A stretch of DNA of 64,000 nt, taken from positions 1 to 64,000 of the forward strand of contig NZ_BAMW01000082.1 in NCBI RefSeq assembly GCF_000963945.1, read 5' to 3'. Source of the stretch: Acetobacter indonesiensis. GTDB taxonomy: Bacteria; Pseudomonadota; Alphaproteobacteria; Acetobacterales; Acetobacteraceae. Within the stretch, counting starts at the first letter, position 1, and every line of letters begins with the position of its first letter. Below the pieces are notes generated by a model. That model did no database searches, had not been told where the DNA came from, and saw only the letters and a program-made list of their open reading frames with translations. The position numbers and the translations under genes are program-made. This document shows, in pieces, positions 1 through 64,000 of the stretch.

Positions 1-48
1 TGCCAGTGCCAGTGCCAGTGCCAGTGCCAGTGCCAGTGCCAGTGCCAA
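1..48. repeat. Hexanucleotide tandem repeat TGCCAG
   Basis: Seven perfect TGCCAG units are followed by one TGCCAA unit, and the array continues off the left edge. On the reverse strand it encodes alternating Gly-Thr inside the CorA-like protein. Because the unit is six bases, copy-number changes would keep the frame and only alter the length of the linker. Confidence 0.95.
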
Positions 49-448
49 TGTTGTGGGCGGCCGGGGGATGGTCGGCGGTTTTAGGGGCAACCGTGTGATC
101 AGCAACCAGTCGCGCCAGGGCTTCAAATGAGGGATAGGCCTGAAAACGGATGGTTATCAGGCGGTCAGCCGTCAGGATAAACCCGACGGGCGAGGCCTGA
201 AATTCCGTGCCGATTTTTTTCAGCATGGGGGTGGAAAGAAATGCCGCCCCATTCCGCACGCTGATTCGGGACGAACTTTCAATTTCGTTCAGATCATCAA
301 ATGTGGGTACAGGCTGGCCACATAGGCGGCTGGCCAGATCATGCTCCTGCGGGGTGGGGTTAAGCAGATCAAGCCAGGTGACTCCTTCTGCATCAGCTTC
401 GTTTTCGACCGCCCGTGCGGGCATGCCGGGCCGGTGGGCCAGAAACAT
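1..448 (-). CDS. CorA-family divalent cation transporter, N-terminal part (cut by window edge)
   Basis: The reverse strand is open from an ATG at 446-448 to the window edge, giving the first 149 residues. The early stretch [17 protein letters not shown] followed by [15 protein letters not shown] is the usual start of the cytoplasmic domain of CorA/ZntB transporters, which move Mg, Co, Ni or Zn ions. A GGGAGAG ribosome binding site lies just upstream of the start. The transmembrane end with the GMN motif would be to the left of the window and cannot be seen. From residue 135 the protein becomes a Gly-Thr dipeptide run encoded by a hexanucleotide repeat, which is not a normal part of the family. 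It is divergent from trpB. The family call is fairly secure, the transported ion is not. Confidence 0.75.
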
Positions 449-695
449 GCAACTCTCCCTGCCTGTCAGTCGCAGCATATGTCTCTGCACTGCCGTGTGC
501 GTACAACACTGGGGGATGCAGGCGGCACGGCAGGGCTTTGCTAGGGTATGCCCGCCTGTGCCCCATGCTGGCAAGGGGCGGGTTTTAACGTATGCGGGGG
601 CTGTGCAAGGGCTTGTGCCTTCTGGTAAGCCAGAAACCTGTCTGGTGGCCAAGGCGGCCCCGACACAACGCGACACAGGAGCGGTAGAACCAGCA

Positions 696-1940
696 ATGGC
701 GGACCCGGTAGAACACGGCATAACAGCAACGCAAGCCAATTCCCTTCGGCATGGACCGGACGAACGTGGTCATTTTGGCGGCTGGTATGGCGGTCGCTTT
801 GTGGCGGAAACGCTGATGCCATTGGTGCTTGAGCTTGAGCAGGCCTACAATACCGCCAAGGCAGACCCCGCTTTTCATAAAGAGCTGGATTTTTATCTGC
901 GCGATTATGTGGGCCGTCCCAGCCCCCTATGGTTTGCCCGCCGCATGACGGAAGAACTGGGCGGCGCGAAAATCTACATGAAGCGTGAAGAACTGAATCA
1001 CACCGGTTCTCATAAGCTGAATAACGTCATGGGACAGATTCTGCTGGCCCGTCGCATGGGGCGCACCCGCATTGTGGCGGAAACGGGTGCCGGACAGCAT
1101 GGCGTTGCGACCGCAACCGTCTGCGCCTTGTTTGGCATGAAGTGCGTGATCTATATGGGCGCGACCGATGTTGAACGTCAGTCCCCCAACGTGTTTCGCA
1201 TGCGGCTGCTGGGCGCGGAAGTCGTGCCTGTTACCGCCGGCGCGGGTACTCTGAAAGACGCCATGAACGAGGCCATGCGTGACTGGGTGGCTAACGTCGC
1301 CGATACCTATTTTCTGGTAGGTACCGTGGCTGGCCCGCATCCATATCCCGCTATGGTCCGCGATTTTCAGAGCGTGATTGGTGAGGAAACGAAGGAACAG
1401 ATGCACGCCGCCGAAGGCCGCCTGCCTGATGTTGTCGTGGCGGCTATTGGTGGTGGTTCTAACGCCATGGGGATTTTCCATCCGTTTCTGGATGACCCCT
1501 CCGTCCGGTTGATCGGGGTGGAAGCTGCCGGGTGTGGACTTGATAGCGGTAAAACCGCTGCCTCGATCGAGCGTGGCAGCCCCGGTGTGCTGCACGGTAA
1601 CAGAACCTATCTGCTTCAAAATGCCGATGGGCAGATTGATGAAGCCCATTCCATCAGCGCGGGGCTTGATTACCCGGGTGTTGGGCCGGAACATTCCTGG
1701 CTGAATGATATCGGGCGTGCGGAATATGTGGGCGCGACAGATACGGAAGCCCTTGATGCCTTCCAGCTTTGCACGCGTACGGAAGGCATTATTCCCGCGC
1801 TGGAATCAGCCCACGCCATTGCATATGCCACCAAAATTGCACAAACTTTACCAAAAGACACCTTGCTGGTTGTGAATATTTCGGGCCGTGGTGACAAAGA
1901 TATCTTCACCGTTGCCGAACATCTGGGAGTCAAACTGTGA
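696..1940 (+). CDS. trpB: Tryptophan synthase beta chain
   Basis: This 414-residue protein is the beta subunit of tryptophan synthase, which condenses indole with serine using PLP. The PLP-binding lysine is K107 in the GSHKLNN motif. GAGQHG and the phosphate-binding GGGSNA loop are also present. The open frame extends upstream to 207, but those residues do not resemble TrpB. The ATG at 696 gives the usual N-terminus and length, with AGGAG at 677-681 as a somewhat distant ribosome binding site. It overlaps trpA by four bases, so the two subunits are probably translationally coupled. trpF, often upstream, is absent; the neighbour is the divergent corA-like gene. Confidence 0.97.
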
Positions 1941-2779
1941 GCCGCATCGCCGCCCGCTTTCAATCTCTGGCCGCCCAAGGGCGCGGCGCGCTCATCCCGT
2001 ATCTTGAAGCGTATGACCCGGATCTGGAAACATCGCTGGCTCTGCTGAAAGCTATGCCAGACGCCGGGGCTGACCTGATAGAAATCGGTATGCCGTTTTC
2101 TGACCCCTCAGCAGATGGTCCGGTTATTCAGGCAGCCGCACGGCGTGGTCTGAAAGCGGGCGCAACTCTGCCGGGCGTGTTGGCCATGGTTGCAGAATTT
2201 CGAAAGGATAATGCGGAAACCCCTGTTATTCTGATGGGATATCTGAACCCGATTGAAGCATACGGGTATGACCGTTTCTGCACAGATGCCGCCAAGGCAG
2301 GTGTTGATGGGCTCATTATTGTCGATCTTCCCCCGGAAGAAGCTGACGTTATTGAAAAACCGGCTGAAGACGCCGGGCTGGATATCATTCGTCTGGTAGC
2401 CCCCACTACGTCTGATGACCGCCTGCGTTATGTGCTCTCTCACGCATCTGGTTTTGTTTACTACGTCAGTATTACTGGCATTACCGGTACACGTGCTGCC
2501 AGCACGGATGACCTGAAAGCGGCGTTGCCGCGTATCCGCGCGGCAACCACCCTGCCGGTTGCTATCGGGTTTGGTATTCGCTCTCCCCAGCAGGCCGCCA
2601 CAGCCGCCAGTATTGCCGATGGTGCGGTTGTCGCGTCGGCGCTGCTGGCCACACTGGCAGACACGCTGGATGCAGAAGGGAAAGCCACAGCCGAAACTCT
2701 GCCGCGCGTGCTGGAGCAGATCAAGGCGCTGGCTACCGCCGTGCAGGCCGGAACAGTGAGCGCGGATCAGCCTGCCTGA
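1937..2779 (+). CDS. trpA: Tryptophan synthase alpha chain
   Basis: This 280-residue TIM-barrel subunit cleaves indole-3-glycerol phosphate to indole, which is channelled to TrpB. The catalytic pair is visible as E49 in [11 protein letters not shown] and D60 in SADGP, at the same numbering as the well-studied enterobacterial enzyme. It starts with GTG inside the trpB stop region (GTGA overlap). No clear terminator follows; the next gene on the same strand begins 47 bases downstream, so read-through is possible. Confidence 0.97.
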
Positions 2780-2826
2780 TGCTGCTTTTGTGTTCTGTGT
2801 CTGTGTTTGTGGGCGTACGCTAGAGC

Positions 2827-4068
2827 ATGAGTACGTCCTATAGGGTTGCGGTTATTGGCGGTGGCCCCGCCGGGCTGGCGGCAGCAGAAAGTTTGTCGGC
2901 CGCCGGGTGCGCCGTGCAGGTAATAGAGCGCATGCCCAGCATAGGCCGTAAACTGCTTATGGCGGGCCGTGGGGGGCTGAATATCAGCCATTCGGAAGCG
3001 CCGGATCATCTGCTGGCCCGGTATGGGCAGGCAGCCCCATGGCTGGCCCCAACGCTGGCCGCATGGACGACTGATGATATTCGCGTCTGGATGGCGGGTC
3101 TGGGGCAGGAAAGTTTTATCGGGTCTTCGGGGCGTGTATTCCCCACGGCCATGAAGGCGTCTCCCCTGTTGCGGGCGTGGCTTGCGCGACTACAGCACCA
3201 AGGGGTTCTGCTTCATACCCGTGTGGAATGGACTGGGTGGGATGCCTCTGGCGGCCTGACTTTTGCCCCCGCCGCGGGTCGGGATGTGCTGCCTGACACA
3301 TTGCCCAGTCCGTTCGTGGCAGATGCCGTTGTGCTGGCTATGGGCGGTGCAAGCTGGCCCCGACTGGGCAGTAATGGAGCCTGGGTGCCGCTGTTGCGGT
3401 CTCACGGTGTTGAGGTCGAGCCTCTGGTACCTGCCAACTGCGGTTTCCGTGCCAATTGGTCCGATCCTCTGCGCACCCGGTTTGCCGGAACCCCTTTGAA
3501 ACCTGTTGCATTGCGGTTTGCTGATCATACTGTGCGTGGTGAGGTTGTGATTACGGCAAATGGGTTGGAAGGGGGGGCGCTTTATGCCTTATCTGCCCCT
3601 TTGCGAACTTGTCTGGCACAGCAGGGACAGGCTGAACTGCTCCTTGATTTGCGCCCTGATCTGACGGTGGACGTTCTGGCAACGCGTCTGGCCAATGTGC
3701 GTCCGCGTGAAAGTCTTTCAAATCGCCTCCGCAAGGCTCTGCGTTTGCCACCGGTCGTGGCCGCCTTGTTACGGGAAGCTGGGGAAGTACCCTCCGCGCC
3801 TCACGCCTTGGCCACGCGTCTGAAGGCTTTGCCGGTCATGCTCACGGGGCCGGAACCGATTGACCGGGCTATTTCTTCAGCCGGGGGGGTAGTGCAGGCC
3901 GCATGTGATGCGCGGTTTATGGTGCGGGCCATGCCGGGTGTGTTTGTTGCTGGTGAAATGCTGGATTGGGAAGCCCCGACTGGCGGTTATCTGCTGCATG
4001 CGTGTCTGGCAACAGGCCGTGCAGCCGCACAGGGTGCATTGCAGTGGTTGCGGGAGACCCGCTCCTAG
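2827..4068 (+). CDS. HI0933/TIGR03862-type flavoprotein (FAD-dependent oxidoreductase)
   Basis: This 413-residue protein begins with a Rossmann FAD-binding motif, GGGPAGLAAAE at residues 11-21. GRKLLMAGRGGLNISHSE around residues 41-58 is the hallmark of the HI0933-like flavoproteins. The C-terminus closes the FAD site with MPGVFVAGEMLDWEAPTGGY. Length and motifs match the TIGR03862 subgroup, whose substrate is unknown. It lies between trpA and the HerA-like ATPase on the same strand. The family is secure, the reaction is not known. Confidence 0.85.
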   Translation: MSTSYRVAVIGGGPAGLAAAESLSAAGCAVQVIERMPSIGRKLLMAGRGGLNISHSEAPDHLLARYGQAAPWLAPTLAAWTTDDIRVWMAGLGQESFIGSSGRVFPTAMKASPLLRAWLARLQHQGVLLHTRVEWTGWDASGGLTFAPAAGRDVLPDTLPSPFVADAVVLAMGGASWPRLGSNGAWVPLLRSHGVEVEPLVPANCGFRANWSDPLRTRFAGTPLKPVALRFADHTVRGEVVITANGLEGGALYALSAPLRTCLAQQGQAELLLDLRPDLTVDVLATRLANVRPRESLSNRLRKALRLPPVVAALLREAGEVPSAPHALATRLKALPVMLTGPEPIDRAISSAGGVVQAACDARFMVRAMPGVFVAGEMLDWEAPTGGYLLHACLATGRAAAQGALQWLRETRS

Positions 4069-4085
4069 CGGTATCGAGTGGCCCC

Positions 4086-5567
4086 ATGACCAACATGATC
4101 ACAATGGGTGAAGTGCCGGGTGGCGGCCCCGCACAGATGGACCTTGCCGAGCTTCTGGCAACGCGACTGCTTGTGCAGGGCAATTCGGGCTCGGGCAAAT
4201 CGCACCTTTTGCGGCGTTTGCTGGAACAGTCTGCCCGACTGGTGCAGCAGGCAATCATTGACCCGGAAGGCGACTTTGTCAGTCTTGCCGACAAATTTGG
4301 CCATCTGGTGATTGACGGTGCCGATTGTTCGGAAATGGCCCTGCATGCGGCGGGTGAACGCATGCGTATGCATCGCGCCTCCGTCGTGTTGAATCTGGAA
4401 GGTCTGGACGCAGACCAGCAGATGAAATGGGCCGCCGCATTTCTGGGCGGTATGTTCGAAACCCCGCGTGACTACTGGTATCCCGTGCTGGTGGTGGTGG
4501 ATGAAGCGCAGCTTTTTGCCCCAGCCGCCGCGGGTGAGGTCTCGGACGAAGCGCGGCGTTCCTCGCTCGGGGCCATGACAAACCTGATGTGCCGTGGGCG
4601 TAAACGCGGGCTTGCCGGGGTGATTGCCACCCAGCGTCTGGCCAAGCTGGCCAAGAACGTGGCGGCCGAGGCATCGAATTTTCTGATGGGCCGCACGTTC
4701 CTTGATATCGATATGGCCCGCGCATCTGACCTTCTGGGGATGGAGCGGCGTCAGGCCGAGGCATTTCGTGACCTGCCACGCGGTACATTTGTTGCCCTTG
4801 GTCCCGCTATGTGTCGCAGGCCAACGCCCGTCCGTATTGGTATGGTTGAAACGGAAAGCCGTTCGGCAGGGCCGGTGCTGACACCGTTTGAACCCCCATC
4901 GGCCCCGGTGCATGACCTGATTCTGGCCCCGCTGCCTGCTGCTGAAAGTTTCACGCGGCCGCGAAAAGCCCCCGTCGCCCCGCCGCCTGACCTGCTGTCC
5001 CAGCTTGCAGCGCATGGTGAGGCACAGGCCGCCGCCGCACAGGTGGAGCAGGAACAGGACGAAACACCGGAAGATCAGGGTGAGCGCGAATCCCGCATGA
5101 CGGCAATTGTGCGCGATATGATGGCGGATGATGAAACGTCATTCCGGTCAGCATCCGTGCTTTATCAGGATTTTCTGGTGCGCTGCCGTATTGCCGGTCT
5201 GGGGCGTAACGCGCTTGATCTGAAAGGCTTTAACCGGGCGCTGGCAACAGCCCGCAGCGGTGTGAGTGAGGATCTGTCGGCCACGCCCCAGTGGCAGGAA
5301 GCCGAGGCTCTGGCCGCTTCATTGCCGGAAGATTTGCAGTCAGTCTTTCTATTTCTGGCCCGCACCGCCATTGATCGGCAGCCATGCCCATCCGATTCTG
5401 AAATTGCCCGCGTCTATGGCACAGTGTCACAGGGCCGTGCCCGTCGTTTGCTGGAATGGCTGGAAGACAGAAACGTCATAGTGTTGCAGGCAGACGGCAT
5501 GGGGCGGCGGGTGATTACCGTCATTGGGCCGGGTTGGGAAACGCTGCCGGGCGTGCCGCAGGCGTAA
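4086..5567 (+). CDS. HerA-like/DUF87 ATP-binding protein
   Basis: This 493-residue P-loop ATPase has Walker A GNSGSGKS at residues 32-39 and Walker B VLVVVDEAQ near 134-142. A following stretch, GRKRGLAGVIATQRLAKL, resembles the sensor and arginine region of HerA/FtsK-type ATPases. The first 300 residues form the ATPase core. The rest is a Pro/Ala/Gln-rich linker and a helical C-terminal domain that may bind DNA (SEIARVYGTVSQGRARRLLEWLEDRNVI looks winged-helix-like). The frame is open further upstream, inside the previous gene, but the ATG at 4086 sits 17 bases after that gene's stop and gives a sensible N-terminus. No NurA nuclease partner, which bona fide HerA requires, is adjacent. The role is unknown. 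Confidence 0.75.
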   Translation: MTNMITMGEVPGGGPAQMDLAELLATRLLVQGNSGSGKSHLLRRLLEQSARLVQQAIIDPEGDFVSLADKFGHLVIDGADCSEMALHAAGERMRMHRASVVLNLEGLDADQQMKWAAAFLGGMFETPRDYWYPVLVVVDEAQLFAPAAAGEVSDEARRSSLGAMTNLMCRGRKRGLAGVIATQRLAKLAKNVAAEASNFLMGRTFLDIDMARASDLLGMERRQAEAFRDLPRGTFVALGPAMCRRPTPVRIGMVETESRSAGPVLTPFEPPSAPVHDLILAPLPAAESFTRPRKAPVAPPPDLLSQLAAHGEAQAAAAQVEQEQDETPEDQGERESRMTAIVRDMMADDETSFRSASVLYQDFLVRCRIAGLGRNALDLKGFNRALATARSGVSEDLSATPQWQEAEALAASLPEDLQSVFLFLARTAIDRQPCPSDSEIARVYGTVSQGRARRLLEWLEDRNVIVLQADGMGRRVITVIGPGWETLPGVPQA

Positions 5568-5630
5568 TACGCAAAAAAGTGCCACTTTGCGGGCATGACG
5601 GGCGCGGCCTGCGGTGCTATAGCCCGAACC

Positions 5631-6830
5631 ATGACGGATGACCCGCCTTTCAGTCCGGCCTTGCTGCCGGCCGGCTTTGTAGACCTGCTCACGCCTGATG
5701 CCCGGACCGAGGCAGAAGGTGTGGATGCGCTTATGGGCGTGTTTGCCTCACACGGGTATGACCGCGTGCGGCCACCGCTTATGGAATTTGAGGAAACGCT
5801 GCTTGCGGGGTCCGGGTCATCCCTGACCGAGCAGAGCTTCCGTGTGATGGACCCGGACACGCGGCGCATGATGGTGCTGCGGCCTGACATCACCCCCCAG
5901 ATTGCCCGTATGGCTGCGACTCGCCTTGGTGGTGCTGCGCGTCCGCTGCGCCTGTCTTATTCGGGGTCATGCGTGGTTGTCATGCCTGCGGCGGCTGAAG
6001 AAAGCGGTCGGCAGATCATGCAGGCGGGGATCGAGCTGATTGGCCCGGATACCCCTCATGCCGATGCCGAAGTCGTGTCTGTGGCGGCTGAAGCGCTTGA
6101 TCATCTGGGTGTGCCCGGTGTGTCGTTTGACCTGACCATGCCGCCGTTTGTGCCCGCCTTGCTGGAAGAAGCTGGGGTGCCACCCACCGTGCGCCCCGCT
6201 TTGATGCGTGCGCTTGACCGTAAAGACGCCGCCGCAGTGGCAGAACTAGGCGGCATGCTGGCCGAAACGCTTATTGCCCTGTTGCGTGCGGCTGGTCCGG
6301 CTGAACAGGCCGTGGCGCTGCTGGCCCGTATTAATCTGCCCCCACGCTCCCGTGCTATTATTCAGCGTCTGGCAGATACGGTTGAAGCTGTGCGGGCGTT
6401 GAACCCAACCCTGCGCCTGACGGTTGACCCTGTCGAGTTCCGTGGCTGGAAGTATCATACCGGCGTGTGCGTGACCGTTTTTGCCGTGGGCCGATCAGAA
6501 GAACTGGGCCGTGGCGGCCGTTATCTGTGTAACGATAACGAACCAGCCTGTGGCCTCACCTTCCGGCCCGATGTGCTGTTCCGCATGATCCCGCCTGCCG
6601 CAGCGCGCCCCAGGGTTTATCTGGCACCGGGTGCTGACCGTCACGTCGCTGCCAGCCTGCGCAAACAGGGCTATGCCACGCTGGCTGCTCTGGGTGGTCT
6701 CGCCGTCACAGGCAGCGCACAGGGTGGCGGTGCTGCGGCCCCGACAGGACCAGAGCGTGACCGGGCAGAAGCCCGTCGTCTTGGGTGCAGCCACATTCTT
6801 TCAGGTGCCACGTGCACGGAGCTTGAGTAA
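5631..6830 (+). CDS. hisZ: ATP phosphoribosyltransferase regulatory subunit
   Basis: This 399-residue protein is a class II histidyl-tRNA synthetase paralogue that activates short-form HisG in the first step of histidine biosynthesis. MRPDITPQIARMA-like and GRGGRYL-like blocks (LRPDITPQIARMAATRLG near residue 84 and LGRGGRYL near 292) are the visible HisRS-like motifs. Two ATG codons are possible, 5595 and 5631; the later one is preferred because the additional 12 residues look non-conserved. Neither has a strong ribosome binding site. hisG is not in the window. purA follows after 75 bases, a pairing common in alphaproteobacteria. Confidence 0.88.
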   Translation: MTDDPPFSPALLPAGFVDLLTPDARTEAEGVDALMGVFASHGYDRVRPPLMEFEETLLAGSGSSLTEQSFRVMDPDTRRMMVLRPDITPQIARMAATRLGGAARPLRLSYSGSCVVVMPAAAEESGRQIMQAGIELIGPDTPHADAEVVSVAAEALDHLGVPGVSFDLTMPPFVPALLEEAGVPPTVRPALMRALDRKDAAAVAELGGMLAETLIALLRAAGPAEQAVALLARINLPPRSRAIIQRLADTVEAVRALNPTLRLTVDPVEFRGWKYHTGVCVTVFAVGRSEELGRGGRYLCNDNEPACGLTFRPDVLFRMIPPAAARPRVYLAPGADRHVAASLRKQGYATLAALGGLAVTGSAQGGGAAAPTGPERDRAEARRLGCSHILSGATCTELE

Positions 6831-6860
6831 CAGCCGCCTGTTCAAAGCGGTGCCTTTGCC

Positions 6861-6880
6861 CCTGATGGGGCGCCATCAGG
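6861..6880 (+). promoter_or_regulatory. Perfect 8-bp hairpin in the hisZ-purA gap
   Basis: CCTGATGG and CCATCAGG face each other across a GGCG tetraloop, ten bases upstream of the purA AGGAG. It is followed by ATTTT, so it could be a weak terminator for hisZ or a 5' leader structure affecting purA translation. The sequence alone does not decide. Confidence 0.5.
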
Positions 6881-6905
6881 CAGATTTTCCAGGAGCAGAC
6901 TGTTT

Positions 6906-8195
6906 ATGTCCAACGTCACCGTAATTGGCGCCCAGTGGGGCGACGAAGGTAAAGGCAAGATTGTTGACTGGCTGGCCAGCCGTGCGGACATTGTGGTCCG
7001 TTTTCAGGGTGGCCACAATGCCGGCCATACACTGGTTGTTGGCAATCAGGTTTACAAGCTTTCCCTGCTGCCTTCTGGCGTTGTCAGCGGCAAAATCGGT
7101 GTTATCGGCAACGGTGTGGTGGTTGACCCACAGGCCCTGCTGGCTGAAATTGCCCGTATTCAGGAACAGGGTTTGGTTGTCACCCCCGACACCCTGAAAA
7201 TTGCTGAAAACGTACCGCTGATTCTGCCTGTTCATGGGGCTCTTGACCGTGCGCGTGAAGCCGCACGCGGTGACCGTAAAATCGGCACGACAGGTCGCGG
7301 CATTGGCCCTGCGTATGAAGACAAGGTTGCCCGGCGTGCCATCCGTCTGTGCGATCTGGCCGAGCCTGAAACGCTTGACTGGAAGCTGGACGAACTGCTG
7401 CTGCACCACAACACACTTCTGGCTGGCTTGGGTGCACCGACGTTCAAAAAAGAAGACCTGCTGGCTTTCCTGACAGACATCGCGCCTAAGGTGCTGCCAT
7501 TTGCTGCACCCACATGGGACATTCTGGATGAAGCCCGGCGTGCAGGCAGTCGCATTCTGTTTGAAGGCGCGCAGGCCGTCATGCTGGATGTTGACCACGG
7601 CACCTATCCGTTTGTCACAAGCTCAAACACGGTTGCCTCTAACGCGGGCACAGGGTCTGGTATGGGCCCCAGCGCAGCCGGGTTTGTGCTTGGCATTGCC
7701 AAAGCCTATTGCACCCGCGTGGGTGAAGGGCCGTTCCCGTCTGAACTGCATGATGATGTTGGCCGCAAGATTGGCGAACGGGGGCATGAATTTGGCACGG
7801 TAACAGGTCGTCCCCGTCGGTGTGGCTGGTTTGACGCCGTTCTGGTGCGTCATGCTGTGCGTGTTGGTGGCGTGAACGGTCTGGCACTGACCAAGCTGGA
7901 CGTGCTGGATGGATTTGATGAAATCCGTATCTGCGTTGGGTATGAACTTGATGGAAAAACCATTGAGCGTTTCCCATCGTCCCCAGCGGCACAGGCCCGT
8001 ATCAAGCCAGTATTTGAAACGGTTGAAGGATGGAAAGACACGACGCACGGTGCCCGGAGCTGGGCGGATCTGCCCGCGCAGGCAATCAAATATGTGCGCC
8101 GTATTGAAGAACTGGTGGGTGCGCCCGTCACGCTTCTTTCTACCAGCCCAGACCGCGATGATACCATTCTGATGCGTGACCCGTTTGAAGACTGA
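6906..8195 (+). CDS. purA: Adenylosuccinate synthetase
   Basis: This 429-residue enzyme joins IMP and aspartate using GTP, the first committed step to AMP. The N-terminal WGDEGKGK (residues 11-18, with catalytic D13) and GHNAGHT motifs are present, followed by [14 protein letters not shown] and [14 protein letters not shown]. Length is normal. An AGGAG at 6891-6895 sets the ATG start. A strong intrinsic terminator follows, closing the run that began with trpB or hisZ. Confidence 0.98.
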
Positions 8196-8267
8196 TTACG
8201 TCGTTTCAGGTTCAGGTGCGCGCTAAAGACCGCAAGGCTTTTGCCGATCACACCAAACGATAAGAAT

Positions 8268-8301
8268 ACCCGGCCCGGTGCTTCCGATGGCCGGGTTTTT
8301 T
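8268..8301 (+). terminator. Intrinsic terminator after purA
   Basis: ACCCGGCC and GGCCGGGT form an 8-bp GC-rich stem followed directly by a run of six T residues, about 75 bases after the purA stop. Confidence 0.85.
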
Positions 8302-8351
8302 ATGCGCCTTGCGGTTGTGGGGCGTATCGCTGTTGAAAGGAGTCAGGTGCT

Positions 8352-9467
8352 TTGCTGCTGACATTCATGCTCCCCGGTCTCATCGTGATCCTCAACTGGC
8401 TTTTGCCGCTGGCACTTCCTTTTGGGGTAAAAGTGGCAATCGGGCTGGGGGTCATGATCGTCTCTTACTATTATTTCTGGTCACGCCTTTCGTCTGGATC
8501 GGTGTTTGCGCCTGAATTTCCCCGGCTGATTGTTATCCTGTTTAACTGGTTGCTGGCGGCTGTACTGTTTCTGGCCCTCTTTCAGCTTGTGTTGGATGTC
8601 GGCGTGCTTGGCCTTGATCTTGTGCGTTGGCGTCTGGTGTCTCTCCCAGACACTGTGCGGGAAGTAGTTGCCCTTTTCGCCCTTCTGCTCTCAGCGGTAG
8701 GGGTGATGAACGCGATCAAAGTTCCGGCCGTCAAAGATGTCCGGGTCACGATTGCGGGCCTGCCGCCGCAGTTTGAAGGCTATCGTCTGCTGCAACTGAC
8801 AGACCTGCATATCAGTCGGCTGTTCCCTGCGTCATGGGCAAAAGCCGTTGTGGCGCGTGCCAACACTGCCGGGGCTAACCTGATTGTTGTCACGGGTGAT
8901 TTTATCGACGGGTCTGTTGTAATGCGTCAGGCTGATACCGCACCACTAGAAGCGCTTCACGCCCCGGATGGCGTGCTGGCGGTGGCGGGCAATCATGAGT
9001 ATTTTTTCGATTATAACGACTGGATGCAGCGTCTCTCTCAGCTTGGCATCACCATGCTGCTGAATACTCATACCGTTCTGGCGCGGGGGGAAGGTAAACT
9101 GGTTGTCGCGGGCGTAACGGATTTGTCCGCGTCTGCTCATGGTCAAGAAGGGCCAGATATTACGGCTGCCTTGCAGAACAGCCCTGCCGGGGCGCCTGTT
9201 ATCCTGCTTGATCACCAGCCGCGTATGGCCGCAACGGCGGCTGATCATGGGGTTGCGCTTCAGCTATCAGGCCACACACATGGCGGCATGATCGTAGGGC
9301 TAGACCGCCTTGTGGCGCGTGGAAACAATGGCTTTGTGTCGGGGCGTTATCGTGTAGGTGGCATGACCCTGTATGTCAGCAACGGCACAGGCCTGTGGCC
9401 CGGTTTTGCTCTTCGTCTGGGGTGTCCGCCTGAAATGACCCGTTTCACGCTAACGGCTGAAACCTGA
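8352..9467 (+). CDS. Membrane-anchored calcineurin-like metallophosphoesterase
   Basis: This 371-residue protein has three or four hydrophobic segments in its first 125 residues, followed by a cytoplasmic or periplasmic metallophosphoesterase domain. The metal-binding blocks appear in order: TDLHIS, GDFIDG, GNHEYFFD and SGHTHGG. The layout is that of YaeI/YkuE-type phosphodiesterases; the substrate is unknown. A TTG start at 8352 is chosen because AAAGGAG lies at a good distance upstream; an in-frame ATG at 8367 is the alternative. It stands alone after the purA terminator, and the next gene is convergent. Confidence 0.82.
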   Translation: MLLTFMLPGLIVILNWLLPLALPFGVKVAIGLGVMIVSYYYFWSRLSSGSVFAPEFPRLIVILFNWLLAAVLFLALFQLVLDVGVLGLDLVRWRLVSLPDTVREVVALFALLLSAVGVMNAIKVPAVKDVRVTIAGLPPQFEGYRLLQLTDLHISRLFPASWAKAVVARANTAGANLIVVTGDFIDGSVVMRQADTAPLEALHAPDGVLAVAGNHEYFFDYNDWMQRLSQLGITMLLNTHTVLARGEGKLVVAGVTDLSASAHGQEGPDITAALQNSPAGAPVILLDHQPRMAATAADHGVALQLSGHTHGGMIVGLDRLVARGNNGFVSGRYRVGGMTLYVSNGTGLWPGFALRLGCPPEMTRFTLTAET

Positions 9468-9489
9468 CAGACCGCCCAGATTTAGCAAA

Positions 9490-9529
9490 AGCAGGCCCTT
9501 TAATGGTCGGGTAACGACACAGGCCTGCT
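9490..9529. repeat. Inverted repeat between convergent genes
   Basis: AGCAGGCC (9490-9497) and GGCCTGCT (9522-9529) are perfect complements separated by 24 bases that include a smaller CCC/GGG pairing. It lies between the convergent phosphoesterase gene and the small gene at 9552-9827. It may act as a bidirectional transcript end, though it lacks a clear T run. Confidence 0.45.
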
Positions 9530-9551
9530 GGTAATTCCGGGACGGAGGGCT

Positions 9552-9827
9552 TCAGAGCGGACCTTCCGTCGGAACCTGCATGGCGGTTGCGGTCGGGGTC
9601 GCTGCAAAACTGCCAAAATGGGGTGTTGTAGGATAAAGGGCGCGAAGCCGGTCCTTACGGGCGTTTTCATCCAATGTGGTAACAATGCCTTCCAGCATGC
9701 CCAGTTGCAGCATGCCACGGGCCCGAAAAGCCCCGGAAAGCCGGGCCACAAACGCTTTTAATAAAACTTTCACGGATAGGCGGGTGTCCGTGCCGCTTTG
9801 CGGCAGGGAAGTGCGAAAAATACTCAT
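9552..9827 (-). CDS. Small hypothetical protein, 91 residues
   Basis: No family was recognised. The predicted protein is basic and amphipathic in its first half (LSVKVLLKAFVARLSGAFRA) and ends in a Pro/Thr-rich tail. The frame opens at 9929, but the ATG at 9827 has a matching CCAGGA ribosome binding site nine bases upstream. It is divergent from phoB with about 200 bases between them. No membrane segment or metal motif is evident. Coding status is plausible rather than certain. Confidence 0.5.
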   Translation of the reverse strand: MSIFRTSLPQSGTDTRLSVKVLLKAFVARLSGAFRARGMLQLGMLEGIVTTLDENARKDRLRALYPTTPHFGSFAATPTATAMQVPTEGPL

Positions 9828-10036
9828 GCGAGCGTATCCTGGAGGTGCATCCGGCACGATTACCGGTCCAGCTCCTTTTCGGTCCCATAATCCAGGAAGT
9901 GCGCGTTTGTATATAAAGATTTCGCACATCAGGATGGCATTGTGCGCAATGGCTGCAAAGCGCCAGTTTTCGGGGGCACGGTTGTTTTTTTACACGGCCA
10001 CAGCCTATTCTGCGCTCGAATCGTTATGGGCAGGTC

Positions 10037-10729
10037 ATGACGCAGAAAACGAACATTCTTGTAGTTGAAGATGATCCGGCACTCTCCCGGCTTATCTGTT
10101 ATAATCTTGAAAAGCAGGATTATGAGGTCCGTCTGGCAACAGATGGTCAGGACGCGCTAGAGCAGATTGCCAAGCGCATGCCTGATCTGGTTCTGCTTGA
10201 CTGGATGTTGCCGGGCGTATCGGGGATTGAGGTTTGCCGCCGTCTGCGCGAACAGCCTAAAACCCGGACATTGCCCGTGATCATGCTGAGTGCGCGCGGG
10301 CAGGAAACCGATAGTGTGCGCGGCCTTGATACGGGCGCGGATGATTATCTGGTCAAGCCTTTTGGTATGGAAACGCTGTTTGCACGCGTGAAGGCCATGC
10401 TGCGCCGTCTGCCACCGCCAAGTAAAACCCTCCAGTTTGAAACGCTGGTGCTTGACCGCGTGGCCCACAAGGTTGAACGCAACGGCCGTCTTCTGGCACT
10501 GGGTCCCACCGAATACCGCCTGCTTGAATTCCTGATGAGCCACCCGGGGCAGGTGTTCTCGCGCGAAGAACTTCTGGAACACGCGTGGGAGCGGAGTTCC
10601 TACGTGGAGCTTCGTACGGTTGATGTGCATATCCGTCGCCTGCGTCAGACGTTGAACGAAGGGGACGAAAAAGACCTGATCAGAACCGTGCGGGCCCGTG
10701 GTTACGCGCTTGATCTGCCGCAGGACTGA
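10037..10729 (+). CDS. phoB: Phosphate regulon response regulator PhoB
   Basis: This 230-residue OmpR-family regulator has a receiver domain with the phosphoacceptor D55 (LVLLDWMLPG) and conserved K107 (VKPFG). A winged-helix DNA-binding domain follows, including the TVDVHIRRLR recognition region. Its assignment as PhoB rests on close similarity of the receiver and on its neighbours: a PhoR-like kinase, PstS and a phosphate-type porin. phoR follows 31 bases later in the same direction. Confidence 0.88.
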   Translation: MTQKTNILVVEDDPALSRLICYNLEKQDYEVRLATDGQDALEQIAKRMPDLVLLDWMLPGVSGIEVCRRLREQPKTRTLPVIMLSARGQETDSVRGLDTGADDYLVKPFGMETLFARVKAMLRRLPPPSKTLQFETLVLDRVAHKVERNGRLLALGPTEYRLLEFLMSHPGQVFSREELLEHAWERSSYVELRTVDVHIRRLRQTLNEGDEKDLIRTVRARGYALDLPQD

Positions 10730-10760
10730 TCTTGCCTGAAGACCACAGGCGTCGTGAGCC

Positions 10761-12041
10761 ATGATGCATGCTGTGCTGATTGCGGCCTGTGGTGCATTAA
10801 CCGGGGGGATTCTGGGGGCCGGACTGACGGTTGTTGCCTTGCGTCGCGGGGCTGACCAGCAGATCGAAAATCAACCAGAACCACCCCCGTTCATTCCTGC
10901 CAAAGTCCGCATGCTTATGGCGGTCGAGCAGGTTGTGTCCTCCCTCCCATCGGCGGTTCTGGTGCTCGATCAGGACAGGCGGCTGCTTTATGCCTCCCCA
11001 CAGGCTTATCGTCAGTTTGCTGAAAGCGTGGGCAGCATAGAACGGCATCCTGCGTTTCAGGGTGCGCTTGATCGTTTGGCAACCCGCGGGCGTGATCGTT
11101 CTGATGAGGTTGAGGAAGCCCGCATTGTGCTGGACGTTCCACTTCATCGGATTGTGCGCGGTTTTTTCCAGAAAAAAGCATTTCCGAAGAATATTTTTGC
11201 CTGCGAGGAAGAACGGGGCGAGGAACGTCGCACGGTTTCCCTGACCTTTGTGGCGTTGTTCGATGTCACGGAAGCGGAGATTACCGAGCGCCAGCATGCC
11301 GATTTTGTCGCGTACGCCAGCCACGAACTCCGCACACCTCTGGCCGCCCTGATGGGCTTTATCGAAACATTGCAAGGCCCCGCAGCGGATGACCCGGAAG
11401 CCCAGAAAGAGTTTCTGGGTATTATGGCGGCACAGGGCCGGCGTATGCAGCGTCTGCTTGACGGATTGCTGTATCTGTCACGCGTGCAGATGCTTGAGCA
11501 CCAGCGGCCACGCGGGCAGATCAAACTGACCGATTTATGTGATCGCCTTCAAAGCGAAACTACGATTCTGTTCAGACAGAACAAGGCAGAGCTACACGTC
11601 GAACCGCCAGAAAACCCGGATCTTTCCGTGGCTGGCGATGAAGACCAGATGTTGCAGGTGCTGATCAATCTTGTTGAAAACGCCCTGAAATACGGAAGCC
11701 ATGATGGCGCAGAAGCGCGCTTGGCTCCGCTTGAGGTAACTGTTGGCTGTCATCTGGCATCCCCGCGGGATGGCTGGCCGGGTGGCTCTGGGGTGGTGTT
11801 GAGTGTTTCAGACACAGGCCCCGGTATTGCAGCCCGTCACCTTCCGCGTCTGACCGAACGTTTTTACCGGGTACCCAAAACGTCTGCCATTGTGCAGGGC
11901 AGCGGGTTGGGGCTTGCCATTGTGCAGCATATCATTACCCGGCATGGGGGGCGCTTTGTGGTTGAAAGCACGGTGGGGCAGGGAACAACCTGCAAGATCT
12001 GGCTGCCACTGGCGCAGACTGCCTCTGTCACAAAACAGTAA
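10761..12041 (+). CDS. phoR: Phosphate regulon sensor histidine kinase PhoR
   Basis: This 426-residue kinase has one N-terminal membrane segment (about residues 4-27), a PAS-like region (about 50-170) and a dimerisation domain with the phosphorylated H188 in ASHELRTPLAAL. The ATPase domain carries the N box NLVENALKYGS, DTGPGI and GSGLGLAI. A short N-terminal membrane anchor without a large periplasmic domain fits PhoR, which senses phosphate through the transporter. Its stop codon overlaps the Pho-box-like repeats that precede pstS. Confidence 0.85.
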   Translation: MMHAVLIAACGALTGGILGAGLTVVALRRGADQQIENQPEPPPFIPAKVRMLMAVEQVVSSLPSAVLVLDQDRRLLYASPQAYRQFAESVGSIERHPAFQGALDRLATRGRDRSDEVEEARIVLDVPLHRIVRGFFQKKAFPKNIFACEEERGEERRTVSLTFVALFDVTEAEITERQHADFVAYASHELRTPLAALMGFIETLQGPAADDPEAQKEFLGIMAAQGRRMQRLLDGLLYLSRVQMLEHQRPRGQIKLTDLCDRLQSETTILFRQNKAELHVEPPENPDLSVAGDEDQMLQVLINLVENALKYGSHDGAEARLAPLEVTVGCHLASPRDGWPGGSGVVLSVSDTGPGIAARHLPRLTERFYRVPKTSAIVQGSGLGLAIVQHIITRHGGRFVVESTVGQGTTCKIWLPLAQTASVTKQ

Positions 12042-12064
12042 CAAAACTGTCTTAAAGACGTCAT
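12036..12064 (+). promoter_or_regulatory. Candidate PhoB box before pstS (three 7-bp units)
   Basis: Three units, CAGTAAC, CTGTCTT and ACGTCAT, are spaced by AAAA and AAAG, giving the 11-base period of PhoB binding direct repeats. The array starts on the phoR stop codon and lies about 90 bases upstream of pstS. The outer units are degenerate. Confidence 0.6.
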
Positions 12065-12151
12065 TACCTTTTAGGGAACAGACCCTTTAAGGGAGAGGTC
12101 AGGCGTAGCACCGCTGCGTTCTTTTATAAGATGTCCAGGGATCATACCGAA

Positions 12152-13165
12152 ATGCGTCTTTCATTCCGGCCACTCGCCATTCTGCTCGCGGCTACCAGCC
12201 TTTCCGCCGCGTTGCCCGGCGTCTCCATGGCTGAAAGCGTTACCGGCGCGGGCTCAAGCTTTGCCGCGCCCATCTATGAAGCATGGGGTGAAGCTGCGAA
12301 AGCCGCAACCGGCGTTGCTGTGAACTACCAGAGCGTTGGCTCCAGCGCCGGGCAGAACCAGGTTCTTGCCGGAACGGTTGATTTCGGTGCGTCTGATGCC
12401 CCGATGGATGCACAGAAAATCGAATCTGCTCATCTGTTCCAGTTCCCCACGGTCATGGGCGGTATTGTTCCTGTTGTGAACATTCCCGGTATGAAAGCCA
12501 ACGCCCTGCGTCTGAGCGGCGAAGTGCTGGCCGGTATCTACGCTGGTGACATTACCGAATGGAACGACGCCAAGATTGCAGCCCTGAACCCAGGTGTGAA
12601 GCTGCCTGATCTGGCCATCGCCCCAATCCACCGTGCCGATGGTTCTGGCACCACCTTCGTGTTCACGTCCTATCTGGCTCGCTCTTCTGATGCCTGGAAG
12701 AACAATCTGGGTGCTGGCACGTCCATCTCTTGGCCCGGTGGGCTGGGTGCGCGCGGAAATGACGGTGTTGCTGCGACCGTGCAGAACACTGAAGGGGCAA
12801 TTGGTTACGTTGAATACGCGTATGCCAGCCGCAACCACCTGACCACCACCAAACTGCGTAACCATGCCGGTGACGACGTGGAAGCAAACCAGACCAGCTT
12901 TGCACACGCTGCCGAATCCGCAGACTGGAAGCACGCAACCCACTTCGCGGTTGATCTTCTTGATACGGCTGGTCATGGCGCATGGCCGATTGTTTCTGCC
13001 ACCTACGTGCTGACCCCTGTTCCCCCCAAAGATGCAGCACGCGGCAAGGCTGTGCGCAGCTTCTTTACCTGGGGCTTTGAAAAGGGCGATGCAATTGCTG
13101 CAAAGCTTGATTACGTAGCGCTTCCGCAGTCTGTAAAAACAGACATTCTGTCTTCTTGGAAGTAA
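12152..13165 (+). CDS. pstS: Phosphate ABC transporter periplasmic binding protein PstS
   Basis: This 337-residue protein has a signal peptide ending near SMAES, followed by the PstS start TGAGSSFAAPIYEAW. The phosphate-loop segments SVGSSAGQNQ, FGASDAPM and RADGSGTTFVF are all visible. The ATG at 12152 is preferred over 12131 because AGGGA lies eleven bases upstream. It captures phosphate for the PstCAB transporter, but pstC, pstA, pstB and phoU are not in the window. A terminator follows, so pstS is probably a single-gene unit under PhoB. Confidence 0.93.
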   Translation: MRLSFRPLAILLAATSLSAALPGVSMAESVTGAGSSFAAPIYEAWGEAAKAATGVAVNYQSVGSSAGQNQVLAGTVDFGASDAPMDAQKIESAHLFQFPTVMGGIVPVVNIPGMKANALRLSGEVLAGIYAGDITEWNDAKIAALNPGVKLPDLAIAPIHRADGSGTTFVFTSYLARSSDAWKNNLGAGTSISWPGGLGARGNDGVAATVQNTEGAIGYVEYAYASRNHLTTTKLRNHAGDDVEANQTSFAHAAESADWKHATHFAVDLLDTAGHGAWPIVSATYVLTPVPPKDAARGKAVRSFFTWGFEKGDAIAAKLDYVALPQSVKTDILSSWK

Positions 13166-13209
13166 GTCTTATTCAGTAAATTTATATATTTCATAAGTTA
13201 TTTTAGCGA

Positions 13210-13242
13210 GGGGCTGCCTGAATTTTCAGGCGGCCCTTTTTT
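13210..13242 (+). terminator. Intrinsic terminator after pstS
   Basis: GGGCtGCCTGA pairs with TCAGGCgGCCC over a short loop and is followed by six T residues, 45 bases after the pstS stop. Confidence 0.85.
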
Positions 13243-13249
13243 CATAAAA

Positions 13250-13279
13250 CTGTCATGAAACCATCACGAAACCATCACG
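13250..13279 (+). promoter_or_regulatory. Candidate PhoB box before the OprP-type porin
   Basis: CTGTCAT, CCATCAC and CCATCAC are spaced by GAAA and GAAA, three units at an exact 11-base period. The first unit is the canonical PhoB half-site. It lies 60 bases upstream of the porin start and directly after the pstS terminator, so the porin probably has its own PhoB-dependent promoter. Confidence 0.72.
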
Positions 13280-13339
13280 CACAAGCAACGGAAAGACACG
13301 TATTCAGCGCTCATCCTTTCTTCACTGGGAACGGTCCCG

Positions 13340-15073
13340 ATGCGCTGTAAAATTGTTGCTTCTTCTCTAGCCTTTGCATCTTTGCTGATGAGTGGTGCAG
13401 CGCCCGCTGCTGTTGCCTCTTCTTCAGATGATGCACAAATTCGTGCTCTGCGTCTGGAAATGGCGCAGATGCGTAAGGAAATGATGGGGCAGATTTCTAC
13501 CCTGAAGGTTCGTCTGGCCCATAGCGAAGCATCAGCTCACAAACAGGGTCACATGGGCCGTGGTGACATGCAGACGGCGGAATCGGGTGTTCATCCGTCC
13601 CGTCGCCAGATTGTCGCTGGCGCTACGGACCCACGCGTTCAGTTTGCTGAACCCGCTCCCGGTGCAACACGGATCCGCCTGAACGGTGCAGGCACCCCGA
13701 CGTCTGACCGTGGCGACGTCATGGATTGGAAATCTTTCCGTCACGCCACCATCAATGATGAAAACGTGCATGTCGGTGGCATGATCGTCGGCTTCCCGAA
13801 AGGCCGCTTTACGGTTGCCACGGAAGATGCCGCTTACGCGCTGTCTATCGGTCTGGCCTTCCATGAAGATTTTGGTGGCTTCTTTAACTCCGGCCCCCGT
13901 CATGGCGAAGGCCGCGGTGCTTTCAACAGCTTCACCAGCAACATGCGTCGTCTGCGTATTCCGTTCACCTTCCGCTACAAAAACTTTGTTGCGGCCGTCA
14001 CGCCTGACTTCGGCGCCAACCATAACGACGGTTATGTGGGGCTGTATGAAGGCAACCTGAACTATACCGGTCTGCGCAATACAATTCTGACCGTGGGTTA
14101 CTTCCAGCCACGCGTGACAGAAGAAGATTCCGAAAGCTCCAACGACTTCTTCACGCTTGAACGTCCAAGCATCACTGACATGGTGCGTAACATTGCCGCA
14201 GGTGACGCCCGCTTCAGTGTTGGTGCGCTGCATTATGAAAAACGCTGGTGGGTTGCCGGTTATTTCACCGGGCAGGAATGGGGTCATCGTAACGCGTCTG
14301 ACGTCAGCTCCACTTACTACGGTGGCGGTAGCGGCACGACCATGGACAGCCAGACAGGGGCTACGCTACGTGTCGCGGGCCGTCCGGTTGCCACAAAAGA
14401 CTGGGATGTGCACATGGGTGCGTCCGGTATCACGGCCTTCCGTCTGGCATGTAACGCGGCGTCTTCTACGTCGGGCACGGCAACGTCCTGCACACGCTCT
14501 ACCTCTTTTGGGCAGCGTCCTGAATTTGACATTGGTGAAGCCAATCTGGCGGCTACGGGTGCCATCGCCAGCGCCAAGCAGGTCTGGGCCGCTGGTCCGG
14601 AATTGGGCGTTCGCTGGAACCGTCTGCTCATGAAGGGTGAGTATTATCATGTTGGTGTGCAGCGCGAAAATGGCCTGAAAAACGCAGGCTTCCAGGGCTG
14701 GTATGGGTCAGCAGCCTATACGCTGTTTGGCACGCCCCGTCTGTATAGCGAAAAAATGGGTGCGTTTACGGCACCTGGCGTGAAGGAAAACGAAGAGTTC
14801 AACCCAGCACTGAACCACTGGGGTGCGCTTGAAGTCGTTGGTCATTACAGCGTGATTGACCTGAACAGTAACCTGAACGACAGAAATTCCAAGAACGTGA
14901 TCCGTGGTGGTCAGCAGACTGTCTGGACGGGCGGCCTGAACTGGTATCCAAACCGTCACTTCCGTATCATGCTTGACTACAGCCACTTCATTGTGTCCCG
15001 CAGTGAGCAGGCGACCAACACAGCAGGCCGCACAGGGAACTCTGTTGCTGTCCGTGTTCAGGCTGGTTTCTAA
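13340..15073 (+). CDS. Phosphate-selective OprO/OprP-type outer membrane porin
   Basis: This 577-residue outer membrane protein has a signal peptide (about residues 1-26), a coiled-coil segment (about 29-66, QIRALRLEMAQMRKEM) and a long beta-barrel region ending in phenylalanine as expected for barrel assembly. FVAAVTPDFG and GYFQPRVTEEDSES resemble Porin_O_P family strands. Its position after pstS and behind a Pho-box-like array supports a phosphate or polyphosphate channel. A clear terminator follows. Anion specificity is inferred from context. Confidence 0.82.
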   Translation: MRCKIVASSLAFASLLMSGAAPAAVASSSDDAQIRALRLEMAQMRKEMMGQISTLKVRLAHSEASAHKQGHMGRGDMQTAESGVHPSRRQIVAGATDPRVQFAEPAPGATRIRLNGAGTPTSDRGDVMDWKSFRHATINDENVHVGGMIVGFPKGRFTVATEDAAYALSIGLAFHEDFGGFFNSGPRHGEGRGAFNSFTSNMRRLRIPFTFRYKNFVAAVTPDFGANHNDGYVGLYEGNLNYTGLRNTILTVGYFQPRVTEEDSESSNDFFTLERPSITDMVRNIAAGDARFSVGALHYEKRWWVAGYFTGQEWGHRNASDVSSTYYGGGSGTTMDSQTGATLRVAGRPVATKDWDVHMGASGITAFRLACNAASSTSGTATSCTRSTSFGQRPEFDIGEANLAATGAIASAKQVWAAGPELGVRWNRLLMKGEYYHVGVQRENGLKNAGFQGWYGSAAYTLFGTPRLYSEKMGAFTAPGVKENEEFNPALNHWGALEVVGHYSVIDLNSNLNDRNSKNVIRGGQQTVWTGGLNWYPNRHFRIMLDYSHFIVSRSEQATNTAGRTGNSVAVRVQAGF

Positions 15074-15100
15074 TCACAAACCATCCTGCACAATCTTTCT

Positions 15101-15133
15101 AAAAAAGGGGAGGCTGAAAAGCCTCCCCTTTTT
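15101..15133. terminator. Intrinsic terminator after the porin
   Basis: AGGGGAGGCT and AGCCTCCCCTT form a strong stem with an A run before and a T run after. It can therefore end both the porin transcript and, in part, the convergent fdhD transcript. Confidence 0.85.
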
Positions 15134-15184
15134 CTATGAACGCATGGTGACAGAAAGTGCAGCACGCTACGCGCAGCGCACAAA

Positions 15185-15979
15185 TCAGGACTGAACTGTG
15201 CCTGTAAACAGATATTGTGATGGTGTGCGGGCAAGGCCAACGATGGTTAACCCAGCGTCTTGAGCAAGCCGTAATGCGCGTGTAGTGGGAGCAGAAATGG
15301 CAACAAGCGTTGTAAACCCAGCCACAATCGCTTTTTGTGCCATTTCATAAGAACACCGGCTGGTAATCAGGCAGAAGCCTTCTGAAAAATCAGCCTTCTG
15401 CCGTATGCCTGCGCCAATCAGTTTATCCAAAGCGTTATGGCGGCCGACATCCTCGCGCAGCAGGGTGACATCGCCGCTGCTGCTACACCATGCGGCCCCG
15501 TGGACCATACGCACCTGTGCATTGAGTGTCTGGGCGGCGGGTAAGGCCGCCAAGGCTTTCCGAATAGCTGCAATGGATACAGGTGGTTTTTGCGGAACTT
15601 TGGCGAGATGCGTATGTAGGCTTTTCAGGTCATCACTTCCGCAAATGCCGCATCCTGTCCGCCCTGTCATGGCACGACGGGATTGAAGCAATCGCCTGAA
15701 ATCTTCTCCAGAAATTGCAAGGGATAGGCTTACGCCATCATCCGTTTCTTCAACCCGAATGGCTTTGATGGACTCAGGGTTTGAAACAAGACGTTCCGTT
15801 ATGGAAAAACCGTAGGCATAATCTTCCATATCCTGACAGGTTGCCATCATGACAGCATAGGGAACACTGTTGAAAACAAACCCGACAGGGGTTTCTTCCG
15901 CTAACTTTACGGATATCTGCTCTCTTGTTGTGTCTGTTAGTTTTTCAGCATCCCATGACACAATCAGATCATCTGTCAT
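15185..15979 (-). CDS. fdhD: Formate dehydrogenase sulfurtransferase FdhD
   Basis: This 264-residue protein transfers sulfur to the molybdenum or tungsten bis-MGD cofactor before insertion into formate dehydrogenase. The catalytic CxxC is C110-C113 in TGCGICGSDD. REDVGRHNALDKLIG and SRCSYEMAQKA are further signature stretches. It overlaps the upstream mobA by 11 bases, so the two are co-translated. No formate dehydrogenase structural gene is present in the window. Confidence 0.93.
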   Translation of the reverse strand: MTDDLIVSWDAEKLTDTTREQISVKLAEETPVGFVFNSVPYAVMMATCQDMEDYAYGFSITERLVSNPESIKAIRVEETDDGVSLSLAISGEDFRRLLQSRRAMTGRTGCGICGSDDLKSLHTHLAKVPQKPPVSIAAIRKALAALPAAQTLNAQVRMVHGAAWCSSSGDVTLLREDVGRHNALDKLIGAGIRQKADFSEGFCLITSRCSYEMAQKAIVAGFTTLVAISAPTTRALRLAQDAGLTIVGLARTPSQYLFTGTVQS

Positions 15980-16592
15980 CAGCCTGTTCCTTATCGGCTA
16001 ACGTGCAGGCTGTTGCATACTCATCCGGCGTGTTGATGTTGAAAAAGGGATCATAATATCCTGCTGCAAACGTAACTTCGCGGATACCCAGAGTTCGGGC
16101 AAACACGCGCACACGCAATTTGTCTGGAAAATCTGGCTTGTTCAGCCAGTCCTGTAACGCATGAAACGCCGATACCGGCCATGTGGCTACCAGCGGATGT
16201 TGCCTGCCATCCGATACGGCAACAGCGGGTGCAGGTAGCAGATCAGCCATAAGGTTGGCGGGGATAAACGGTGTGTCACCCGGCACCGTCAGCACTGTTT
16301 CAAGATTGTGCGACTGACCCCATGCCAATGCGGCCAACACGCCAGCCAGCGGCCCATAGTCAGGCATCGTATCTGGCAAGATCGGTAATCCCCACGCAGA
16401 AAACCGATCGGGGTTTCCGTTGGCACTTATGGCAAGGGCTTGGCACTGTGGCTGTAACCGGTCAATCAGATGGGTCAGAACAGGGACATCGGCAATGGAA
16501 AGCAGGGGCTTATCGCACCCGCCCATGCGCAGGCCCTGACCGCCAGCCAGAATAACAGCCCCGGTCCGGGCAGAAGGAGAGTGAAAAATCAT
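15969..16592 (-). CDS. mobA: Molybdenum cofactor guanylyltransferase MobA
   Basis: This 207-residue enzyme adds GMP to molybdopterin to form the guanine dinucleotide cofactor. LAGGQGLRMGGCDKPLL at residues 15-31 is the nucleotide-binding signature. The frame is open to 16703, but the ATG at 16592 has AGGAGG about ten bases upstream and gives the usual length. It is the first gene of a two-gene unit with fdhD, linking cofactor guanylation with sulfuration. Confidence 0.93.
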   Translation of the reverse strand: MIFHSPSARTGAVILAGGQGLRMGGCDKPLLSIADVPVLTHLIDRLQPQCQALAISANGNPDRFSAWGLPILPDTMPDYGPLAGVLAALAWGQSHNLETVLTVPGDTPFIPANLMADLLPAPAVAVSDGRQHPLVATWPVSAFHALQDWLNKPDFPDKLRVRVFARTLGIREVTFAAGYYDPFFNINTPDEYATACTLADKEQADDR

Positions 16593-16684
16593 GCTGGCAG
16601 AATCCTCCTCCCGCTGTGGATGTGCAAGAGGATTTATGGACGGCTGTAAATAAGGAGTTTTGAGAGGCTTTCTACCGCAGACAA

Positions 16685-16714
16685 ATAAAAAAGAACCCCG
16701 CAAAAGCGAGGTTC
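16685..16714 (-). terminator. Intrinsic terminator after the lipoprotein gene
   Basis: On the minus strand GAACCTCGC and GCGGGGTTC pair (one mismatch) over TTTT and are followed by six T residues. It separates the lipoprotein gene from mobA-fdhD. Confidence 0.75.
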
Positions 16715-16783
16715 CTGTTTGGTCTTAAGGCGACCCTAAACCAGAAAATAGTCTGGTAAGAGCGGTTTGCTGGAGCAAGTGGA

Positions 16784-17209
16784 TCAGTAGTTACGGGCCG
16801 GAAGCACGTTTTTATAAGCAATCATGCACTGCACGTAAGCATTGTCATACTGTTGCTGGATGCCACCCTGACGCGAATTGGAATAAGCGCCACCGCCCAG
16901 TGTGCCGCCCAGTGCGCCAGCACCCGCACCAATACCAGCACCAACGCCGCCACCGGCCGCAGCACCCAGACCAGCACCCAGAGCCGTCGTTGCCAGACCG
17001 CCCAGCAGAGCGCGATGGTTCTGACGTTCAGCCTGCCCGTTGACACTGCTTGCGGCCTGAGACCGACAGAAATTCTGTTCCTGAGAGAATGTGGCGTAGT
17101 CTTTGCCCGGTCCGGGCAGAACCATGGCGGTTGGCCCCATAGGCGTTTCTGCACATGCTGCCAGCACCAGAGCCGGAAGCAGGAAGAAGGAGGCATGTCC
17201 AAGTTTCAT
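16784..17209 (-). CDS. Glycine-zipper lipoprotein, hypothetical
   Basis: This 141-residue protein has a signal peptide with a lipobox (LVLAAC, lipidated C19). Residues 71-108 are a Gly/Ala-rich stretch (GAGLGAAAGGGVGAGIGAG) of the glycine-zipper type seen in small outer membrane lipoproteins. A Tyr/Gln-rich C-terminus with one cysteine follows. Function is unknown. It is a single gene with its own terminator. Confidence 0.75.
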   Translation of the reverse strand: MKLGHASFFLLPALVLAACAETPMGPTAMVLPGPGKDYATFSQEQNFCRSQAASSVNGQAERQNHRALLGGLATTALGAGLGAAAGGGVGAGIGAGAGALGGTLGGGAYSNSRQGGIQQQYDNAYVQCMIAYKNVLPARNY

Positions 17210-17439
17210 TGTTCGATACTCTTGTTACGGTTGGACAATAAAATGCCTGATTAATAGAGCATTTTTAAGGCAGGGCAAAATACTCCTAAACAGTAAAAAT
17301 GCAAACGAACCATGCGCCTGAAGGTTCGCCAAGTTGGCAAAAAAACTCTGCTTACTGGCTGTCAGGAAAACAGGCCGAGTGCTTCAAAGACCCGAAACGT
17401 CTTCTTGTGAATTCTTATAAAAGTACCGGTAAAATATTT

Positions 17440-17566
17440 GTATTCAGACACGGGATTGATTTGCAGCCGACAGGCACGTCCCGCCCTTGTTCGATTGCCA
17501 GAGGGCGCGGACCCCAGTTCTCAAGCTTCTATGAGCTAACAGGCTCCTGCTAGCCGCGCCTGTTTT
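17440..17566 (+). ncRNA. Candidate small RNA with intrinsic terminator
   Basis: Between two minus-strand genes lies a plus-strand block with two hairpins. The first pairs GTCCCGCCC (17478-17486) with GGGCGCGGAC (17503-17512) with one bulge. The second, ACAGGC (17539-17544) with GCCTGT (17558-17563), ends in five T residues. AT-rich promoter-like sequence with TAAAAT at 17430 precedes it. No plus-strand gene upstream needs this terminator. It matched no known RNA family that I could recognise; boundaries are approximate. Confidence 0.35.
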
Positions 17567-17570
17567 TCAG

Positions 17571-18929
17571 TCAGGATAGGCGTGTCACCAACAGCTGGTT
17601 AATGCGGAAGCCTTCAACATCCACCACTTCAAACCGGAAACCACATTCATCCACCCGGTCCGTTTTACGGGCCATACGGCGCAGGCGATGCATCACAAAT
17701 CCGCTGATCGTATCAAACTGATCGCTGCCCGGAAGTTCGAGCAAATGCAGTTCACGCATTACGTCGCCAATGGGGGCCGCGCCATCCACCAGCCATGAAT
17801 TTTCATCACGCCGCACAATAGCCTGTTCTTCAAACGGGTTGGCCAACCCGTCCATCAGGGCACCCATAATGTCTTTGAAGGTAATCAGGCCCACAACCAG
17901 CCCATATTCACTGACAATCAGCGCAAACCCCACACCGTGGGTATCAAACTGGGCCAGTGTATCCCACAGGTTCAGGGTTTCGGGCACGGACAGTACATCC
18001 CGCCGCATACGGAAAATGGGGTTGGGAAGGGGGGAGTCCTCGGGTGCGGGAATCAGGCTTGGGTCCACAACGGAGGCAAGAACGTCTTCTGAACGGATGG
18101 AACCAATGACTTTATCCAGCCCGCCATTGCACAAAGGATACCGGGAATACGGCTTGGCGCGGACCTTTTCATAATTGCTCTGTGCTGTGTCCTGCACATC
18201 CAGATAAACAATTTCGTCCCGCGGGGTCATGGCCGATGTTACTGAACGGTCCTGCAAGCCAAGCACGTTCTGGATCATCTGGTGCTCTTGTTCAAGCAGT
18301 ACGCCAGAGGCTGTGCCTGCTGCTAGAATCGCCCGCAAATCTTCCGGCGTGACAGGTTCTACTGCCGATGCTGCCGGGATTTTCAAGGCCCGCAGCACCA
18401 CGTCTGATACTTTGGAGAAAATCCAGACAAAGGGATAAAGCACCCGAAGGGCAAATTTGGGAAACCAGCCAATAGCCAGCGCAACCTTGTCTGGCGCATT
18501 CATGGCAACGCGTTTGGGCAGCAGGTCGGCAAAAAGCACAAATACGCCCGTTACCAGCACAAAGCTGAACGCAGCTCCCAGTTTTTCGGATAATCCGCTG
18601 GAAAGCCCCCACTGCATTAACAGGGCCGCACTGGGGGGGGACAGCATTTCTGAACTGACAATACCGCCCAGAATACCAACACCGTTCAGGCAGATTTGCA
18701 GAACAGTAATGACCTGACCACTATTGCGGCGCAGGGCCAGAAACGCCTGTGCCCGCTTGTCCCCTGCTTCTGCGCGTGAGCGTAGCCGGACTTCTCGCGC
18801 AGCCGCGAAGGAAATTTCCGACAGGGAAATCAGGATGCTGACCGCAATCAGCAGGACAAGGGCCACAATGCCCATCAGGAACAGGATCAAGAGAAAACTC
18901 TGCAAACGAGAGAAAAAGGAAGGTATCAC
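17571..18929 (-). CDS. CNNM/CorC-type membrane protein with CBS domains
   Basis: This 452-residue protein begins with a DUF21/CNNM membrane domain (about residues 10-170, four hydrophobic segments). A pair of CBS domains follows (about 200-350, starting at the MTPRDEIVYLD motif) and then a CorC_HlyC domain at the C-terminus. Such proteins are annotated as hemolysin-like and take part in Mg or Co efflux or polyamine export (YtfL/PaeA type). Downstream of the stop on the minus strand there is no obvious terminator; the T-rich end at 17566 belongs to the other strand. The substrate is not evident from sequence. Confidence 0.85.
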   Translation of the reverse strand: MIPSFFSRLQSFLLILFLMGIVALVLLIAVSILISLSEISFAAAREVRLRSRAEAGDKRAQAFLALRRNSGQVITVLQICLNGVGILGGIVSSEMLSPPSAALLMQWGLSSGLSEKLGAAFSFVLVTGVFVLFADLLPKRVAMNAPDKVALAIGWFPKFALRVLYPFVWIFSKVSDVVLRALKIPAASAVEPVTPEDLRAILAAGTASGVLLEQEHQMIQNVLGLQDRSVTSAMTPRDEIVYLDVQDTAQSNYEKVRAKPYSRYPLCNGGLDKVIGSIRSEDVLASVVDPSLIPAPEDSPLPNPIFRMRRDVLSVPETLNLWDTLAQFDTHGVGFALIVSEYGLVVGLITFKDIMGALMDGLANPFEEQAIVRRDENSWLVDGAAPIGDVMRELHLLELPGSDQFDTISGFVMHRLRRMARKTDRVDECGFRFEVVDVEGFRINQLLVTRLS

Positions 18930-19020
18930 TTCCTATTATACCCTGTGCTGCGTGTATCGGCTAGGGTAAGAGGCAGGTTAAACAGGAAAGTAAAGAAACT
19001 CTGTCGCAGGTATAAATGGC

Positions 19021-19581
19021 TTAGTGGGCGTGGGCCGGGGCTGGTCGTTTCTGTGCACAGGCAGCGCAGAGCCCTTCAATTTCAACTGACGCGCTTTGAA
19101 TAACAAATCCCTCCGCCCGGCAGGTGGCCCGAACGGCATCCAGAATGGCGGGTGTGCTGATTTCTGTCACATTTTTGCAGGACCGGCAGATCAGAAACTG
19201 CGCCGTATGCAGACACATATCATCATGATGGTGGTCATGCGCACAATCATGGGCGTGGTCATTATGGAGCAGATGCGTGCACGCAACAAATGCTGACAGC
19301 TTTTCGATACGATGTATCAACCCATGTTCCAGCAGAAAATCGAGCGCCCGGTAAACGGTAGGTGGGGCCGGTTTGCGCTCAGGCGACTTGATCTGCTCAA
19401 GCAGGTCATACGCCCCAACGGGCGTGGGGGCGTCCAGAATCAGGCCAAGAATTTCACGGCGTTGCTGTGTCAGGCGTGCGCCCTGCCGGGTGCATAGCCC
19501 TTCTGCGCGGTCTAGCAAGGCTTGCGTGGCCGGAGAGAAATTGTCAGGAGAAGCAGGCTGCATGGCAGATTTCATGGTCAT
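19021..19581 (-). CDS. zur: Zinc uptake regulator Zur (Fur family)
   Basis: This 186-residue Fur-family repressor has a winged-helix domain (about residues 25-95, with TVYRALDFLLEHGLIHR) and a metal-binding C-terminal domain. The structural zinc cysteines are C132-C135 (ICRSC) and the LCAAC pair near the end. Residues 103-120 are an unusually His/Asp-rich loop (HNDHAHDCAHDHHHDD), and the tail also ends in HAH. Several starts are possible; ATG 19581 is chosen by homology of the N-terminus. It is divergent from znuACB across a Zur-box-like palindrome, which supports Zur rather than Fur. Confidence 0.88.
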   Translation of the reverse strand: MTMKSAMQPASPDNFSPATQALLDRAEGLCTRQGARLTQQRREILGLILDAPTPVGAYDLLEQIKSPERKPAPPTVYRALDFLLEHGLIHRIEKLSAFVACTHLLHNDHAHDCAHDHHHDDMCLHTAQFLICRSCKNVTEISTPAILDAVRATCRAEGFVIQSASVEIEGLCAACAQKRPAPAHAH

Positions 19582-19663
19582 TATCCGTTCTGGGCCTATC
19601 TTAGCCATGCAGGCGCGTGAAGGCAAAACTGTTGGCAGCGACTGTTCTGGCCCAGAATACACT

Positions 19664-19680
19664 ATGTTATATTATCACAT
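19664..19680. promoter_or_regulatory. Candidate Zur operator
   Basis: ATGTTATATTATCACAT is a 17-base palindrome with only one mismatched pair and fits the AT-rich Zur box of alphaproteobacteria. It lies between zur and znuA, placed to control both. Confidence 0.75.
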
Positions 19681-19739
19681 CTAGTGTTAGGAAGGCAGCC
19701 TGCCCGGTGGGGGCAGAAACCGGGGTGAGTCTGTATCTT

Positions 19740-20636
19740 ATGCGTCTAGCCATGTCATGTGTGTCCGGCCTGATGGTATCCTGCCTGACTGTTGTGCCTT
19801 CCTATGCCCAGACAGTTGCCCCCACGACGACACACACCACGCTGACAGCCGTTGCAGCAGAAAACACATGGGGTGATCTGGCCGCCCAGGTGGCAGAACC
19901 AGACATTCACGTCACCTCCATTCTGACGACACCCACGATTGACCCGCATCTTTACGAGCCCAGCCCGGCAGAAGCGCGCCGTGTGCATGATGCCACGCTT
20001 CTGGTTGCCAACGGGGCCGGATACGACGCGTGGATGGAGCATCTGGCCAGCGCGCGCTCAACTCCGGCTCCGATGGTGCGGGCCGATAGCTGGGGCGGCT
20101 GGCATAAAGGCGACAATACGCATTTATGGTATAATCTAGCAGCTGTGGCGGCATTTGTTGGCCATTTTACAGCACTGTGCCAGCAGGTTGATCCGGCCCA
20201 TACGGCAGGCTACACCGCACGCAGTCAGACACTGCTTGCTGCGATTGATGCTGTTCGGGCGCATATTGCAGCCCTAAGACCTAAAATAGAGGGGCAACCT
20301 GTGGCCGCGACCGAGCCTGTTTTTACGCCCCTTGCCGATAGTCTGGGGCTGGTGATGAAAGAACGGGCGTTTCAACAGGCTATCATGAATGATGTGGAAC
20401 CACCCGCGTCGGCTGTTGCTGCATTTGATGATGATATCCGCCAGCGCCGGGTGCGGCTGGTGGCCTATAACGCTCAGGCTGACAGACCATCGGTTCAGCG
20501 GCTTATTGCCAGCGCAAAGCAGGTTGGTATTCCTGTGCTGCCCGTGCTTGAAATCATGCCAGCGGGCGAACATTGGCAAACATGGGTTGACCAGACCGTG
20601 ACAAACGTAGCGGATGCTTTGGGCGTTACACCGTGA
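19740..20636 (+). CDS. znuA: Zinc ABC transporter periplasmic binding protein ZnuA
   Basis: This 298-residue cluster 9 binding protein has a signal peptide ending near PSYAQ. Metal ligands fit TIDPHLYEPSPAEA and the later HLWYN segment. The usual His-rich loop of ZnuA is short or absent here, although the regulator Zur has such a loop. ATG 19740 is taken as the start; an in-frame GTG at 19725 with upstream GGGG is possible. The stop overlaps the znuC start by four bases. Confidence 0.87.
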   Translation: MRLAMSCVSGLMVSCLTVVPSYAQTVAPTTTHTTLTAVAAENTWGDLAAQVAEPDIHVTSILTTPTIDPHLYEPSPAEARRVHDATLLVANGAGYDAWMEHLASARSTPAPMVRADSWGGWHKGDNTHLWYNLAAVAAFVGHFTALCQQVDPAHTAGYTARSQTLLAAIDAVRAHIAALRPKIEGQPVAATEPVFTPLADSLGLVMKERAFQQAIMNDVEPPASAVAAFDDDIRQRRVRLVAYNAQADRPSVQRLIASAKQVGIPVLPVLEIMPAGEHWQTWVDQTVTNVADALGVTP

Positions 20637-21445
20637 TCCTGCCTGCGCTTGAGGTCGATCATGTCACGCTGGCACGGGGTGGGCAGGTGGTGTTGCAAGA
20701 CATTACCTTTGCTATCCCCAAAGGCAGTTTCGTCGTCGTTCTGGGCGCGAATGGCGCAGGGAAAACCACGCTGTTCCGTGGGCTGCTTGGTCTTGAACCC
20801 AGCCACACGGGTACTTTGCGGGTTAACGGAATACCGGTGCACAGGGGCAGCCCCGCTATCGGGTATATGCCGCAAATGCGGAAACTGGTGGGCGGTCAGT
20901 TAAGTGGCTGGAGCATGGTTGCCGCGGCCCGCCGGGGGCAGAAATGGGGCTTGCCCTGGTGTGGGCGCGCAGGCCGTGCTGCAGTAAAGGCGGCTCTTGA
21001 GGCTGTAGATGCAGTCGATCTGGCCCGTAAACCAGTCGGTACGCTTTCCGGGGGGCAAAGGCAGCGGTTGCTTCTGGCCCAGACATTGCTGGATGATCCG
21101 TCCCTACTTTTGCTTGATGAACCTCTGGCCAGCCTTGATCCCGCCCGTATGAGAGAAACTGCATTGCGCATCCATACGCTGGCGCAGACTCGCGGTATGA
21201 CTGTCCTAATGTCGGCTCATGATATCAATCCGTTATTGGGGTTGATGGACCACGTGCTGTATCTGGCGCGTGGCAAAGCCTTGCTGGGCACTGTGGATGA
21301 CGTCATTACCACACAGGCTTTGACAGCCCTGTATGGTGCCCCGGTTGATGTGGTGCGGGCTGGTGGCCGTGTCTTTGTTGTGGCGGAGGGCGGCGGTGCT
21401 GCACTGCAACCCCATGACTGCACCGGGGGCCACACGCATGCTTGA
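20633..21445 (+). CDS. znuC: Zinc ABC transporter ATP-binding protein ZnuC
   Basis: This 270-residue ATPase has Walker A GANGAGKTT (residues 38-46), the ABC signature LSGGQRQR and Walker B LLLLDEPLAS. The C-terminus ends CTGGHTHA, possibly metal-binding. It starts with GTG in the znuA stop (GTGA) and overlaps znuB by eight bases, so the three genes form a tightly coupled operon. It powers zinc import through ZnuB. Confidence 0.92.
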   Translation: MILPALEVDHVTLARGGQVVLQDITFAIPKGSFVVVLGANGAGKTTLFRGLLGLEPSHTGTLRVNGIPVHRGSPAIGYMPQMRKLVGGQLSGWSMVAAARRGQKWGLPWCGRAGRAAVKAALEAVDAVDLARKPVGTLSGGQRQRLLLAQTLLDDPSLLLLDEPLASLDPARMRETALRIHTLAQTRGMTVLMSAHDINPLLGLMDHVLYLARGKALLGTVDDVITTQALTALYGAPVDVVRAGGRVFVVAEGGGAALQPHDCTGGHTHA

Positions 21446-22241
21446 TTATGACTTCATGCGCACCGCGTTTCTGGCAGCATTTCTGGTCGCGATTGTCTGC
21501 GGGCCAGTAGGTTGGTTTCTGGTCTTACGTGGCCAGACGTTTGCCAGCCACGCACTGTCCCATGTCGGGTTTGCCGGTGCTACCGGGGCGTTGCTTGTTG
21601 GTGTTTCTCCGCTCGCGGGTTTAAGCACCGGGGCTTTGGTCGCTGGTATCCTGATGGGCTTTGCGGGCGACCGCGTTGCCGGGCGCGATGTTATGATCGG
21701 CCTAGTGCTGTCAGTTACCATGGGTGCGGGGGCGCTCTTTCTGCACTTTCTAACGCAATCCGCCAGCGCGGCTACGGCTCTTTTATTTGGCGATATTCTG
21801 GGTATCAGCAAAGGTATGCTGGGCTGGCTTGCCCTGCTGAGTGTCGGGTGTTTGTTGGCACTGGGTATTATGGCGCGCCCGCTGCTGTTCGCATCCCTTC
21901 AGCCCGAACTGGCTGAAGCCAAAGGTGTGCCCATGCGCCTGCTGGATGTGCTGTTTCTGGCGTTGGTGGCTCTTGCAACCGCCGAATGTGCGCAGATAAC
22001 CGGCGTCCTTCTTGTGTTCACGCTTATGGTGGCCCCTGCTGCTACGGTCTTGCGGCTGGGTGTCGCGCCTCTGGCTGGGCTGATGCTGTCAGCGTTACTT
22101 GCGTTGTGTGAAGCGTGGGGCGGGCTAGTGCTGTCATGGCAGACAGATTACCCGACATCTTTCTGGATAGCGGCTCTGGGGGGTATTGGCTTTGTTGCAG
22201 CGGGTCTGTTTAGCCGCTTCGTCATGCGACAGACCACTTAA
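21438..22241 (+). CDS. znuB: Zinc ABC transporter permease ZnuB
   Basis: This 267-residue ABC-3 family permease has about eight hydrophobic segments. The SHALSHVGFAGA segment near residue 37 is the conserved cytoplasmic coupling region of this family. The frame is open upstream inside znuC, but ATG 21438 gives the normal N-terminus. It is the last gene of the Zur-controlled operon. Confidence 0.92.
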   Translation: MLDYDFMRTAFLAAFLVAIVCGPVGWFLVLRGQTFASHALSHVGFAGATGALLVGVSPLAGLSTGALVAGILMGFAGDRVAGRDVMIGLVLSVTMGAGALFLHFLTQSASAATALLFGDILGISKGMLGWLALLSVGCLLALGIMARPLLFASLQPELAEAKGVPMRLLDVLFLALVALATAECAQITGVLLVFTLMVAPAATVLRLGVAPLAGLMLSALLALCEAWGGLVLSWQTDYPTSFWIAALGGIGFVAAGLFSRFVMRQTT

Positions 22242-22349
22242 AAAGCGCGTCGATGCAGAGTAAAATAGGTCTTTAGAACGTCAGCCCACCCTCGCGTAAA
22301 GGTGCGGCAACTGGTGTAGGTAAACGGCTGATTACGATAACAGGCGGAT

Positions 22350-22481
22350 TTACTGGGGCAGGGACCAGTCAAGCCAGGCCCAGAGTGCCAGCAGCACAAA
22401 AAGCACGGCATGCATGATAATCAGCGCCTTTAGGGTAATCACCGGCACGTCGTATTGCGGCTTGTTTTTTGGTGCGGCCAT
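22350..22481 (-). CDS. 43-residue single-pass membrane protein
   Basis: A short reverse-strand frame starts with ATG at 22481, with AGGAA about ten bases upstream. It encodes a basic N-terminus (MAAPKNKPQYDVPVITLK), one membrane helix (ALIIMHAVLFVLLALWAW) and a short tail ending WSLPQ. Composition and ribosome binding site look real. It follows the flavin reductase gene on the same strand after about 100 bases. No function is known. Confidence 0.6.
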   Translation of the reverse strand: MAAPKNKPQYDVPVITLKALIIMHAVLFVLLALWAWLDWSLPQ

Positions 22482-22579
22482 GACGATTGGTTCCTGTTTC
22501 TTCAAGGCTCTGGGGTTATCAAACGACCAGGCTGATTAGCCCATCATAGGCGGCGTTCCAGCCGCCGTCCATGCCCCGC

Positions 22580-23074
22580 TTATTCCGGTGCGTGTGGCAG
22601 GTGATGGTAGGCCCGGTTGAAATAGACCAACCCCCCAACATTCTGGTTAATGCGCAGGGCCTCGACAATGCCGAACATGACGCTGTGGGTGCCGACCTCA
22701 ACAATCTGGCTGATGCAGCAGTCAAACGTGGCTACGGCTTCTTCCAGCACAGGGGCCCCTGTTGCAAGCGTTGTCCAGTGGCCAATTGTAAAGCGCTCTT
22801 CCATGCTGTTTGGGCTGGCAAAATGGTTGGACAGCGCCTGCTGCGCGGAAGAAAGGACGTTCACACACAGCGGGCCGCCTTCCACAAATGCGGGGCGGGC
22901 GCGGCTATCGCGTTTCAGGCACACAAGCAGAGTCGGGGGTGTATCCGTGACCGAGCACACGGCCGATGCCGTGAAGCCAACCGGGTCGGTGCGCGTTCCT
23001 GTGGTCACAATGTTCACAGCTGCGCCAAGTCTGGACATTGCATCACGGAAGGCGCTGGTGTCCAAAGCCAACAT
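22580..23074 (-). CDS. Flavin reductase family protein
   Basis: This 164-residue protein matches the FMN-binding split-barrel flavin reductases that supply reduced flavin to two-component monooxygenases (HpaC/RutF type). GFTASAVCSVTDTPPTLLVCL is split across the flavin-binding region, and GGPLCVNVLS and GHWTTLATGAPVLEEAVA are further family blocks. The ATG at 23074 has GGAGAG just upstream. The oxygenase partner is not adjacent. It is divergent from the acyl-CoA hydrolase gene. Confidence 0.85.
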   Translation of the reverse strand: MLALDTSAFRDAMSRLGAAVNIVTTGTRTDPVGFTASAVCSVTDTPPTLLVCLKRDSRARPAFVEGGPLCVNVLSSAQQALSNHFASPNSMEERFTIGHWTTLATGAPVLEEAVATFDCCISQIVEVGTHSVMFGIVEALRINQNVGGLVYFNRAYHHLPHAPE

Positions 23075-23136
23075 CTGCTCTCCTTTAATCCCTCTTTTAA
23101 GCAGAGTGTTTTGTGCATGAATAAAGAAGGAAAGCA

Positions 23137-24162
23137 ATGACTGAGGAAAGCCTTTCAGGCACATCCAGTGTCAAAACCCGCCGCACAGGGCATATGGGCC
23201 GCATTATACTTGATAGCCCAAAGCGCTTGAATGCTGTTGATCTCGACATGGCAGAAGGCATTGCCCGTACCCTGGAGGCATGGCGCAATGACCCAAACGT
23301 CGCGGTTGTCGTGCTCGAAAGTTCGTCCCCTCGCGCCTTTTGTGCAGGGGGGGATCTGAAAAGAATATGCGAACTGCTACAGATTGAAGGTGCTGATGAA
23401 GCCTTCCGGCAGATGAGCCGGGTTTACGCCATCATGCAGCAGATTGCCGCGTACCCCAAGCCAACCGTGTCAGTTCTGGACGGAATTGCCATGGGTGGCG
23501 GGATAGGGCTGGGTGGTCACGCAACCTACCGGATTGTGACGGAACGCTCCGTTGTGGCCATGCCCGAGACAGCCATTGGCCTGACGCCAGATGCTGGCGG
23601 GTCCTGGATATTAAGCCGAGCCCCCGGCTTTTCCGGTTTGCGGGGTGCCGTAACCGGTAACCGTATGGATGGTCAGGCAGCCATAACAATGGGCTTTGCA
23701 GACACATTGATTGCGTCAGAAGCGCTGCCAACTTTTCTTGATCAGTTGGCTGACAAAGTGCCGGAAGATGTCTTTACAGTGACCCCGCCAGCCTCACAAA
23801 GCGTGTCCGTTCAAAGTCTGGATACGTGTTACAATGCCCCCGATCTGGACCATGCCATACGCAACCTGACCGAGCACGACAGTGAAGAGGCCCGTCAGGA
23901 TCTTGACGCTTTATCCCGTGCGTGTCCGTTTTCCGTGCAGCTTGCTTGGGGTGCGTGGCACCGAGCACGGTTCCTTTCATCTCTTTCAGAAGCATTTCAA
24001 CAGGAGACGGCTCTTGTGAACTGTCTGATACGCCGGGCCGATTTTGCTGAGGGCGTGCGGGCACGACTGATTGATCGGGATAATGCGCCGCGCTGGCACC
24101 CCCGGACATTGGCGGAATTAGACAGAAGTGAGGTCGAAGCCTGCTTTAAGCAGGTGTCGTAA
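23137..24162 (+). CDS. Enoyl-CoA hydratase/isomerase family, 3-hydroxyisobutyryl-CoA hydrolase-like
   Basis: This 341-residue crotonase-fold protein has the oxyanion segments FCAGGDLKR near residue 68 and AMGGGIGLGGH near 117. MPETAIGLTPDAGGSWILS near 141 matches the HIBCH pattern (MPE.xIG...PD.GG), with the catalytic Glu. This favours hydrolysis of 3-hydroxyisobutyryl-CoA in valine breakdown over hydration of enoyl-CoA. A GAAGGAAAG site sets the start. It is transcribed alone. Confidence 0.78.
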   Translation: MTEESLSGTSSVKTRRTGHMGRIILDSPKRLNAVDLDMAEGIARTLEAWRNDPNVAVVVLESSSPRAFCAGGDLKRICELLQIEGADEAFRQMSRVYAIMQQIAAYPKPTVSVLDGIAMGGGIGLGGHATYRIVTERSVVAMPETAIGLTPDAGGSWILSRAPGFSGLRGAVTGNRMDGQAAITMGFADTLIASEALPTFLDQLADKVPEDVFTVTPPASQSVSVQSLDTCYNAPDLDHAIRNLTEHDSEEARQDLDALSRACPFSVQLAWGAWHRARFLSSLSEAFQQETALVNCLIRRADFAEGVRARLIDRDNAPRWHPRTLAELDRSEVEACFKQVS

Positions 24163-24395
24163 TCAGCTGATTGAGCAGTAGAAATGCGACTAGTAAAAAA
24201 CGTGGGGCCCTGAATACGGGGATGTGCCTGAAATAGACGGGATGCGTCTTTGATTATGGCGTGAAGGGCAGCCCATTTCAGGCCAAAAGCCTTGTGACGC
24301 TGCTATTTGCTTTTTCAAAGCACAACCCGCTTCGCAGAAGGGCGGGCAGCCTAAAGCTGGTTTTTATCCAGCTTCCCCCGCAGGTTAGAGCCGAG

Positions 24396-24851
24396 CTATT
24401 TACTCGTTTTGGGAGAGGGATGCTGGTTCAGCAAAGCCTGCCACTGTTCATAGACTGCCCGAACAGTGGGGGAAGGGCAGCGCCCTTCCTGTTTCCCATG
24501 TGCCTGATAGTGCGCTTGGCCTGATGGCCAGTCGCCTAACCTGACTGCAACTGCCACGTCTGTGTTCTGTTGCAGATACCAGTCTTCCTGAAAATCAGAC
24601 CCAAAACCACCGCGTTCTTCCTGATATCCAATCTGAAGAAAGTGACTCAACCCAGAGTCAAACTCTCCGTCCTGTACAGCCTGTGCAACATCAGGGTTGG
24701 CGGTCAGGTAGGCGGCTTCATCAAAAGGAAGCTGCGCGAGATAAGACTGGAGCAGAAAAGAAAAAACGGCCTGCGGTACAGCCAGAGTCGGCTGACTGGC
24801 ATCAAAAGGATTAAACCCGAGCGCTTCGGAAAGAATGGTGGCAGGAATCAT
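24396..24851 (-). CDS. Small protein with two NPDV-type repeats
   Basis: This 151-residue protein contains two copies of an approximately 40-residue motif: residues 43-82 (FDEAAYLTANPDVAQAVQ, then HFLQIGYQEERGG) and 88-124 (QEDWYLQQNTDVAVAVR, then HYQAHGKQEGR). This Y-NPDV-HY-GxxEGR repeat is seen fused to glycosyltransferases and surface proteins in alphaproteobacteria. Here it is a separate small protein, divergent from a GT61 glycosyltransferase. No signal peptide is apparent and the start lacks a strong ribosome binding site. Function is unknown. Confidence 0.68.
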   Translation of the reverse strand: MIPATILSEALGFNPFDASQPTLAVPQAVFSFLLQSYLAQLPFDEAAYLTANPDVAQAVQDGEFDSGLSHFLQIGYQEERGGFGSDFQEDWYLQQNTDVAVAVRLGDWPSGQAHYQAHGKQEGRCPSPTVRAVYEQWQALLNQHPSPKTSK

Positions 24852-25020
24852 GCGGAGGGATATTTCTTAATGAATGGTTAACCAAATGTGATTATTTTCT
24901 TAATATCCGTCAACCAGAGACCGAGGCAGCAGGGGACTGAAAAGGAGGACAACTTTTTGGAAAACAGGCTGCATGCTAGAAGTCTTGACCAGCATTGTTT
25001 GAGGAAAAGCGGACACAGAG

Positions 25021-26073
25021 ATGATAGAATTTACAGACATACAGGCCGTGCATCGGCTGGAAGTCGCAACAATTCTGTCACCTGAATTTACAATGCCTGT
25101 GCCGCATGTGCAGAATTTGCATCTTATCCCGCAGCCCATTCTGGACGCGATGCGACCGGGTTGGCTGACAGGGCATCATGCGCCGCGTCCCGTCACACTC
25201 ACAAAACTGTTCGATGTCTTTGTGACTGAAGAAGGTCTGGTTTTTACGGCTGAAAAAAAGCTGATTACGCAAAGTGTAACGCAGCACACGCAGGATGAAT
25301 GTCACCGTGCCTTTATGCGTGTGCAGTCAGCGCACAGCGTGCCTGAAATCAGACCTTCTGCGCTGTTGCTCCGTAAACGAGGGGACCATAATTACGGGCA
25401 TTGGTTAATAGAGGTTCTACCCAAACTCTGGGTGGCGGAACAGTATATGGAACGTCCCATTTTGGTTGTGCCTGAATTGAGCGCGGCCATGACCCATGTT
25501 GTCCGTGATTCCATAGCTCTGTCATCCCATTATCAGCCAGAATTTTTGACCATGCGGAATGACGATGTCTGTTTTTTCAAAGAACTGGTCATGGTCAATG
25601 GCCTTACCGACCATGGGGTCTATATGTCTCCGCTGGTTTTTGCTCGCACTGACGCCATGCGGGCATGTGTGCCAAATGGATCCCCCCAGAACCTGTATGT
25701 GAAACGTTCAAACAGTAACCGCCAGCTTACGGACTATGCTGATATTGAGGCAATGCTGAACAGGCATGGCTTTAAAGGGGTTGATCCCTCAGAACTGACC
25801 TTTCTTGAGCAGATAAAGGTTTTTAAGGCTGCGCGCATTGTGGTGGGGGTTATGGGGGCTGGCCTGACGAATATCGTGTTCTGTTCCCCGTCGGCCAAAA
25901 TCATCACGCTGGCCCCCGCCACCATGCCGGACACGTTTTTTGCTTTTATTGCTGCTTTACGCGGGCTTGATTATCATGAAGTACGCGGGCCGATGCGGGA
26001 GGAGCAAACAACCGGGTGGGATGAACCTTTTTCAATCATGCCATCCCAGATTGAGGCCCTTCTTGCAGCCTGA
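25021..26073 (+). CDS. Glycosyltransferase family 61 protein
   Basis: This 350-residue protein carries the GT61 (DUF563) signature HNYGHWLIEVLPK near residue 123. The C-terminal VVGVMGAGLTNIVF block near 274 is the other conserved region. Members transfer sugars in capsule, lipopolysaccharide or glycoprotein synthesis. No membrane segment is evident. It is isolated from a polysaccharide cluster; its divergent partner is the NPDV-repeat protein and the next gene converges two bases after its stop. Confidence 0.83.
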   Translation: MIEFTDIQAVHRLEVATILSPEFTMPVPHVQNLHLIPQPILDAMRPGWLTGHHAPRPVTLTKLFDVFVTEEGLVFTAEKKLITQSVTQHTQDECHRAFMRVQSAHSVPEIRPSALLLRKRGDHNYGHWLIEVLPKLWVAEQYMERPILVVPELSAAMTHVVRDSIALSSHYQPEFLTMRNDDVCFFKELVMVNGLTDHGVYMSPLVFARTDAMRACVPNGSPQNLYVKRSNSNRQLTDYADIEAMLNRHGFKGVDPSELTFLEQIKVFKAARIVVGVMGAGLTNIVFCSPSAKIITLAPATMPDTFFAFIAALRGLDYHEVRGPMREEQTTGWDEPFSIMPSQIEALLAA

Positions 26074-26075
26074 CG

Positions 26076-28304
26076 TTATCCGAACACCGCATTGCGATGC
26101 GGCACGGCAACGGTGACGCCTGCATTGGCTCCCGGAATATCAGGAGAAAGCTGAAGCGGTCCGTAGCGGTGGAAAAAGCCGGGAACGGACGTAATGATGT
26201 AAGCAGCCTGCTGTAGGCAGGAGACCACACGTTCCCGCGCCAGGCAGGCTTCTTCCGGGTGTGGCACTGTGCTGATGATATCGGCAGCATTTCGCAATTT
26301 GGCGGCAGTCTGTTCCGGGGCCTGATGCAAGGTCTTGAATGATTTCAGGGCATCCATAAGGGCCTCATGAGCAGACGGTGCCAGCGTGGTGTGGCCTGCA
26401 TTCCAGCGGAGGCGAACAATCAGCCGTCCAAGGGACAGTGCTGCGAAGGCTGCATCTGTATATCCTTTCCGGTCCACACTTTCATCCAGAAAGGAAAGAC
26501 GCATCATCAAACGGCTGATTTTCTGAAGTTGCATGCCTTCCCACGCAGCCCATAAAATGGGCTTGTTCTGCCGCGCTGCGGCCAGTTGCTGCACACTACG
26601 GGTAAGCGATGTGACAAGTCGTGCTGCATCCAGCCTGTGGTCGGCTGGCAGAATAACGCGGAACACCAGCACAAGCAGCACGCAGGCTGCCGCCATGGTC
26701 ATCCAGTTATTGGTCAGCGTCATGTCATCATACACAATCGGGTTGGTGACAGACAGCATCATGGTAAAAAACACGGCGTACCCAAACGCGCCAATGCTGT
26801 AGCGCGGATGAAACTGTAACCAGACCCCCGGCAGCAGAAAAACACAGACTGTCACCCATAAAAGCGGATAACCATCAATGCGTGGCAAGCCGATCACATG
26901 GCACAAAAAACTGGCCGGAATAGCCAACGCAGTACCCATTGCCATCAGCGGACTGGTTTTTGCGGCAGACGGCGTTGTGGAGAGCAGGCTGGAGGCGGCC
27001 ACAACAAACATCATCAACATAGGGCCAGTGCTCCAGTGTAGCACGTACCATAACAGACCAGCCAGTAACGCAATAAATGTGCCCCGTGCGCCGTTACGCA
27101 GCGCCATAGGCCATTCCAGATACGTCCCCATTTTGAAAGATGCGCGGCCCGGCCGCCGGGTTGTGATATCGCTAAGGGCCATATCAAGTTGGCCCAGAAC
27201 ATCGCGTGTGTTGTCCAGTGATGCCAGAACAGTCGGGCTGGGGTTCTGGCGTTCCAATACAGCCAGCTTTTTCAGGGCATTGTGAATACAGTCAGAAATT
27301 GGGCGTGGGTCATTCTGCCAGTCAGGGCGCTCTGTCAGTTCCAGAATCTGGCGGAGTGTTTCTGAAACTTCCAGATGCACCTGACAGGATGCCCCATTAG
27401 CCAATGACAGATTCAGCCAGTAAGGATGATAGGTGACAATCAGCCCCGTCAGACGGCTTAACCCAACACGCAGACGGTTTACACGGGCCTGCATATCCCG
27501 GTCATCTGCTGCAGCATATTCGATGGCGGGCCCAAGCCCCGTCATGCGGGCCAGCAGACGGCCCCGGCTATCATAAAGGGGTTGCGGTAGTCCGCGAAAG
27601 GCCGGTGTGGAAGACGTGTTTTCCAAACCCGGCATCTGGTCTTCCATGGCATCAGCCGCCTGCGCGGGAGAGGAACGCGTGCTTTCCGCCGCATGAAATG
27701 ACAATGCGTGACGCACGGTTTCCCGGAACGCATCGCCTAATGTGCTTAAAACCTGCGTGGGTTTACGCGGGGATGTGATCATGAACACAAAGGCAGTGAC
27801 AACAACCCCGGTTGTCACTGCGGAAAGTCGGCCCATTGCGGCCAGAAAAATGGAATCAGGATGTGCAAATGCGGGCGAGGAAACAATGACAATGGTGTAG
27901 CCTGTCAGCACGGCTGCATAAGCGCGGAACAGCCGTAAAAACGTGGCAACCATACAGGCCAGACCAACAAAAAAAGCCAAAGCAGCAAAGTAAAGCACGG
28001 GTGACTGCACGAAAGCCGCCATGACCGCCACGCTGATTCCGGCCCCTATGACAGTACCAATCACGCGCCACATGCTTTTTGAAACCATGGCCCCCACAGT
28101 CGGGTTTGCCACAATCAGTACGGTTGTTGCTGCGCTCATGGGTGATTGAAGCTGGAAGGTAAATGCCAGAAACAACGCAATGCCAATCGACGCAAAAACA
28201 CGGGCGGTATAGGCCGCTGTGGCGCAGGTGGCCCGCCACCGGTCGTCCTCGGTAAAGGTTGCGGGCAGGAGTGAACGGATCAGGGCTGAAAGAGTGTGCA
28301 GCAT
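26076..28304 (-). CDS. FUSC-family membrane transporter (aromatic acid exporter-like)
   Basis: This 742-residue protein shows the FUSC arrangement: a block of membrane segments in the first 180 residues, a soluble region, and a second membrane block at about 390-570. ALLAGLLWYVLHWSTGPM begins the second half. Relatives such as YccS and AaeB export aromatic acids or other organic anions. The gene follows the MarR regulator after 23 bases on the same strand, so regulator and exporter are probably one unit. The substrate is unknown. Confidence 0.83.
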   Translation of the reverse strand: MLHTLSALIRSLLPATFTEDDRWRATCATAAYTARVFASIGIALFLAFTFQLQSPMSAATTVLIVANPTVGAMVSKSMWRVIGTVIGAGISVAVMAAFVQSPVLYFAALAFFVGLACMVATFLRLFRAYAAVLTGYTIVIVSSPAFAHPDSIFLAAMGRLSAVTTGVVVTAFVFMITSPRKPTQVLSTLGDAFRETVRHALSFHAAESTRSSPAQAADAMEDQMPGLENTSSTPAFRGLPQPLYDSRGRLLARMTGLGPAIEYAAADDRDMQARVNRLRVGLSRLTGLIVTYHPYWLNLSLANGASCQVHLEVSETLRQILELTERPDWQNDPRPISDCIHNALKKLAVLERQNPSPTVLASLDNTRDVLGQLDMALSDITTRRPGRASFKMGTYLEWPMALRNGARGTFIALLAGLLWYVLHWSTGPMLMMFVVAASSLLSTTPSAAKTSPLMAMGTALAIPASFLCHVIGLPRIDGYPLLWVTVCVFLLPGVWLQFHPRYSIGAFGYAVFFTMMLSVTNPIVYDDMTLTNNWMTMAAACVLLVLVFRVILPADHRLDAARLVTSLTRSVQQLAAARQNKPILWAAWEGMQLQKISRLMMRLSFLDESVDRKGYTDAAFAALSLGRLIVRLRWNAGHTTLAPSAHEALMDALKSFKTLHQAPEQTAAKLRNAADIISTVPHPEEACLARERVVSCLQQAAYIITSVPGFFHRYGPLQLSPDIPGANAGVTVAVPHRNAVFG

Positions 28305-28327
28305 GGGCGTGCTTTTTAGGTCAACAG

Positions 28328-28801
28328 TCAGGCAGAAAAGGCAGGGCGAACAGCCAGAAGCTGGTCAAGTTGCTGAATAAGCGATCGGATATCCTCGGTG
28401 GCGACATCCTGTGTCATTGTCTGTTCCATCTGGGCGGCAACCTGATGGAACACAGCACATTTTTTCTGCCCGCTTTCTGTCAATATCAGCCGTTTGGCAC
28501 GCCGATCCTGCGTATCAGGCTGTCGGGAAATCAGGCCTTCTTTTTCAAGCAGATCAAGCACCCGCACCAGCGCAGAACAGTCTGTATCCATGGCGGCCGC
28601 CAAATCACGCTGGGTTGCGCCGTCGGGCATCATCATCAGATAGGCCATGGGCCGCATCAGGGCGACGGTCATACCGTGGGGGCGTAAAGCGCGCTCCAAC
28701 CCCGTGCGCCACGCAGCGGCCAGTCGCATGACACGAAATGTCAGCGCCATATCCCGAAATCGGGTTTCATCAAGGGCACATAAGCTGCGCAGAGCGTCCA
28801 T
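28328..28801 (-). CDS. MarR-family transcriptional regulator
   Basis: This 157-residue protein has a MarR winged helix: GATQRDLAAAMDTDCSALVRVLDLLEKEGLI (written here as split recognition helix and wing: DCSALVRVLDLL, then RQPDTQDRRAKRL). MarR proteins usually repress nearby efflux genes until bound by a phenolic ligand. It is the first gene before the FUSC exporter and divergent from an MFS transporter, so it probably controls both. Confidence 0.88.
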   Translation of the reverse strand: MDALRSLCALDETRFRDMALTFRVMRLAAAWRTGLERALRPHGMTVALMRPMAYLMMMPDGATQRDLAAAMDTDCSALVRVLDLLEKEGLISRQPDTQDRRAKRLILTESGQKKCAVFHQVAAQMEQTMTQDVATEDIRSLIQQLDQLLAVRPAFSA

Positions 28802-28844
28802 CGGCCTGCTCCATAGTTAGCGTCATAATATTTGACATGAAAAA

Positions 28845-28862
28845 TATATTGAAACGAATATA
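28845..28862. promoter_or_regulatory. Candidate MarR operator
   Basis: TATATT and AATATA are perfect inverted arms separated by GAAACG, 44 bases upstream of the marR-type start in the divergent region. Such short AT-rich palindromes are typical MarR sites. The assignment rests on position only. Confidence 0.4.
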
Positions 28863-29099
28863 ACAGAACGCCCTTAAGGGTCAACGCCACGCCCCTGTCA
28901 CGCTTGAGGGAGAGTGGGGGTGCCGGTTTTATCCCCATATGACTGTGGCTTGGCCGCCGCACTTTGCGCACAGGCTGGCCTTCTAAAGCGCGTATTTTTT
29001 AAATCACTTGCATTGCGTGTTCGTGGGCTTAAAGACGGCGGCTCGCCTGTAATGGGCTGTAATCATACGCAGGAAAGCCGCAAGGCAGGAGAGCGCACG

Positions 29100-30290
29100 G
29101 TGTCTCAGAAATTTTCATCCCAGACCATGGTTGGGCTGGGGGCGTTATGCGCCGCAACCTTTACCGCCATTACAACGGAATTGGCCCCCATTGGCCTGAT
29201 GCTGGAAATGGCCCGGACCTTTGGCGTGGGGGTGGGGCAGGTTGGGCTGGCAGTTAGCGCCTATGCGCTGATTGTTGCAGTTATTGCCGTACTGCTTACC
29301 CGGCTTACGGCTGGGGTTGACCGGAAAAAGCTGCTGCTGTCGGCTTTGAGCGGGTACGTTCTTACAAACGTAATCGGAGCAACTGCGCCCAGCTTTGCCG
29401 TGCTGTGCGTGGGGCGGGTTATCGGCGGTGCGTCGCATGCCCTGTTGATGTCCATGGTCTCAGCCTACGCAGCGCATCTGGTGCCAGAACGCCAGACGGG
29501 GCGGGCTATTTCCATTGTTTTTGGCGGTGCGTCGCTGGGGGGTGTTCTGGGCGTGCCGGGTGCCGCCGCTATCGGGCATTTTGCTGGATGGCGAATAGCG
29601 TTGTGGGTGGCGGCTGCATTGGCTGCCATTCTTACGCTGTTTATTGCGGCCTATCTGCCGCGGGTCGGGCATGCCGCTAAACCGGCTTCGTTGGTTATTG
29701 TGCGTGCGCCCGGTGCCATGCGTGCCTTTGTGCAGGCTATTCTAGCCAATGCCTTGTTCTTTCTGGCCCAGAACGTGCTGTACACTTACATTGCACCGGT
29801 GTTGATGGCGCACGGCCTTTCCGAGGCTTCGGTCAGTGTGGATTTGCTTGTTATTGGCGCCTGTAGCCTGTCTGGTCTGTGGGCGGCAGGGCTGGTGGTT
29901 GATAAAAGCCCGCGCATGGGTCTGCTCAGCGCCGGTGTGGTTATGATCGCCGGCATTACGCTTCTTTGCGGTGGCTTGGTCTCCGGGTTGATGACGGTTG
30001 CGGCGGCGGCGGTATGGTGTGCTGGTTATGCAGGGGTTATTCCCTTCATTATGTCAGGGGCAATCCGCACCCGTGCCACATCCGCTGATATTGCCGGGGC
30101 GGCCGTGAATAGTACCAGCAATATTGGTATTTTGCTGGGATCTGCTTTTGGGGGAAAATTGCTGGCATCTTACGGTGTTAGTGTATTGGCCCCCACCGCA
30201 ATCGGCATAACGATTCTGACATTGCTGGTGGTTCTCTTCAGTCGTCAGGCATTTCCTGCCCACCTGCATGATCATTCAGATGGCATGTAG
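29100..30290 (+). CDS. Major facilitator superfamily efflux transporter
   Basis: This 396-residue protein has about 12 hydrophobic segments and the ITTELAPIGLM segment near its start, typical of sugar, nucleoside or drug efflux MFS proteins (AraJ/SotB-like). The frame is open to 28914, but the GTG at 29100 has AGGAG nine bases upstream and removes a non-membrane extension. It is divergent from the MarR-FUSC unit and ends before a shared terminator. Confidence 0.82.
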   Translation: MSQKFSSQTMVGLGALCAATFTAITTELAPIGLMLEMARTFGVGVGQVGLAVSAYALIVAVIAVLLTRLTAGVDRKKLLLSALSGYVLTNVIGATAPSFAVLCVGRVIGGASHALLMSMVSAYAAHLVPERQTGRAISIVFGGASLGGVLGVPGAAAIGHFAGWRIALWVAAALAAILTLFIAAYLPRVGHAAKPASLVIVRAPGAMRAFVQAILANALFFLAQNVLYTYIAPVLMAHGLSEASVSVDLLVIGACSLSGLWAAGLVVDKSPRMGLLSAGVVMIAGITLLCGGLVSGLMTVAAAAVWCAGYAGVIPFIMSGAIRTRATSADIAGAAVNSTSNIGILLGSAFGGKLLASYGVSVLAPTAIGITILTLLVVLFSRQAFPAHLHDHSDGM

Positions 30291-30387
30291 GGATAGACTG
30301 CTTTTATGTCCGGTATGGCACTGCCTGTCAGATTATAAAGTTTTTTGCGTTGGGTCGCTGGCTTCAGATATTCCAAACGCACTTAAA

Positions 30388-30422
30388 AACAGGGCCGACT
30401 TTTTTAGTCTGGCCCTATTTTT
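30388..30422. terminator. Bidirectional terminator
   Basis: AGGGCCGACT and AGTCTGGCCCT pair around a T-rich loop. The stem has A residues before and T residues after. It lies between the convergent MFS gene and the RND operon and can end both. Confidence 0.82.
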
Positions 30423-30433
30423 AAGTTAGGTCG

Positions 30434-32119
30434 TCAGTTGTTAGTCGAAACGGACTTTGTTGTTTCTGGTGGTGCTGTCGGCATTTCGGGGCCAGTGGTC
30501 GTCAGATTTTCATACTGGTCCGGGTTGGGTGGGCTATCAATACCCCCGACCGGCGTGGGGTGATGCAATCCTTCATACTGAAAGCCCGTAAACGTCATGG
30601 TCTGGTCAGGCGTTGGCAGCAGTTTGTCATTCCAGCCGCCGCCCAAGGCACGAACCATGCCAACTGCGGCCTGAAGCGCACGGGCCTGCACCTGTGCCTG
30701 TTCAATACGTGCATCAAGCGTATTAACCTGCGCAATCAGTGCATCCAGATACCCATCCGCGCCGCCTTTATACAATGTCATGGTTAAGGTCTGTGATTGC
30801 ATGGCGGCATCAACGGCCTGCTTCAGGCGCGTGTTTTCGGCCCGAAGCCGTGCCGTCATGGACAGGCCGTTTTCTACATCCTTGAAAGCAGACAAGACCG
30901 CCATGCGATAATGGTCACGGGTTTCGCGGTAGTTTGACCATGTGCGTTGAAGTTGGGCTCTGCGCAGTCCACCTTCAAACAACGGCATGGTCACAGATGC
31001 CCCGTAAGACCACATGCTGTTTGCCAGATTGGCCAGATCAAACCCGTTCGCGTCAAAACCCCCATTCGCGTTGAACGACACATGCGGGTAGAACGCAGCG
31101 CGGGCAATGCCAATAGCCCGGTTGGCCTGCGCCATTTCACGCTCCGCCACGGCAATATCCGGGCGACGTTGAAGCAGTTCAGATGGCAGGCCTAACGGAA
31201 AAACAGGTTCTGCCGTATCCTGATGCGCAACTTCAGGAATGTGGAAAGAAGATGGTGACGCGTTAACCAACACAGCCAGAGCATGTTCCAGCACTTCGCG
31301 CTGGGCCTGAACATCCAGTTGGCGGGCCTGTGTCATGTAAAGCTGGTTTTTGGCGCGGGCTACGTCAATGCCGGTTGCATCCTGATTATCAAGCCGTGTT
31401 TGCGTCACACGTAGGGCCTGCTGATAATAGCTGATGGACTGCGTATAAATTGCGTTCTGGGCATCCAGCCCCCGCAGGGCAAAGTAATCAGTTGCCAGTT
31501 CGGCCTGTAGACTCAACCGGGCAGAGGCATATTGCGCAGCCTGTGCCTGCGCATAATATTTCTGGGCCCGCACACGGTTGCGAATGGAAGACCAGATATC
31601 TGGTTCCCAACTGGCCATGCCGCCGTAGAATTCATCGGTCGCAGTAATGGGCCCCTTGTAACGGAACAGTCTGTCAGACGAGCTTTTGTTGTTACTTGAC
31701 CCAAAGGCCAGCGCAAAATGCGGCAATAGGTCAGACCGGGCTTCCATAACAATTGAGCGTGCCTGAATGAAGCGTTCCGCAGCAGCCTGCAAATCGGCAT
31801 TACCAACCATGGCTTGTGCTTCAAGCGTGTTCAATGTTGGGTCTGTAAATAACGTCCACCAGTTAGACCGCATGACAGTTTCTTGCGGTTGCGCATCATG
31901 GAACAACCCTTGTCCATGCCAGGACGCAGGCACAATGAAGTGCGGAGCCTGATAGGTAGGGGCCAGATCACACGCGCTAAGGGCCGTGAGTGTGGCAAGT
32001 GCTGCTCCCTTCAGACTGTTTGTCTGAAACAGTTTTCTTTTTGAAAGAACACTATCTTTTGTAAGCACAAAGGCTTTCTTTCGGGCCGGTGCAACGGGGC
32101 GTGTTATGAGAATGCTCAT
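30434..32119 (-). CDS. RND efflux outer membrane lipoprotein (NodT/OprM-like)
   Basis: This 561-residue protein is the outer membrane channel of a tripartite pump. A lipobox ending at C50 (TLTALSAC) follows an unusually long N-terminal region for a lipoprotein signal. Two outer membrane efflux domains follow (about residues 105-300 and 315-490), with GLPSELLQRRPDIAVAE as a clear NodT-family stretch. The C-terminal 70 residues are Pro/Thr-rich. It overlaps the membrane fusion gene by four bases as the third gene of the operon. Confidence 0.9.
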   Translation of the reverse strand: MSILITRPVAPARKKAFVLTKDSVLSKRKLFQTNSLKGAALATLTALSACDLAPTYQAPHFIVPASWHGQGLFHDAQPQETVMRSNWWTLFTDPTLNTLEAQAMVGNADLQAAAERFIQARSIVMEARSDLLPHFALAFGSSNNKSSSDRLFRYKGPITATDEFYGGMASWEPDIWSSIRNRVRAQKYYAQAQAAQYASARLSLQAELATDYFALRGLDAQNAIYTQSISYYQQALRVTQTRLDNQDATGIDVARAKNQLYMTQARQLDVQAQREVLEHALAVLVNASPSSFHIPEVAHQDTAEPVFPLGLPSELLQRRPDIAVAEREMAQANRAIGIARAAFYPHVSFNANGGFDANGFDLANLANSMWSYGASVTMPLFEGGLRRAQLQRTWSNYRETRDHYRMAVLSAFKDVENGLSMTARLRAENTRLKQAVDAAMQSQTLTMTLYKGGADGYLDALIAQVNTLDARIEQAQVQARALQAAVGMVRALGGGWNDKLLPTPDQTMTFTGFQYEGLHHPTPVGGIDSPPNPDQYENLTTTGPEMPTAPPETTKSVSTNN

Positions 32120-33309
32120 TCGTCATCCTCCTCGTCATTGCTGGCAGTTGTTAAATATCCTTTCTCTGGCACACTTAACCGCACGGTCTGTCCTTCAAGA
32201 AGATCTGCCGGCGGGTTGTTTATAATATGGTCAGTCGGAATCAGACCTGCATCGACTTCCGTATAAGCATCTGACATACGACCGACAGTTATATTTTTAT
32301 AATGTGCCTTGTTCTGAGCATCGACCGTGACAACCTGCATCCCTTTTTCCTGAAAGACCAAGGACCCGGTGGGAATTGTATAAACACCGCCTTCAGCAGG
32401 AGCAGACAGCGACACGGTGGCAAAGGTGCCGGGCCATAATTTCTGGTCAGCGTTGTCAATGGTGAATTCAGTAACGGCAGTACGGGTGTTGGGGTCATAG
32501 CCCTTGGCAATCGTCAGGAAGTTGGCAGTGAAAACCTGATTGGGGTACTGCGGTACTGTTACGCGTGCTTTCAGACCGGGCTTCAAAACGTAGGAGAAAA
32601 CTTCCGGGACGGAGACAAAAAGTCGCATCTCATGCGTATCTGCCACGGTAAACAGTTCACTGGCCATGCCATTGGCGTTCAGATTGCCCCCGCCAGCACC
32701 AACATAATCCCCTACGCTAATGTTTCGGGCGGTCACAACACCATCAAATGGCGCAACAATTGTTTTGAATCGTTCAAGCGCGTCATAGTGGTCCACATTG
32801 TGCTGGGCGGCTTCTAACGCAGCCCGGGCAGACTGTTCATTTGCATTTTGAACAGAGACAGACTGCCCTGATACAGCCTGCGATTTTCCCATCGAACGCC
32901 AGCGATCAGCCGTAACGGTTGCTAGTCCATATTTGGCCTGCGCAACCTGAAGGTCGGCCTTAGCCTGTGCATATTGCGCGTCCAGACCGGGCGCATTGAT
33001 TTCGGCCAGAATGTCCCCCTTTTTTACTGGCGCACCATAGTCTTTATACCACATTTTCACATAGCCAGAGACCTGCGCATAAATGGGTGCTTCATACCAG
33101 GCGTTGATATTTCCCGGCAGTGTCATGGCAAGGGTGGATGGTGCAGGCTTGGGCTGTACCACAGCCACATCCGGGACACTTGCATGCGTTGCATCAGCCT
33201 GCAAGGTGACCTGATTATGCAGGTGCTGTAGTTCCAGATACACCACATAGCCGACAAGCACACACAACAGGGAGCCGACAAACAGACGTTTTTTTGTAAC
33301 TGTGGACAT
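32116..33309 (-). CDS. RND efflux periplasmic adaptor (HlyD family)
   Basis: This 397-residue membrane fusion protein has an N-terminal membrane anchor (about residues 8-25). The split lipoyl domain begins at YAQVSGYVKMWYKDYGAPVKKGD and resumes near IVAPFDGVVTARNISVGDYV (quoted here in parts of the two halves). A coiled-coil hairpin of about 75 residues lies between. It bridges the inner pump and outer channel. It overlaps both neighbours, one base with the pump gene. Confidence 0.92.
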   Translation of the reverse strand: MSTVTKKRLFVGSLLCVLVGYVVYLELQHLHNQVTLQADATHASVPDVAVVQPKPAPSTLAMTLPGNINAWYEAPIYAQVSGYVKMWYKDYGAPVKKGDILAEINAPGLDAQYAQAKADLQVAQAKYGLATVTADRWRSMGKSQAVSGQSVSVQNANEQSARAALEAAQHNVDHYDALERFKTIVAPFDGVVTARNISVGDYVGAGGGNLNANGMASELFTVADTHEMRLFVSVPEVFSYVLKPGLKARVTVPQYPNQVFTANFLTIAKGYDPNTRTAVTEFTIDNADQKLWPGTFATVSLSAPAEGGVYTIPTGSLVFQEKGMQVVTVDAQNKAHYKNITVGRMSDAYTEVDAGLIPTDHIINNPPADLLEGQTVRLSVPEKGYLTTASNDEEDDE

Positions 33310-36300
33310 CAGACGGCCTCCTGCCCAATTTCATGGCCCGCTTCAGACGGGGTATGGTTTTTTGTATGAGAGTTCTTGTGAAAAATTGCATAAACACACG
33401 GCACAAAAAGAAGTGTTGAAACTGTTGCCAGAATCAGCCCTCCGATAACTGCCTTCCCCAGTGGCGCATTCTGCGAATTACTGGTTGCCATAGGCACCAT
33501 ACCAATCACCATGGCAGAAGCTGTCATGATAACCGGGCGGATGCGTCCAAACCCGGCCTCGACTGCGGCAACAAGCGCGTTACCGTGCAGGCCAAAACGC
33601 TCCTTGGCGAATGAGACGACCAGAATGGAATTTGCTGTCGCTGTGCCCATGCACATGATGGCACCCGTCAAAGCCGGCACGGAAAGACGTGTCTGGGTCA
33701 GGAACAGGCTCCAGGCAATCCCTGCCAGGGCCCCCGGCAGTGCAGAAATAATAATGAAAGGATCAATCCATGACTGGAAGTTGATAACAATCAGCATGTA
33801 GATCAGCACGATAGAAACAACCAGACCGGCAATCAGTTCAACATACGCCCCGTGCATGGTAACGGCTTGCCCACGGATATCGACAGCCGCTGTCTGTGGA
33901 AGGTCTTTTTTTGTGCTGGCGATAGTCTGTTTTACTTTTGCCAGAACAGACCCCAGATCCGTACCTTCAGTTGAAACATACACATCAATGTCCGGCATGG
34001 AATTGTAGTGGGAGACCTGCCCCGGTGTTCCTGTAGGTGTTACGGTGCTGATGCTACCCAGAAGCTGCATATCCGTACCTTTGGGGTCATTATCACCTTT
34101 ATCAACCGGAATGGTCAGCAAATCATTATAGTGGGTCAGCTGATCTTGCGAGACATAGACGTTAAGCGGAAACGTAATACCTGTTTTCGGGTCAAGCCAG
34201 TATTGCGGGTCAACTGTCTGGCTGCCAGAAAGCGTCATCAGTTCATTGTTGGCAATATCCGCTTCTGTCATGCCTGTTGCCTGACCAAACGTACGGTTGC
34301 CCTGCACAAACAAGGTTGGCGTTTTCATGGTCTGTTGAATAACCACATCTGCCGTGCCGGGAATGGCGCGCAGTTTGTTCACCAAAAGACGGGCGTATTG
34401 GTAATTATCACGGATATCCGGGCCAGAAACCTGAATGTCGATGGGTGCTGGTGACCCGAAGTTGAGTATTTTTTCAGTCAGGTCTGCAGGCTGGAAGGTA
34501 AAGACGCTGCCGGGAAATTTGGCAGACAAATCGCTGCGTAGCAGTTTGCGATATGTCCAGACGGGAGATTCCTCATCCTTGAGCGAAATTGTCAGGTCAC
34601 AATCCTGCGTGCCGATAGAGGGTGTCGGGATAAATGCCTGATTATGCGGGCCTTCAGGAAGCCCACAGTTGTTGATGATTCCAGAGACTTTTCCCGGAAG
34701 AATTTGCTGAATTCGGTCATCAACCAGAGAAACGACACGGCCTGTTGTTTCAATACGCATGCCAAGTGGGGTGCGCATGTGCATCTGCATCATGCCCGAT
34801 TTCACTTCGGGGAAAAAATCTTGTCCGGATACCAGGAACAAGCCCAGTGAAAGGACAGATGCCCCCAGAAAGCCTAAGGCAAACACGCCACGTCGCGCAA
34901 TGATACGTTCAAGCAGACGACCATAGCTGGCGCGGAAATTATGGAATGCGTGTTCAAACTTGTTCTGAAAACGCCCCAGAAAACCTTTGGGTAGGGCAAG
35001 ATGTTCGTCACTGTGCAAACCGGGGTGAACCTGCCCAGCCAGAAGATATTTGGCCATGGTCGGAACCAGGGTGCGCGACAGAATGAAGGATGCCAGCATG
35101 GCATAAACAATGGCTTCTGCCATTGGCATGAACAGCCAGCCTGCAACGCCGCTTAACCGGAAAAGGGGTGTCCATACAATGCAGATACACAAGGTGGAGA
35201 CCAGTGTTGGCACCACAATCTGGTTGGCTGCATCAATAATTGCGGGCTCTAGCGCTTTGCCTTCCTCAAGATGGGTATCAATGTTTTCAATCATGACGGT
35301 GGCGTCATCCACCAAAATCCCGACCGCCAGCGCCAGGCCACCAAGCGTCATGACATTGATGGTCTGCCCTGATAGCAGAAGGCAGATAATCGCCGTGAGA
35401 ATGGCAAGTGGAATGGATGTGGCGATAATAAGGGTGGAACGCCATGACCCAAGAAACAGCAGAACCACAAGCCCTGTCAGAATGGCGGCCGTTACCATTT
35501 CACGCACCACATCCTTAATGGCGTCTTTCACAAAAATAGACGCATCACTCAGAATGGAAATATGCACGTCAGGGGGAACAAGTTTCTGGATACGTGGCAG
35601 AAGCTCCTTGGTGTGCGCCACAACATCCAACGTGGAAGCATCACCACTTTTCATGACAACAACTTCCACACCTTGCCGTCCCTGAACCAGAACAAGGTTG
35701 GTCTGTGGATGCCCGCCACGGTAAACCTGCGCGACGTCGTGCACATAAATAACGGCATTACCAACACGTTTTACCGGAATATCACCTAGTTCCTTCATGG
35801 ACCGTGGGGTGGCGTTGGTCTGAACCATCCAGTCTGTTGTGGCTATCTTTTGGTCACCTGCCGGTAGAACGATGTTCTGTTTACGCAGTGCATTCTGCAC
35901 GTCCATTGCGGAAAGATGATGTGCTTGTAACTGCTTCTGGTTCAGGGCAACCATAATAAAGCTGTCCATCCCGCCATAAGGATGCGGGAGAACCGCACCT
36001 GGCACCGTTACCAGAATTGGCCGAATACGCGTCATGGCGATTTTATACAGATCAGATGGTGTCTGTTTTTCAGACGTAATCTGAAGTGCCAGAACCGGAA
36101 CAGACGATGCTTCCAGCCGCATGACCATGGGGGCTGGAATGTTATCCGGTAGCTGTTTGATAACCGTTTGCGAAATTGCTGTGACTTCAGCTTCGGCTTC
36201 CCCAATATCCGTGCCGGGCTGGAAGTAGATGTTGACGATGCTCCTACCATAATAGGAGCTGCTTTCCATGTGTTCGATACCCTCCACGGTGGAGGTTACG

Positions 36301-36512
36301 GCCAGTTCGTAATTATAGGTGATACGGCCAGCAAATTCTTCAGGCAGCATGCCACCGTATGTCCAGACCACGGATACGACGGGAATCCGGATATTCGGAA
36401 ACACATCGGTCGGGGCATTGAAAAGGGACAGCACACCAAAAGCGAGAATAAGCAGCGACAAGACAATAAATGTGTAAGGTCGCTTCAGCGCCGTCACAAC
36501 GATGGCATTCAT
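33309..36512 (-). CDS. RND efflux pump, inner membrane subunit (AcrB family)
   Basis: This 1067-residue proton-driven pump has the expected 12 membrane segments and two large periplasmic loops. The proton-relay aspartates are in GILVDDATVMIENI. The N-terminus has FNAPTDVFPNIRIPVVSV, typical of the family. The porter loop contains GGMLPEEFAGRI, which places it in a subgroup distinct from classical AcrB. It is the first gene of the pump operon. No regulator gene adjoins it, so control is unclear. Confidence 0.93.
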   Translation of the reverse strand: MNAIVVTALKRPYTFIVLSLLILAFGVLSLFNAPTDVFPNIRIPVVSVVWTYGGMLPEEFAGRITYNYELAVTSTVEGIEHMESSSYYGRSIVNIYFQPGTDIGEAEAEVTAISQTVIKQLPDNIPAPMVMRLEASSVPVLALQITSEKQTPSDLYKIAMTRIRPILVTVPGAVLPHPYGGMDSFIMVALNQKQLQAHHLSAMDVQNALRKQNIVLPAGDQKIATTDWMVQTNATPRSMKELGDIPVKRVGNAVIYVHDVAQVYRGGHPQTNLVLVQGRQGVEVVVMKSGDASTLDVVAHTKELLPRIQKLVPPDVHISILSDASIFVKDAIKDVVREMVTAAILTGLVVLLFLGSWRSTLIIATSIPLAILTAIICLLLSGQTINVMTLGGLALAVGILVDDATVMIENIDTHLEEGKALEPAIIDAANQIVVPTLVSTLCICIVWTPLFRLSGVAGWLFMPMAEAIVYAMLASFILSRTLVPTMAKYLLAGQVHPGLHSDEHLALPKGFLGRFQNKFEHAFHNFRASYGRLLERIIARRGVFALGFLGASVLSLGLFLVSGQDFFPEVKSGMMQMHMRTPLGMRIETTGRVVSLVDDRIQQILPGKVSGIINNCGLPEGPHNQAFIPTPSIGTQDCDLTISLKDEESPVWTYRKLLRSDLSAKFPGSVFTFQPADLTEKILNFGSPAPIDIQVSGPDIRDNYQYARLLVNKLRAIPGTADVVIQQTMKTPTLFVQGNRTFGQATGMTEADIANNELMTLSGSQTVDPQYWLDPKTGITFPLNVYVSQDQLTHYNDLLTIPVDKGDNDPKGTDMQLLGSISTVTPTGTPGQVSHYNSMPDIDVYVSTEGTDLGSVLAKVKQTIASTKKDLPQTAAVDIRGQAVTMHGAYVELIAGLVVSIVLIYMLIVINFQSWIDPFIIISALPGALAGIAWSLFLTQTRLSVPALTGAIMCMGTATANSILVVSFAKERFGLHGNALVAAVEAGFGRIRPVIMTASAMVIGMVPMATSNSQNAPLGKAVIGGLILATVSTLLFVPCVYAIFHKNSHTKNHTPSEAGHEIGQEAV

Positions 36513-36879
36513 GCGTTTCCTTCCTTGCTGGGGTCGGTGGAATTCAGCGCACGATAGAATTGCGGTTATGCAGAAATCTTTTAAAAAAAATATTATCGCG
36601 TTAAAAACTGTTTTATGAAAATTCTTTTTAAAAACAATACGATATAAATTTCTATTTAGGGAATCTCCTTATGTTTTTTTGTGCTTGTGTTTGTGCGCGC
36701 GTCTGGGTGCCTGCTAATGATCCGACAAAATAGGTGTGGTCATGCGTTCGCGGCCAGCTTACGCAGGCAGGCGATAATAGTAGGGAACCAGACATTGGGT
36801 CGTGTATGTCACCGCGTGACCTTTGTCGCACGGCGTGGTTTGGGTCTTGAAGAATGATGCAATCTGTGGCCAATGTTCA
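36513..36879. other. Intergenic region before RND operon and B12 riboswitch
   Basis: About 370 bases without a gene. The first 150 are AT-rich (runs of A and T around 36570-36660) and probably hold the divergent RND promoter. The rest leads into the cobalamin riboswitch. No reading frame here looks coding. Confidence 0.6.
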
Positions 36880-37115
36880 GCCGATGGTGTCCCGCAAGGG
36901 ATGAAAAGGGAAGAACGGTGCGCGGCCCAAACCGCCAGTCCGTCGCTGCCCCCGCAACTGTAAGTGCGTGAAACCATTACCCTGTGAAGCCCCCTTGGGC
37001 GGGTCTCACACACCACCGGGCCATCCGTCTGGGAAGGGGGGTAATGTTGCCAGCCGCCCAAACCCAGATGGGTCGGGCGTGTCTGGCCCGGCACAAGCCA
37101 GGAGACCTGCCATCA
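36880..37115 (+). promoter_or_regulatory. Cobalamin riboswitch
   Basis: The element shows the hallmarks of the B12 aptamer in order: GGGAAGAACGGTG at about 36908-36920, GCCCCCGCAACTGTAAGTG near 36948, and the B12 box AAGCCAGGAGACCTGCC at 37095-37111. Several GC-rich paired regions lie between. It precedes DUF1636, cobW and cobN by about 190 bases, so adenosylcobalamin should turn this operon down. The 3' extent and expression platform are not defined. Confidence 0.92.
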
Positions 37116-37306
37116 GCATGATGTGTGACCCATGTGTCATGCCGTGTTGTGAGTTCATCAAGGTGTTGCGTCTGGCGGGGTGCCCGGATGTGTGACGATG
37201 CGTGACCTGTCACGTATGCTTTCATCCCATGTTGGAGAAAGCCCTGTTTTCTGCGCCCCGGCCTGCATGGGTTCTTGTGTTGAACCATGCCGTAACAGGA
37301 ACCGGT

Positions 37307-37783
37307 ATGCTGTCAGATACTCCTCCTTTGGTGGCCGATACGCAGCAAGTTCTGCCAGTTGTGCATATCTGTGTGACGTGTCGTCGCGGCGGCCCTGCCA
37401 TGGATACGCCGCCGGGTGCGCAACTTTATGACCGGCTGGTTGCGCTTCTGGCGCAGGAAGAGGCACATCCTGACGGTTCACAGTATTGCGATGGTGGAAT
37501 TGCGGGGGCTGACGGTGTCACGCGAGAAATTCCGGTAATTGTAAAACCAGTCCAATGTCTGGCGGCCTGTGACCGGGGCTGCACAGCCGCTATTGCCATG
37601 CACGGCCACTGGACGTGGCTTTTAGGCCATCTGGGGCCAGAAAAGGCGGAAGACCTGCTTGTGTATGCCCGTCTCTATGCAGCCTCTAAAAAAGGGACTG
37701 TCATGCCATCGCGGCGTCCGGCCTCGCTTTCTGATATGGTGCTTGGGCGCGTGCCTGCATCACTTTACCAAGAACAGGAATAA
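37307..37783 (+). CDS. DUF1636 family protein, ferredoxin-like
   Basis: This 158-residue protein has cysteines arranged as CVTC (VHICVTCRRGG) and later CLAACDRGC, the pattern of DUF1636 proteins with a thioredoxin-like [2Fe-2S] fold. Such genes usually sit with cobalamin genes, often next to cobW. The frame opens at 37202, but the ATG at 37307 follows AGGAA and gives the family length. It is the first gene after the B12 riboswitch and ends three bases before cobW. A role in electron transfer or metal handling is inferred only. Confidence 0.82.
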   Translation: MLSDTPPLVADTQQVLPVVHICVTCRRGGPAMDTPPGAQLYDRLVALLAQEEAHPDGSQYCDGGIAGADGVTREIPVIVKPVQCLAACDRGCTAAIAMHGHWTWLLGHLGPEKAEDLLVYARLYAASKKGTVMPSRRPASLSDMVLGRVPASLYQEQE

Positions 37784-37786
37784 GTC

Positions 37787-38836
37787 ATGAGTGCTGCTTC
37801 TACCCGTAGGGTTCCGGTCACCATCATCACAGGTTTTCTGGGGGCCGGGAAAACCACCCTGCTGCGCCATATTCTGCAAAAAGCGCAGGGCCACCGTATT
37901 GCCGTTGTGGTAAACGAATTTGGGTCACTAGGCATTGATGGCGATATTCTGCGCGGGTGCGGGATAGAAGGTTGCCGTGATGATGATATTGTCGAACTGA
38001 CCAATGGCTGCCTGTGTTGCACCGTAGCAGATGACTTTCTACCCACCATGGAAGCCTTGCTTGATCGGGCAGACCCACCCGAACACGTTGTGATTGAAAC
38101 ATCCGGTCTGGCGCTGCCCAAACCGTTGCTGAAAGCCTTTGGCTGGCCGACGGTGCGTGGGCGCATGACGGTAGATGGCGTGGTAACCGTGCTTGACGCC
38201 CCCGCAGTGGCTTCAGGCCGTTTTGCGGATGACCCGGAAGCCGTGGCCAAACAGCGCGAAGCTGACCCGTCGCTTGATCATGACAATCCGTTGGCCGAGG
38301 TATTTGAAGACCAGTTAAATGCGGCCGATCTGATTGTGCTGAACAAGACAGACCTGCTGGATGCTGCGGCACTGGATGCTGTGGAAAAACAGATTCAGAA
38401 GCTGGTTCCTCGGCCTTTGCAGATTTTGCGGGCCAGCGAAGGCAAGGTTGACCCTGCTGTGCTGCTGGGTGTTGGCGCAGAAGCAGAGGCCGATCTGGAC
38501 TCTCGCCCGTCGCATCATGATGCAGAAGATGGTGACCATGAGCACGATGATTTTGAAAGCTTTGTCGCCACAGTGCCAGAACAGAACAGCGTGGAAGAGT
38601 TTCTGACCATTTTGCAGGATGTTGCGCGCAAATATGACGTGCTGCGTATGAAAGGCTTTGCCGCAGTGGCGGGTAAACCCATGCGTCTGGCTGTGCAGGG
38701 GGTGGGTGTGCGGTTCCGGCATGAATTTGATCGCCCGCTTCAGGCAGGAGAAGACCGGACCGGACGAATTGTGGTGATTGGCCAGAAGGGTCTGAAGGAA
38801 GCGGCCATCAAGTCCGAACTGGCGAAAACTGCCTGA
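37787..38836 (+). CDS. cobW: Cobalt-handling GTPase CobW
   Basis: This 349-residue COG0523 GTPase has Walker A GFLGAGKT at residues 16-23 and the metal-binding CxCC motif as C75, C77, C78 (GCLCC). A His/Asp-rich linker (HHDAEDGDHEHDD) precedes the C-terminal CobW_C domain. CobW is thought to deliver cobalt to the CobN chelatase, which is encoded 40 bases downstream. It has a good ribosome binding site (AGGAATAAG). Confidence 0.94.
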   Translation: MSAASTRRVPVTIITGFLGAGKTTLLRHILQKAQGHRIAVVVNEFGSLGIDGDILRGCGIEGCRDDDIVELTNGCLCCTVADDFLPTMEALLDRADPPEHVVIETSGLALPKPLLKAFGWPTVRGRMTVDGVVTVLDAPAVASGRFADDPEAVAKQREADPSLDHDNPLAEVFEDQLNAADLIVLNKTDLLDAAALDAVEKQIQKLVPRPLQILRASEGKVDPAVLLGVGAEAEADLDSRPSHHDAEDGDHEHDDFESFVATVPEQNSVEEFLTILQDVARKYDVLRMKGFAAVAGKPMRLAVQGVGVRFRHEFDRPLQAGEDRTGRIVVIGQKGLKEAAIKSELAKTA

Positions 38837-38875
38837 TAGGAAAGCACGGGGCGTCAAGTAGGGTCAGGCAGTTTC

Positions 38876-41800
38876 ATGCATTTGCTGGTTCGGGAAAATC
38901 GCACGATTGATGAGCAGGACGAGGCAGAAGACCTCGGCCTGCCATCGGCTGATCTGGTGGTCCTCTCTTTCACTGAGAGCGATCTGTTAGGGCTGCGATA
39001 CGCCCACGCCCGCTTGCAAGCGGATGCTGAAGACGGTCAGACACTCCCCAGCTTGCAGGTCACGCATCTGGCCCGACTGCGACACCCGATGTCGGTTGAT
39101 CTGTATCTGGAGACCACGCTTGAAAAAGCGCGGTGTGTGGTCGTTCGGTTACTGGGGGGGGTGGAATATTGGCGCTATGGGGCTGAAGAACTGGCAGCAT
39201 GGTGCCGCGAGCACAAAGTGCCATTGGCCCTGCTTCCCGGTGACTGTGTTCAGACCCAGGGCGCTCAGGCTATCGCGCGTGACCCTGCTGCAATCGGCGA
39301 TTACGCCAGCCCTGCTATGGACGATGAAGGAGCATTGGCTGCTCTCTCAACAGTGTCGGCTGAAATACGGTCCAGACTAACCGGTTTTTTCCGTCACGGT
39401 GGCCCCCAGAATATGATGAAGGCGCTGCGTCTTATGGGTGCCGTGGCCGGGCTTAATGACGATGCGGCAGACCAACCAGCAGACCTTCCCTCATGGGGTC
39501 TGTATCGTACCGTGCAGGCGCGCTCAGTTGTTGCATTCCCTGCTGATGCGGCCAAAGCGTTTGCTGTTCCTGATTTGCCAGAGGGTGCCACAGCGCGGGC
39601 TGTTCTGGTTTTTTATCGCGCTCATCTTCTGGTCAGTGACTGTGCGGCACTGGATGCTCTGGCAGATTATCTGGCGGCGCAGGGCTGCACGGTTGATCTG
39701 CTGTTTGTCACATCCCTGAAAGATGCGGCAGTTGCATCGGGTATTGCTGGGTTTCTGCACACAACACAGCCGGATATTATTCTTAATGGGACAGTGTTTT
39801 CTTCAAAAAATCAGAACGGTATCTCTCCATTAACCAGTATCGGCACACCTATTCTGCAACTGTTGCAACCCAATGCAACATACGCGGTGTGGGCGCGCAG
39901 CCCTCGCGGCCTGTCGCGTTCTGACTTGGCCATGCAGGTTGTGCTACCAGAACTTGATGGATCTATTGCAACCCTTCCACTTTCCTTTCGTGAAGAGGTG
40001 CAGACAGGCCAACCGGGCCGCCGCGAGCCTTATCTGCCGGGTATAGAGCAGACAGCCGCCCGTGCGCTGGCATGGATACGATTGCGGAAACTGCCTGCTG
40101 ATGAAAAACGACTTGCGATTGTGGTGTCAGATTACCCCGGAGCCGGATTGCAGCAGGAGAGCGGGCATGTCGCCCATGCCGTGGGGCTGGATGCTTTTGC
40201 AAGCCTTCACTCTATTCTAACGAATTTAAAACAGGAGAATTATTCACTGGGGTCCGGTGCGCTCCCCAACCAGAAAGACCTCACAAAAGCCCTCACAGAT
40301 GCACCGGTTCAAAGCCTGCTATCGGTCGAAGACTATAAAAAACTGACGGCAAAACTGGATGATAGCCTGATGGCAAAAGTCCATGCCGCATGGGGCGAGC
40401 CGGAGCAGGATCGTGCTGTCCAGAATACTCAGTTCTGTCTGCGTGTTTTAAAACTCGGAAACGTGATGGTTGCTGTGCAGCCTGACCGGGCAGCCAGTGC
40501 AGAGCGGAAGGCGCTGTATCATGACCCGGATAGCCCGCCGTGCCACGCCTATATCGCTTTTTATTTGTGGCTCCAGCATGTTTGGCGGTGTGATGCACTG
40601 GTGCATTTGGGCACCCACGGCACTCTTGAATGGTTACCGGGAAAAGCCGCAGCATTGTCTCCTTCCTGCGCGGCGGCGGCTTTGACGGGGGCCATGCCTG
40701 TAATTTACCCGTTTATTGTAAATAATCCGGGTGAAGCCGCAGCAGCTAAACGCCGACTGGGGGCTGTTATCATCGGGCACATGACGCCGCCCGTCATGCA
40801 GGCCGAACTGTCAGCAGACATGCAGGTCCTGGAACGCCTGATTGATGAATATGCCGAGGCAGACGGCCTTGACCCCAGACGCGGTGCTTTGCTGCGTAAG
40901 GATATCCTCAATCAAGCTGCCCGCACCGGCTTGCTGTCAGAAAGCGGTGTGCGCCCCGGTGATGAGGATGAAGCCGAAGCATTGGCGCGGCTGGATGCGT
41001 ATTTGTGTGATGTAAAAGACCTGCAAATACGCGATGGTTTACATATTTTTGGAAAACCCGCACCTAAAGCAAAGGCATTGGTGGATGCCATTGAACAGGC
41101 CTGTTCAGGGAGTGAGTGTTCGCCAGAGTCACAGCCTGATTATTTAGTAAAAAGGTTAGAGATAGAAAGAAAGATTGCGGCCAGTTCTTCCGCAGAAGCC
41201 AACGCTTTAGGCGATGCCTTGGCGGGACGGTTTGTGGCCGCTGGTCCGGCTGGTGCCCCGACACGGGGGCGTGTCGATGTGCTGCCAACCGGGCGCAACC
41301 TGTTCACGATTGACCCACGCGCGCTGCCCACGCCGTCTGCCATGCTGCTGGCAGCTAAAATGGAAAAGCTGCTGTTAACCCGGAACCTTCAGGAACAAGG
41401 TGAGCCTCTGACCCATCTGGTCATGGATTTATGGGGGGCAGCCAGTTTGCGCACGGGCGGCGAGGACATGGCGCTGGCCCTGCGACTTATGGGGGTTACG
41501 GTGCAGCGCGCTGCGGGTACGGGGCATGTCAGCGGCTTTGAAATTATTCCTCTGCCCGTGCTTGATCGCTCCCGTGTAGATGTCACACTTCGTATTTCGG
41601 GCCTGTTCCGCGATGCCTTCCCGGATCAGATTGCTTTGTTTGATCAGGTTGTCTCTGCCGTTGCGGCCCGTGATGAACCGCTCGAATGGAACCCTTTGGC
41701 TGCGGCTGTGAAGGGGCTTGAAGGGGAAGCACGCATACGGGCATCGGCCCGCATATTTGGTGCGGCATCAGGCACATATGGCACAGGCGTAGAAAAATCT

Positions 41801-42490
41801 CTGCAGCAGGGTGGGTGGCAGACGCAGGCTGATCTGGGTCACGCGTGGCTGGATGGGTCAGCATGGACTTATGGAGGTGGCCGGGATGGACAACAGGATG
41901 CAGACACGTTGGCCAGCCTTCTGGGCCAAGCCAATGCCATCCTGCATGTGCAGGATCATGCGGAAACAGACATGCTGGAAAGCCCCGACAATGCTGCGCA
42001 TGAAGGCGGTCTGGCCGCTGCGGCAGCGGTTGCGGGTGGCCAACCTGCGCAATGGCATGGGGATACATCGCGACCTGAAGCCCCAAAACTTCGTGCCACG
42101 GCACAGGAGGTCGCTCGCGTTGTAAGGGGCAGGCTGGCTAACCCCCGCTGGATAAAGGGTATGCAGCGGCACGGCTATGCCGGTGCGGCGGAACTGGCGC
42201 GTGGGCTGGATGCGCTACACGGCTTTGCCGCTACTCTGCCAGAACGATTTGATCAGCAGTTTGACCTGGTTTTTTCGGCCACCCTCGGGAACGAAGAGTG
42301 TGATGCTTTTTTGCAAGACACCAACCCAGCCGCCCGTGCTGCAATGTGTCGTCGTTTTGTTGACGCGTGGCAGCGGGGGCTGTGGCACCCCAAAAGCAAC
42401 AGCGTGATCCACACCTTAGAGACATCCGCGCAGAAGCAACCCCTAGCTTCTGATACGGCAAAACAGAAAAACAGAACGGTGGCCCCATGA
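38876..42490 (+). CDS. cobN: Cobaltochelatase subunit CobN
   Basis: This 1204-residue protein is the large subunit of the ATP-dependent aerobic cobaltochelatase that inserts cobalt into hydrogenobyrinic acid a,c-diamide. The signature HLGTHGTLEWLPGK is near residues 577-590, and the GRNLFTIDPRALPT stretch follows later. Length is close to the family's usual value. It overlaps cobB by four bases. The AAA chelatase partners CobS and CobT (chelatase sense) are not in the window. Confidence 0.95.
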   Translation: MHLLVRENRTIDEQDEAEDLGLPSADLVVLSFTESDLLGLRYAHARLQADAEDGQTLPSLQVTHLARLRHPMSVDLYLETTLEKARCVVVRLLGGVEYWRYGAEELAAWCREHKVPLALLPGDCVQTQGAQAIARDPAAIGDYASPAMDDEGALAALSTVSAEIRSRLTGFFRHGGPQNMMKALRLMGAVAGLNDDAADQPADLPSWGLYRTVQARSVVAFPADAAKAFAVPDLPEGATARAVLVFYRAHLLVSDCAALDALADYLAAQGCTVDLLFVTSLKDAAVASGIAGFLHTTQPDIILNGTVFSSKNQNGISPLTSIGTPILQLLQPNATYAVWARSPRGLSRSDLAMQVVLPELDGSIATLPLSFREEVQTGQPGRREPYLPGIEQTAARALAWIRLRKLPADEKRLAIVVSDYPGAGLQQESGHVAHAVGLDAFASLHSILTNLKQENYSLGSGALPNQKDLTKALTDAPVQSLLSVEDYKKLTAKLDDSLMAKVHAAWGEPEQDRAVQNTQFCLRVLKLGNVMVAVQPDRAASAERKALYHDPDSPPCHAYIAFYLWLQHVWRCDALVHLGTHGTLEWLPGKAAALSPSCAAAALTGAMPVIYPFIVNNPGEAAAAKRRLGAVIIGHMTPPVMQAELSADMQVLERLIDEYAEADGLDPRRGALLRKDILNQAARTGLLSESGVRPGDEDEAEALARLDAYLCDVKDLQIRDGLHIFGKPAPKAKALVDAIEQACSGSECSPESQPDYLVKRLEIERKIAASSSAEANALGDALAGRFVAAGPAGAPTRGRVDVLPTGRNLFTIDPRALPTPSAMLLAAKMEKLLLTRNLQEQGEPLTHLVMDLWGAASLRTGGEDMALALRLMGVTVQRAAGTGHVSGFEIIPLPVLDRSRVDVTLRISGLFRDAFPDQIALFDQVVSAVAARDEPLEWNPLAAAVKGLEGEARIRASARIFGAASGTYGTGVEKSLQQGGWQTQADLGHAWLDGSAWTYGGGRDGQQDADTLASLLGQANAILHVQDHAETDMLESPDNAAHEGGLAAAAAVAGGQPAQWHGDTSRPEAPKLRATAQEVARVVRGRLANPRWIKGMQRHGYAGAAELARGLDALHGFAATLPERFDQQFDLVFSATLGNEECDAFLQDTNPAARAAMCRRFVDAWQRGLWHPKSNSVIHTLETSAQKQPLASDTAKQKNRTVAP

Positions 42491-43824
42491 CTGCACGCGC
42501 CATTATGGTGGCTGCCCCGCGTTCAGGTGGTGGCAAGACAACGGTGACACTCGCCCTTTTAGCAGCTCTGAAACGGCGTGGCTTGCGGGTTGGGGCGGCA
42601 AAAACAGGCCCGGATTATATTGATCCCGCTTTTCACGCTGCTATTACGGGGCGGCCAGGACTGAATCTGGATAGCTGGTGTATGCCGCCCGCGTTGCTCG
42701 GCGCAACAATGCAGGCGGCCCAGCAGGATGTGGACGTGGTGATTGTGGAATCTGCCATGGGCCTGTTCGATGGTCTGGTGGAGCCCAAAGGGGCGCGGGG
42801 CTCACCGGCGGATATTGCGGCCGGTTTTGGTATTCCTGTTGTTCTGGTGCTGGATGTTTCAGGGCAGGGGCAATCTGTTGGCCCTATCGCAAAGGGCTTT
42901 GCAACATGGCAGCCTGATGTGCACATTGCGGGTGTTGTTGTGAATAGAGTGGCTTCTGCTCGGCACGCGGGCCTGACAGAAGGCGCGATTACAGCGGCCG
43001 GTCTGCCAGTGTTTGGCACCTTGATGCGTCAGGCCGGAACCCCTTTGCCCGAGCGTCACCTAGGGTTGGTGCAGGCGCGTGAGCACGGAGGATTGGCAGA
43101 CTGGCTGGAAAAACTGGCAGACAAGGCAGAACAGGAACTAGACTTGGACGCCATTTTGGCTGCTGCAACCGTATTACCAGATTTGGCTTCTGTGGTTGAC
43201 CAAAGTGCGGCGGCCTTTGTGCCCCCACCCGGTCAACGGATTGCCGTGGCGGATGATGATGCGTTTTCGTTTCTGTATGGGCATCTGTCGTTGTTCTGGC
43301 GTCAGACAGGGGCAGAATTACTGCCGTTTTCACCTTTGGCTGATGAAGCGCCGGATCCGTCCTGCGATGTCTGCTGGTTACCCGGTGGATACCCTGAACT
43401 GCATGCTGGCCGATTGGCGCAGTCACAAAACTTTCATGCCGGTTTGCGTTCCTTTGCACAAAAACACCCTGTGCATGGGGAATGTGGGGGCTTTATGGTG
43501 CTGGGGGGGGCTCTGGAAGATGCTGATGGTACCGTTCACGCCATGACCGGGCTGCTTGGCCACCAGACGTCTTTTGCAAAGCGTAAGCTGCATCTTGGTT
43601 ATCGTGAAGCGACGTTGGTAGCAGATTGTGCCGTGGGTAAAGCAGGCACCCGTTTGCGCGGGCATGAATTCCATTATGCATCGGTGCTGGATGCGGGTGA
43701 CGACCTGCCGCTTGCGGACTTACGAGCAGGGGACGGCACACCATTAGGCGCATGTGGCGGTAGGCGTGGTCTGGTTTCAGGCTCGTTTTTTCATGTTCTG
43801 GCACGCGTCAACACAGAGGCGTGA
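42487..43824 (+). CDS. cobB: Cobyrinic/hydrogenobyrinic acid a,c-diamide synthase
   Basis: This 445-residue enzyme amidates the a and c side chains of the corrin ring with glutamine and ATP. The ATP-binding P-loop SGGGKTT is at residues 13-19, and the glutamine amidotransferase cysteine sits in GECGGFMVLG near residue 331. The ATGA overlap with cobN couples the two. Its product is the direct substrate of CobN. Confidence 0.95.
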   Translation: MTARAIMVAAPRSGGGKTTVTLALLAALKRRGLRVGAAKTGPDYIDPAFHAAITGRPGLNLDSWCMPPALLGATMQAAQQDVDVVIVESAMGLFDGLVEPKGARGSPADIAAGFGIPVVLVLDVSGQGQSVGPIAKGFATWQPDVHIAGVVVNRVASARHAGLTEGAITAAGLPVFGTLMRQAGTPLPERHLGLVQAREHGGLADWLEKLADKAEQELDLDAILAAATVLPDLASVVDQSAAAFVPPPGQRIAVADDDAFSFLYGHLSLFWRQTGAELLPFSPLADEAPDPSCDVCWLPGGYPELHAGRLAQSQNFHAGLRSFAQKHPVHGECGGFMVLGGALEDADGTVHAMTGLLGHQTSFAKRKLHLGYREATLVADCAVGKAGTRLRGHEFHYASVLDAGDDLPLADLRAGDGTPLGACGGRRGLVSGSFFHVLARVNTEA

Positions 43825-43973
43825 CGTGATGCCATTCTGCTTCATAACGGCTTTGCCAAAAAACAGGGACCCTATGGGTATGATCCTGCGTTGTGTGCCC
43901 GTAAGGTAGTCTGACGCTGGGTCGTGTCAGACAATTTTGTCTAAGGCGGGTCTGAAAGCCCAAGGAGAGAAAA

Positions 43974-44561
43974 ATGGCACAGTCTTTCCCTGTTTTGTTG
44001 GTCCGTCATGCGCCGGTACAATTACCGGACGGCGTTTGCTATGGGCGTCAGGATGTTGCGCTGCGCCCCGGGTGGGAGGGACTGGCTTCCGGGTTGGCGG
44101 TTTTGGCACAGGGGGCGGTTTGCCGCGTTCTTTATAGCTCGCCCGCCAGACGGTGCCGTGAAATGGCCCATAAACTGGCAGCCGCTACTGGCATGGAACT
44201 GAAAATTGATGACCGGCTGGCTGAAATTGATTTCGGCCACTGGGAGGGTATGAACTGGCATGACATAAGCCGTACCCAGTTGGATGAGTGGGCGGCTGAC
44301 CCTGCGGGCTTTGCGCCACCGGGTGGCGAGAGTGGAATGGCATTAAGCCAGCGGGCGCGGGCTTTTTGGCAAGACGTAAAACAGGCGGGTGTTCCGGCAT
44401 GCGTGTTGTCTCATGGTGGGCCGTTGCGGGTTTTAAGTGCTTTGGCCGGGGGCAGGCAGCCTGAACTTCTGGCCCCGTCTATGCCACAGGGGTCAGCCCG
44501 GTTGTTCATGGTGCCACAGCAGCACAGCATCTCTGTCACAACCCTGCAGGCAGCAGAATAG
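43974..44561 (+). CDS. Histidine phosphatase family protein, probable alpha-ribazole phosphatase
   Basis: This 195-residue protein has the phosphatase signature RHAP near its N-terminus (VRHAPVQLPDG), YSSPARRCREMA, EIDFGHWEGM and the second histidine in LSHGGPLRVL. The set matches alpha-ribazole-5'-phosphate phosphatase (CobC in Salmonella naming), which finishes the lower ligand. Placement between cobB and cobO supports this. AAGGAGAG directly precedes the ATG. A 149-base gap separates it from cobB. Confidence 0.83.
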   Translation: MAQSFPVLLVRHAPVQLPDGVCYGRQDVALRPGWEGLASGLAVLAQGAVCRVLYSSPARRCREMAHKLAAATGMELKIDDRLAEIDFGHWEGMNWHDISRTQLDEWAADPAGFAPPGGESGMALSQRARAFWQDVKQAGVPACVLSHGGPLRVLSALAGGRQPELLAPSMPQGSARLFMVPQQHSISVTTLQAAE

Positions 44562-44569
44562 AGTTTTCC

Positions 44570-44605
44570 ATGACAGACCGATTAGTAAGAAAATATTTTC
44601 CATGA
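44570..44605 (+). CDS. Possible 11-residue leader peptide before cobO
   Basis: A mini-frame ATG-to-TGA encodes [11 protein letters not shown]. Its stop overlaps the cobO start by ATGA. It arises from a near-perfect direct repeat (TTTTCCATGACAGA at 44564 and 44596, period 32). Whether it is translated is unknown; if so it would couple the phosphatase gene to cobO. Confidence 0.3.
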   Translation: MTDRLVRKYFP

Positions 44606-45228
44606 CAGAGCGTTCTTCAAACCCGCAGCAGAATGAACAGACCCGCCACCGGGAAAAAATGCAGAAACGGAAAGCCGTGCAAGATCAGGAGGTCGCGTCG
44701 AAATCCATCGAAAAGGGCCTGCTAATGGTTAATACCGGCCCAGGTAAGGGAAAATCGACGGCTGCTTTTGGGCTTTTGTTACGCACACTGGGGTATGGAC
44801 GCCGCGTTGTGGTGGTGCAGTTTATTAAAGGCGCATGGGATACAGGCGAGCGGCATGCACTGGAGCGGTTTGAAGATCTGGTCGAATGGCATGCTCTGGG
44901 CGAAGGCTTTACATGGGAAACACAGGATCGCACACGCGATATCGCTGCCTGTGAACGGGCATGGGCCGTGGCTAAAGCAGCCCTCGCACGCCCGGATGTC
45001 GCCCTTGTGGTGCTGGATGAACTGAATATTGCGCTACGTTATGACTATCTGCCAGTTACACAGGTTCTGGCAGACATTGCCGCCCGTGCAGCGGGACAGC
45101 ATGTGGTTATCACCGGGCGCAACGCGAAGCCGGAACTGATAGAGGCCGCGGACCTTGTTACTGAAATGGCGCTAGTGAAACATCATTTCAAAAACGGTGT
45201 TAAAGCACAGCAAGGGGTGGAATTTTGA
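44602..45228 (+). CDS. cobO: Cob(I)yrinic acid a,c-diamide adenosyltransferase
   Basis: This 208-residue CobA/CobO-type enzyme moves the adenosyl group of ATP onto the reduced corrin cobalt. The P-loop TGPGKGKS is at residues 45-52. [10 protein letters not shown]-like ([14 protein letters not shown]) and [14 protein letters not shown] are family blocks. The frame is open back to 44437, but ATG 44602 gives the standard N-terminus. It overlaps cobQ by four bases. Confidence 0.94.
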
Positions 45229-46799
45229 GCGCACGGGTGCTCATGGTGCAGGGAACAGGGTCAAGTGTCGGTAAATCCACTCTGGTGGCAGGGTTGGCAC
45301 GGGCTTACACGCGGCGTGGGTTAAGGGTTCTGCCATTCAAACCCCAAAATATGTCGAACAATGCAGCCGTTACCCAAGATGGTGGAGAGATAGGCCGGGC
45401 GCAAGCGTTACAGGCCCGTGCCTGTGGTGTGCAACCTGAAACGGATATGAACCCTGTTCTGTTAAAGCCGCAGGGGGAAACGGGTGCCCAATTAATCGTG
45501 CAGGGGCGCAAACTGAATACAGTGGCGGCTCGGGCGTATCAGAAAGAAAAAAATAAGCTGTTACCGGCTGTTCTGGAAAGTTTTTATAGACTGGCTGAAC
45601 GTGCTGATCTGATTCTGGTTGAAGGCGCTGGTTCTGCTTCTGAAGTAAACCTCCGGGCAAATGATATTGCCAATATGGGGTTTGCCCAAGCGGTCAATGC
45701 CCCTGTTGTGCTGGTGGGTGATATAGACCGCGGCGGGGTTATTGCCAGTCTGGTTGGTACACAGGTCGTGGTGGCAAAAGAAGATGCTGAGAAAATAAAA
45801 GCGTTTATTGTGAATAAAATGCGCGGTGATACCACATTATTTGAAGATGGAATGGCGTTTATAGCAGACCGTACGGGGTGGTTGCCTTTGGGGGTCGTGC
45901 CAGACCTGCCCGCAGTCAGGCAACTGCCGGCGGAAGATGCGGCTGAGTTAAAAACAACTTTTGCATCTAATTATTTTCAAAAACCTGATGAAAAGACAAT
46001 AACCGGCATAAGTAAATGCCCTAACCGTCTGCGTGTTGCGGTTCCCATTTTGCCTCTTATTGCCAATTTTGATGACCTTGACCCACTGCGGTCTGAACCG
46101 GGTGTAGAGCTTCTGCCAGTCATGCGCGGCGAACCATTCCCGGAGTGTGATCTGGTGATTCTCCCCGGTTCTAAAGGGACGCTTTCTGACCTCGCCTGTT
46201 TACGATCTGAAGGGTGGGATAAGGCTTTGGTAGCCCATGTTCAGCGTGGTGGACACATTATGGGTCTGTGCGGTGGCTACCAGATGTTAGGCAAAAGCAT
46301 TGCAGATTGGGCTGGTATAGAGGGTAATGCTGGGGAAAGCGCGGGCTTGGACTTTCTTTCTGTTGAAACAATATTGCATAACGAAAAAACATTAGAAGAG
46401 AAAAAAGGCTTTTTAGCCAATACCTCTATCCCGGTGCATGGATACGAAATGCACATAGGCGAAACATCCGGGCAAGACCGTAAGCGGCCATTATTAGTGC
46501 TGGATAATGAACCGGAAGGGGCTATTTCAGAAAATGGCCATATATATGGCACCTACCTTCATGGTGTTTTTACAAACCGATCTGCACGGCTGGCGCTTTT
46601 GCAGCGTGCTGGCGGAATGGATTTTGCACCTGACGGCTTTTGGAGTCAGCGAGAGATATCTGGCCAGAAAATTTTAGTCCATTCCTCTTACGATGTGACC
46701 ATAGAGAAAGCGCTTGATGCGTTAGCTGATCATCTGGAAACGCATCTTGATCTTGATGCGTTGCTTGCTCTGGCACAAAAACTCCTAGTCTATAGTTAG
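45225..46799 (+). CDS. cobQ: Cobyric acid synthase
   Basis: This 524-residue enzyme amidates four side chains of adenosylcobyrinic acid a,c-diamide. The ATP-binding segment [12 protein letters not shown] is near the N-terminus; the glutaminase cysteine is in [10 protein letters not shown] near residue 348. [10 protein letters not shown] is the later conserved block. A TTG start in the cobO stop (TTGA) with upstream AAGGGGTGG is favoured; an in-frame GTG at 45237 and ATG at 45243 are alternatives. It ends this cob operon. Confidence 0.95.
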
Positions 46800-46917
46800 T
46801 TTTCCATCAGTATACGCCGCATTCTTTTTTTGACGTGTTTGAGCGTTTGAAAGCAGGACGCTTTATTCCCTGAAACAGCCACATTATTTTGGCTTCGGGT
46901 AAATCAAATAAACCCAT

Positions 46918-46959
46918 AAAAAAGGGTATGATGTTGGCATAGTTACCAGCATCATACCC
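46918..46959 (-). terminator. Intrinsic terminator of the porin-pdc-MFS unit
   Basis: A 14-bp stem (one G-T pair) joins GGGTATGATGTTGG and CCAGCATCATACCC over an eight-base loop. On the minus strand it is followed by six T residues, downstream of the MFS gene. It may also slow the convergent cobQ transcript. Confidence 0.85.
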
Positions 46960-47021
46960 ATTCTAAAGACAGTCAGGCGGAGCCTGAATGCTCCTCTCCG
47001 TGAAACACTAAAGCAGAAAAA

Positions 47022-48317
47022 TCAGCCCTGCTTTTGCACTTTCCATCCTGTTTCTTTCAGACGGAAAGACAGAACAATCGCGATGACAATACCAACAACC
47101 AACGGCAGGAACGCACGGTGGAACAGGTCCATGCTGCTGGTGTCACCACCTGTCATCAGGGCTGAAACCAGCGGAGACATGATTCCTGTTGTGCCAAATA
47201 CCAGAAAGTTCATCACGCCAGCAGCCGTTCCCTTCACTTCAGGTGGGTTGACTTCCTTCATGCTAGAGAACGGAATCATGGCTGCGCCTGACGCAATACC
47301 CATGATAAGGGCAACAGAATAACGCGGCATAATCCCAACCGGCACATACAGTGCGCACAGTGAGGCAGCCAGCAGAACAATAGCTCCGCCAATCAACACC
47401 GGCTTACGCAGGCCGATTTTGTCAGAAACCCACCCCAACAGCGGACAACCAATAACCCAGCCAATGGGCACCATGGACACGTCAGATGCCGCAAATGCCA
47501 TGCTGACATGCTCGCCCTTGTTCAACATGGACGCGCCCCAGCCCAGTGCACCAATGGTGGTTGGTACAAACAGCAGCCCGCCAATAATGCCAGCGTACCA
47601 ACTTTGCGGATTGCTGAAAATAATGCGGAACGGCTTGAGTAGGTTGGCAACTGAAAAATGACCGTGATGGGCTGCGCTGTCACCTGAATCGCGCGGCATC
47701 ACAAGCCATGTTGCAATGGCCAGACACACGCCAATAACACCAAAGCCCAGCCAGACCGTCTGCCACGGAATATGGAATGACCCGTTGGGGTCAATCAGAA
47801 TACGGGTGGGTTTGGAACCAAAAGCAGCCCCAGCCATACCCAGACACTGCGTCAGGCCAACAAACAGGGCCAGCGTGCGTGCGGGCAGGTAGCGGGCCGC
47901 AACGTAAGATGACCCTACAAAAGCACAGATTGCACCCAGCGCCTGAATCACATAGCCGCCAATCCCTGCGGCTACACTGCCTTGTGCAAAAATCAGGCAG
48001 CCGACACTGGTAATGGCAATACCCATGGGCATGGTGGCATGGGCACCGTAACGGTCAAGCAGGACGCCGACAGCCAATGCGGCCAGAGCATACACAATGT
48101 AATAAGACGCAATCATCAGCCCCAGATGGCTGTTGCCCCATGCCTGTGTCAGTTCATCCTGCATAATGCCGGGGGCAGAGCGGATGGCATATTGATAAAA
48201 ATAGAATAGCGCACATAAAAACCACGCCAACACATAAAGCGGCTGAATTTTCTGAGGCTGACCAGCCTGTGCGGTATTCGGCAACGGTGTCGTGTTGGTC
48301 GTTTTTGAAGCCGACAT
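47022..48317 (-). CDS. Major facilitator superfamily transporter
   Basis: This 431-residue protein has about 12 hydrophobic segments. The GVLLDRYGAHATMPMG loop between segments 2 and 3 is the usual MFS signature. Its N-terminal tail is polar (about 25 residues). It lies 69 bases downstream of pyruvate decarboxylase on the same strand and shares its terminator, so a link to organic acid or sugar import is reasonable, but the substrate cannot be read from sequence. Confidence 0.8.
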   Translation of the reverse strand: MSASKTTNTTPLPNTAQAGQPQKIQPLYVLAWFLCALFYFYQYAIRSAPGIMQDELTQAWGNSHLGLMIASYYIVYALAALAVGVLLDRYGAHATMPMGIAITSVGCLIFAQGSVAAGIGGYVIQALGAICAFVGSSYVAARYLPARTLALFVGLTQCLGMAGAAFGSKPTRILIDPNGSFHIPWQTVWLGFGVIGVCLAIATWLVMPRDSGDSAAHHGHFSVANLLKPFRIIFSNPQSWYAGIIGGLLFVPTTIGALGWGASMLNKGEHVSMAFAASDVSMVPIGWVIGCPLLGWVSDKIGLRKPVLIGGAIVLLAASLCALYVPVGIMPRYSVALIMGIASGAAMIPFSSMKEVNPPEVKGTAAGVMNFLVFGTTGIMSPLVSALMTGGDTSSMDLFHRAFLPLVVGIVIAIVLSFRLKETGWKVQKQG

Positions 48318-48386
48318 GAATAATTCCGGTATTTTCAGGAATTTCTTCCCTGCATTTTTAAGTGTCAGGGAAGAAAACAGGTTAAG

Positions 48387-50078
48387 TTATTTTGCAGGCG
48401 GACGCGCGTTTGCTGTGGCCACATGGCGACCCCAGGAGATCAGTTCAGACGTGCAGTCATCACGCGGAATGACACATTCAATCAGCGTTGGGCCTTCTTT
48501 GTTGTCCAACGCGACCTTTACGGCGTCAGCCAGTTCACCCGCGGTTGTAGCGCGCAGACCAATGCCTTTGCCGTCTTCTGCATTAAAGGCGTTGACGACG
48601 GCTGCATAATCCCAATTTTTGATATTGTTATAAGGGCCATCATGAATTTCGACTTCAATGGTGTACCCGGCATTGTTGATGAGGAAGATAATGACGGGCA
48701 GTTTGCGGCGCGTCATCTGGGCAACTTCCTGTGCTGTTAGCTGGAATGACCCGTCCCCAACCATCAGAATGGTGCGTCGTTCTGGCGCGCCGACAGCGTA
48801 GCCAAACGCGGCAGGCACAGACCAGCCGATATGACCCCACTGCATTTCGAATTCAACGCGTGCACCCTTTGGCAGTTTGGTACGCACCACATTGAACCAG
48901 GAATCACCTGTCTCACCCAGAATAGTGGTTTCTGGTGTGACTAGTGTTTGAAGTGTGTGCTGAATATCGGCGCGTGTCAGTTTGTCATCGCCGCTGCCCA
49001 CTGTTTCGCTTGATGTGCCCGTGTGAACGCGCTTGTACTGTGTAAGCGTGGCGTCTTTTTTGGGCTTGTTTTTGAAATGCTCTGCCAATGCTTCAAGCAG
49101 CTCTTTCAAGTGGAGATTATCAAACGAATAGCCGTGCAGTTTGGTAATGTTTTTATCAAGAACAGCCACATTTGGGCCTTTGGGCCATGCGGTCCAGCCT
49201 TCGGTTGAATAGTCATTAAAAATTGGTGCCAGGGCCAGAATACTGTCAGTCCAGTTGAAAATATCATTCACACCGGGGGTGCTGGCGCTGCCCCAGTAAG
49301 TACCAACATAGCTGGGATGATCTTCCGGAAAAAAGCTTTTGGCAGCAGCCATGGTTGCCACGACACATCCAAGCGCATCTGCCAGTTTGATGGCGGCGTC
49401 TTCTGCCCCGGCAGCGCGCAGGCGGCTGCCAATCAGAATGGCGGGTTTTTCATGCTTTTCAATGAAGTCAGCAACAGCAGCGACGGCTGCTTTCAGCGTC
49501 TCTTTGTTTGATGGCTGTGCATCAAGTACTGCGCTGATTGGGCCGGGGGCTGCACAGGGTTGTGCTGAAACATTGCAGGAAATTTCAATGTAAGCGGGCT
49601 TTTTTTCACGCAGCGCGGTGCGGATGGCGTGATCAATTTTTTCAGGTGCGTCGTCAGCACTTGTAATTGAAACAGCCGCACAGGTCAGCTTCTTTGCAAT
49701 TTCAAGCTGGTATCCATAATCTGGCACACCAATAGTGTGGTGCAGGATATGACCGCTTCCATAGTCGTTGGAATTCGGTGCGCCAGAGATAAGAATAACA
49801 GGCAGGTTTTCTGCATAGGCACCGCCAATGGCGTTCAGGGCAGAAAAGGCACCCACATTGAATGTGACAACAGCCGCTGCCGCACCATTGGCGCGGGCAT
49901 AGCCTTCAGCGGAAAAACCGCAGTTCAGTTCGTTACAGCAGTAAACCTGCTCACAGTCCTTGTTCAGCAAAAGCTGGTCAAGCAGCACAAGGTTATAGTC
50001 ACCGGCTACGGCAAAGTGGTGTTTCAACCCAATTTGGGAAAGTCGTTCCGCAAGGTAAGTACCTACAGTGTAAGACAT
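48387..50078 (-). CDS. pdc: Pyruvate decarboxylase
   Basis: This 563-residue thiamine diphosphate enzyme turns pyruvate into acetaldehyde and CO2. The catalytic residues match Zymomonas numbering: D27 (GDYN), E50 (NELNCG), H113-H114 (ILHHTIG). The ThDP motif [11 protein letters not shown] and the [18 protein letters not shown] loop (shown in part) follow later. In acetic acid bacteria the acetaldehyde is oxidised to acetate and the enzyme supports growth on lactate or pyruvate. AGGGAGA precedes the start. It lies 39 bases after the porin gene. Confidence 0.96.
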
Positions 50079-50117
50079 AATTTCTTTCTCCCTGTTGGAT
50101 AAACCTGTTTTTCCATT

Positions 50118-52007
50118 TTATTGGAAAGGAAAATATCGGAAGGTGACGTAAACGGTGTTGCCCGCTGTTGTGGGGTACACACTGTTGCCGTTGCCATCAT
50201 TGCCCCTGAAGGCAAACTTCCGGATATAGGTGTATTGCAGCCCGGCCATGACGCTGCCGTAGTGGCCCTGCATGAAGTGCCACCATCCGCCTGCGGTTAG
50301 TGACGCCAGAGTACGGGTCTGTGCGCTACAGGTGCCGAATTCAATATCGCATCCGCCGAGGTCAAGGTCGGTTACGCCGTATCCATATTGGTGGCCGTCT
50401 GCACCAATATAACGGCGGCGGCTGGCGGTTTCGACACCCCCATAAGTGTAAAGCAGCACGGATGATGTCGGGTGGCCAATCAGGCCAAGAGACCCGATAA
50501 TTTCTGGAACGGGCGAAAGCTGGCCACGGCTGTTCAACGTAGTGTCTGGTAACAGGGACGGGCCATACCGCCCCACGCCCTGACCCGCGAGAATATTGCC
50601 TGCAAGCTGTAATTTGTTTGTGCCGAGCGGCGTTGTCATGCCAGCGCCAACCCCGCCCCCAAAATGGGTGGTTTTTGTGCTTTTGGTTTCTCCCGGTAAA
50701 ACACTCAGCGAGCGGAACCAGCGGGCCAGACCAAACACTTCATAATGGCCGTAATTGGTATCAACAGCGCTTTTTAGAACAATATCAGGCGCTGGATTAT
50801 ACGTATAATGGGTGGAGTTGTTCAGAAGAACGCCCCCTGAATCCTGATAATAGACTTTGGCCCCGGCCGTTTGCCCATAACCGGCAGGAAGCGTCCCCCC
50901 GGATGACAGGGCCGAGGAAAAGGCAACCGTTGCCTGCGGGTCTTCCAGCGATAGACCCAGCCAGTATTTCTGCCCCCAATCTTTCCCAATCCTGATTTGT
51001 GGAACACGGGTAAAGGCAATGCCGGGAATCTGGTTGTTATCTGTTACGGCAGGAAGCTGCTCCTGCCGCGGCAGGATGCCTTTTGCATAATTGGTAACAA
51101 GGCTCCATGCCTGCCCCATAAGCAGATGAAATCCCCAGTCTTTCTGCGTGAAAGTAAAATAGCCTTGTCGCATACGGGGGGTGTAGCCGCTGATCTGCAC
51201 ACTGTTGGCAGTCCCCGCCGCGCCACCAAAATCTGTTTCAACATAGGCTTGCAGTCGGATGGATTTCGACGGGTTGGCTTCCATCAGGATGGAGGTACGC
51301 GAAAGCTGTGCAGACAGACGTTCCTCGCTCAGACCATGGTCGGGGTTGTTGGCGTAGGGAAAGCTGCCCCACGCCGTAGCGGGCCCGGCGGTCATGTTTG
51401 AATCGCGCCAGATGTTTGACAGTTCAACAAATCCCCCCAAACGGACCGAGATCCCACCAATGCTGAAAATGGGGGGAAGATGGTCAACCGCCGTCTGGGT
51501 AATGGCTTGTGGGCTTGATGACGATAAATCAATGTTGGAGCGTGATTTGTCGGAGACAGACTGTTCAGGAAGCCACTGGAAACCAAGTGGCATACCGCCT
51601 GCATTATGTGACCGAAAAGGCGCTGCGGAGGCAACGTTCTGCGGGTTTGGGTCAGCTGAAAAGCGAATGGACGGGTCGGCGGGGGCATCTGCAACCAGAT
51701 GTTGCGGCACGGTTGCTGTGGCTGTTTGTGTGGTGTTGCTGAGTGACCGGGCACTACGGGCCGAACGTGCTGTGGTGTTATGCGGTTTTTTAAGCGCCTG
51801 ACGGTGCTCAATGGCTTCGACCTGTGCTGCCAGTTTACGCATCTGCGCTTTAATGAGTGCAAGTTCCTGCGCATCATCAGCAAAGGCAGAAAAGGGTTCG
51901 TTAAAAAGACAGAAAAAGAATGAACCAATCAGGAGTTTGGTAGGCAGGGTTTTTCTGTTTACCAAACTGTCGAAAGTGACAGGTGTCACGCCTTTTCCTT
52001 CCCGCAT
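50118..52007 (-). CDS. Outer membrane porin, DcaP-like
   Basis: This 629-residue protein has a signal peptide (hydrophobic LLIGSFFFCLF, cleavage near SAFADD), a coiled-coil (ELALIKAQMRKLAAQVEAIEH), a Ser/Thr/Ala-rich linker and a long barrel domain. VRLGGFVELSNIW starts the barrel, and the GYFTFTQKDWGFHLLMGQAW run (in part) resembles DcaP-type porins for organic acids. It is first in a probable unit with pdc and the MFS gene, suggesting that it lets a substrate of that pathway cross the outer membrane. The substrate is inferred. Confidence 0.75.
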   Translation of the reverse strand: MREGKGVTPVTFDSLVNRKTLPTKLLIGSFFFCLFNEPFSAFADDAQELALIKAQMRKLAAQVEAIEHRQALKKPHNTTARSARSARSLSNTTQTATATVPQHLVADAPADPSIRFSADPNPQNVASAAPFRSHNAGGMPLGFQWLPEQSVSDKSRSNIDLSSSSPQAITQTAVDHLPPIFSIGGISVRLGGFVELSNIWRDSNMTAGPATAWGSFPYANNPDHGLSEERLSAQLSRTSILMEANPSKSIRLQAYVETDFGGAAGTANSVQISGYTPRMRQGYFTFTQKDWGFHLLMGQAWSLVTNYAKGILPRQEQLPAVTDNNQIPGIAFTRVPQIRIGKDWGQKYWLGLSLEDPQATVAFSSALSSGGTLPAGYGQTAGAKVYYQDSGGVLLNNSTHYTYNPAPDIVLKSAVDTNYGHYEVFGLARWFRSLSVLPGETKSTKTTHFGGGVGAGMTTPLGTNKLQLAGNILAGQGVGRYGPSLLPDTTLNSRGQLSPVPEIIGSLGLIGHPTSSVLLYTYGGVETASRRRYIGADGHQYGYGVTDLDLGGCDIEFGTCSAQTRTLASLTAGGWWHFMQGHYGSVMAGLQYTYIRKFAFRGNDGNGNSVYPTTAGNTVYVTFRYFPFQ

Positions 52008-52293
52008 CGTCAGTATCTGGTGTGAGAATGATGCTATTCACAGCGGATTTTTGCTGCGGGAGCATTGATTCACATCATTGGTTACTGAATGTTAATTATA
52101 ACAGAAATTCAATATGGGCTGTCATACTGAATTTTGCAGAGTTTGTTATACAGGAAAGGTAAATTTAAAATATTATTTATTGTTTTATTTTATTCTAAAA
52201 ACGCGTGTTACAGCACCATTTTTACCAAATGAATTGCGAAAGAATGATAATTTTATTAAAAAATATACAGAAAAAATGTGAAATCTACAGGTC
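52008..52293. other. AT-rich intergenic region upstream of the porin
   Basis: About 285 AT-rich bases hold the likely porin promoter and the 3' end of bluB. AAATTCA and TGAATTT (about 52105-52135) form an imperfect inverted repeat. No gene is visible. Confidence 0.55.
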
Positions 52294-52932
52294 TTATCGC
52301 ATAATCCATTTTCGTCGATCGGGATTTCTTTGTTCCCATCCTTTTTCTTGAAGTTCAGGGGTGTCTCTCTGCTGCTGCGGATACCCCACGCACAGATAGG
52401 CCAGAAAAGACCAGTCAGGATCAAGGCATAACGTGCTGGCTGCTTCCTGTGGGTTCAGAATAGACACCCAGCCAACCCCTATGCCGCGTGCAGCAGCGGC
52501 CAGCCAGAATGTGTGAATAGCCATGACGGCCGACCAGAGTGTTGTTTCCGGCATGGTCGCCCGGCCTAACCCGCGCCCCTGTGTGGGGTTGGTGTCACAA
52601 AAGACAGCAATCTGATGCGGGGCATCATCTAGCCCGGCAAGCTTTAGTGTGGCGTACCGCTGGGCATTGTCGCCATCATGACCCTCCAGCGCGGCCTGAT
52701 TACATCGTGCAAAATTATGCCGTATGGCCGCACGGCGGTCTGCGCTTTCAACCCTGACAAACCGCCATGGTTCACTTAGCCCAACGGAAGGGGCCAGGCA
52801 GGCAGTGTGCAGCAGAGAGTCCAGAACCCCTTCTGGTAGGGGCGTTTTCTGAAAATGCCGCACATCCCTTCGCCACGTAAAAAGGGCATCAAGCTGTGTG
52901 CAAAAGGTGCGGTCAAACTGGGGTTGGGTCAT
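52294..52932 (-). CDS. bluB: 5,6-dimethylbenzimidazole synthase BluB
   Basis: This 212-residue nitroreductase-fold enzyme breaks down reduced FMN with oxygen to form the lower ligand base DMB. WRRDVRHFQ near residue 20 and APSVGLSEPWRFVRV are the BluB signature stretches; GVGWVSIL follows. It overlaps the upstream cbiB by four bases on the same strand. The need for oxygen agrees with the aerobic pathway genes around it. Confidence 0.94.
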   Translation of the reverse strand: MTQPQFDRTFCTQLDALFTWRRDVRHFQKTPLPEGVLDSLLHTACLAPSVGLSEPWRFVRVESADRRAAIRHNFARCNQAALEGHDGDNAQRYATLKLAGLDDAPHQIAVFCDTNPTQGRGLGRATMPETTLWSAVMAIHTFWLAAAARGIGVGWVSILNPQEAASTLCLDPDWSFLAYLCVGYPQQQRDTPELQEKGWEQRNPDRRKWIMR

Positions 52933-53918
52933 GCTTCAATCATGGCCAGAACCGATGCTGTCAGCAAGAGGGCCACCAGCAGTCCACATGCGCGCCTGTA
53001 TAACACCAGCCCGCGATCCAGGTCTTCAATGGACGCGTCAGGCGTGCCATCTCCCATCCACGCATCGTCAACTGTGACACCGGAATATATGCGTGGCCCA
53101 GCTAACCGGAGGCCAAGAGCCCCCGCCATAGCGGCTTCCGGCCACCCTGCGTTGGGTGAGCGATGGGCAGCGGCGTCTCTGCCCACCGCATTTCTGGCCT
53201 GTCTGCGGGTTGCAGACGGGGCTGCGCAGATTAGACAGACGGCGGCCAGACGGGATGCTGGTAGATTAATCAGATCATCCAGCTTCGCAGCCGCCATGCC
53301 GAAGGCCGCGTGGCGTGGTGTCAGGTGGCCAATCATGCTGTCTGCCGTGTTGACGGCTTTATAAAAGACCGCACCCGGTAACCCAAACAAAGCGGCCCAG
53401 AACAAGGGGGCCACAACACCGTCTGAAAAATTTTCAGCCAGACTTTCCAGTGCCGCCCGCACAATGCCGGCTTCATCCAGTACGCTGGTATCACGCCCCA
53501 CAATCTGACTGACCGCCTGTCGCCCTCCTGCCAGACCATTACGCCGTAACCCGATGCCTACGGCCCGGACATGCGTCCATAAAGATTTCTGGGCGATAAA
53601 CGCAGTGGTCAGAACGGCCTGCACACCAATCATGACCGAACCGGGCAGAAGCGCATAGCCAATGTGCAGAAGCACGTTGGTAAAGACCAACGGAATGAGA
53701 ATAATCAGCAGGAGTGCGATCAGCCCCAGAAGCCGACGTGCATGCTCTGTGTGCTCTGGTCGGTTGAGGGTTGTGTCCAGCCTGTCTATCAAGGCACCAA
53801 TCCACATGACAGGATGGCCAATCGTTTTCAGCAGGGCGACAGGGTAGCCCCATAATCCTTCCAGAATGGCGGCTGCGGCTGCAACGGGAAGGGTAATGAA
53901 CAAAGGGAAAAAAAGCAT
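52929..53918 (-). CDS. cbiB: Adenosylcobinamide-phosphate synthase (CbiB; CobD in Pseudomonas naming)
   Basis: This 329-residue membrane enzyme attaches aminopropanol phosphate to adenosylcobyric acid. Several hydrophobic segments are present, with the family block LESLAENFSDGVVAPLFWA and YKAVNTADSMIGH. The frame opens at 53978, but ATG 53918 gives the usual hydrophobic start. It overlaps bluB and is divergent from cobC, whose start lies about 130 bases away. Confidence 0.92.
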   Translation of the reverse strand: MLFFPLFITLPVAAAAAILEGLWGYPVALLKTIGHPVMWIGALIDRLDTTLNRPEHTEHARRLLGLIALLLIILIPLVFTNVLLHIGYALLPGSVMIGVQAVLTTAFIAQKSLWTHVRAVGIGLRRNGLAGGRQAVSQIVGRDTSVLDEAGIVRAALESLAENFSDGVVAPLFWAALFGLPGAVFYKAVNTADSMIGHLTPRHAAFGMAAAKLDDLINLPASRLAAVCLICAAPSATRRQARNAVGRDAAAHRSPNAGWPEAAMAGALGLRLAGPRIYSGVTVDDAWMGDGTPDASIEDLDRGLVLYRRACGLLVALLLTASVLAMIEA

Positions 53919-54048
53919 GCGGGCTGGGGGCTCACGTTTCAGGCCGGATGAAAGCAGAGTGCACGGGCAACCATTCAACCAGAATGACAGGCCGCCCCAG
54001 AACCCTGTGCCGGTTAATGGGCCGCAGGATCATGTGCAGTCATCTATC

Positions 54049-55116
54049 ATGCCAATGCAGCCAGTGGCCATGCCTGATCTGCCAACGCATGGAGGGCAGG
54101 TGCGGGCTGTCATGCAGCATTTCCCCAACGCTCTCGCGCCCTATATTGACCTTTCCACAGGCATCAGCCCCTTCGCGTATCCCTTTACTGTGCCAGAGGC
54201 CGATATCTTCACCCGGCTGCCTGAAAGAGACGAGGAATGGGCGTTAAGACAGGCTGCGGCCCAGGCTTATGGCGTCAGCAGCCCTGACATGGTGGTCAGT
54301 GGTGCGGGGAGTCAAAGCCTGATTGCGCTCTTGCCGTTTATCCTCCCAGCCCAGCGGGTCTGTCTGTTGGGGCCAACTTATTCTGGCCATGCGCAGGCAT
54401 GGCAGGGGAATAACGTGCCTTTAACGCAGGTGCAAAACCCTGATGCTTTACACGCTGCGGCCGCGCACAGCGGCACGGTATGCGTGGTATGTAATCCGAA
54501 TAATCCGGATGGTCGGCTTCTTTCAGCCGCATGGCTTGCTGATCTGGCTGATGTCTGTGCCAGTCATGGCTCATACTTGGTGGTGGACGAAGCTTTTGCG
54601 GATTTCTGTGAAGACTCTGTGGCGTATCTGCTGCCGCACCCTGCCTTGATTATTCTCCGCTCTTTCGGGAAAACCTATGGTCTTCCCGGCGTAAGATTAG
54701 GCTTTGTGCTGGCGGATGGTGATTTTGCCGCGCGTTTCCGTGCAGCACTGGGCAGTTGGCCGGTGGGAAGTATCGGTCTGGCTGTCGGCCAGCAGGCTTT
54801 GCAGGATACAGTATGGTGTCAGCAGGTCCGTCAGCAGGTATTCCATGCCCATACGCGGCTTTTGCGGGTGCTTGATGCTGCGGGATTATCCTGTGTTGGG
54901 CAGGCACCCCTGTTTACTCTGGTGAATACAGTATATGCCGCAGATCTTTGGCGTCATTTGTGCCAGCATGGCATCGTGACACGCATATTTTCAGATCAAC
55001 CGGGGCGCTTGCGCATCGGACTGCCGGGTAACGATGTCGCCTGGGCAAGACTGGAAAACGCTCTGGCTCACTGGCAATCACGGACGCCGGATATCGAAAG
55101 CGGAGACCGTGACTAA
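54049..55116 (+). CDS. cobC: Threonine-phosphate decarboxylase-like aminotransferase (CobC; CobD in Salmonella naming)
   Basis: This 355-residue PLP enzyme makes the aminopropanol phosphate linker from threonine phosphate. NPNNPDG near residue 150 and the PLP lysine in RSFGKTYGLPGVRLGF near residue 206 are visible. The N-terminal THGGQV resembles the family's HGG motif. The frame is open to 53866, but these residues overlap the cbiB coding strand and look non-conserved. ATG 54049 is the best start, with no strong ribosome binding site. Confidence 0.9.
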   Translation: MPMQPVAMPDLPTHGGQVRAVMQHFPNALAPYIDLSTGISPFAYPFTVPEADIFTRLPERDEEWALRQAAAQAYGVSSPDMVVSGAGSQSLIALLPFILPAQRVCLLGPTYSGHAQAWQGNNVPLTQVQNPDALHAAAAHSGTVCVVCNPNNPDGRLLSAAWLADLADVCASHGSYLVVDEAFADFCEDSVAYLLPHPALIILRSFGKTYGLPGVRLGFVLADGDFAARFRAALGSWPVGSIGLAVGQQALQDTVWCQQVRQQVFHAHTRLLRVLDAAGLSCVGQAPLFTLVNTVYAADLWRHLCQHGIVTRIFSDQPGRLRIGLPGNDVAWARLENALAHWQSRTPDIESGDRD

Positions 55117-55738
55117 GACTGTGCTGTCAGGCGATGGTGTAACTCCAGAACGTTTCCACTCTTTACAGCTTTGGTGTGTTGCGGCTTTTCTACCAGATGA
55201 CGTGAAGCAGGCCCGTTTTCCGGCAGCTAAGGCAAAGGGTTTCTACCTTTCCACCCCAGCATTCACGCAGTGGCTTAGGCACAAAAATCGGGTTGGCGCA
55301 AAACGCCTGATAGCCCCGGATGTAGTCTTAGAGTGTCCGCAGGCAGCGGATAGCGAGAAGCAAAAGCCGTCTCTCTGGCAACCCGAACCCGCCCTACAGG
55401 ATCGAAATTATGGCGCTTGGTGCGGACAGAAGCTTAGTGATCTGCCAGCTGAAGATCTTGTACAGTTTTTGCACCAGCCTGACTTTTCTCCCTTAATGGG
55501 AGAAAGCCTGAATGTTTTTCAGGCGCGTGTTTCTGACTGGGTCTCCGGCTGGAATGACTGCGGAGTACTGTTGGCTCGCCCCGCAGTTATAAAAGCAATC
55601 GCCGCCCATGTGCTTCAAGTCGGAAGCCAGATAAGCCACCGCTTGGACTTGGACGAAGGAACAGTCAGCCTGTTTACCCGGCATGCCGGGCAGTGGCGGG
55701 TAAGGCGGTTGGGGGCTCTCTTTACCGACGAGCGCTAG
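55109..55738 (+). CDS. Degenerate histidine phosphatase-like protein
   Basis: This 209-residue protein keeps the middle part of a histidine phosphatase (DRNYGAWCGQKLSDLPAED, then GESLNVFQARVSDWV) but lacks the N-terminal RHG motif and the second catalytic histidine, where LLARPAVIKAIAAH stands instead of SHGGxIR. It is therefore probably inactive. The GTG at 55109 overlaps the cobC stop, so the two are co-translated. Such proteins recur beside cbtA-type cobalt transporters. Its 3' end overlaps convergent cbtA by 17 bases. Confidence 0.7.
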   Translation: MTKTVLSGDGVTPERFHSLQLWCVAAFLPDDVKQARFPAAKAKGFYLSTPAFTQWLRHKNRVGAKRLIAPDVVLECPQAADSEKQKPSLWQPEPALQDRNYGAWCGQKLSDLPAEDLVQFLHQPDFSPLMGESLNVFQARVSDWVSGWNDCGVLLARPAVIKAIAAHVLQVGSQISHRLDLDEGTVSLFTRHAGQWRVRRLGALFTDER

Positions 55739-56465
55739 AGGACTGTTCAGTCAGAACCCGTGTAGCCAGCACCCCGAAGAGCAATCCCATTGTGCTCCAT
55801 AATACAAGCTGCATCCCGATTGATGCCTCGCGGAAGCGCCAGAGAACCAAGGCTGGAAAACCTTCAGGCACTTCGTTCACGTCCGGCAGGCCAAACTGCA
55901 CCAGTGCGATCAGGGTAATGAAAATCCCTGCGCCACACAGCGTTCCCGTCCAGGCATTGCGCAACTGGGTGATTTTCTGGGCGATCAGTGTTGCAATGGC
56001 GGCCACGGAAACAGACAGTCCGATCATGACAAAATATGTCATGGTGCGAAACGCTAACGTGGCAGGCACACCTACTGCAGGCGGGTTAGGGGGATATTTC
56101 AGGTCTGGCACCAGAACAAACGTCAGAAAACCTGCCCCGGCCAGCAGCAAAGCCAATGCCCGTGGAGACCATGTATTCAGGCGACCATAGGCATAGGAAA
56201 AGGCCAGCGCGAAGATCCCTCCAAATGCGGTGCCATACAGCACAACTGCTGTCAGCAGGCCGTAACCGGCTTGCACGGTTCGACTGACCAGTTCGGGCTC
56301 GGCTGCATGATGAGCGTGTGAGACATCCCCTGCATGACGTGCGGCTTCAAACGCGATGGCGAGTGCGACCTGTGGTTCACCAAAAATACGGGCGAACAGA
56401 AACGCCAAGGCTGCGGCGGCACAGCCTGCCAGCATGCCTCGGGCCAGTAACCGGCCAACAATCAT
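55722..56465 (-). CDS. cbtA: CbtA-family cobalt transport protein
   Basis: This 247-residue membrane protein has about six hydrophobic segments. It carries the His-containing loop HAGDVSHAHHAAEPELV and LVPDLKYPPNPPAVG, both typical of CbtA. With CbtB it is predicted to form a B12-regulated cobalt importer. It follows cbtB after 15 bases behind a cobalamin riboswitch, which supports the cobalt role. Confidence 0.9.
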   Translation of the reverse strand: MIVGRLLARGMLAGCAAAALAFLFARIFGEPQVALAIAFEAARHAGDVSHAHHAAEPELVSRTVQAGYGLLTAVVLYGTAFGGIFALAFSYAYGRLNTWSPRALALLLAGAGFLTFVLVPDLKYPPNPPAVGVPATLAFRTMTYFVMIGLSVSVAAIATLIAQKITQLRNAWTGTLCGAGIFITLIALVQFGLPDVNEVPEGFPALVLWRFREASIGMQLVLWSTMGLLFGVLATRVLTEQSSSARR

Positions 56466-56480
56466 GTCTGTGGCGAAAAA

Positions 56481-56705
56481 TCAGTGGCAGGGAAAGCCGA
56501 GCAGGTGCCGCCCATCATGCACAAATTCATGCACTTGCTGGCCGGAAATCAGAGATACCGCCCCTTGTTCTGCCCCCACGAAATATAGCAGCACAAGTGA
56601 GAGCAACAATCCAAAAGCCGCCCAAGGAAGCAAAGCCTGAACAGGAATAGCCACAGGCGTGGGCAGAGCCACAGCACGGGCCTGATTTTTGGGGGAATGC
56701 ATCAT
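56481..56705 (-). CDS. cbtB: CbtB-family cobalt transport protein
   Basis: This 74-residue protein has one membrane helix (AAFGLLLSLVLLYFVGA) and ends in the histidine-rich motif HEFVHDGRHLLGFPCH, the hallmark of CbtB. The frame is open to 56804 but that region overlaps the riboswitch; the ATG pair at 56705/56702 is the likely start. It is the first gene of the cbtBA unit. Confidence 0.9.
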   Translation of the reverse strand: MMHSPKNQARAVALPTPVAIPVQALLPWAAFGLLLSLVLLYFVGAEQGAVSLISGQQVHEFVHDGRHLLGFPCH

Positions 56706-56754
56706 GGTCTCAAAAACTCCGCTGGTAAAAAACGCGTTCCGCGGTGGAATAAAT

Positions 56755-56880
56755 AGTCTCGGAGGTCTGACTTTCTGCTGACAGGAGAATGTGTGCTCCT
56801 GCACCAGATTACAGTGGCGCGACCGTGCCGGATTTTCACCAGCTTCCCCAAAACAGGACGCCTTATGGTGGCGACTGACG
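56755..56880 (-). promoter_or_regulatory. Cobalamin riboswitch before cbtBA
   Basis: Read on the minus strand it has GGGGAAGCTGGTGAAAATCC, CGCCACTGTAATCTGG and the B12 box AGAAAGTCAGACCTCC in order. It lies between the cobS stop and cbtB, so it controls the cobalt transporter rather than cobTS. It is shorter than the riboswitch at 36.9 kb. Confidence 0.93.
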
Positions 56881-56889
56881 GCTAGGCTG

Positions 56890-57738
56890 TCAATTCTGAA
56901 AGAAGGCTGTCAGGGTTGCCAGAACAAGACACTCCGCCACACTCACGCTGGCCCCCAGAACATCGCCTGTGTAGCCAGCAAGTTGTTTACGCGCCGAAAA
57001 ACCGACCAAGGCAGTCCCCAGCCCCGCACTGACCCAGACGACGCAGCCGACCATCAGGGCATGAGGGAGTCCATCAGGCCCTTCTCTATAAAAGGACGCG
57101 CACACCAGACTGCCGAGCGTTATGGCAATGGCCACCAGTTGCGCGCCGATAAACGGCATGCGGGGAAGGGGGGACAAAGCGCGGGCAACGCCATCAGGTC
57201 GGGCAGCGGGTAACAGGCGTGGCAACCACAGCATGACGGCGCGGGAAACACACGCTGATACGGCCAGAATGGGAATAAGAAAGGCAGCAGGAAAAGCTGC
57301 CATAGCTCCGGCCCGGATGAGGATGCTCAGGCACAGGGCCAGCACGCCGTAACTCCCGATGCGGCTATCCCGCATTATGTCCAGCTTCCGTTCGCGCGTC
57401 TGGGCACCATAGCTGTCGGCCATATCGGCCAAACCATCTTCATGAAACGCGCCAGTGATCATTCCCTGCGCAGCCAACGCCACCCCGGCGGCTGGAAGGG
57501 ACGCGATTGAGAGGGCCTCCATTAAACAGAGAAAGCCACCAGTCAGTGCGCCGATGGCGGCGCCGACTATTGGCCAGCACCAGATTGAACGGGCCAAAGA
57601 CCACGGGGCCGTGGCGTCTTTTTGCTTGCGGGTTAGAAGCCAGCCTACGGGAATCCGTGTTAGCAAACTTATCCCGCAGGCCAGATCCTGCCGAACTCGG
57701 TTGAAGACAGTGTCTGCGGAGGGCGAGGCAGAACTCAT
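56890..57738 (-). CDS. cobS: Adenosylcobinamide-GDP ribazoletransferase (CobS; CobV in Pseudomonas naming)
   Basis: This 282-residue membrane enzyme joins the lower nucleotide to adenosylcobinamide-GDP, the last main step. GAFHEDGLADMADSYGA at about residues 96-112 and DSRIGSYG are the signature. The frame is open to 57933, but ATG 57738 overlaps the cobT stop (ATGA) and gives normal length. It must not be confused with the chelatase subunit also called CobS. Confidence 0.93.
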   Translation of the reverse strand: MSSASPSADTVFNRVRQDLACGISLLTRIPVGWLLTRKQKDATAPWSLARSIWCWPIVGAAIGALTGGFLCLMEALSIASLPAAGVALAAQGMITGAFHEDGLADMADSYGAQTRERKLDIMRDSRIGSYGVLALCLSILIRAGAMAAFPAAFLIPILAVSACVSRAVMLWLPRLLPAARPDGVARALSPLPRMPFIGAQLVAIAITLGSLVCASFYREGPDGLPHALMVGCVVWVSAGLGTALVGFSARKQLAGYTGDVLGASVSVAECLVLATLTAFFQN

Positions 57739-58775
57739 GCTCGTTCTGAAACAGCAGCCTGTTGAAAAGTAGCCATTCCTGTGTGGCAGGCGAGGGCGGC
57801 CCGGATGATCGGAACTGCAAGCGTTGCCCCTGATGTCTCCCCTAAGCGCAAGCCCAGAGCGAGCAGGGGTTTGAGAGAGAGGGCCTGTGCCAAACGGGCA
57901 TGCCCAGCCTCGGCCGAGCAATGCGAAAGCCACGTGTGTGCTAGGGCCTGCGGGGCCAGTTTGGCTAAGGGGGCGACAGCCGCCGTGCAGACAAAACCGT
58001 CTAGCAAAACAGGAATGTGTTTATGGCGCGCAGCCAGAGTGGCCCCCAGCATGGCGGCCAGTTCGTAACCGCCCAAAGCTTGGGCAATGGCTAATGGGTC
58101 GGACAGAAGGGCGGCATGGTGTTTCAGCGCACTCTCAATCACCTGCGCTTTGTGGCGCACACCAGCATCATCCAGACCTGTACCTTTCCCCGCCCATAGG
58201 GACGCTTCACCGCCAAACAGGGCTGCGGCCAGCGCAGCCGCGGCTGTGGTGTTGCCGATTCCCATTTCGCCCAGGCACAGCAGATCACAGTTATCTGGGA
58301 CGGAGGCATACCCGACTGATACGGCATCAAGGAAAGCAGAGTCGGTCATGGCGGCCTGATGGGTAAAATCTGCCGTTGGCTCAAGATTATGAACGGCCAC
58401 AACCTTCAATTCTGCCTCTGCCACCCGGGCAAGCTGATTGATAGCCGCACCACCATGTTGAAAGTTTAGCACCATTTGTGCGGTCACATCTTGCGGCCAA
58501 GGGGAAACACCCTGAGCCACCACCCCATGATTCCCTGCAAACACCAGACTGACAACATGATCCAGCTTTGGCGATGCCCGATGCTGCCATGCACCAAGCC
58601 ATGCAGCCAGAGACTCCAGATCACCCAGACTGCCCGGTGGTTTGGTAAGGGTCGCGTCGCGGTCAGAGATGGCTTGCTGGCTGGTTGTGTCAGGGGAGGG
58701 CAGCGTCTGGCAGGCCGTCCGCAGGCTTAAAAGGTCAGGGAACAGAGGGCGGGTGACGGGAGAAAGAGGTGGCAT
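57735..58775 (-). CDS. cobT: Nicotinate-nucleotide-dimethylbenzimidazole phosphoribosyltransferase
   Basis: This 346-residue enzyme makes alpha-ribazole phosphate from DMB and nicotinate mononucleotide. GNHGVVAQGVSPWPQDVTAQ, LGEMGIGNTTAAAAL and LRLGETSGATLA (with the catalytic Glu) are visible. It is CobU in Pseudomonas naming. It is first in the unit with cobS and divergent from cobU, 59 bases away. Confidence 0.94.
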   Translation of the reverse strand: MPPLSPVTRPLFPDLLSLRTACQTLPSPDTTSQQAISDRDATLTKPPGSLGDLESLAAWLGAWQHRASPKLDHVVSLVFAGNHGVVAQGVSPWPQDVTAQMVLNFQHGGAAINQLARVAEAELKVVAVHNLEPTADFTHQAAMTDSAFLDAVSVGYASVPDNCDLLCLGEMGIGNTTAAAALAAALFGGEASLWAGKGTGLDDAGVRHKAQVIESALKHHAALLSDPLAIAQALGGYELAAMLGATLAARHKHIPVLLDGFVCTAAVAPLAKLAPQALAHTWLSHCSAEAGHARLAQALSLKPLLALGLRLGETSGATLAVPIIRAALACHTGMATFQQAAVSERA

Positions 58776-58834
58776 GGTTCCAAATTTGTTTGTTATGCGC
58801 CTTCTGCCAACGGAAGCAGAAAGGCAGAGAGCAC

Positions 58835-59473
58835 ATGAAGACCGACGGCCCTAATGCATCCACTTTTCAGACAAAGCATGACGGCCAAGCCGCAGAAAAA
58901 GGACACACCACATTATCGGGCACGCACGCAATCAACCAGCCTGATTATGAAGCGGCTGGATTTCGCTCTGCCACCCTGGTTCTGGGGGGAGCGCGTTCGG
59001 GCAAGAGTCGTCATGCAGAATCGCTTATTATGGCGGCCCCCGGTCCGTGGATTTATCTGGCAACGGGGCAAGCATACGATTCTGAAATGCAGTCACGGAT
59101 TGAACACCACCAAACCAGCCGCCCTACCGGGTGGCAGACCGTGGAAGAGCCGATAGACGTGGCTGCTATCTTGACGCGCTATGCGACTAATTCCCTGCTT
59201 CTGGATTGCCTGACCTTGTGGCTGACCAATCTGCTGCTTGAAGACCACGACATCCCGTCAGCAACGGACGGCTTATTAAGGGCTCTTGCGGCACGGACTG
59301 CCCCCACAGTTTTGGTCGGAAACGAAGTGGGGTTAGGGATTGTGCCAGAAAACAGACTGGCACGCCGTTTCCGTGATGAAGCGGGCTTTTTGCACCAGAG
59401 GATTGCAGCAAAGGTAGCGCATGTTCTTTTTGTCGCAGCTGGCTTGCCGCTGACACTAAAAAAAGAACAATAG
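58835..59473 (+). CDS. cobU: Adenosylcobinamide kinase/guanylyltransferase (CobU; CobP in Pseudomonas naming)
   Basis: This 212-residue bifunctional enzyme phosphorylates adenosylcobinamide and adds GMP. The P-loop GGARSGKSRHAE starts at residue 51, and NEVGLGIVPENRLARRFRD is the second signature. About 45 polar residues precede the core, more than usual, so a later start is possible. It is a single gene. Confidence 0.92.
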   Translation: MKTDGPNASTFQTKHDGQAAEKGHTTLSGTHAINQPDYEAAGFRSATLVLGGARSGKSRHAESLIMAAPGPWIYLATGQAYDSEMQSRIEHHQTSRPTGWQTVEEPIDVAAILTRYATNSLLLDCLTLWLTNLLLEDHDIPSATDGLLRALAARTAPTVLVGNEVGLGIVPENRLARRFRDEAGFLHQRIAAKVAHVLFVAAGLPLTLKKEQ

Positions 59474-59488
59474 TTTAAGAGTTTTTAT

Positions 59489-59533
59489 GATCAATAGTGC
59501 GAAACATAAAGTCGCACAGTTCTGTTGTTGATC
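59489..59533. repeat. Nested inverted repeat after cobU
   Basis: Outer arms GATCAA/TTGATC enclose GTGCGA/TCGCAC. No T run follows, so it is not a standard terminator. It sits in a 227-base gap between convergent cobU and the LysR-type gene. Confidence 0.4.
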
Positions 59534-59700
59534 TACTGCACAAATCAGGACGGGTATTCCTGATCTCAACTTGCTTAATGGTTGGGAGACTAAGCCGCAG
59601 AGTTTGGTTTGGCGGAGAGAGTTTACAGGGAAAGCTTATGTTTTAAGAAACAGGCTTTTTCCCCGCTTTGATCAAATACAAATGGGTGTGGGTTAATGAC

Positions 59701-60681
59701 TTACTGGAAGTTTCCACCGCCATTATAAAACTGCATGCCAACAGTATGAATTTTGTTGATAAATTCCTGTATTTTTGGATTTTTCTTAAGGTTTTCGGTG
59801 TAGATGACGTCTATGTAGATAGGGTCAAGTTCTTCGCTTGTTTTTAATTTGTAAATGACACCCTCTTCAACAGCATTTTTTGAAACACTTTCACAGGAGA
59901 CAAAGACGCAGTTGAAGCGGACGCCCTGTTCAAGACACATGGCGAGTGAATCAACAACAATAAATGAATTGTGAAAGTCGTAGCTTTTTTTTCCGCTGTG
60001 AGTTGTCAGATATTTATGTTTTTTTGTATCAAGTTCTATCGTTTTCATATCCATTATTTCAGAGATTGAGTAAGTTTTTTCACGAGAAATAGATTTATTC
60101 TTTGTGGTTGTGTAAAAACCAACTGATGTTTTGGTAATGTTTTTCAAGATCATATTTTCAGCACTTTTGTTGTTTCTGGCAAAACCAACAAAAATGACGT
60201 TATCTGTCGGATTATTTCTGGTCAGGGTATCATCACTGAATACCTTAACTCTGACAGCCTTATTTTCTTTCATGAATTCGCTGATGCAGTTGGAAACCCA
60301 CGCATCAAGGAAAAAATCACTGGTTATTACAGTAATTTCATCAAAGGCATATTCTCCAATTTTTTTCTCATACGATATTATATCTGAGAAAGATTTATTT
60401 ATATTCTCGTAGTACTTTTCTCCTATTTCAGTCAGGAAAAGTTTATTTCCTATTTTTTTAACTAAAGAAACATTCAGTTTCTTTTCAAGATTACCGATGC
60501 TGCGGGAAACAGTAGACGCATAAACGCTCAGTTCCTCTGCCGCACCACTCAGGCTTCCATGTCGGCAAAAGCTCAGAAAGATCTCCCGCTCTGATGGGCT
60601 AGAAGAAGATTTATCATTAACAACCAATGTATTAATCCGCCCCATTTTGCGTAAATGCAAATTCATTTTGCAACAGTGCAT
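59701..60681 (-). CDS. LysR-type regulator-like protein
   Basis: This 326-residue protein has a LysR-like helix-turn-helix in its first 90 residues (LSFCRHGSLSGAAEELSVYA, then STVSRSIGNLEKKLN) and a substrate-binding-like domain rich in Lys, Asn and Ile. By eye its DNA is far more AT-rich than the neighbouring genes, suggesting recent transfer or relaxed evolution. Several in-frame ATG codons near the start leave the exact N-terminus open. It is divergent from the large repeat protein gene and may regulate it. Confidence 0.72.
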   Translation of the reverse strand: MHCCKMNLHLRKMGRINTLVVNDKSSSSPSEREIFLSFCRHGSLSGAAEELSVYASTVSRSIGNLEKKLNVSLVKKIGNKLFLTEIGEKYYENINKSFSDIISYEKKIGEYAFDEITVITSDFFLDAWVSNCISEFMKENKAVRVKVFSDDTLTRNNPTDNVIFVGFARNNKSAENMILKNITKTSVGFYTTTKNKSISREKTYSISEIMDMKTIELDTKKHKYLTTHSGKKSYDFHNSFIVVDSLAMCLEQGVRFNCVFVSCESVSKNAVEEGVIYKLKTSEELDPIYIDVIYTENLKKNPKIQEFINKIHTVGMQFYNGGGNFQ

Positions 60682-61303
60682 GTTTTCTTATGAGAAACAA
60701 CCATCTAGTGTCTGTCAATAGGCAAAGGTTTTATGGATTAACTTGGTATTAACCATTTGATAGTTCCATATTAACTTTTAGTATTTAGTTGCGGTCGCTA
60801 AGAAAGGTTTGAGGATATGAATTTGGCATGTGGAGCAGTGTTTTTTTACTTTTGCGATGTTAAATAATGTCTGAATTAATATGGTCTATGGGTAACTTTG
60901 TAAGTGCCCAACCTCCATATGACATTCAGGATAGTTCGTTTTTTCGGTCTGTTTTTTTTGTGTTTTTTCTCGTCGCAAGGGGGCACGCGCCTCATGCTTT
61001 TCCGGGTGTGCCTGTTTCATTAGCGTCTGATCTGGCTTGTTCGAAAAAGAGATATTCTTCCGGTTTATATTCCAGGCATTTCTTGCTCGATGATTGGCGA
61101 AGCGCTGCTTCGTTTTTCAATGAGGCAGCAGGGCAGTTTTCTGCGGTTTTTCTAAAAAATATGTCGAGCATCTCGTTGGGTGTGCAGCAACCGGTGCTCG
61201 ACATTTACGGGCGATTTTTAGGCCATGCGGAATGTCACGCCTCGCCCGATAAACGCCAAAAAAACTTCCAGTTCGCGCGTAGCGACAGCGTAAGGGGTAA
61301 CAA
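60682..61303. other. Leader region of the repeat protein gene
   Basis: About 620 bases between divergent genes, AT-rich on the left. It carries a strong stem-loop at 61161-61204 and an AAGGGG ribosome binding site before 61304. A 146-codon open frame (60867-61307) ends at the ATGA start of the next gene, but it does not resemble a protein. Confidence 0.5.
61161..61204 (+). promoter_or_regulatory. Stem-loop in the leader of the repeat protein gene
   Basis: ATGTCGAGCA and TGCTCGACAT are perfect 10-base arms. Inside, GTTG and CAAC form a second short stem. It lies 100 bases upstream of the start codon and no T run follows, so a regulatory leader or protein-binding site is more likely than a terminator. 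Confidence 0.55.
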
Positions 61304-64000
61304 ATGACAACAAATGTGAGTAGCACTGTTACTGTCAGTTCAGGAGTGACCTCCACAGGTCTGAATGTAACTGGCACTAACGATGTATGGGTTCAGGGTG
61401 GCGGCACCCTAACATCCTCAACAATTGGCACAACGGGCCAATTCATTATTCAGGCCAATGGTGTTGCCAAGAATATTACGGTCACTTCAGCGAATATGGC
61501 TGAAGATGCTGGTGGCGTTATCTCATCGGTTTATCTTTATGGGTCCGGAAATGGGCAGATTAACGGGACAGCCTATGATCTCGTAAATGCTGCTACAGTT
61601 GGCGGTGGTGCGCTTTCGATAAATGCTGGTGCAAATGTCAGCGGCCTTTATCTGAGTGGCGGGGCTATTAATGTTAATAGCGGTGCCACGATTAGTAATT
61701 TTGTGATCAGCAATAACAATACGCATTCTGCAGCTTACGCATTTGCCCAAATCTCCGGCGGTGCGTCTGTAAACGGTCTTTCTGTGACAGGCTGGGCGCA
61801 GGCTACTGTTTCGCAGGGTGCTACAGTTAGCAATGTTTCTCTGGCTGTCGATGGTGGCTTTGCAGCGACAGTGATTGCTGAATCCGGCGCAACGCTGGTG
61901 AATGCAACGGTTGCTTCTGGTACAACCCTAAGTGGTGGTTCAGGCGTAACACTGTCCGGCCTTATTACTGACCGCGGAACTGTATCTGGCGGCACCCTGG
62001 CTTCTGGTACAAAGCTGGATGCAAGCACCGGGTCAGCGTCTGATATTACCATTGGAAGCGGAGCGTCTGCCTTCGTCGATAATGGCGGAGATATACGGAA
62101 TACTGCGGTTCAGAGCGGTGGTCTGCTTCAGGCCGGGCAGGACGGTAGCTACAGTGGGAACACGGTTGTCTCAGCCGGTGGTTCTGTTCTGAACGGCGAA
62201 GTCAAAGGCACTTTGGTTCTTTCTAACGGTGCTTCGGCAACGGGTCTGTGGGTTGACGATGGTGGCTTTGTTTCCGCCAATAATGTCGCTCTCTCCGGCA
62301 TTACGCATGCACGGGCTGGTACGGTTTCCGGCGGCGTCATTAATTCCGGTGCAACCATTGCTGTCGATGGTTCTGGTGTCACAAGCGGCCTTACGGTTAA
62401 CAGCGGTGGTGTAGAAACTCTTGCTGATCAGGGTGTAAGCGATTCAACAACGCTGAATTCTGGCGCAACGCTGAACGGTAATGGCGGAACCCTCACGGGC
62501 ACGACCACAGTAAATTCTGGCGCAACGCTTTCTGCGACGTCCTCCACAATCATGTCCGGTTCCGTGAACGACGCCGGTAAGGTTATTGGTGGCACTGTTG
62601 TTGCCGGCGCTAACCTGAACGTGCTTGCGACAGGCGTTGCCAGCAACACCATTGCATCCAGTGGTTCTATCTGGGTTTCTGGCGGTAAAGCCTTTGATAT
62701 TACTGTTACAGGCTCAGGCGCTGGTGGTTCTGCGACAGCCGGTGGCGTTGTAAGCGGGCTGACACTGACGTCTAACGGTCAGTATATTGCAGCGCAGGGC
62801 GGCACGGTAAATGGTGGCACTGTTTCTGGGCCTGAGGCCTATCTGTTTGCCTCTTCTGGCGGCACGGTAAACGGTCTCACTGTCTCCAGCAGTGGCCAGA
62901 TTATTGTTGACTCCGGTTCTGTTGTTACGTCGAACACAGTCGGGAATGGTGGCCATTATTTTGTATTGGGTGGCACGCTTGATAGCAGCACAACCAACGT
63001 ATTTACGTCTGGTGCTGACATCAAGATTACCTCTAACAGCACTCTTGGCACGCACGGTGCGGTAAACAACTTCACTGTTAATAGTGGTGTTGGTCTGCGT
63101 ATTCAGGACAGTGCAACGGGTTCAAATGTTACCGTTGGTAACGGTGGCACGGAACGTGTTTTTGATGGTGGCACAACCACCAACGGCACCGTTTTGTCTG
63201 GTGGCACGCTGACAGTTTCTGCGAATGGTGCAGCCGTTAGCACGTTGGTTCAGTCCGGTGGGCAGTTGCTTGCTAGTGCAGGTTCTGTTGCTGGTAATAC
63301 GACGGTCAATTCTGGCGGTCTGCTTTCAGCATCTTCCACGGTTGGTCTGTCCGGCACGATTACGGATAACGGAACGGTATCCGGCGGTATTGTTGTCTCT
63401 GGTGCTCAGCTGAATGTTGGTTCTACCGGTGTTGCAGCAAATGTTAACGTTTCCGGTGGCAGTGCTGTTCTGAACGGCGGCAAAGGCTACGGATTGGTTG
63501 TGCAGAGCGGTAGCGCAACAATTTGGGCCCAAAGCGGCGCTGTGGTGTCTGGCACACTCGTTACAAATGACGGCAACCTGACTGTTCAGGAAGGCGCTAC
63601 GGCGTTTGGCACAATCCTGTCTGGTACCAACGTTGTTGTTACCAGCGGCGTGTCCAACGTGCATGAAGGCCTCGTTATCGGTAGCGGTGGCGTAACCCAT
63701 GATACGGTTCTTGCAAATGTTGGTGCTTTTACCTGGGTTTGCAGTAACGGTGTAGAATACAACACCATCGTAAACTCTGGTGCGACTGACAATCTGGTTG
63801 GCGGTAGCTCCTTTGGTACCCAGATTAACTCCGGTGCTTTTCAGGCTGTTCTGTCAGGCAGTGTAGCATCTGGCACGATTGTTTCCTCTGGTGCGACTTT
63901 GAACGCGGATAACGGAACGGTTATCGGTTCAACGGTTTACAGCGGTGGCGTCATGTCCATGACTGGCAATTCCAGTGCCAGCGACCTGACTGTTTACGGC
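61304..64000 (+). CDS. Large beta-solenoid repeat surface protein, N-terminal part (cut by window edge)
   Basis: The frame is open from ATG 61304 (AAGGGG upstream) to the edge, at least 899 residues without a stop. It consists almost wholly of short Gly/Ser/Thr/Val/Asn-rich repeats such as TVNSGATLS, TVSGGTLASGT and VNGLTVSSSGQ, about 19-20 residues per unit. This is the AIDA-type passenger pattern that folds as a beta-solenoid. No signal peptide is evident at the N-terminus (MTTNVSSTVTVSSGVTSTG). The C-terminus is outside the window, so an autotransporter barrel, a Hint domain or a type I secretion end are all open. A cell-surface or secreted role is inferred. Confidence 0.8.
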   Translation, partial: MTTNVSSTVTVSSGVTSTGLNVTGTNDVWVQGGGTLTSSTIGTTGQFIIQANGVAKNITVTSANMAEDAGGVISSVYLYGSGNGQINGTAYDLVNAATVGGGALSINAGANVSGLYLSGGAINVNSGATISNFVISNNNTHSAAYAFAQISGGASVNGLSVTGWAQATVSQGATVSNVSLAVDGGFAATVIAESGATLVNATVASGTTLSGGSGVTLSGLITDRGTVSGGTLASGTKLDASTGSASDITIGSGASAFVDNGGDIRNTAVQSGGLLQAGQDGSYSGNTVVSAGGSVLNGEVKGTLVLSNGASATGLWVDDGGFVSANNVALSGITHARAGTVSGGVINSGATIAVDGSGVTSGLTVNSGGVETLADQGVSDSTTLNSGATLNGNGGTLTGTTTVNSGATLSATSSTIMSGSVNDAGKVIGGTVVAGANLNVLATGVASNTIASSGSIWVSGGKAFDITVTGSGAGGSATAGGVVSGLTLTSNGQYIAAQGGTVNGGTVSGPEAYLFASSGGTVNGLTVSSSGQIIVDSGSVVTSNTVGNGGHYFVLGGTLDSSTTNVFTSGADIKITSNSTLGTHGAVNNFTVNSGVGLRIQDSATGSNVTVGNGGTERVFDGGTTTNGTVLSGGTLTVSANGAAVSTLVQSGGQLLASAGSVAGNTTVNSGGLLSASSTVGLSGTITDNGTVSGGIVVSGAQLNVGSTGVAANVNVSGGSAVLNGGKGYGLVVQSGSATIWAQSGAVVSGTLVTNDGNLTVQEGATAFGTILSGTNVVVTSGVSNVHEGLVIGSGGVTHDTVLANVGAFTWVCSNGVEYNTIVNSGATDNLVGGSSFGTQINSGAFQAVLSGSVASGTIVSSGATLNADNGTVIGSTVYSGGVMSMTGNSSASDLTVYG

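Follow-up and report, generated by a model that had tools for sequence, protein, structure and literature searches.

An AIDA/TibA-type beta-helix protein of Acetobacter indonesiensis with a Hint domain and a conserved C-terminal domain in place of a signal peptide and beta-barrel: a candidate for export outside the autotransporter pathway

How would a giant adhesin-like repeat protein reach the cell surface if it starts without a signal peptide? The question arises at the right-hand end of a 64,000-nucleotide stretch of Acetobacter indonesiensis DNA (the window), which covers positions 1-64000 of a contig of 101,352 bases in a draft genome of 3.41 Mb and 181 contigs. An earlier note on this DNA described nearly 900 residues of repeats beginning directly at the N-terminus, and the reading frame from 61304 to 64000 is indeed open to the window end, with the repeats confirmed. 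Following the gene rightwards, as that note had proposed, we found its C-terminus at 66652 on the same contig. The complete frame (61304-66652, plus strand) runs past the window edge and encodes 1782 amino acids. The features of the locus are as follows.

59701..60681, minus strand: LysR-family regulator, divergent from the repeat gene, in an AT-rich stretch
61292..61297, plus strand: AAGGGG, resembling a ribosome-binding site, 5' of the ATG (by eye)
61304..64000, plus strand: 5' half (899 codons) of the repeat gene, AIDA/TibA-like, no signal peptide
64000..64000, plus strand: window edge on contig G000:C100, numbering continues; repeats on to about 65500
65594-66019, plus strand: Hint_2, with the Cys1432 codon at 65597, and T1514, E1516 and H1517
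after Hint_2 to 66649, plus strand: conserved C-terminal domain; stop codon at 66650-66652

An in-frame TAA at 61298, two codons 5' of the ATG, means that a longer frame for the repeat gene is ruled out, and an extended frame carrying a signal peptide was rejected on the same ground. The best 10-residue mean hydropathy within residues 1-45 was 0.77, compared with 2.3 in a pair of exported neighbours that served as controls, on a simple score rather than a signal-peptide predictor. Among 90 proteins of the family, five reached a hydropathy of at least 2.0 near the N-terminus. The upstream stop and the low score bear out the remark in the earlier note that no signal peptide is visible; by both measures the 1782-residue protein lacks the Sec signal peptide of AIDA-type autotransporters. 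Upstream, GC content is 35% in 60001-60600 against about 53% across the repeat gene; a tie between the LysR-family regulator and the adhesin is unproven. A 146-residue open reading frame (60867-61307) overlaps the start of the repeat gene by four bases. A promoter/terminator scan returned counts close to the shuffled mean (6 vs 5.4; 10 vs 7.4).

The repeats are of the AIDA/TibA beta-helix type, with a 19-residue period over about 1400 residues. Glycine autocorrelation peaks at lag 19 (0.157, against a maximum of 0.107 in 200 shuffles), and from residue 1 to about 1400 the amino acids G, S, T, N, A and V make up 63-81% of every 100 residues, after which the composition shifts. When compared with NCBIfam, the part encoded in the window matched AIDA-I at 1.3e-21 and TIGR04415 at 5.7e-7 (29.5 bits, cut-off 30). 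The whole protein matched TIGR04415 in 15 stretches with 47.2 bits (cut-off 30), as expected of the strand-loop-strand beta-helix passenger of an AIDA-type autotransporter. The NCBIfam Ag43 profile also matches the repeats, and the Pfam AIDA model reached 22.7 with the whole protein, under its cut-off of 27. The best PDB match of the window part was TibA (4q1q, 3.5e-15), followed by Ag43 proteins and an AIDA-I family adhesin.

At the DNA level, a repeated segment had been noticed earlier at about 62799 and 62859; we located exact copies of GGCGGCACGGTAAA at 62798 and 62858, where shuffled sequences gave an expectation of 0. The exact repeats are 14 bases long and lie inside 29-nt units that are 86% identical. 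Tandem Repeats Finder detected no array in the repeat gene, and tandem-array instability was discarded on that basis. The accompanying suggestion that the repeats are prone to recombination did not hold up, because the repeated DNA is short and diverged.

The C-terminal part carries a Hint_2 domain (PF13403) at residues 1431-1572 (1e-30, 107.5 bits, curated cut-off 28.4); a Hint domain had been among three guesses for this end in the earlier note. A conserved domain of about 210 residues follows, to which no Pfam or NCBIfam model corresponds at E up to 1. A whole-protein Pfam scan to E 1 returned Hint_2 and AIDA only, so the C-terminal beta-barrel (PF03797) of AIDA-type autotransporters is absent. 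It is established that the protein is composed of AIDA/TibA-type repeats, Hint_2 and a conserved C-terminal domain.

Our preferred reading, to which we give a probability of roughly one half, is that an AIDA/TibA-type adhesin passenger without autotransporter parts has been re-equipped with a C-terminal module combining Hint with an export function. The sequence shows that the protein is made without a signal peptide. While still in the cytosol, its beta-helix repeats would receive O-linked heptose from a TibC/Aah-type enzyme encoded elsewhere in the genome. The C-terminal domain of about 210 residues, with its tail of fixed length, would then be recognised by HlyB/HlyD/TolC, and the protein would leave the cell in one step. 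Finally, judging by the invariant residues and the fold, Cys1432 and the TxEH motif of Hint would bind the final residue of the passenger in a thioester, so that the beta-helix could be released or transferred to a surface nucleophile. The outcome would be a glycosylated adhesin of the cell surface or matrix, belonging to a large paralogous set. A functionless relic of a degraded autotransporter would likewise be missing its signal peptide and barrel, but we consider this highly improbable, given that the 1782-codon frame and the Hint motifs are intact and that other Acetobacter genomes hold open frames of 1444-1757 residues with Hint and the C-terminal domain (Hint-CTD).

Members of the Hint superfamily have Cys or Ser at position 1 and a TxxH motif in block B. 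The residues Cys1432, T1514, E1516 and H1517 supply the Hint active centre here, and their counterparts (numbered Cys2, T84, E86 and H87 in the alignment) do not vary among the 57 relatives aligned, out of 78 loci found, against a mean column identity of 60%. In an AlphaFold model of a relative, L043 (mean pLDDT 85.7), residues 1-143 best matched a bacterial intein-like domain, 2LWY (Z 13.5, rmsd 2.2, 119 aligned); hedgehog 1AT0 scored lower (Z 10.6, rmsd 2.8, 119 aligned) and inteins matched too. Comparison of the Hint-CTD sequence with solved structures gave a 40-residue match to 2LWY at 0.0027 and one to an intein at 0.58. Splicing inteins and BIL domains of type A carry a C-terminal His-Asn for Asn cyclisation; the domain end here is without His-Asn, and in the 57 aligned relatives an invariant Gly143-Asn144 lies close to that place. 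From sequence and model we infer N-terminal thioester chemistry as the best-supported reading.

It is possible, though rather doubtful, that Hint carries out no chemistry and forms with the C-terminal domain only a folded module for export and anchoring, the adhesin staying whole. No experiment known to us shows cleavage or another reaction by Hint_2. The lack of His-Asn next to the invariant G143 and N144 would also suit a silent domain, as would the paralog C161a, in which Ser replaces the Hint Cys and just 40 residues precede it. The invariance of the active-site Cys, Thr, Glu and His argues against it. In 2008 a bacterial Hint subgroup that lies at the C-terminus of its proteins was noted as poorly characterised (PMC2362128).

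The genome encodes 16 Hint_2 loci, every one over the cut-off. Seven are AIDA-like (two of these were the queries), and 13 have Hint and the C-terminal domain in common. C176a and C160b have a glycosyltransferase after Hint, and C104 is truncated by a contig start and has a different end. When 12 of the 13 members were aligned (the Ser-bearing C161a being left out), 11 paralogs were 41-53% identical to the 1782-residue protein in the conserved C-terminal part, and their N-terminal parts varied.

Such conservation bears on whether the protein might be a polymorphic-toxin-like stalk whose pretoxin Hint releases a C-terminal toxin. The layout of stalk, Hint and C-terminal domain would suit a toxin, and PT-HINT models gave weak matches, all under cut-off, in 3 of 8 paralogs scanned. 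Polymorphic toxins with PT-HINT have a variable C-terminal toxin domain after Hint, and this family shows the reverse, a conserved C-terminal domain behind a variable N-terminus, with glycosyltransferases in its place in two paralogs. We therefore hold a toxin to be very improbable.

The extreme C-terminus is fixed in position. Beyond the last invariant Tyr the tail measures 11-17 residues in 57 of 57 relatives, and the last residue is Ala in 43 of the 57 compared with 103 of 575 neighbour ORFs, the sequences in both counts not being independent. This looks like a C-terminus that is recognised as a terminus, and it would fit the uncleaved C-terminal signal of a type I substrate. Modelled alone, the C-terminal domain of L043 had a pLDDT of 79.3; Foldseek gave no match to it below 0.001, and VIA a best Z of 6.0 (89 aligned, rmsd 3.1).

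Heptosylation of the beta-helix repeats is likely, on indirect evidence. TibA, which among solved structures lies closest to the repeats, is a substrate of the heptosyltransferase TibC, as is AIDA-I. The A. indonesiensis genome has two TIGR04414 (BAHT) genes that score 618 and 564 bits against a cut-off of 200; both have a four-Cys spacing of 3/16/12. This spacing matches the iron-finger cysteines of TibC (Cys339/342/358/370), and TibC/Aah-type heptosyltransferases were defined on autotransporters, as far as the available text of the source goes (PMC4358343). The 181-contig draft holds a single barrel match, marginal, with an internal stop and near a contig start, so the BAHT enzymes seem to need other acceptors.

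The distribution of BAHT genes points the same way. Across 200 family genomes examined, each of the 57 with a BAHT over cut-off matched Hint-CTD as well, and such a BAHT occurred in 0 of the 45 Hint-less genomes; the other 98 of the 155 Hint-bearing genomes lacked one, as would follow if BAHT were needed by AIDA-type members alone. Counted in locus flanks, which differ in length, BAHT genes occurred at 4 of 18 AIDA-type loci vs 1 of 59 other Hint loci. A listed Hint-CTD match lay within 15 kb of 21 of 49 BAHT entries, in 15 of 28 genomes, where 2.7 were expected (23 of 52 entries with three fragments included). Both the co-occurrence and the linkage counts are confounded by descent, since sister species and tandem copies are not independent. 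In relatives, BAHT genes are often found close to such Hint genes. The AIDA-Hint paralog C173b heads a same-strand array that runs through AMP-ligase, PKS and fatty-acyl-AMP ligase genes to a BAHT gene, and in Acetobacter farinalis (L043) a BAHT gene ends just 5' of a 1756-residue AIDA-Hint gene. On a conjugative plasmid of Gluconobacter oxydans H24, genes for a BAHT (599 bits, without a match to the strict four-Cys pattern), an AIDA-Hint protein and an HTH regulator are consecutive between transposases. No BAHT gene adjoins the repeat gene 61304-66652 itself.

With signal peptide and barrel absent, an operon on a different contig becomes the export candidate:

C152:185359-189078: genes for an HlyB-like ABC transporter and HlyD, candidate type I system

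The operon encodes these two proteins, a Sel1-repeat protein and a glycosyltransferase. Its HlyD scored 296.6 bits (cut-off 208.65), and a TolC encoded elsewhere in the genome scored 292.1 (cut-off 225.15). The ABC protein was best to the TIGR01846 (HlyB) and TIGR03375 (LssB) types, under the cut-offs of both and of TIGR01842. HlyB, HlyD and TolC, the components of type I secretion, are thus all found in the genome, with the ABC protein below its subfamily cut-offs. Other ABC transporters of the genome gave 63 matches to TIGR01842, with 0 over cut-off, and the ORF list of the second-best ABC (C175) contained no HlyD. There is one RTX match in the genome, which leaves few classical cargoes in sight for the C152 machine, and there is none in the 1782-residue protein. 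An ABC match was present in every one of the 65 genomes whose Hint-CTD matches are strongest (E no higher than 1e-59), in 70 of the 90 remaining Hint-bearing genomes and in 17 of 45 Hint-less genomes, a co-occurrence that is confounded by descent and for which the 1e-59 line was set after the lists were seen.

Genes adjoining type I secretion genes are common for type I substrates, not obligatory. The repeat gene does not adjoin such genes. We recognised no secretion genes, which the earlier note had suggested seeking nearby, in the ORF lists from 50000 to 80000 (read by eye, some ORFs profiled). Among the neighbour ORFs of 93 Hint loci there was no HlyD and one 32% match to the ABC, and none of four alphaproteobacterial plasmid contexts of Hint genes has an annotated type I system.

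Another or undescribed export route, with the HlyB/HlyD link reflecting shared ancestry of the acetic-acid bacteria, is accordingly a serious if tentative contender. It would account for the lack of physical linkage in the loci read, for a co-occurrence that descent confounds, for an ABC protein below subfamily cut-offs and for the 20 of 155 Hint-bearing genomes without an ABC match at 1e-40 (strongest Hint match among these 3.8e-54). It sits less well with the joint absence of signal peptide and barrel, the HlyB-like, HlyD and TolC genes in the genome, the ABC in all 65 genomes with the strongest Hint matches and a position-fixed, Ala-rich C-terminus. On balance we infer type I export of the 1782-residue protein with moderate confidence.

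The module on which this reading turns is widespread. A Hint-CTD profile found matches in 155 of 200 family genomes, the weak ones possibly to Hint alone, and in 44 of 49 genomes of the genus, with up to 23 matches per genome; the closest relative in the genus is 59% identical across Hint and the C-terminal part. Plasmid records gave 194 Hint-CTD matches, 58 of them covering at least 80% of the query, and phage records none. An AIDA-type N-terminus was seen in 18 of 77 relatives examined, most others having different, shorter N-terminal parts. Among the literature matches listed, with subscription papers mostly uncovered, nothing concerned AIDA-Hint proteins or Hint with heptosyltransferases.

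A separate observation concerns DNA near sister genes. In 15 of 17 loci with its cluster, a recombinase is encoded divergently upstream of a Hint gene or, in two of them, of a BAHT-Hint pair; four of four scanned recombinases of that cluster match Resolvase (PF00239). Fourteen distinct loci have an inverted pair close to TCCTGATTTACGCAA / TTGCGTAAATCAGGA, with up to 3 mismatches per arm; its span is 140-142 bp in 13 of them and 154 bp in the other, and a control of one shuffle of 1.54 Mb gave 0 pairs. The pair in L042 is not beside the matched Hint gene, and L042, L090 and L097 are without a recombinase of the cluster. In 9 of 11 relatives checked, the first ATG follows the end of the right arm by 3-28 bases, the exceptions being L097 and L113. 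Only after reversal does the inner segment of L113 resemble those of L076, L081, L082 and L083 (85-88% identity); in the forward orientation identity was 57-58% (shuffled mean 57%, largest 65%); reversed, the L042 segment is 76-82% identical to the same four. These reversed-only identities indicate that both segment orientations occur between species. In this between-species comparison the orientations of the segment of about 141 bp appear as predicted for an invertible switch. The paralogs C160a and C80 of the A. indonesiensis genome have the inverted pair and the recombinase; the 64,000-nt window has no such pair. Nothing on invertible switches of acetic-acid bacteria was found among the literature matches listed, subscription papers being mostly uncovered.

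How does the protein compare with known systems? Like the type Va autotransporters TibA, AIDA-I and Ag43, it has strand-loop-strand beta-helix repeats and BAHT genes in its genome, but it has Hint and a conserved C-terminal domain instead of their signal peptide and beta-barrel. Type I secreted adhesins of the LapA/RTX kind are giant repeat proteins without a signal peptide and with a conserved C-terminus. The present protein shares these traits, and HlyB-like, HlyD and TolC genes are present in its genome, but it lacks an RTX match and its gene is not adjacent to type I secretion genes. With Hedgehog/Hog and BIL proteins it shares the Hint fold, Cys at position 1, TxxH and the order of a variable N-terminal part before a conserved Hint-containing C-terminus; it differs in the missing terminal His-Asn and in a C-terminal domain without a clear PDB relative (best Z 6.0). 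Hedgehog/Hog proteins have in addition an adduct-recognition region and are transferred to a sterol. In databases it corresponds to the 'Hint domain-containing protein' (PF13403), the name borne by a Hint-CTD of 58% identity that a plasmid of Gluconobacter oxydans 621H encodes, a label that for acetic-acid bacteria carries no function in the records and literature found.

More speculatively, and in our view unlikely, the family may be a Hedgehog-like system for secretion and ligation, in which heptosylated AIDA-type beta-helices leave by type I export and are then linked covalently, by way of the Hint thioester, to a nucleophile at the surface. Polysaccharides, hopanoids or a dedicated polyketide lipid could serve as the nucleophile. 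Pointers come from the C173b array with its PKS, two acyl-AMP-ligase-like genes and BAHT, from the two paralogs fused to glycosyltransferases and from a Phyllobacterium relative among capsule and polysaccharide genes. If true, variable cargo, a conserved tail and some members under invertible switches would amount to general phase-variable surface display.

In these bacteria, TibC/Aah-type genes share genomes and arrays with repeat proteins that have neither signal peptide nor barrel. If our preferred reading of a passenger re-equipped with a Hint-plus-export module is confirmed, a second export pathway would carry the AIDA beta-helix, and a function would be assigned to a module found in 155 of 200 family genomes, with up to 23 matches in one genome of the genus. 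It would also offer a bacterial setting in which to test the hedgehog-like attachment of proteins to surface molecules by Hint domains.

A segment of ~141 bp, flanked by recombinase-linked inverted repeats, lies immediately 5' of Hint genes both in relatives and in paralogs of the source genome (L-numbers are our extracted loci around Hint genes):

L113:7152-7291, inverted-repeat segment
L076:1522-1662, inverted-repeat segment
L081:6844-6984, inverted-repeat segment
L082:6843-6983, inverted-repeat segment
L083:6957-7097, inverted-repeat segment
L029:8091-8230, inverted-repeat segment, own paralog
L038:8257-8396, inverted-repeat segment, own paralog

Its inner part was found in both orientations when species were compared with one another, and the segment looks like a phase-variation switch.

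The adhesin gene itself is preceded by an AT-rich stretch (window 59701-61200; 35-40% GC versus about 53% in the gene), which contains a divergent LysR gene directly 5' of the adhesin gene and is possibly acquired DNA. Downstream, another gene starts 60 bp past the adhesin gene:

L002:6712-7278 (contig 66712-67278), XRE-type HTH gene

Its homologs occur 25-215 bp 3' of the Hint gene in 10 loci of other genomes, and in two Gluconobacter plasmids the Hint gene is followed by an HTH or regulator gene.

Two paralogs also carry a glycosyltransferase in the same chain, and another lies within a larger array:

L027:5884-10377, AIDA-like repeats, Hint and TIGR03087-like glycosyltransferase, single chain
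L030:873-5300, same composition, single chain
G000:C173 about 53824-67816 (L130, L034), all one strand, AIDA-Hint, AMP-ligase, PKS, fatty-acyl-AMP ligase and BAHT (TibC/Aah-type heptosyltransferase)

The array genes are closely spaced on their shared strand; PKS and ligase names were assigned by eye, BAHT being the exception. Together they may form a cluster for a lipid-modified or lipid-linked adhesin.
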